The notes beneath the pieces are model-generated. The model ran no database searches and was not told where the DNA came from. It saw nothing but the letters and a program-made list of their open reading frames with translations. Below, piece after piece: positions 1 to 20,401 of a stretch of DNA of 20,401 nucleotides (positions are counted from its first letter, which is position 1; each line of letters starts with the position of its first letter). The position numbers were made by a program, and so were the translations under genes. This DNA is from a virus: positions 1 to 20,401 of the IMG/VR virus record IMGVR_UViG_3300025132_000399; one strand, given 5' to 3'.

Positions 1-1821
1 AACGCATCACATGACTTGCTTTGGCTATGGGAGTCCGGCTTCAAGTATGATGGCCCTGTGTTCGACACGATGCTGGCAGAGTATGTATTGCAGCGTGGCA
101 TCAAAGAGCCTCTGTCTCTTGAGGCTTGCGCTGATCGCTATGCACTGGACACTAAGAAACAGGACACTTTGAAGGAGTACTTCTCTAAAGGTTACAACAC
201 ACGTGAGATACCGTGGGACACACTGGTATCCTACCTGTCGTCTGATCTAGGTGCTACGCAGCAGTTGTCTGATCGTCTGATGCTTAGACTAAATAGTAAG
301 GAAGACAGCGGTCTACTAAGCACTGTTGATCTAACAAATCAAGTTGCTGTTTGCCTGTCACGTATATACCAACGTGGTTTTGCAGTGGACATAACTGCAC
401 TTGAGGATGTTAGGAAACAATTTGAGCAGGAGCGTGACGATCTGCAGCGTGACCTACAGCAGCATGTACGTACACTGATGGGTGATACACCTATCAACCT
501 TAACAGCCCAGAGCAATTGTCTTGGGTTATCTACAGTCGTAAGGTACTGGACAAGCCCTATTGGGGCAACGCCATTGACCCCTACATGGACGAACAGGAC
601 TTTCGTAGCCTCGTTGCGGCAGGTACAGAGCGTGTATACAAAACCAAAGCTAGTCAATGCAAGGAGTGCTATGGCAGTGGTCAGGTTAGAAAGGTAAGGA
701 AAGATGGAACCCCGTACTCAAGAACTAATAAGTGTCCTACTTGTTCTGGAGATGGTTATCTTCTTACACACAGCCAAACGCTGGCTGGTCTGAAGTTCAA
801 GCCGCCGTCAGCCAAGTGGGCTAGTGCCAATGGCTTTAGCACAAGCAAGTCTAATCTTGAACTGCTAGAGAATACAGCCAAGTCTAAAGGCATGACAGAT
901 GCGGTTGACTTCCTATACAAAGTACGCAGACTATCCGCTGTGGATACATACCTGTCATCCTTTGTAGAGGGGATCAGCCTACACACAAAGCCTGACAACA
1001 GGTTGCACGTGCGTTTACTACAGCACCGTACAGCTACTGGCAGGTTTAGTGGTGCAGACCCTAACATGCAGAACATGCCACGTGGTGGTACATTCCCCGT
1101 GAAGAAGGTATTCGTATCACGATTTGACAATGGTAAGATAATGGAAGCAGACTTTGCACAGCTAGAGTTTCGCACCGCTGCTTACCTATCACAAGATGGA
1201 GTTGCAATTGAAGAAGTATCTACTGGGTTTGATGTACACTCATACACCGCTAAAGTTATTACCGATGCTGGTCAGCCTACGGATAGGCAGACGGCAAAAG
1301 CCCACACCTTTGCGCCCCTTTACGGGGCAACGGGGTTTGGACGCACACAAGCAGAAGCCGCCTACTACCAGCACTTCACAAAGAAGTACACGGGAGTCGC
1401 AGCTTGGCATTCCAAGTTGGCTAAAGAAGCTATCGCAACGCAAAAGATAGCCACACCATCCGGCAGGGAGTTTGCATTTCCTGATGTAGTGCGTAAGCAT
1501 ACAGGTAGAGTGTCACACTTTACACAGATCAAGAACTATCCTGTGCAGTCATTTGCTACGGCAGACATTGTGCCACTAGCTTTGTTGCACATAGAAAAAC
1601 TACTTGACGGTATGCAATCATGTGTGGTAAATACTGTACACGATTCAATCGTCATTGACGTTCACCCGGATGAGGAGAGGAGATGTATTGATGTAATACA
1701 AGAGACTAACAAAATATTGCCTGACTTGATTACCATACGTTGGGGGTTGGTATTCAATGTTCCACTAGAACTAGAGGCAAAAATTGGCCCCAACTGGCTT
1801 GACACTAAGGACGTGTCGTGA
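1..1821 (+). CDS. polA: Family A DNA polymerase with 3'-5' exonuclease domain and inserted DnaJ-type zinc finger (5' partial)
   Basis: Replicative DNA polymerase of the phage. The reading frame is open from base 1, and the first codons (NASHDLLWL) match exonuclease motif II, so the gene begins upstream and the TTG at 16 is not its start. Exonuclease motif III (YLSSD) lies at 232-246. Polymerase motif A (DFAQLEFR) starts at 1150. Motif B (RQTAKAHTFAPLYG) spans about 1285-1326, with Lys at 1297, Phe at 1309 (equivalent to E. coli Phe762) and Tyr at 1321. Motif C (VHDS) has its metal-binding Asp at 1642. Between the thumb sequence NLNSPEQL (about 496) and FKPPSAKW (about 796) lies an insertion with two CXXCXGXG motifs (658-756), a DnaJ-type zinc-binding pattern. 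I recall this arrangement from HMO-2011-type marine phages. The next gene follows after a 40-base gap. The polymerase assignment is very secure; the role of the finger is unknown. Confidence 0.97.
   Translation, partial: NASHDLLWLWESGFKYDGPVFDTMLAEYVLQRGIKEPLSLEACADRYALDTKKQDTLKEYFSKGYNTREIPWDTLVSYLSSDLGATQQLSDRLMLRLNSKEDSGLLSTVDLTNQVAVCLSRIYQRGFAVDITALEDVRKQFEQERDDLQRDLQQHVRTLMGDTPINLNSPEQLSWVIYSRKVLDKPYWGNAIDPYMDEQDFRSLVAAGTERVYKTKASQCKECYGSGQVRKVRKDGTPYSRTNKCPTCSGDGYLLTHSQTLAGLKFKPPSAKWASANGFSTSKSNLELLENTAKSKGMTDAVDFLYKVRRLSAVDTYLSSFVEGISLHTKPDNRLHVRLLQHRTATGRFSGADPNMQNMPRGGTFPVKKVFVSRFDNGKIMEADFAQLEFRTAAYLSQDGVAIEEVSTGFDVHSYTAKVITDAGQPTDRQTAKAHTFAPLYGATGFGRTQAEAAYYQHFTKKYTGVAAWHSKLAKEAIATQKIATPSGREFAFPDVVRKHTGRVSHFTQIKNYPVQSFATADIVPLALLHIEKLLDGMQSCVVNTVHDSIVIDVHPDEERRCIDVIQETNKILPDLITIRWGLVFNVPLELEAKIGPNWLDTKDVS
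658..756 (+). other. DnaJ-type CXXCXGXG zinc-finger insertion within the DNA polymerase thumb
   Basis: Two CXXCXGXG motifs, CKECYGSG at 658-681 and CPTCSGDG at 733-756, are separated by a basic linker (RKVRKDG). Four cysteines in this arrangement bind one zinc ion in the DnaJ cysteine-rich domain. The insertion falls between the thumb helix with the NLNSPEQL signature and the following PSAKWASANGFSTS segment. By alignment in my head this is about where T7 polymerase carries its thioredoxin-binding loop. The motif is seen directly; zinc binding and function are inferred. Confidence 0.85.
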
Positions 1822-1861
1822 TATAACTATGCATTCAAACTCAAAAGAAGGAGTATAAAAT

Positions 1862-2728
1862 ATGGAACTTACAACTATCAATACCGCTAACTATGCGGAA
1901 ATGGCTAAAGCTATGGGCATCGCCCATGAAGGAATCGGTGAGCGTAAACAGGCAAGCACTCTTGCACGTCTGCGTATCAATCACTCACCTATTATCGGTA
2001 CGGAAAAGGTACTGGTTAAAGGTGGAACCTATAAGCTGGAGATACCAGATGGTCCTACCTATTATGCAGAATCTGTAAAGATTCGCCCGTATGTACAACG
2101 CTTTATGTATAAGCGTTTTATTCGTGGTGATGCAGGTTCATCTAACCGCTACATAAAGACTGTCATGGCTGACAATCTTAACATCGACTTGAAGGATAAT
2201 GACGGTGGGTTCAACTGTGGTAAACCTGCTGGCTTTATTAAGGATTGGGCTGCTGTTCCTGATAAGATGAAGGAACTCATTAAGTCTATCAAGCGTGTAC
2301 GTGTAGTGCTTGGTATGGTTGAACTCGTAAACCCAACAGATGAGAATGGAAAGTCTGTCGATGTTGACGACACAGCATTCATCTGGGAAGTTGAGAACCG
2401 TGATGCATTCAAGATTGTAGGCGAGGCTTTCACTCGCTTGGCAAAGATGAAGCGTCTACCTGTGCAGCATATCATCACAGCTACATCAGAGGAGCGTAAG
2501 ATTCCTACAGGTGCTGTGTTCTATGTACCCAAGGTAAACCTTGATACTACCGTTAGCCTTGACCTCACTGAGAAAGAGCAGACTATGTTTGCTGACTTCA
2601 TGCAGTGGGTACAGAACTACAACGAGTATATCATCAATGCGTATGCAGAGAAGGCTAACCATATAGAGGATGATATGGATGTTGATCTGGATTCCATTAT
2701 GGATATCGAAGTAGAAGAGGTAGCGTAA
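1862..2728 (+). CDS. Conserved phage replication protein, putative single-stranded DNA-binding protein
   Basis: A 288-aa protein between the DNA polymerase and the recombination nuclease. I recognise no catalytic motif. The body is mixed and moderately basic, and the C-terminus is strongly acidic (DDMDVDLDSIMDIEVEEVA). Acidic C-terminal tails are typical of phage and bacterial single-stranded DNA-binding proteins such as T7 gp2.5, where they contact polymerase and helicase. The binding-protein role rests on this tail and on gene order only. The start is secure: GAAGGAG lies 8 bases before the ATG. The stop TAA shares its last base with the next gene's ATG (TAATG), suggesting translational coupling. 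Alternatively it could be a recombination mediator or another accessory replication factor. Confidence 0.88.
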   Translation: MELTTINTANYAEMAKAMGIAHEGIGERKQASTLARLRINHSPIIGTEKVLVKGGTYKLEIPDGPTYYAESVKIRPYVQRFMYKRFIRGDAGSSNRYIKTVMADNLNIDLKDNDGGFNCGKPAGFIKDWAAVPDKMKELIKSIKRVRVVLGMVELVNPTDENGKSVDVDDTAFIWEVENRDAFKIVGEAFTRLAKMKRLPVQHIITATSEERKIPTGAVFYVPKVNLDTTVSLDLTEKEQTMFADFMQWVQNYNEYIINAYAEKANHIEDDMDVDLDSIMDIEVEEVA

Positions 2729-3588
2729 TGAACCATCCTGCTGAACTGGCGTTGCACCAGTACATGACTAATGCTGCTAATGGTAATTCCACCATGTCGG
2801 AAGAGACAGTTCTTCAAGTAGCTAATGATGTTGCTGATGCGTTAAAACGCCAGTTTGGTGGGGGCAATAAGCGTGATGAGTTTAGACTACGCATGTCAAA
2901 TGTAGGTAGGCCAACTTGTCAACTCTGGTTCCAGAAGAATCAGCCAGAGAAGGCGTTGCCCTTACCAACTACATTCGTAATGAACATGATGCTTGGAGAT
3001 ATTGTTGAGGCTGTGTTCAAAGGACTATTGAAAGAAGCAGGAGTTAAATATGAAGACGATAAAGAAGTTACTCTTGAGGTTGACGATGATACATCCATTA
3101 ACGGCACATATGATATTGTTATTGATGGTGCTGTTGATGATATCAAGTCAGCTTCTAGCTGGTCCTATCGAAACAAGTTTGACAGCTACGAAACACTAGC
3201 TAGTCACGATAGCTTTGGCTATGTAGGTCAGCTTGCTGGCTACGCCAAGGCATCAGGCAAACGTGTTGGTGGATGGTGGGTAGTAAACAAAGCCAATGGC
3301 GAGTTTAAATATGTACCAGCCACAGGTCTTGATTTGGATAAAGAGATATCCAATATTAAGGAAACAGCACAGACGGTCAAGGATAATACTTTCAAGCGTT
3401 GCTTTGACGCTGTGCCTGAGAAGTTCAGAGGCAAGGAGACAGGTAACACAGTACTTAATGAAAACTGTATATTCTGTTCCTATCGCTTTACCTGTTGGCC
3501 TACGTTGACAGAACGCCCAGCGGTAAAGTCACAGGCTAAAGAACCTAAGATGGTTCCATACATTAGTTTGGCAGAAGAATATGCCTAA
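2728..3588 (+). CDS. Cas4-like PD-(D/E)XK exonuclease with a predicted [4Fe-4S] cluster
   Basis: A 286-aa nuclease of the Cas4/RecB superfamily. The active-site pattern is visible: Asp129 in GTYDIV, Asp138-x-Lys140 in DDIKS, and the helical motif QLAGY from Gln168. Four cysteines fit the Cas4/Dna2/AddB iron-sulfur arrangement: Cys64 far upstream, and Cys247, Cys250, Cys256 as CxxCxxxxxC near the C-terminus. Such enzymes resect DNA ends. Here it probably takes the place of the T7 gp6 exonuclease in recombination, genome processing or host DNA breakdown. It overlaps the upstream gene by one base and the next gene, a junction resolvase, by 8 bases, supporting a joint recombination role. Family assignment is strong; polarity and substrate cannot be read from sequence. 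Confidence 0.93.
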   Translation: MNHPAELALHQYMTNAANGNSTMSEETVLQVANDVADALKRQFGGGNKRDEFRLRMSNVGRPTCQLWFQKNQPEKALPLPTTFVMNMMLGDIVEAVFKGLLKEAGVKYEDDKEVTLEVDDDTSINGTYDIVIDGAVDDIKSASSWSYRNKFDSYETLASHDSFGYVGQLAGYAKASGKRVGGWWVVNKANGEFKYVPATGLDLDKEISNIKETAQTVKDNTFKRCFDAVPEKFRGKETGNTVLNENCIFCSYRFTCWPTLTERPAVKSQAKEPKMVPYISLAEEYA

Positions 3589-4036
3589 CGCAAAACAATT
3601 TAAAGCAGCACGGAAGTACGGCTATCGTAGTGGACTTGAGTTAAAACTAGCAGAGTATCTGAAGGAACTTGCTATCAAGTACGACTACGAATGTATGAAG
3701 ATAGAGTGGGAAGACCTAGCCTATCGGACATACACGCCAGATTTCGTGCTGTTTAACGGTATCATAATAGAAACAAAAGGCATGTTTACTGCTGCTGATA
3801 GGCGTAAACACCTTGCTATTAAGAAGCAACACCCTAGATTAGACATACGCTTTGTGTTTGAAAACAGTAGGCGTAAGCTACGCAAAGGTGCTAAGTCTTC
3901 TTATGCAGAATGGTGTATCCGATATGGGTTCCTGTATTACGACAGGATAATACCAGAGGATTGGCTAAAAGAGAAAGGCAAGAACAGGCACGGTAAGTTT
4001 ATTAAATTCACAGGACGTAAAGTAAAAAGGAGATGA
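3581..4036 (+). CDS. T7 endonuclease I-like Holliday junction resolvase
   Basis: A 151-aa protein, close to the 149 aa of T7 gp3, with the same order of motifs. T7 endonuclease I cleaves four-way junctions and branched DNA, resolving replication intermediates before packaging and helping degrade host DNA. Visible catalytic residues are Glu20 in RSGLE, Asp54 in YTPDF, and Glu64-x-Lys66 in IIIETKG, equivalent to Glu20, Asp55, Glu65 and Lys67 of T7. The flanking sequences DRRKHLAIKKQHP and DIRFVFENSRRKL also closely resemble T7 gp3, and the C-terminus is basic (FTGRKVKRR). It starts inside the end of the Cas4-like gene, 8 bases before that stop. This is one of the safest calls in the window. Confidence 0.96.
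   Translation: MPNAKQFKAARKYGYRSGLELKLAEYLKELAIKYDYECMKIEWEDLAYRTYTPDFVLFNGIIIETKGMFTAADRRKHLAIKKQHPRLDIRFVFENSRRKLRKGAKSSYAEWCIRYGFLYYDRIIPEDWLKEKGKNRHGKFIKFTGRKVKRR
4028..4032 (+). promoter_or_regulatory. Ribosome binding site deciding the start at 4039
   Basis: AGGAG lies 6 bases before the ATG at 4039 but directly abuts the in-frame ATG at 4033. The normal spacing favours 4039 as the start of the acidic unknown protein. Confidence 0.7.
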
Positions 4037-4038
4037 GG

Positions 4039-4419
4039 ATGCACAATGATGATGAAAGCTACGATGATGAAGACTATGTAATAAGAGTGCGCCCCGGTTA
4101 TGAGATGGAAGCACGTGCAGATGGAAGCAAAGAAGCTGTGTGGACAGGAGAGATTGATATCTCCATTATAACAGGACCAGACAACCCGTTAGACGATGAG
4201 TCTTATTCGCAAGTTATGCACTTTGTACGTATGATGTGCGCCACCGTTCCCATAATGGAACACAGTAAAGAACTGCGAGATATGGTACATGACTATGTTA
4301 TAAAAGACCTTGACAGGGAGATAGAAGAATCATATGATGAATCCTCTGTAGTTGTACGCCATGAAGATGGTAACGTAGTGAGACTTGACTTTACCTCTAG
4401 GACAAAAGGGAGTGCGTAA
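4039..4419 (+). CDS. Acidic phage protein of unknown function
   Basis: A 126-aa protein I do not recognise. It is rich in Asp and Glu, with an acidic N-terminus (HNDDESYDDEDY), a predicted strand-rich segment with Trp (EAVWTGEIDISII), a central helix (YSQVMHFVRMMCATVP) and an acidic C-terminal half (DREIEESYDESS). No signal peptide, membrane segment or known catalytic motif is visible. The ATG at 4039 is preferred over 4033 because of AGGAG spacing. The gene follows the junction resolvase with essentially no gap and ends one base before the next ATG. Acidic phage proteins in early regions are sometimes DNA mimics or host inhibitors, but nothing specific supports that here. Confidence 0.85.
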   Translation: MHNDDESYDDEDYVIRVRPGYEMEARADGSKEAVWTGEIDISIITGPDNPLDDESYSQVMHFVRMMCATVPIMEHSKELRDMVHDYVIKDLDREIEESYDESSVVVRHEDGNVVRLDFTSRTKGSA

Positions 4420-4420
4420 T

Positions 4421-4726
4421 ATGAGACACGAAGACTATATGAGGCAAGCCATGAAAGCAAAGGAGGCTGGTGTATCCTCTAAAGATTGGTCTATGAACAA
4501 AGCCGACATGGTAAATAGCCCTTCCCACTATAATCAATCAGGCATTGAGTGTATTGCTGCCATCCAAGCTGCACTTGGTCCTAACTTTAAATACTACTTG
4601 CAAGGCAACATTATGAAATACCTGTGGCGGTTCGACTATAAGGGTAGGCCATTGGAAGATTTGCAAAAGGCACAGTGGTATTTAAATATGCTACTAGAAG
4701 ACGTGAATGCAAGTGATGAGAGTTAA
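4421..4726 (+). CDS. DUF3310-family protein (T7 gp1.7-related domain)
   Basis: A 101-aa protein. Its core, VNSPSHYNQSGIECIAAIQ, then YLQGNIMKYLWRFDYKG and a helix ending in QWYLNMLL, is the DUF3310 pattern common in tailed phages. T7 gp1.7, described as an unusual dGMP/dTMP kinase, carries a related domain, which explains the 'nucleotide kinase' label often given to this family. Whether this short form is catalytic is unknown. Its position just upstream of ribonucleotide reductase suits a nucleotide-metabolism role. The ATG at 4421 is chosen over an in-frame TTG at 4385 because an AGGGAG-like site precedes it and it lies one base after the upstream stop. The end overlaps the next small gene. 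Confidence 0.9.
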   Translation: MRHEDYMRQAMKAKEAGVSSKDWSMNKADMVNSPSHYNQSGIECIAAIQAALGPNFKYYLQGNIMKYLWRFDYKGRPLEDLQKAQWYLNMLLEDVNASDES

Positions 4727-4874
4727 AGTATTTATTACTCTCGACATAGACGAGGAAGAGTACCCTATACCTGCGGATGGGCAGGTTGGGGAGGAGATTG
4801 AGGATGGCATACGTGAATACTTCTATGATGTTAACGGTGCTGACATTAGAACAGTAAGAACTATAACGGAGTGA
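4716..4874 (+). CDS. 52-aa acidic small protein overlapping DUF3310 and ribonucleotide reductase genes
   Basis: The frame runs from ATG at 4716 to TGA at 4872-4874 and encodes a 52-aa protein beginning MRVKVFITLDIDEEEYPIP and ending DIRTVRTITE. It fills the space between DUF3310 and the reductase, overlapping the first by 11 bases. A strand, acidic loop, helix (EEIEDGIREYFYD), strand pattern is visible. No matching domain is known to me. It is read as a real gene because it keeps the tight overlapping layout of its neighbours, and without it there would be an otherwise unusual gap of about 150 bases. Confidence 0.75.
   Translation: MRVKVFITLDIDEEEYPIPADGQVGEEIEDGIREYFYDVNGADIRTVRTITE
4868..4871 (+). 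promoter_or_regulatory. Ribosome binding site deciding the reductase start at 4880
   Basis: GGAG lies 8 bases before the ATG at 4880. The in-frame GTG at 4871 overlaps this site and the ATG at 4874 is only 2 bases from it, so 4880 is the best start. Confidence 0.65.
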
Positions 4875-4879
4875 TGGAT

Positions 4880-6820
4880 ATGAACAATTACCTACCAACA
4901 GACTACCAAAACTTCATTGCGCTATCACGGTATGCACGATGGAAAGAAGATGAACAACGGCGTGAGACATGGGGTGAGACAGTGACTCGCTACTTTGATT
5001 ACATGAAGAACCATCTGTATAGTACCTGCAGATATGTAATGCCTGACGATTTAAGAGGCGAACTGGAGCAAGCTGTATTGAATCAGGATATCATGCCTAG
5101 CATGAGAGCATTGATGACCGCTGGCCCTGCACTAGACCGTTGTCACGTGGGTGCATACAACTGTTCCTACGTGCCTATAGACAGCCCTAGAGCCTTTGAC
5201 GAGACTATGTACATCCTAATGTGTGGCACAGGCGTAGGCTTCTCTGTAGAGCGTGAGAACGTGGATAAGCTGCCTATCGTTAATGAGGTAATGCACGACA
5301 CAGACACAGTAATCAAGGTAGGTGATAGCCGCCCCGGTTGGTCAAAGTCTCTGCGTGAACTCATCTCTCTATTGTATGCAGGTCAGATACCCAAGTGGGA
5401 TGTATCAGAGGTGCGTCCTGCTGGTGCAAGGCTCAAGACATTTGGTGGTCGTGCCAGTGGCCCAGCACCACTAGAGGAGTTATTTCAGTTTGTTATTGAC
5501 AAGTTCAAGGCAGCTACTGGTCGCAGACTATGGCCCGTTGAGTGTCACGATATCATGTGCAAGGTCGGTGAGGTTGTAGTTGTTGGTGGTGTACGCCGTT
5601 CTGCTCTTATTAGTCTGTCTAATCTTGGTGATGACCAGATGGCACATGCCAAGTCAGGACAGTGGTGGGATACAGAGCCACAACGGTCACTGGCTAATAA
5701 CTCTGTAGCCTATAAGGGCAAGCCAGAGATGGGTACATTCATGCGTGAGTGGGTTGCACTGTACGAATCCAAGTCAGGTGAGCGTGGTATCTTCAATCGT
5801 GAGGCAGCAAAGACACAGGCAGCTAAGAATGGTAGACGTGATGTGGAACATAGTTTCGGATGCAACCCTTGCAGTGAAATTATATTGCGCCCATATCAGT
5901 TCTGTAATCTGTCAGAGGTAGTTGCACGTGCTGGTGATACACAGCAGTCATTACGTGAGAAGGTGCGCCTTGCTACAATCTTAGGTACGTTTCAATCCAC
6001 ACTAACTGACTTTAAATACCTGCGTAATATATGGAAGAAGAACACAGAAGAAGAGCGTTTGCTTGGTGTGTCATTGACAGGTATCATGGACAACGACTTA
6101 CTTAGTGGTACATCAGCCCATCTTGGCAAGAACATTGGGCAGACATTAGAGACATTGCGTGACACGGCAGTAGAGACTAATGCTGCTATGGCTGAACAAC
6201 TAGGCATTCCACAGTCAACAGCTATTACATGCGTCAAGCCTAGTGGCACAGTGTCGCAGCTTGTGGACAGTGCTAGTGGCATTCATGCTAGGCATAACCC
6301 ACACTACATTCGTACTGTGCGTGGTGATAATAAAGACCCGCTTACGCAGTTTATGATGAGTGCAGGAGTGCCAGCAGAACCAGATGTTACGAAGCCAGAG
6401 TCTACGACAGTGTTTAGCTTTCCTATGGCGTCACCACGTGGGGCAGTCACACGTACAATACTGTCGGCTATTGAACAACTTGAGTTGTGGCTTACCTATC
6501 AGCGTTACTGGTGCGAACATAAGCCTAGCGTAACAATTTCAGTGAAGGAAAATGAATGGCTAGACGTGGGTGCATGGGTGTATAAACACTTTGATGAAGT
6601 GTCAGGCATCAGCTTCCTGCCATTCAGTGACCATACATATAAACAAGCACCGTATCAGGACTGTACAGAGGACGAGTATGATGCTATGATAGCAAAGATG
6701 CCAAAGTCTATTGATTGGACATGGCTACAAGATTATGAGAAAGAAGACACAACAACAGGAGGACGTGAGTTGGCATGTACGGCAGATGCCTGTGAGATAG
6801 TGGACTTAAATGCAGCATGA
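4880..6820 (+). CDS. nrdJ: Class II (adenosylcobalamin-dependent) ribonucleotide reductase, monomeric RTPR-like
   Basis: A 646-aa enzyme making deoxyribonucleotides from ribonucleotides by a B12-generated thiyl radical; it needs neither oxygen nor a separate radical subunit. All five expected cysteines are visible. Cys95 (in AYNCSYVP) and Cys342 (in QFCNLSEV) form the active-site redox pair. Cys331 in NPCSEI is the thiyl radical site, with Glu333 beside it. Cys633 and Cys638 (CTADAC) form the C-terminal shuttle. The 11-residue spacing between Cys331 and Cys342 equals that of Cys408 and Cys419 in Lactobacillus RTPR. CGTGVGFSVE and the conserved CVKPSGTVSQL segment also fit. It is shorter than the 739-aa Lactobacillus enzyme. 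The host must supply adenosylcobalamin. Di- versus triphosphate substrate is not decided, though the monomeric form suggests triphosphates. Confidence 0.96.
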   Translation: MNNYLPTDYQNFIALSRYARWKEDEQRRETWGETVTRYFDYMKNHLYSTCRYVMPDDLRGELEQAVLNQDIMPSMRALMTAGPALDRCHVGAYNCSYVPIDSPRAFDETMYILMCGTGVGFSVERENVDKLPIVNEVMHDTDTVIKVGDSRPGWSKSLRELISLLYAGQIPKWDVSEVRPAGARLKTFGGRASGPAPLEELFQFVIDKFKAATGRRLWPVECHDIMCKVGEVVVVGGVRRSALISLSNLGDDQMAHAKSGQWWDTEPQRSLANNSVAYKGKPEMGTFMREWVALYESKSGERGIFNREAAKTQAAKNGRRDVEHSFGCNPCSEIILRPYQFCNLSEVVARAGDTQQSLREKVRLATILGTFQSTLTDFKYLRNIWKKNTEEERLLGVSLTGIMDNDLLSGTSAHLGKNIGQTLETLRDTAVETNAAMAEQLGIPQSTAITCVKPSGTVSQLVDSASGIHARHNPHYIRTVRGDNKDPLTQFMMSAGVPAEPDVTKPESTTVFSFPMASPRGAVTRTILSAIEQLELWLTYQRYWCEHKPSVTISVKENEWLDVGAWVYKHFDEVSGISFLPFSDHTYKQAPYQDCTEDEYDAMIAKMPKSIDWTWLQDYEKEDTTTGGRELACTADACEIVDLNAA

Positions 6821-6822
6821 TT

Positions 6823-6828
6823 GAAGGA
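6823..6828 (+). promoter_or_regulatory. Ribosome binding site deciding the start at 6835
   Basis: GAAGGA lies 6 bases before the ATG at 6835 and downstream of the alternative ATG at 6817, so 6835 is favoured. Confidence 0.6.
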
Positions 6829-6834
6829 CTAGAC

Positions 6835-7014
6835 ATGCCTACATGGTGGCAGTGGTGGCTCATAGTAGCTATCACTGTCAACACTGCAATCAATGCGATT
6901 GTATTCTTCAAGCACAGGTTTAAACAAAAACACCCTAAACCCATGATAAAACATGGATTTACACACTTACATCCACATGGAAAAACATATTACAAACGTG
7001 ATGAAAGGAGTTGA
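6835..7014 (+). CDS. Small single-pass membrane protein with basic, His-rich tail
   Basis: A 59-aa protein starting MPTWWQWWLIVAITVNTAIN, with one hydrophobic segment (about residues 6-24) after a Trp-rich start, followed by a strongly basic His/Lys-rich tail (FFKHRFKQKHPKP, HLHPHGKTYYKRDERS). Trp residues at the start and Lys/Arg after the segment suggest an N-out, C-in topology under the positive-inside rule. Function unknown; small proteins of this kind can be holins, inhibitors of host membrane functions, or anchors. An alternative start at 6817 overlaps the reductase stop (ATGA) and would add six residues. AAAGGAG near its 3' end serves the next gene. Confidence 0.75.
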   Translation: MPTWWQWWLIVAITVNTAINAIVFFKHRFKQKHPKPMIKHGFTHLHPHGKTYYKRDERS

Positions 7015-7017
7015 CAC

Positions 7018-7221
7018 ATGAGAGAACAGATGATAGAAGTATTACGTAAACATGCACAAGCCAATGTAGCACTGCATGTTGCCAATATTGAGTGTTATCT
7101 ACGTAACCCAGCAGGGATTGGAGAACATTCAGATATCATGGAAGCAATGCAGGGAGAACTTGATAAGGTTGCAGCACATGAAGATAGACTAGACATACTA
7201 AATAATTACTTTAATGAGTGA
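7018..7221 (+). CDS. Conserved small marine-phage protein of unknown function
   Basis: A 67-aa, probably all-helical protein (MREQMIEVLRKHAQANVALH, then GIGEHSDIMEAMQGELDKVA and a charged helix AHEDRLDILNNYF). I recall similar short proteins with a GxGEHSD...E.EL pattern in marine phages, always without a known function. An AAAGGAG site lies 7 bases before the ATG, so the start is secure. It has no membrane segment. Two amphipathic helices separated by the GIGEHSD turn suggest a small helical hairpin that could dimerise. It overlaps the next, very short, coding frame by 8 bases. Confidence 0.85.
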   Translation: MREQMIEVLRKHAQANVALHVANIECYLRNPAGIGEHSDIMEAMQGELDKVAAHEDRLDILNNYFNE

Positions 7222-7339
7222 GTTAGTATGGAAACGGGGTAAGGATTATTTAATTGCTAATCCTCCCCGAAAGTCTGAACAATGGAAAGAATGGCTAAAG
7301 GAAAAGGAGAAGAGTGATGGCAAAAAAGAAAGTAAGTGA
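7214..7339 (+). CDS. Putative 41-aa basic protein overlapping both neighbours
   Basis: The frame runs from ATG at 7214 to TGA at 7337-7339 and encodes MSELVWKRGKDYLIANPPRK, then a charged helix (EQWKEWLKEKEKSDGKKESK). The start overlaps the upstream stop by 8 bases, the same overlap as between the two nuclease genes. The frame exactly fills the space before the next gene and carries that gene's ribosome site. No Shine-Dalgarno precedes it, so translation would depend on coupling. It may be real, or the region may be an untranslated spacer; no family is recognised. Confidence 0.5.
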   Translation: MSELVWKRGKDYLIANPPRKSEQWKEWLKEKEKSDGKKESK

Positions 7340-7535
7340 AGACAAGCAGATGGTTACTATTGAAGGAGAGGACTACGCTATTGATGATTTATCTGATCTG
7401 CAAAAGTATATGTTGGAACAAGTGATGGACTTAAAAGGCAGAATAAAAATCGCACGTATGCATTTAGATCAGCTTAAAGTTGCTAGTGCAGAGTTTGGCA
7501 GGAACCTTTCAGAGTCTGTAAAAAAGGGAGAGTAA
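7317..7535 (+). CDS. Small coiled-coil protein of unknown function (DUF6447-like pattern)
   Basis: A 72-aa protein. The N-terminus MAKKKVSEDK leads into a short strand-turn (MVTIEGEDYAIDDLSD) and a long helix (LQKYMLEQVMDLKGRIKIAR and onward) with spaced hydrophobic residues consistent with a coiled coil. The order 'TI-G-YxxDDLS, then one helix' resembles the DUF6447 type of small phage proteins, but I cannot confirm the match. AGGAG at 7305-7309 is 7 bases before the ATG at 7317, which is better than the GTG at 7314. The gene is followed after 2 bases by the GIY-YIG protein. A small oligomer or adaptor is plausible; nothing more can be said. Confidence 0.8.
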   Translation: MAKKKVSEDKQMVTIEGEDYAIDDLSDLQKYMLEQVMDLKGRIKIARMHLDQLKVASAEFGRNLSESVKKGE

Positions 7536-7537
7536 CT

Positions 7538-8080
7538 ATGTTTGTAGATAGTCTTAAACCAAACTACACAAGAGAAGAGGCTGTGTTTGAGGACGGGGAA
7601 TGGTGGTATATACAACCGGGAGATGGTAAACGTAGGCGTATTACATCTCACGCTCGTAAAAATACTACTCGCATGTTTGTTAATGGTAAGTACGTGCCTA
7701 AGTCAGACCCCTTGCACAAACCGGGCAACTGGAAAACATGGACGCACGTACACTCTCTTGAGAAATTAGAGAGTACAGATTCAGGAGTAGCTGGATACGT
7801 TTATGTAATAGTAAACGAGGCTTGGCCTGAATGGGTAAAGATTGGCTGCGCTAAAGATGCTGATGATCGTCTGAATAGCTATCAAACCTACTCACCGTTT
7901 CGTGATTACTCTATTGTTGCCCGAATTAAAACAGACAACAGGCACGTGGAAGAAAAAGAAATGCACAAAGCCTTTACTCACTTTGCAAAGGAGCGAAAGA
8001 ACGAGTGGTTTAAGATTGATAGAGTAACAGCGATTAAGATATTTAACTACAAGATAAAGGAGAAAGAGGATGCGGCGTAA
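7538..8080 (+). CDS. T5orf172/MUG113-type GIY-YIG nuclease-like protein
   Basis: A 180-aa protein. The C-terminal half (about residues 85-170) shows the T5orf172 pattern: GYVYVIVN, then WVKIGCAKDADDRLNSYQTY, then a helix with Glu (RHVEEKEMHKAF) and the closing EWFKI. GIY-YIG enzymes cut DNA using the Tyr pair, an Arg and a Glu, all of which have candidates here. The N-terminal half holds two short, Trp/Tyr-rich strand pieces (FEDGEWWYIQPGDGKRRRI and MFVNGKYVP) that I cannot place; they could bind nucleic acid. Possible roles are host DNA degradation, modification-dependent cleavage, or a domesticated mobile nuclease. A GGGAG site precedes the ATG and the end overlaps the next gene by 11 bases. 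Confidence 0.85.
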   Translation: MFVDSLKPNYTREEAVFEDGEWWYIQPGDGKRRRITSHARKNTTRMFVNGKYVPKSDPLHKPGNWKTWTHVHSLEKLESTDSGVAGYVYVIVNEAWPEWVKIGCAKDADDRLNSYQTYSPFRDYSIVARIKTDNRHVEEKEMHKAFTHFAKERKNEWFKIDRVTAIKIFNYKIKEKEDAA

Positions 8081-8309
8081 TGGCCTAAGTAAATACGATG
8101 CCCCACTTAGAGTGCAATACGAGTGGGGCTATCAAGACTTCTTTAATTGGGGAGAGTCTGTTGAGAATGACAGGATAAAGCCCAAAGTAGAAAGGAAGCT
8201 GCACTCTAACACGATGCAGTTTCGTGAGTGGCAGAGAGGATGGAATGATGCCTACTATGCCAACTTAAAGAGAGTGCAACGCAATGAACAAGCTAGAGCA
8301 AGAAGCTAA
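8070..8309 (+). CDS. 79-aa basic protein of unknown function
   Basis: A 79-aa protein I do not recognise (MRRNGLSKYDAPLRVQYEWG at the start). It is basic and rich in aromatic residues, with EWGYQDFFNWGE near the N-terminus and REWQRGWNDAYYANLKRVQR near the C-terminus. The last stretch looks like an amphipathic helix with an RGWNDAY core. No membrane segment or catalytic motif is visible. AAGGAG sits 7 bases before the ATG, which lies inside the end of the nuclease gene. The charge and aromatics would suit RNA or DNA binding, but that is only a composition argument. Confidence 0.8.
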   Translation: MRRNGLSKYDAPLRVQYEWGYQDFFNWGESVENDRIKPKVERKLHSNTMQFREWQRGWNDAYYANLKRVQRNEQARARS

Positions 8310-8319
8310 AGATTGGATG

Positions 8320-8325
8320 AAGGAG
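8320..8325 (+). promoter_or_regulatory. Ribosome binding site deciding the MazG start at 8332
   Basis: AAGGAG lies 6 bases before the ATG at 8332. The in-frame ATGs at 8284 and 8317 lie upstream of this site and have no comparable signal. Confidence 0.65.
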
Positions 8326-8331
8326 AGACAC

Positions 8332-8670
8332 ATGAGTAGTATTACAGGTACAGAGTATCAAGAGCAAGCGTGTAGCACTGCCATCTTCCCAAAGAAAAAG
8401 GCCACAGAGTATTTAACTCTGGGCCTGACGGGAGAAGCGGGAGAGATTGCTAACAAGGTAAAGAAGTTTATACGTGATGGCGCACCACCAGACGAGTACG
8501 AGGCCAAGAAGATTGAGATTGCCTACGAAATTGGTGATGTTATGTGGTACTGCGCTGTGCTTGCAGCAGAAATGGGGATGGACTTAGGACATGTTATGGA
8601 AAACAACCTACGTAAATTGGCTGATCGCAAAGCTAGGGGTACTCTGTCTGGCTCTGGTGACAATCGTTAA
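8332..8670 (+). CDS. MazG-like nucleoside triphosphate pyrophosphohydrolase
   Basis: A 112-aa all-alpha NTP pyrophosphatase. The helix GLTGEAGEIANKVKKF carries the first metal-binding Glu cluster and the helix AYEIGDVMWYCAVLA carries the ExxD pair that completes the MazG signature. These enzymes hydrolyse (d)NTPs to monophosphates plus pyrophosphate. In phages they have been proposed to clean or adjust the dNTP pool or lower the starvation signal ppGpp; which applies here is unknown. The start at 8332 is chosen on ribosome-site spacing; a start at 8284 would overlap the upstream gene by 26 bases. The single-domain length is normal for phage forms. Its place at the end of the early block, with the reductase, supports nucleotide metabolism. 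Confidence 0.92.
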   Translation: MSSITGTEYQEQACSTAIFPKKKATEYLTLGLTGEAGEIANKVKKFIRDGAPPDEYEAKKIEIAYEIGDVMWYCAVLAAEMGMDLGHVMENNLRKLADRKARGTLSGSGDNR

Positions 8671-8677
8671 GTATGTT

Positions 8678-8809
8678 ATGGGTGGTGCTATATGCTTGTG
8701 GTTAGTATACATCGTAAGCATGGCACTGACTAACACTATATGTGATTGCACTAGAGACTTTAATGGTTGGTGGGAGTTACAATACTGGACAAAAAAAGAA
8801 GGGGCTTAG
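8678..8809 (+). CDS. Putative 43-50 aa membrane protein at the end of the + strand block
   Basis: A short frame starting MGGAICLWLVYIVSMALTNT, hydrophobic over about 17 residues, then a Cys/Trp-rich polar tail (ICDCTRDFNGWWELQYWTKK). The ATG at 8678 has no clear ribosome site; an upstream in-frame GTG at 8657, overlapping the MazG stop, would add VTIVKYV. Its TAG stop lies in the loop of the terminator hairpin. It is the last coding frame of the rightward block. A lysis-related or host-membrane role is possible but unsupported. The tail's composition looks like real protein rather than chance. Confidence 0.5.
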   Translation: MGGAICLWLVYIVSMALTNTICDCTRDFNGWWELQYWTKKEGA

Positions 8810-8825
8810 TTGCCCCTTTTATTTA
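8797..8825. terminator. Bidirectional rho-independent terminator between converging gene blocks
   Basis: The stem AAGGGGC / GCCCCTT (8799-8805 with 8812-8818) has a 6-base loop. A T-run follows on the + strand (to 8820, then ATTTATTT). An A-rich run precedes it (8791-8800), which becomes a U-run for transcripts coming from the right. It can therefore stop both the early rightward and the structural leftward transcripts. The + strand stop codon lies in the loop, and the - strand stop lies a few bases to the right (8823-8825). Confidence 0.85.
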
Positions 8826-11800
8826 TTTAAACGCCGTATTAAGTGCGCTTCCCACCTTTTTACCAATCATAAAGTGATTGGTTCCGGGGTCTGCATTTTG
8901 TTTTTCTAGCACAGTCATACCGTATCTATCTTGGTAGTATTCATCTGCCAGCTTACGAGACTTAGTAGAAAGCCGTGACCACTCAGCCCTATCAAAAGGA
9001 GTAAATCCCTTACCTTCCTTTCTGGCTGGTGCATACGACTCTGCCTTACCCATTTCTTTAGCCAGTTTGCGATATTTCTTTAGCTTATTAGCTACGCTTG
9101 CTTTCTGTTTGGCATCGCTTAGACTGTTAAAGTACTCTGTGTTTATTTCCTGTGATAAATATTTTTCTACCAGCATACCCATGTGCTTCTTTACAAAGGC
9201 ATCAGCCTTCTTGTCACCTGTTGTTGGTACAATCTCCCACTCTTCATACCCAAGGTCCAACAGCTTCTTCTCTACAGGGCTTCTCCTTGAACGACTACGC
9301 ACACCAGTAAGCTGCCCAAGCAACGGGCTTTGTGCTAACTCTGGTGCTTCTCTTGATGCACTTTCTCTAATAGGCATATCCTGCTTTGAAGGCACACCAA
9401 TAAGAGAGGTTTCCTCATCAAATACATATGGTATCTTGGGTAGGTTACGAGTGATGCTATTTTCAAAAGCAGAAACACCACGCTCAAATCCACCTACACC
9501 ATCTATCTGTCTGGCATCACGCTGGTACAATGCTTCCTTATCAAACTGTGCCATGATGTCACCGACAACACGAACAGGAGTAGTGACAGCACCAACCAAT
9601 TCACCTAAGTAACCAGCAACATATTCTGCCATCTTCTCTGTCTTGATGTCACCACCTTCACCACCAGTAACACTTTCAATGTTCTCAAAGAAAGAGTCAA
9701 TCATGTAGGCACTAGCACCTGCACGTATCTGAGAGCCTGTAAGACCTTCCATTACCTGCTGGATACCCGCTTCATCTAGCGTATCGTTTTTCATCTTAAC
9801 AATGAAGTCAGCTACAGCAAGGTAAGGTGATATAGGGAAGAAGGGGCGGGTATCAATGGTCCTACCCTCACTATCCATTACATTATACCATTCAGTATCT
9901 TGATTCTCTTCACGATGTTTGACAGCAGCAAACAAAGCAGCAGTACCTACAGTGGCTTTGCCTATCTGTTCACGAGCCTTGGCTAGTTGCCTCTCTGTAG
10001 TAGCGTCACTTACACCTTTAATGTATTTACCGTATATACCTTTACTACCATTTGTGATAGCACCCACAGCACTTAGTGGACTATAATCAAACTGAAACTG
10101 CATGGCATTGACCATGAATCTAGCAAACGGAAATGCACCCGTGCCAACAGGCGCACCTACAATACCGGGCAATGGGCCTAGAGCCTCATTGAAACGTACA
10201 AAGTGATAGCCTACCGTATCACCTAGTTTGTCACCGCCTCGCTTTGGCATACGAGCAAAGGTAAAGGACAGCGCATCATCAACTGCACGTTCTAGTATGT
10301 CAGTGGGAAGTGCCTTGCCCGTACCAACAAAGTCATCTATATCCATACCTACAGAACGTAGCTGCTTACCCACAGAGTCGTTAAATACAGCACGTCTGAA
10401 GTATCCGTCCTGTAATATGTTAAGGGTATTGACAAGCCTAGCACCACGAGAAAGACTTTGATCTACATCAACCTCTTGCAGTGACCTGTCCATAATACGT
10501 GCAAGACGTGGATTATGTTTTAATAAAGTTTGGCTCAAGTCTTTGGAGTGTCCAAAGTCTGACAGATAAGACAATGTACCAAAGGTATCTTGTCCTATTT
10601 CACGCAATCCCTTCTGGAACCCTTCAATGCTTGCCTCACCTTTGGCAACAGCACCAATACTTTTACCAAGATGATACATACTAGAGTCTACAAACTTAGC
10701 ACCACTCTCCATAGTAAGACGCATACCTGCAGTGGCTACGTTACGTGCGGTGGTAGCTATCTGCGACACCATGAAGGCACGGCGTTCACGGTCAAGCCGC
10801 ATCATTAAGTCGTGAGCCTTACCAAAAACGCTAGTGGTAGCATTCTCTTTACCAAACTTGTCGTTAATCTCTTTAGCAAGAGCAGGGTCTAGTTCATTGA
10901 CACGTTTAATCAGCTTGCCCAAGTTACTATAAGAAGCCATAGTCTTGGCGGCATCACTAAGGCTTACACCACTTACATCAAGAAAATCTTTAGTGGACAT
11001 GCCAGCACGGGCAATAGCACCGTCAAGCACTGTGGAATCTATGTTTTCATTAGATAGAACGACACGAGCAATTTCAGACGCTTTTGCATTATTGGCAATC
11101 ATGCTCTCAATTTCAGGAGCCATGTTACCCTTACGCATCATGTCAGCTACTACCTCTGTAGCAACCTTGGCAATACGTTGTGATATATCTACCTGTAGCT
11201 GGCTCTCTGTAAGTTCACCGCCTTTTACCTTGTCACGTAAAAGTTTAAGGTCAATCTCATCTAGTATTTCATGCCCATTAACAGGGTCAAATACATAGCC
11301 AGAGTCCATCTGACGTGCTGTTTCACGTGCAGCTTCTCTTTCACCTGCTAGTTTAGCAGCCTCATCAAATTCTTTGATGATTTTTTCTGCACCCTTCTTG
11401 GCAAACAGTCCTGTAGTAAGGGCGGTTAGACCACCACCCGCTACAGCTACTACACCACCTGTCATAGCTGCTAAACCTACATCTACTTCATCAACAATAT
11501 CTAGTTCAACATCAACTTCTTGTCGCCCAAGACTTTCAAGAGTACCGCCTGTAAAATCTGCTACTACTTCAACTGCAGCAGGTTTAGCAGCAGCCTTGGC
11601 GGTCAGCTTCATTGCTTGTTCACGTGCAGCAGCTTTACCTTGCGTCTTTAGCACCTCAATAATAGCACGTTGTGCGCCAACAGCAGCAACCTTACCAGCA
11701 CCAAAGCCAATAAGGTTTAACGGGTCTGCTATAAAGTAGCCTACGTAATCACGGAAGCCACGTAATGTATCGCCACCACCTTCGTCTAAGAAACCGGGCA

Positions 11801-12335
11801 TTCTTTCAAGCTGGCTATAGACGTAGGCAAAGTTGCCCTTCTCTTCTTCTGTAGCACCACGTACATAGTCTAGGGTAGACAGGAGTGACAAGCTGTTAGT
11901 TTCAAAGCCACGGACGTGGGTAAGAAAACGCTCAAGATACTCCTCATCCGTTTCATCTTCTTGTTGTGCGCCATCCTTGCCGTATCTGCTAATAGAATAC
12001 TCTTCAATGCTCTCCATGTAGCCACGGTCTTTGGTAAACTCTTCAAAGCTACGGGGTGAAGTGAAGTCTTCTAATTCATTATCCTGACTAACAGATGCTA
12101 TTTCTTGAGTATCATCTTCAACTAGAAAAGACAGGTCTTCTTCTTCGTTTTTTTCTGGTTCCAATACATTGGTAGTGTCTTGTGTATCAGCGACTATATT
12201 ATCTTCAACCAGAAATGACAGGTCTTCTTCTTCTTCTTGAATATCATCTTCGACTGGTTTAACAACAGAAGATAAAGTTGTTTCTTGAGTATCATCTTCA
12301 ACTAGAAAAGACAGGTCTTCTTCTTCGTTTTTCAT
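8823..12335 (-). CDS. Large virion protein, putative internal/DNA-ejection protein with triplicated acidic N-terminal peptide
   Basis: A 1170-aa protein, the last and largest of the structural block. The first 75 residues hold three copies of EEDLSFLVED (Asp at 7, 38 and 67). Residues 100-200 are charged and helical. Around 205-260 lies an Ala-rich amphipathic part, and around 286-312 a glycine-rich hydrophobic stretch (GLAAMTGGVVAVAGGGLTAL) that could insert in a membrane. Long helical regions follow, and the C-terminus is basic (KKYRKLAKEMGK). No lytic transglycosylase motif is visible. Size, position and membrane-active look recall the large ejection proteins of podoviruses (T7 gp16), but there is no recognisable similarity. 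The start has TTAGGGG upstream. The only gap to the 605-aa gene is 9 bases. Virion role likely, exact function inferred. Confidence 0.9.
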   Translation of the reverse strand: MKNEEEDLSFLVEDDTQETTLSSVVKPVEDDIQEEEEDLSFLVEDNIVADTQDTTNVLEPEKNEEEDLSFLVEDDTQEIASVSQDNELEDFTSPRSFEEFTKDRGYMESIEEYSISRYGKDGAQQEDETDEEYLERFLTHVRGFETNSLSLLSTLDYVRGATEEEKGNFAYVYSQLERMPGFLDEGGGDTLRGFRDYVGYFIADPLNLIGFGAGKVAAVGAQRAIIEVLKTQGKAAAREQAMKLTAKAAAKPAAVEVVADFTGGTLESLGRQEVDVELDIVDEVDVGLAAMTGGVVAVAGGGLTALTTGLFAKKGAEKIIKEFDEAAKLAGEREAARETARQMDSGYVFDPVNGHEILDEIDLKLLRDKVKGGELTESQLQVDISQRIAKVATEVVADMMRKGNMAPEIESMIANNAKASEIARVVLSNENIDSTVLDGAIARAGMSTKDFLDVSGVSLSDAAKTMASYSNLGKLIKRVNELDPALAKEINDKFGKENATTSVFGKAHDLMMRLDRERRAFMVSQIATTARNVATAGMRLTMESGAKFVDSSMYHLGKSIGAVAKGEASIEGFQKGLREIGQDTFGTLSYLSDFGHSKDLSQTLLKHNPRLARIMDRSLQEVDVDQSLSRGARLVNTLNILQDGYFRRAVFNDSVGKQLRSVGMDIDDFVGTGKALPTDILERAVDDALSFTFARMPKRGGDKLGDTVGYHFVRFNEALGPLPGIVGAPVGTGAFPFARFMVNAMQFQFDYSPLSAVGAITNGSKGIYGKYIKGVSDATTERQLAKAREQIGKATVGTAALFAAVKHREENQDTEWYNVMDSEGRTIDTRPFFPISPYLAVADFIVKMKNDTLDEAGIQQVMEGLTGSQIRAGASAYMIDSFFENIESVTGGEGGDIKTEKMAEYVAGYLGELVGAVTTPVRVVGDIMAQFDKEALYQRDARQIDGVGGFERGVSAFENSITRNLPKIPYVFDEETSLIGVPSKQDMPIRESASREAPELAQSPLLGQLTGVRSRSRRSPVEKKLLDLGYEEWEIVPTTGDKKADAFVKKHMGMLVEKYLSQEINTEYFNSLSDAKQKASVANKLKKYRKLAKEMGKAESYAPARKEGKGFTPFDRAEWSRLSTKSRKLADEYYQDRYGMTVLEKQNADPGTNHFMIGKKVGSALNTAFK
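12101..12152 (-). repeat. 52-nt exact direct repeat, copy 2, in the 1170-aa gene
   Basis: Identical over 52 bases to 12281-12332, exactly 180 bases away, so the reading frame is preserved. It encodes KNEEEDLSFLVEDDTQE. A diverged third copy lies between them at about 12190-12240. Confidence 0.95.
12281..12332 (-). repeat. 52-nt exact direct repeat, copy 1, directly after the start codon of the 1170-aa gene
   Basis: The repeat begins with the second codon of the gene and encodes the same acidic peptide as the copy at 12101-12152. The identity suggests a recent in-frame duplication or gene conversion. Confidence 0.95.
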
Positions 12336-12344
12336 ATTTTACCC

Positions 12345-14162
12345 CTAAGAAGTTTGACCTTTGTATGGGAACAATTCTAGTGCCTGTTCACGTGTTCTAG
12401 CACCTTTAGTAGCCATTACATAGGCGTCTATGGCTTTATCATAATCTTCTTTACTTCCACTCAGATTGTCCCTAAGTCTATTTGCGGCTTCTGATGGAGA
12501 CAACTCTGATGCAGGTTTAGCAGCCATTTGTGCAGCTTTTTGTTCCTCTTGCGCTTTAACAGCAGCTTCAATTAATGCTCTTGCTCCGGCTTCATCAGTT
12601 TTTGTAGCCTCCATTACTGCTTCAACTTTAGCGTTCATGCCCTTCCAACCTGCGACACCAGATAACGCTGTTATAGTTTGTTGTATTTCTGGCGTAAACT
12701 CTTGTGTATTTGCTCCCGCTTTGTCAGTTGCTGGTTGTTCGCCAAAATTGCGTTCAAATACATCATCAACTACAGCGGCAGCAGGTTTAGTTTCCTCTGT
12801 ATACTTATTAAATATTGATTTAGCAACGTCAGCTAATTGTTGTCTATGCTGGTCAAGAGATACTAATTGAGATTCACGAGGATACATCTGAATAAGTTTT
12901 TTGTATAAATCTGCTGCTCCTAATTTTGGATTAGCCTTTAACCACTTAGACCCGTAAACTTCTGGACCTTTTTGTACTATCTCAGCTATTTTTGCTGCAT
13001 TGTCTGGTTTTTTAGTAGCAACGCTTGCATCAGTAGCCTCTTCACTACCTATAATACGCTCATATATTTCTTTTAACTCTGGCCTTCTTAAAATTACTTC
13101 TTTACCTAAGAAAGACAGTTCACCATTACCATCCATCTGACCCCTTACATGTCTTTCATAATAAGCATCTTTTGCTGCTCTTACTGCTTCTGCATAACCT
13201 TCAGGGTCAGCAGTGATTGGTTCTTGTTTTCCATCTTTCATAAAGAAAGTGTCACCTATACCTGCTAATAATAAAGCAGAAGGCTCTCCATCAGTAATCA
13301 TTTTAGAATATCCAGAAGCCGTCATAGAACCCGGAGTATTTGTTTCTGCTGTAGTGGCACGGGTATAAGCCTGAAGATTTCGTTCTGTACGGAGATACGC
13401 TTGTTCCAATTTAGCCTTATCTGATTCGTAAGTTGGAGATTCCGGGTCTAGCTTTCCAATCTTGTTTGTTACGTCAGCAAAGGCTTCAGCAAGAGAAGGT
13501 GTCATAGTTTTTTCAAACTCTTTTACCTTCATACTATAATCAATTGCTGCGGCAAGAGCATCTTGATTAACTGTTGTTGTGCCGTAGTCACCCTCAATAG
13601 CTGTACGAGTAGCACCGGGGAATAAACCACGCATTTGTGCATCAGCACGTTCTGCACCTGTGTCACCAGCACCCAATCCTACCTTACTCAAAAACGTAGT
13701 GTCTGTAGCACGTACAGTAGGAGCCTCATACTCTGCACGTAATGCTTGGTAGACATCGTCACGAGATAACTTAGCTAATGTTTCATCGCCTTCAACATAT
13801 GTAAATACATCATTAATATCAAACTTAACACCTCGTGCTTCTGTATTTTTCATGTTTTCAAACAAGGCATCTAATGAATCTAAGTCACCACCATCTGTAG
13901 CCATAATAGCACTATAAACACGATTCCAATCTGTTTCACCGCCCTTATTAAACCTTGATGCCATTTTTTTAATAGCACTTTTTGTACGTTCATCTTTTGC
14001 CAATGCTTGTTCTTCAAGCTGTGAGGCACGTGTCATGGCATATTTTTTAGCAGCAGATACATCTGCATCTCGTTGTGCTATGGCATTGTCAATACTTTTA
14101 CTAGCAGTTGTAGCAAAACCTGTAGCAAAACCTTGTGCAAAATTACTACCAAACAAAGGCAT
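12345..14162 (-). CDS. Putative internal virion protein (605 aa)
   Basis: A 605-aa, largely helical protein of the virion block. It begins MPLFGSNFAQGFATGFATTA followed by SKSIDNAIAQRDADV. A short Gly/Phe repeat (FAQGFATGFA) leading into an amphipathic helix is something I associate with phage internal or ejection proteins. The middle is charged helical sequence without known motifs, and the C-terminal third is Ala-rich (ARALIEAAVKAQEEQKAAQM, then MAAKPASELSPSEAANRLRD). The ATG shares a base with the upstream stop (TAATG) and has GAGGAG 6 bases upstream. With the 798- and 1170-aa proteins it may form a set of three ejected proteins, as T7 gp14-16 do; this is inferred from order and composition only. 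Confidence 0.87.
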   Translation of the reverse strand: MPLFGSNFAQGFATGFATTASKSIDNAIAQRDADVSAAKKYAMTRASQLEEQALAKDERTKSAIKKMASRFNKGGETDWNRVYSAIMATDGGDLDSLDALFENMKNTEARGVKFDINDVFTYVEGDETLAKLSRDDVYQALRAEYEAPTVRATDTTFLSKVGLGAGDTGAERADAQMRGLFPGATRTAIEGDYGTTTVNQDALAAAIDYSMKVKEFEKTMTPSLAEAFADVTNKIGKLDPESPTYESDKAKLEQAYLRTERNLQAYTRATTAETNTPGSMTASGYSKMITDGEPSALLLAGIGDTFFMKDGKQEPITADPEGYAEAVRAAKDAYYERHVRGQMDGNGELSFLGKEVILRRPELKEIYERIIGSEEATDASVATKKPDNAAKIAEIVQKGPEVYGSKWLKANPKLGAADLYKKLIQMYPRESQLVSLDQHRQQLADVAKSIFNKYTEETKPAAAVVDDVFERNFGEQPATDKAGANTQEFTPEIQQTITALSGVAGWKGMNAKVEAVMEATKTDEAGARALIEAAVKAQEEQKAAQMAAKPASELSPSEAANRLRDNLSGSKEDYDKAIDAYVMATKGARTREQALELFPYKGQTS

Positions 14163-14677
14163 TAGCTTCTCCTCGCCATTAGTCCACCAGACTTCTTAAT
14201 TGTTTCGGTATCTTCTACTTCTTCTTTTTCTTTTCTTTCCATGTTAATGTCTACTTTTGTTAGCTTCTTTTCAAAATCACGGGTTATTTTTTGTACACGA
14301 GTTGCCCTTACTTTATTTTTATTTGGATTTTCTAAGCCACTCTCGTATTCAATACCTGCGCTTTCCGCAAGCATCATCATCATTTCCATAATTACAGGCA
14401 TAACAAGCATACCAACATCAATAGTGTGTATGCCTTCCATAACACTAGCAAGCTGCATAGAGTTTGCAATATTGGTAACAGGAACCCCCATTTCCATTAC
14501 ATCAATAAGTTGATCTATAATGTCTTCAGAAGTTATACGAGCCATATAGTATTCTACAGCATCATCCACAGTAGTATATTGAGGTTCAGATTGCCACGGC
14601 CTACCACCTAACTCTGAAGTTAAATGCTGACCCGGAATAGGGCTATCAAAATTAGGAGTTGCTTCTTCAAACGCCAT
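14162..14677 (-). CDS. Conserved marine-phage virion-block protein, 171 aa, unknown function
   Basis: A 171-aa protein. The N-terminus MAFEEATPNFDSPIPGQHLT, then ELGGRPWQSEPQYTTVDDA, is a pattern I recall from several marine phage genomes, without known function. The centre is a helical region with a Met-rich hydrophobic run (MLVMPVIMEMMMMLAESAG, about 95-113), followed by a basic, charged helix (VRATRVQKITRDFEKKLTK) and the ending KKSGGLMARRS. The final GGLM motif resembles motifs in the two neighbouring proteins. It is likely a small structural or assembly protein, perhaps an adaptor binding a larger virion protein. AGGAG lies 8 bases before the ATG. It overlaps the upstream gene by 11 bases and the downstream gene by one. 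Confidence 0.87.
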   Translation of the reverse strand: MAFEEATPNFDSPIPGQHLTSELGGRPWQSEPQYTTVDDAVEYYMARITSEDIIDQLIDVMEMGVPVTNIANSMQLASVMEGIHTIDVGMLVMPVIMEMMMMLAESAGIEYESGLENPNKNKVRATRVQKITRDFEKKLTKVDINMERKEKEEVEDTETIKKSGGLMARRS

Positions 14678-14882
14678 CTATGTTACTCCTCGCATCACGT
14701 ATGATTTTCATTTGCTTTGCCATGCGAATAGCAGGGTTATTTAAATCTAAACCCCCACTAGTTTTCATAGGATTTTTACGAACCATAATACCGCCATCAT
14801 CTTTAATGGCAGTTTCACTTGGCATGTTTTCAATATCCATATTAGCATATGCAGATACCATAGGATTATATGCTCTGGACAT
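14667..14882 (-). CDS. 71-aa virion-block protein of unknown function
   Basis: A small protein beginning MSRAYNPMVSAYANMDIENM, with DDGGIMVRKN (about residues 28-37) and TSGGLDLNNP (41-50), then a basic helix (IRMAKQMKIIRDARSNI). The GG-hydrophobic motifs resemble those in the 798-aa and 171-aa proteins on either side. Its start lies 17 bases inside the end of the 798-aa gene, and AAGGA sits 8 bases before the ATG, so the start is well supported. The disordered front and helical end suggest a peptide-like adaptor or minor structural component. No family is recognised. Confidence 0.8.
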   Translation of the reverse strand: MSRAYNPMVSAYANMDIENMPSETAIKDDGGIMVRKNPMKTSGGLDLNNPAIRMAKQMKIIRDARSNIDGV

Positions 14883-17262
14883 TGTGTTTTTCCTTTTTAC
14901 GTTCTACCACCAAGTCCATAAGTTTCTTAGTAGCCCACTTTAGTGGTGGTACTTTACTAATTAGTTTAGCATATTTTTCACCGTATGTCACGTACAAATT
15001 CTTAAACCATTTAGGTGCATCATATTGTAACCAAACACGGAAGATAAACCACTGTGCATTTTGAGGACCATACACTTCTCTTGCTACCCAACAGAAACCT
15101 TTAAAAGAACTAGACCCTATATATGCAGTACCCAGTGAGCCAATCAAGCTACCAATTGCACTACCCGCTGCGGATGAGCCTTCTGCGGCAGCAACATCTG
15201 CTTTAGTCTTGGCATCTAGTTCAGCAATAGCAAGCGCACTGATACGATCAAGCTGGCTTTCAGCAGAAGTCCAAGCCCACTCCATAGTGTCTCCATAATA
15301 TTGCCAAAGATTATTATATGCTTGATTAGATATATCTAGTAAGGACGCTGCATTAATTTCATTAGCACGATTAACTGCTGCGGTATCTGCTGTAGCAAGT
15401 TGTCTACGCCATTGAGCATTAGACTGTGCAATTACAGATTGATTCTGTGCATTAAACTGGTCACGTTGATTATTCATTTCTGCATTAAATCGTTCTACGG
15501 TATTAGCCTGACCCGCATTAAACTGTGCTTGTGCATTAGCTTGTGTAGAATTAAACTGTGCAGCTTGTTGACCCAAGTTAGCAAAGAACTGATCTACTTG
15601 ATTTTGGCTAGTAGCATTAAACTGCCGGGCAGCATTATCTGCAGCAGTATCAGTAAATAAAGATTGAGTTCTTTGTTGTGCTTTAAACAACTCTGTTTGT
15701 TGTTTGTTAGATACATTTGCCATATCTAACTGTAAGAAGGACTGTGCATTATTTACAGCAGCTTGTTGGCGATTATTTAGATTAGCCGCATCCATTTGTG
15801 CTAATGCACTAGCCTCTGCCATAACCATTGCTTGCGAGTTAGACAGATTATTTAGATTCATGGTATTGGCAGCACGAGAGTTTTCTAATTGTACCTGTTG
15901 TTCTGCGTTAAAGTTCATGCCAGCAATGTCAGATATTCTAGCTGCATTTTGTACACGTGTTTGGAATGCTTGGTCAAACTCCTGACCCATAAATGTAGCA
16001 CGTTGTTGTGCAGCAAGCATGGCACGTGCCTGTCTATTAGACAGGTTTTGTGCCTCAAACTGTGCTTGTACTTGTGCATCTGCAGAGGCAATAGGTAGTG
16101 CAGACTCCATAGCTGCCTGAACCATAGCCTGACCAGCGATAGAAGATGCCCCAAGCCCCCTCTGTGCCATTTGTGCCTGTACCCCTCGCAAAGCACCCGC
16201 AGCCCATGCAGGAGGATTAGAGGCGTCAAAGTTAGCAGTTAGCTGTGCAAGCTGTCCTTGTACAGTAGCTTGTGTGGAGGGTGTAGCTGTTGCTGCTTGC
16301 ACTTGTTCTGTAAAGGTAGTGGCAGTTTGTGCATCAGCAGCACCGCCAGATATTAATTCACCCTGTTGAATACTACGTTGCACAGGACTATTAATAATAG
16401 AGGCATTACCTTGTGCTTCTGTTAAACTGCCTACAGAACTAGCTGTTTGTTGTGCAGCAGTTATTTGCGCCCGTGGATCGGCAGGGTTAATTTGTGCTGC
16501 TTGTGTAGCTGTTAGAGCAGCACTAATTGCAGGTGCAGCAGTAGCTGCGGTTAGGGTATTAGCTGTTTTTTCTGTTTGTGTGGCAGCTTGTGCCGTTTGT
16601 GCCATTGCTGTAGGCACTGCAACTGCACCTGTAAGTGTACCAGTACCCTGTTGTATTTCCTGACCCGGACCTGTTGGTGTCATAGCAGCAGTAGTTACAC
16701 CACCTTGAGGTAGGCCGGGTGTGTACATACGCTGGGCAGCTACATCACCTATTGAAGCAGGTGCTGTTGTAGGTGCAGCAGGTGGTGTGGCTGGCTCTGC
16801 GACTTGTTGAAATTTCAGAGCATCTTCTGCAAACTTACCTCTTGTTCTATCTACCTGCATGGGTATAGGCGTAACACCGGGTGGTGGCACCATAGTAGGA
16901 TTAGTTACACCAGCTTGTGCAGCAAGTTGTGGGTTGCCGTATGTTTGTCCATCAGGTCCATACACTACGACTTGTGGCCCAGCACCCATCATATTACCTT
17001 CTGGTGTGCCTAGTGGCCCCATCAGAGGTGGTGTAGGCGAGTTTAATGGAAAATTACCTATCTGAGCCAGACCACCTGTCTGCATCTTCACTACACCGCC
17101 TTTAGCCATCTCCATAGCGGCATTAGTAAACTGTTTCATCCGTGCTTGACGTGCAGGGTCTTGTTCAATAAAGTCTTGGAACTGGCCCATGTCACCAGAG
17201 TAGCCCATTGACTGTGCAATCTTGTTCATCGCTGTAGGTTTAAATGCTCTAAAGACTGCCAT
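14866..17262 (-). CDS. Long hendecad coiled-coil virion protein with CFI-box-like C-terminus
   Basis: A 798-aa protein in four parts. Residues 1-70 are a small N-domain with two GG motifs (AKGGVVKMQTGGL, 53-65). Residues 70-400 are low-complexity, rich in Ala, Thr, Gln and Pro. Residues 405-623 follow an 11- and 22-residue period (repeats starting QNLSNRQ, ANLNNRQ, then QFNA units), predicted to be a long right-handed coiled coil. A Gly/Ser-rich hydrophobic stretch around 695-717 leads to a C-terminal domain (about 718-783) beginning FCWVAREVYG. That end resembles the bacterial CFI-box C-terminal pattern and recurs, as I recall, in marine phage structural proteins. It is probably an internal core or ejected rod protein; a tail-fibre role is less likely given its place. 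The ribosome site is weak. Confidence 0.88.
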   Translation of the reverse strand: MAVFRAFKPTAMNKIAQSMGYSGDMGQFQDFIEQDPARQARMKQFTNAAMEMAKGGVVKMQTGGLAQIGNFPLNSPTPPLMGPLGTPEGNMMGAGPQVVVYGPDGQTYGNPQLAAQAGVTNPTMVPPPGVTPIPMQVDRTRGKFAEDALKFQQVAEPATPPAAPTTAPASIGDVAAQRMYTPGLPQGGVTTAAMTPTGPGQEIQQGTGTLTGAVAVPTAMAQTAQAATQTEKTANTLTAATAAPAISAALTATQAAQINPADPRAQITAAQQTASSVGSLTEAQGNASIINSPVQRSIQQGELISGGAADAQTATTFTEQVQAATATPSTQATVQGQLAQLTANFDASNPPAWAAGALRGVQAQMAQRGLGASSIAGQAMVQAAMESALPIASADAQVQAQFEAQNLSNRQARAMLAAQQRATFMGQEFDQAFQTRVQNAARISDIAGMNFNAEQQVQLENSRAANTMNLNNLSNSQAMVMAEASALAQMDAANLNNRQQAAVNNAQSFLQLDMANVSNKQQTELFKAQQRTQSLFTDTAADNAARQFNATSQNQVDQFFANLGQQAAQFNSTQANAQAQFNAGQANTVERFNAEMNNQRDQFNAQNQSVIAQSNAQWRRQLATADTAAVNRANEINAASLLDISNQAYNNLWQYYGDTMEWAWTSAESQLDRISALAIAELDAKTKADVAAAEGSSAAGSAIGSLIGSLGTAYIGSSSFKGFCWVAREVYGPQNAQWFIFRVWLQYDAPKWFKNLYVTYGEKYAKLISKVPPLKWATKKLMDLVVERKKEKHNVQSI
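15394..16050 (-). repeat. Coding hendecad repeat region (33-nt and 66-nt period) in the 798-aa protein
   Basis: Reading on the - strand, six 22-residue units (first: QNLSNRQARAML...) run from 16050. Then, after a two-residue phase break, seven exact 11-residue units run from 15624 down to 15394: QFNATSQNQVD, QFFANLGQQAA, QFNSTQANAQA, QFNAGQANTVE, RFNAEMNNQRD, QFNAQNQSVIA, QSNAQWRRQLA. The first codons of the 11-mers lie exactly 33 bases apart. Confidence 0.92.
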
Positions 17263-17263
17263 A

Positions 17264-17464
17264 TTAATTCATTCCCATAAATACTGTAACTACCATTGCA
17301 ACTACCATAATCGTGCTGCCCATTATCATTGCTTCTAAACGCCACATACGCTTGTCTAAACCCTCTAACTTCTCCTGCACAGAGGCATACCTGATAGCGC
17401 ACTCTTTTTCGTGTGCTTCAAGTTCCATCTGTGTTTTAATTGCAGGTTCCATTGTCATTTTCAT
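17264..17464 (-). CDS. Small tail-anchored membrane protein, holin- or XhlA-like architecture
   Basis: A 66-aa protein. Residues 1-45 are soluble, with a charged helix (MELEAHEKECAIRYASVQEK followed by LEGLDKRMWRLEAMI), and the C-terminal 20 residues are a membrane segment (STIMVVAMVVTVFMGM). The HEKECAIRYxxxxEKLxxLDxR pattern followed by a single membrane helix resembles the XhlA hemolysin type of small phage proteins and some class III holins. A lysis role is therefore possible, but its place next to the fibre genes is equally compatible with a virion or assembly role. It follows the 115-aa gene after 5 bases, without a strong ribosome site, and ends one base before the next ATG. Confidence 0.8.
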   Translation of the reverse strand: MKMTMEPAIKTQMELEAHEKECAIRYASVQEKLEGLDKRMWRLEAMIMGSTIMVVAMVVTVFMGMN

Positions 17465-17469
17465 CTTTG

Positions 17470-17817
17470 CTACCAGCCAGAGGGTGTGCCAGTGAGGATT
17501 GTGGGTGTTTTTTGTTCTGCAATATCTGCATCAAGATCAGCCTTCAACTCTGATTCCGTTTGATCTAAAGCTGCCAAGACTTTGGCTTTGCACCAATCTT
17601 TAGTAATTGAGTCGTAGGATACAAATGATGCACCAGGCTCGTATCCAACACTGGTTGTTCCGTACTTAATTTTTGCTAGGTAATTTCCATCTGGCCCCTT
17701 GTCAGAGTCACTAATACAAGTAATGCGCCAGTGAATTGTTTTTACTACATCTGAATTAGAACCTTCGGTTGCTACACGGTCTAATTGCGGAAACTCAAAT
17801 GTCATTGCTGTAGCCAT
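17470..17817 (-). CDS. 115-aa fibre-associated small protein (DUF7936-like)
   Basis: A 115-aa protein with a beta-rich front (TFEFPQLDR, VVKTIHWRITCISD, YLAKIKYGTTSVGYEP), a conserved 'Y-S-TKDW' turn, and a C-terminal helix ending EQKTPTILTGTPSGW. The order 'ttvhW, yGt, helix, I-Q-xP-GxPxW' matches a small protein often found beside marine phage tail fibres (I believe DUF7936). Its function is unknown; a fibre chaperone, adaptor or base component would fit. GGAGG lies 6 bases before the ATG and within the last codons of the fibre gene, so the two are translationally linked. Confidence 0.83.
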   Translation of the reverse strand: MATAMTFEFPQLDRVATEGSNSDVVKTIHWRITCISDSDKGPDGNYLAKIKYGTTSVGYEPGASFVSYDSITKDWCKAKVLAALDQTESELKADLDADIAEQKTPTILTGTPSGW

Positions 17818-17820
17818 TCT

Positions 17821-20401
17821 CTATTCCTCCAGCGCAGCCACACGGCTACGCAAATCTTGAATTTCTTTCAGTAACATTGGAACCAAAGAGGGGTAGTCCA
17901 CGCCCTTCCATTTATCATCGCAATCGGTTTCTGTTACAGCTTTGGGCCACACAAGTTCTAGTTCCTGTGCAACCATGCCATAGTCTTGATGTTCGCCATC
18001 AACCTTCCAGTCAAACTGACGTACTTTAATTGAATCAATTATGTCACCAGCAGAATTAGCGTCAGTAACATTTTCTTTTAATCTGATGTCGGATGAAGTT
18101 GCTAAACTAGTAGCACTGTTTGTAAAATCTAAACCGCCAACGTAACTGTTGTTATGATAAAAAAGGATTCCATTCCTAGTTCCATCGTAAGTTTTAACTA
18201 CATAGATGTATGCAGGGCTTCCATCCCCGCCAGAGTCAGAAGGACTTTGTATACGGGTATTAACTACGTTATTTACCGCCGCAGTGTGGCCCCAAATTTG
18301 AGTTCCACCCGACAGTATTCTAGACCGCTCACTATTTCCAGTGCCGAATATCAAAGTGCCACTTTCACAGTTATTCAAAATGGTATCAGTACCAATTATT
18401 GCAAACTGCGCCCCACGATTAGCACCACTCGCAGGGTCTGACAGTTTTAAAACAGCACCAACTGTATCGTGCATATGGAGGTATTGCGCACCGCTGGGTA
18501 CGGTTATACCAGCAAGGGTTCCGTCTACCGTAGGTGACGTATGGCCGATGCCGACATTGCCTACGTTATTGAGGACCATTGGTACATCGGTACTGGCTGG
18601 GCGAAACTCTAGGTAGTTGCCGTCTGTGTTATGTATTCTAAAGCCGTCAATGCCCGTGTCACCGCTAAACGCAACCTCACCAGCAGCACCATCGCCAACA
18701 GTAAGTTTGTCACCGATTGTTGCGCCTGTTGATGAAGTTGCTAATTTCTTGGCATTGTTGTGATATAAGTCAACTGCGCCACCTTCAGTAAGAACTGCCA
18801 TATTTTGTGATGAAGAGTTCATAAGGTTTATGTCATCAGATTTAATAGAAAGCGCACCCGTCACTGTATTATTTATAAAACTGTTAGAACCGTCATGGAA
18901 TATTTGCAGGTCAGACCCAGCCCCAAACATGGCTTTGGCACTGTCTGGAAACAGAATATCATCCGTACCAGTCGGCACGGTAAACACCGTAGCGTCTGCA
19001 TCGTTCTTTAGCGTGATGTCGCTAGTGCTGCCCTGTCCTGTCAGGATAAGACCCTCTGCCGCTGTATAGCCGATTGCAGCGTTGTCGCCAGCACTGGTGT
19101 CAGCCGTGGCCTCCACCGTGCCGCCAGTGATTACGCCTGTGGTAGTGATTGCGCTAGAGCCGTTGTCAATACTGCCAAAGCCGGAAGTGATGCTGCCAGA
19201 GTTAAGTGCGCCTGTTGTGACGATGTTGGAGTCTCCAGCCGCTGGTGCCGCCGCTATGTCAGACAACACTTCAGAAGCAGAACGCCCTTCAATAGATGTA
19301 CCGTCAATACGTAGAAAGTCATTGTCGGCAGCACCGCTGGTAAACACAGGCAGGTTGCCATTAGATATACCAGTAGACAGAGTAGCCACTGTAGTAATCG
19401 CTGTGCCATTTAATGTCATGGCGTCAGCTTCCAGAGTGCCATCAATGTCAGCATTACCAGATACATCTAATGACCCAGCATCAAGTTCGCCTGTAAGCGT
19501 AATATTACGGAAGCTGGCTACATCTTTGTTAGCATCTGCTGTGACTACTTTACTTGCAACCACTGTACCTACAGCAGCACCCGTGTCACTGTAATTAAGT
19601 TCTGTTGCTGTTGCAGTAACACCGTCTAAAATGTTTAGTTCAGCCGCTGTTGACGTGACGTTAGTGCCGCCAATGTCAAGCGTAGTCATTGACACTTCAC
19701 CAGCTACAGTGAGTACGCCATCTGCTACCGTCATTAAATCCGTGTCGTCCGTGTGACCAATAGTAGTGCCGTTGATAACAACGTCATCAATGTCCAGTGA
19801 TCCACCAGTAATTAGGCCCGTGGTTGTGATTGTTGATGATCCTGTATCAATAGTGCCAAACCCGCTGGTAATAGAACCAGAGTTTAGTGCGCCCACAGTG
19901 GTAATATTGGAAGTTGTATCAAGTGCGCTTTCAAAGAATGTTTCAAAATCAGACAGTGCAACTTGCTTCATAGTTCCAGCATCATTAACAATCAGCCTGT
20001 CAGCAGCAGCAAGTGTAGTTGATGTAGCTGTCGTGCCACCATCTATTAAGTTTAATTCTGCGGTGGTAGCAGTAACACCATCCATAATGTTGAGTTCAGA
20101 TGCAGTAGCTGTCACCCCATCAAGAATGTTAAGTTCTGCAGCAGTGGATGTAACATTAGTGCCGCCAATGTCTAGTGTAGTAACAGATATTTCACCTGCT
20201 ACCGTTACTAAACCACTAGCAACTGTAATCAAATCGGTATCGTCTGTGTGACCTATTGTTGTTCCATTAATAACTACATCGTCAATATCCAGAGAACCAC
20301 CTGTAATTAGTCCTGTAGTGGTAATAGTAGACGAGCCTGTATCAATCGTACCAAAGCCAGATGTAATAGAACCAGAATTAAGTGCGCCAACTGTTGTGGC
20401 A
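17821..20401 (-). CDS. Tail fibre protein with C-terminal Peptidase_S74 intramolecular chaperone (5' partial)
   Basis: The receptor-binding fibre. The frame is open to the window edge; the TTG at 20232 is internal to a repeat (TDDTDL), not a start. At least 860 residues are present. The front is Thr/Ser/Gly/Asp-rich beta repeat sequence, with ELNILDGVTAT-type 13-residue units near 20040-20160 and a 165-residue-period repeat. The middle has the LQIFHDGSNSFI and VDLYHNNAKKLATSSTG motifs common in marine phage fibres. The end (17824-18096) is a Peptidase_S74 domain: SSDIRLKENV, then DYGMVAQELE and a coiled-coil end (LLKEIQDLRSRVAALEE). S74 domains trimerise the fibre and then cut themselves off at the Ser of the SD motif, using the nearby Lys. 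Host range probably depends on this gene. Confidence 0.94.
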   Translation of the reverse strand, partial: ATTVGALNSGSITSGFGTIDTGSSTITTTGLITGGSLDIDDVVINGTTIGHTDDTDLITVASGLVTVAGEISVTTLDIGGTNVTSTAAELNILDGVTATASELNIMDGVTATTAELNLIDGGTTATSTTLAAADRLIVNDAGTMKQVALSDFETFFESALDTTSNITTVGALNSGSITSGFGTIDTGSSTITTTGLITGGSLDIDDVVINGTTIGHTDDTDLMTVADGVLTVAGEVSMTTLDIGGTNVTSTAAELNILDGVTATATELNYSDTGAAVGTVVASKVVTADANKDVASFRNITLTGELDAGSLDVSGNADIDGTLEADAMTLNGTAITTVATLSTGISNGNLPVFTSGAADNDFLRIDGTSIEGRSASEVLSDIAAAPAAGDSNIVTTGALNSGSITSGFGSIDNGSSAITTTGVITGGTVEATADTSAGDNAAIGYTAAEGLILTGQGSTSDITLKNDADATVFTVPTGTDDILFPDSAKAMFGAGSDLQIFHDGSNSFINNTVTGALSIKSDDINLMNSSSQNMAVLTEGGAVDLYHNNAKKLATSSTGATIGDKLTVGDGAAGEVAFSGDTGIDGFRIHNTDGNYLEFRPASTDVPMVLNNVGNVGIGHTSPTVDGTLAGITVPSGAQYLHMHDTVGAVLKLSDPASGANRGAQFAIIGTDTILNNCESGTLIFGTGNSERSRILSGGTQIWGHTAAVNNVVNTRIQSPSDSGGDGSPAYIYVVKTYDGTRNGILFYHNNSYVGGLDFTNSATSLATSSDIRLKENVTDANSAGDIIDSIKVRQFDWKVDGEHQDYGMVAQELELVWPKAVTETDCDDKWKGVDYPSLVPMLLKEIQDLRSRVAALEE
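19735..19902 (-). repeat. Fibre repeat unit B (56 residues), identical in protein to the copy at 20230-20397
   Basis: The segment runs from TTVGALNSGS to HTDDTDL, 56 residues on the - strand. It is identical in protein to the copy 495 bases upstream in the gene, but the DNA differs at 38 of 168 bases by hand count, all synonymous. Confidence 0.9.
20230..20397 (-). repeat. Fibre repeat unit A (56 residues), partner of the copy at 19735-19902
   Basis: This is the first copy in gene order, next to the window edge. A third, weaker copy (TTGALNSGSITSGFGSIDNG) follows later in the gene near 19150-19220, so this is a family of at least three units. Confidence 0.9.

Follow-up and report, generated by a model that had tools for sequence, protein, structure and literature searches.

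Hendecad repeats place 11 residues in three helical turns, with a hydrophobic period of 11/3 = 3.67, and families of hendecad coiled coils were reportedly described by Martinez-Goikoetxea and Lupas in 2023. The nearest described system to the protein reported here is the pilot protein H of phiX174, a tailless phage with ssDNA, for which H is known to form the DNA-delivery tube. Ten copies of H make a 170-angstrom helical tube in which three hendecads are followed by heptads (PMC7354561), with a lumen surface made up largely of Asn, Gln, and Arg (PMC7354561; PDB 4JPN, 4JPP). In podoviruses, the ejection operon has the order gp14-gp15-gp16, with products of 181-240, 431-982, and 609-1337 aa (PMC8954989).

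The window that we analyzed is an IMG/VR virus record of 20,401 bases. Its nearest named relative is Puniceispirillum phage HMO-2011, a short-tailed marine phage, and the source virus is an HMO-2011-type marine podovirus. On the minus strand, at 14866..17262, it encodes a 798-aa protein bearing a long repetitive rod and homologous to HMO-2011 gp25 (YP_008320287.1, hypothetical protein). True homologues were found in HMO-2011, CRP-1, CHOED, MQM1, HTVC103P, and phiM6; they share the anchors and register of the rod protein, while their rod lengths differ by whole hendecads. Nearly all records of the family are annotated as hypothetical, with one labelled "huntingtin." Neither the rod protein nor its family profiles found a relative in Pfam, PHROGs, or the PDB, and Foldseek searches with the rod model returned no match in the PDB and only apparent relatives among viral models. 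One of the viral matches, spanning 107 columns, was named for an intramolecular chaperone domain; PF13884 (C-terminal endosialidase chaperone) is absent from the rod protein, which has no Pfam match. A look at host genomes gave just four contigs binned in MAGs, with no clear prophage, and among isolates we saw no sign that rod length tracks genome size. The rod protein belongs to a large, uncharacterized phage family.

An initial annotation had proposed a hendecad rod of about 30 nm, built from exact 11- and 22-residue units and interrupted by one two-residue break, at 15394-16050, which corresponds to residues 405-623 of the open reading frame at 14866-17262 (minus strand). Within these residues, identity at lags of 11, 22, 33, and 44 was 0.21, 0.24, 0.21, and 0.22 (z = 4.8, 5.9, 4.6, and 4.8), each value beating the best of 2,000 shuffles, and z did not exceed 1.3 at any other lag from 2 to 49. 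That initial observation is genuine, indeed stronger than first stated, with the 11- and 22-residue periodicity upheld by z scores of 4.8 and 5.9. Lags 11, 22, and 33 were also the top three among lags 4-39 in 48 nonredundant homologues, and the 11-residue periodicity was present in every homologue examined, so the initial proposal withstands the refutation by homologues that it had itself set out. The units are degenerate rather than exact, however, and the DNA carries no tandem array; TRF reported no 33- or 66-base array across 15394-16050. The rod consists of 18% Gln, 14% Asn, and 20% Ala, in agreement with the richness in Asn and Gln that had been noted.

Asn recurred with a period of 11 (z = 13.5); 15 of 25 units have it at one and the same register position. 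Autocorrelation and phase tables placed the rod with its unbroken Asn register at residues 395-637 (15352..16080, minus strand), the register running uninterrupted from residue 406 to residue 637, so the repeat is present but longer than claimed. The main hydrophobic residue directly follows Asn in the first part of the rod (N-L) and directly precedes it in the last part (F-N). These positions lie two residues apart; the proposed break therefore exists as a shift of the main hydrophobic, whereas the Asn register itself is continuous. In residues 540-640, the hydrophobic period peaked at 3.67, over the 95% permutation level, and in residues 396-533 it peaked at 2.75, not 3.67, which argues that the latter part is no simple one-faced coiled coil.

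The length of the rod followed a strict rule. Between the anchors PIA..DA and N..WR (15421..16095, minus strand; residues 390-614), the stretch used for the length test comprises 225 residues, or 20 x 11 + 5, about 34 nm as one helix at 0.15 nm per residue, against the roughly 30 nm first estimated. With strict anchors (PIA..[DN]A and [NS]..WR), the length was 11n + 5 in all 108 nonredundant homologues, which took 15 distinct values from 148 to 533 residues, every one of them 5 mod 11. Were lengths free, the 14 further ones would fall into the same class with a probability of about 11^-14; shared ancestry raises this figure, yet the rule stays far from chance. Fifteen lengths require at least 14 changes in rod length, and no surviving off-register change was seen. 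No indel occurred in the rod among 43 close homologues, in which the low-complexity linker at residues 66-170 (16753..17067, minus strand), behind the conserved N-terminal segment at residues 1-65 (17068..17262, minus strand), varied widely in length. In distant phages, rod length did vary, more than threefold across 250 relatives, but only ever by multiples of 11 residues; the repeat is thus a strict building rule.

Looser anchors gave the same outcome in 250 of 250 sequences (113 nonredundant, 16 lengths), although these lengths are biased toward the register because the second anchor includes Asn, and the looser second anchor may fall short of the true one in three homologues (L189, L235, and L250). 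For the same reason, we redid the test with an Asn-free landmark, the first Trp beyond PIA, which lay in one phase in 216 of 250 sequences and in one other phase in 32; the rule was therefore not created by the choice of anchors. The strict-anchor and Trp-only counts are accordingly the ones to be trusted over the looser-anchor counts. Upstream of the rod, the distance from P.WA to PIA was 39 in 237 of 249 sequences. The longest rod, that of homologue L208 under looser anchors, has 753 residues between anchors, or 68 hendecads and 113 nm as one helix, and the family spans 13 to 68 hendecads (22-113 nm), in contrast to the three hendecads of H. As judged from the sequences, the hendecad rod is strict and its length quantized across the phage family. 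It resembles general hendecad coiled coils such as the tetrabrachion stalk in its 11-residue repeat but differs from them in its exact length quantization and in the Asn that most units carry at one position. The two parts of the rod vary in length independently, which speaks against a simple antiparallel hairpin with matched arms.

The genes that follow the rod gene resemble a podovirus ejection operon in order and size. Downstream on the minus strand lie genes for a 171-aa protein (14162..14677), a 605-aa protein that is gp15-like by order and size alone (12345..14162), and an 1170-aa all-helical protein that is gp16-like by order and size (8823..12335). The same order, a 171-aa-type gene followed by a medium (~500-600 aa) and a large one (~1080-1220 aa), was found in the source virus, HMO-2011, Slicky01, phiM6, and ctYwJ313, the three HMO-2011 products measuring 164, 502, and 1128 aa. 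It matches that of T7 gp14/gp15/gp16 and P22 gp7/gp20/gp16; the small-medium-large pattern is held by the neighbors and not by the rod gene itself, which is an extra gene ahead of the T7/P22-type trio. All 202 loci with enough sequence carried a homologue of the 171-aa gene on the same strand as the rod gene and no more than 2.5 kb downstream of it, and this held at every rod length in the set. The 171-aa protein had no significant match in Pfam, PHROG, or PDB searches; its family carries the motifs FDAPIPGMSLTHELGARPWQ.PPQY and, at the C terminus, GLMARR.

The 1170-aa protein gave a confident all-helical model (pLDDT 76, pTM 0.70), with no significant Foldseek match in the PDB, and no relation to T7 gp16 could be detected. 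The N-terminal 90 residues, predicted to be unstructured, include an acidic EEEDLSFLVEDD-like segment three times. A weak local match of the 1170-aa protein to a CRP-810 protein annotated as internal virion protein D (E = 6e-4) was the only sequence or fold similarity between this gene set and known ejection proteins. Because the 1170-aa protein has neither a fold match nor a relation to T7 gp16, the ejection assignment rests on gene order and size. We found no proteomics that places the rod protein in the virion.

When one periodicity test was applied to all proteins, z was 12.4 for the rod protein, 5.9 for H, and 5.0 for P22 gp20, each above every shuffle, and the 11-residue periodicity of T7 gp14, gp15, and gp16 and P22 gp7 and gp16 did not rise above shuffles. 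H is like the rod in having amide-rich hendecad helices, but the two are not detectably homologous (hhalign probability, 0.2%), and the rod family belongs to dsDNA podoviruses. We take H as the functional model for the rod, not as a member of its family. P22 gp20 (L261:2070-3485), which has no sequence homology to the rod, contains a short 11-residue tract of few units at about residues 213-255 (RGQDMSAATARRGQDL), also seen in relatives, which may hint that further ejection proteins contain hendecads.

From its operon position, the rod protein is probably part of the DNA-delivery apparatus, and a role as a DNA-ejection conduit is plausible on the same basis. Our preferred reading, which we hold at just under an even chance, is that the rod is a predicted alpha-helical hendecad coiled coil within a structural protein of the podovirus, and that this protein would be ejected together with the 171-, 605-, and 1170-aa proteins to form a DNA-carrying bundle or tube. 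The rod chains are likely to be a parallel, in-register helical oligomer. With chains paired in this way, the gain or loss of a whole hendecad would keep both end domains in nearly equal angular phase and be tolerated, and any other indel would rotate them by 98 degrees per residue and be lost. Grouped with the ejection set by operon position, the rod protein would leave the head along with it, and its helices would build a narrow bundle or tube, rich in amides and for the most part uncharged, to aid DNA across the envelope. A Gly-rich hydrophobic stretch near the C terminus (residues 696-717, GSAIGSLIGSLGTAYIG; 15112..15177, minus strand), the most hydrophobic part of the protein, is a possible membrane segment and might enter the membrane. 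Such a protein would act like the microvirus H, without homology to it.

As a natural experiment on helix phasing, the 11n + 5 rule is unusually clean; it yields a prediction testable on one gene, and it could serve as a sequence signature for finding DNA-conduit proteins beyond the reach of homology. A bolder proposal is that the family consists of DNA-conduit proteins of tailed phages, modular hendecad helical tubes that lengthen or shorten by 11-residue quanta alone (13 to 68 units), with an Asn ladder holding the chains in parallel register. Abundant marine dsDNA phages would then possess a convergent counterpart of the H tube, a reading that strikes us as less likely than not.

The rod could instead be the stalk of an external tail fiber or spike, a helical homo-oligomer whose length sets its reach and whose optional C-terminal module is the tip. 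We consider this unlikely, although several features speak for it: a stalk is rod-like and tolerates whole-repeat length changes, the rod gene comes after a run of tail-fiber genes in HMO-2011, and the C-terminal module (CWVAREVYG..; 14869..15111, minus strand) is optional, occurring in about half of the close homologues. Lengths of 22-113 nm also suit fibers more than a periplasmic tube, and the longest rods (80-113 nm) surpass an ordinary periplasm, a point against such a tube. Tail-fiber genes lie just upstream, so the block also borders tail genes. Receptor-binding tips usually vary, however, and alignments showed that the region right after the rod (residues 615-690, NAQWRRQLATADTAAVNRANEINA..; 15193..15420, minus strand) is conserved in distant phages, including phages of distant hosts. 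Moreover, the tight partner of the rod gene is the 171-aa gene heading the ejection-like operon and no fiber gene, and a separate S74-type tail fiber is encoded next door. Searches with the N- and C-terminal segments for other proteins returned rod homologues only.

Less probable still is a static structure inside the head, either a core or a portal-proximal barrel, that remains in the virion or lines the capsid. P22 and T7 do possess long portal barrels and core stacks (PMC4992974; PMC8954989), and a rod this polar would be suited to touching packaged DNA. Rods of 412-753 residues would nevertheless measure 62-113 nm as one helix, about or above the size of a 70-nm head. The capsid of the relative MQM1 measures 70.6 nm, and the 533- and 753-residue homologues would reach 80 and 113 nm, so the straight capsid-lining rod suggested initially is unlikely for the longest forms.

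We give very little weight to an amphipathic helix lying on a membrane in the manner of apolipoproteins or alpha-synuclein. Ejection proteins do meet membranes, and apolipoprotein and alpha-synuclein families have 11/22-residue repeats equal to those of the rod, but the 22-mers have no proline between them and lack a single hydrophobic face. Family-wide, the one-fold hydrophobic amplitude was 0.024, below 96% of phase permutations, and the lipid-binding model failed this hydrophobic moment test.

Over the 72 residues leading up to the second anchor, Phe and other large hydrophobics are concentrated on one face. In the remaining rod, the family wheel has two hydrophobic seams on opposite sides, at about 32-98 and 229-294 degrees, with charged residues between them at 163-196 degrees and amide (Gln) and Ser/Thr residues on the side opposite the charged ones, at 327-0 degrees. 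This layout is compatible with the preferred bundle or tube, in which a helix would sit in a ring, charged outside and amide-lined inside, although the barrel-like pattern is not significant (p ~ 0.2 on 11 positions).

Equally improbable is a nonhelical rod, that is, a beta-solenoid or another fold with 11-residue rungs. Beta-solenoids can hold Asn ladders, and both hydrophobics and Asn show the 2.75 period in residues 396-533. The rod is, however, rich in Ala, Gln, Arg, and Met with little Gly, has no proline in 27,501 rod residues from 108 homologues, and shows the 3.67 period in residues 540-640. AlphaFold (42 sequences, monomer) likewise predicted helix throughout, with helices of 79, 67, and 157 residues separated by two short breaks, at modest confidence (mean pLDDT 63, pTM 0.22). 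Hendecad coiled coils are hard AlphaFold targets (PMC11676326). The long polar hendecad helix of the initial annotation is supported.

A structurally meaningless artefact of low complexity or recent DNA duplication, as the richness in Ala, Gln, and Asn might suggest, is already contradicted by the strict length rule in 108 homologues, by the constant length among close relatives, and by codon usage. Synonymous codons gave no sign of recent duplication: codon sharing at identical in-register residues showed no excess over chance in the window and was at chance for 14 of 15 other lengths, the exception being L094 (lag 11, p = 0.006). We conclude that the repeat is old and that selection acting on the protein maintains it.

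Other features of the window were also recorded. The tail-fiber gene at 17821-20232 (803 aa) encodes the S74 chaperone domain (PF13884) and long internal repeats, and has a 39-base tandem array at 20052-20145. Between it and the rod gene lies a gene for a 115-aa DUF7936 protein (17470-17817), which just 12 of 86 related loci contain. Positions 7538-8080, flanked by the genes for ribonucleotide reductase and MazG, hold a gene with a T5orf172/MUG113 domain, which we take to be of a GIY-YIG-like nuclease family.
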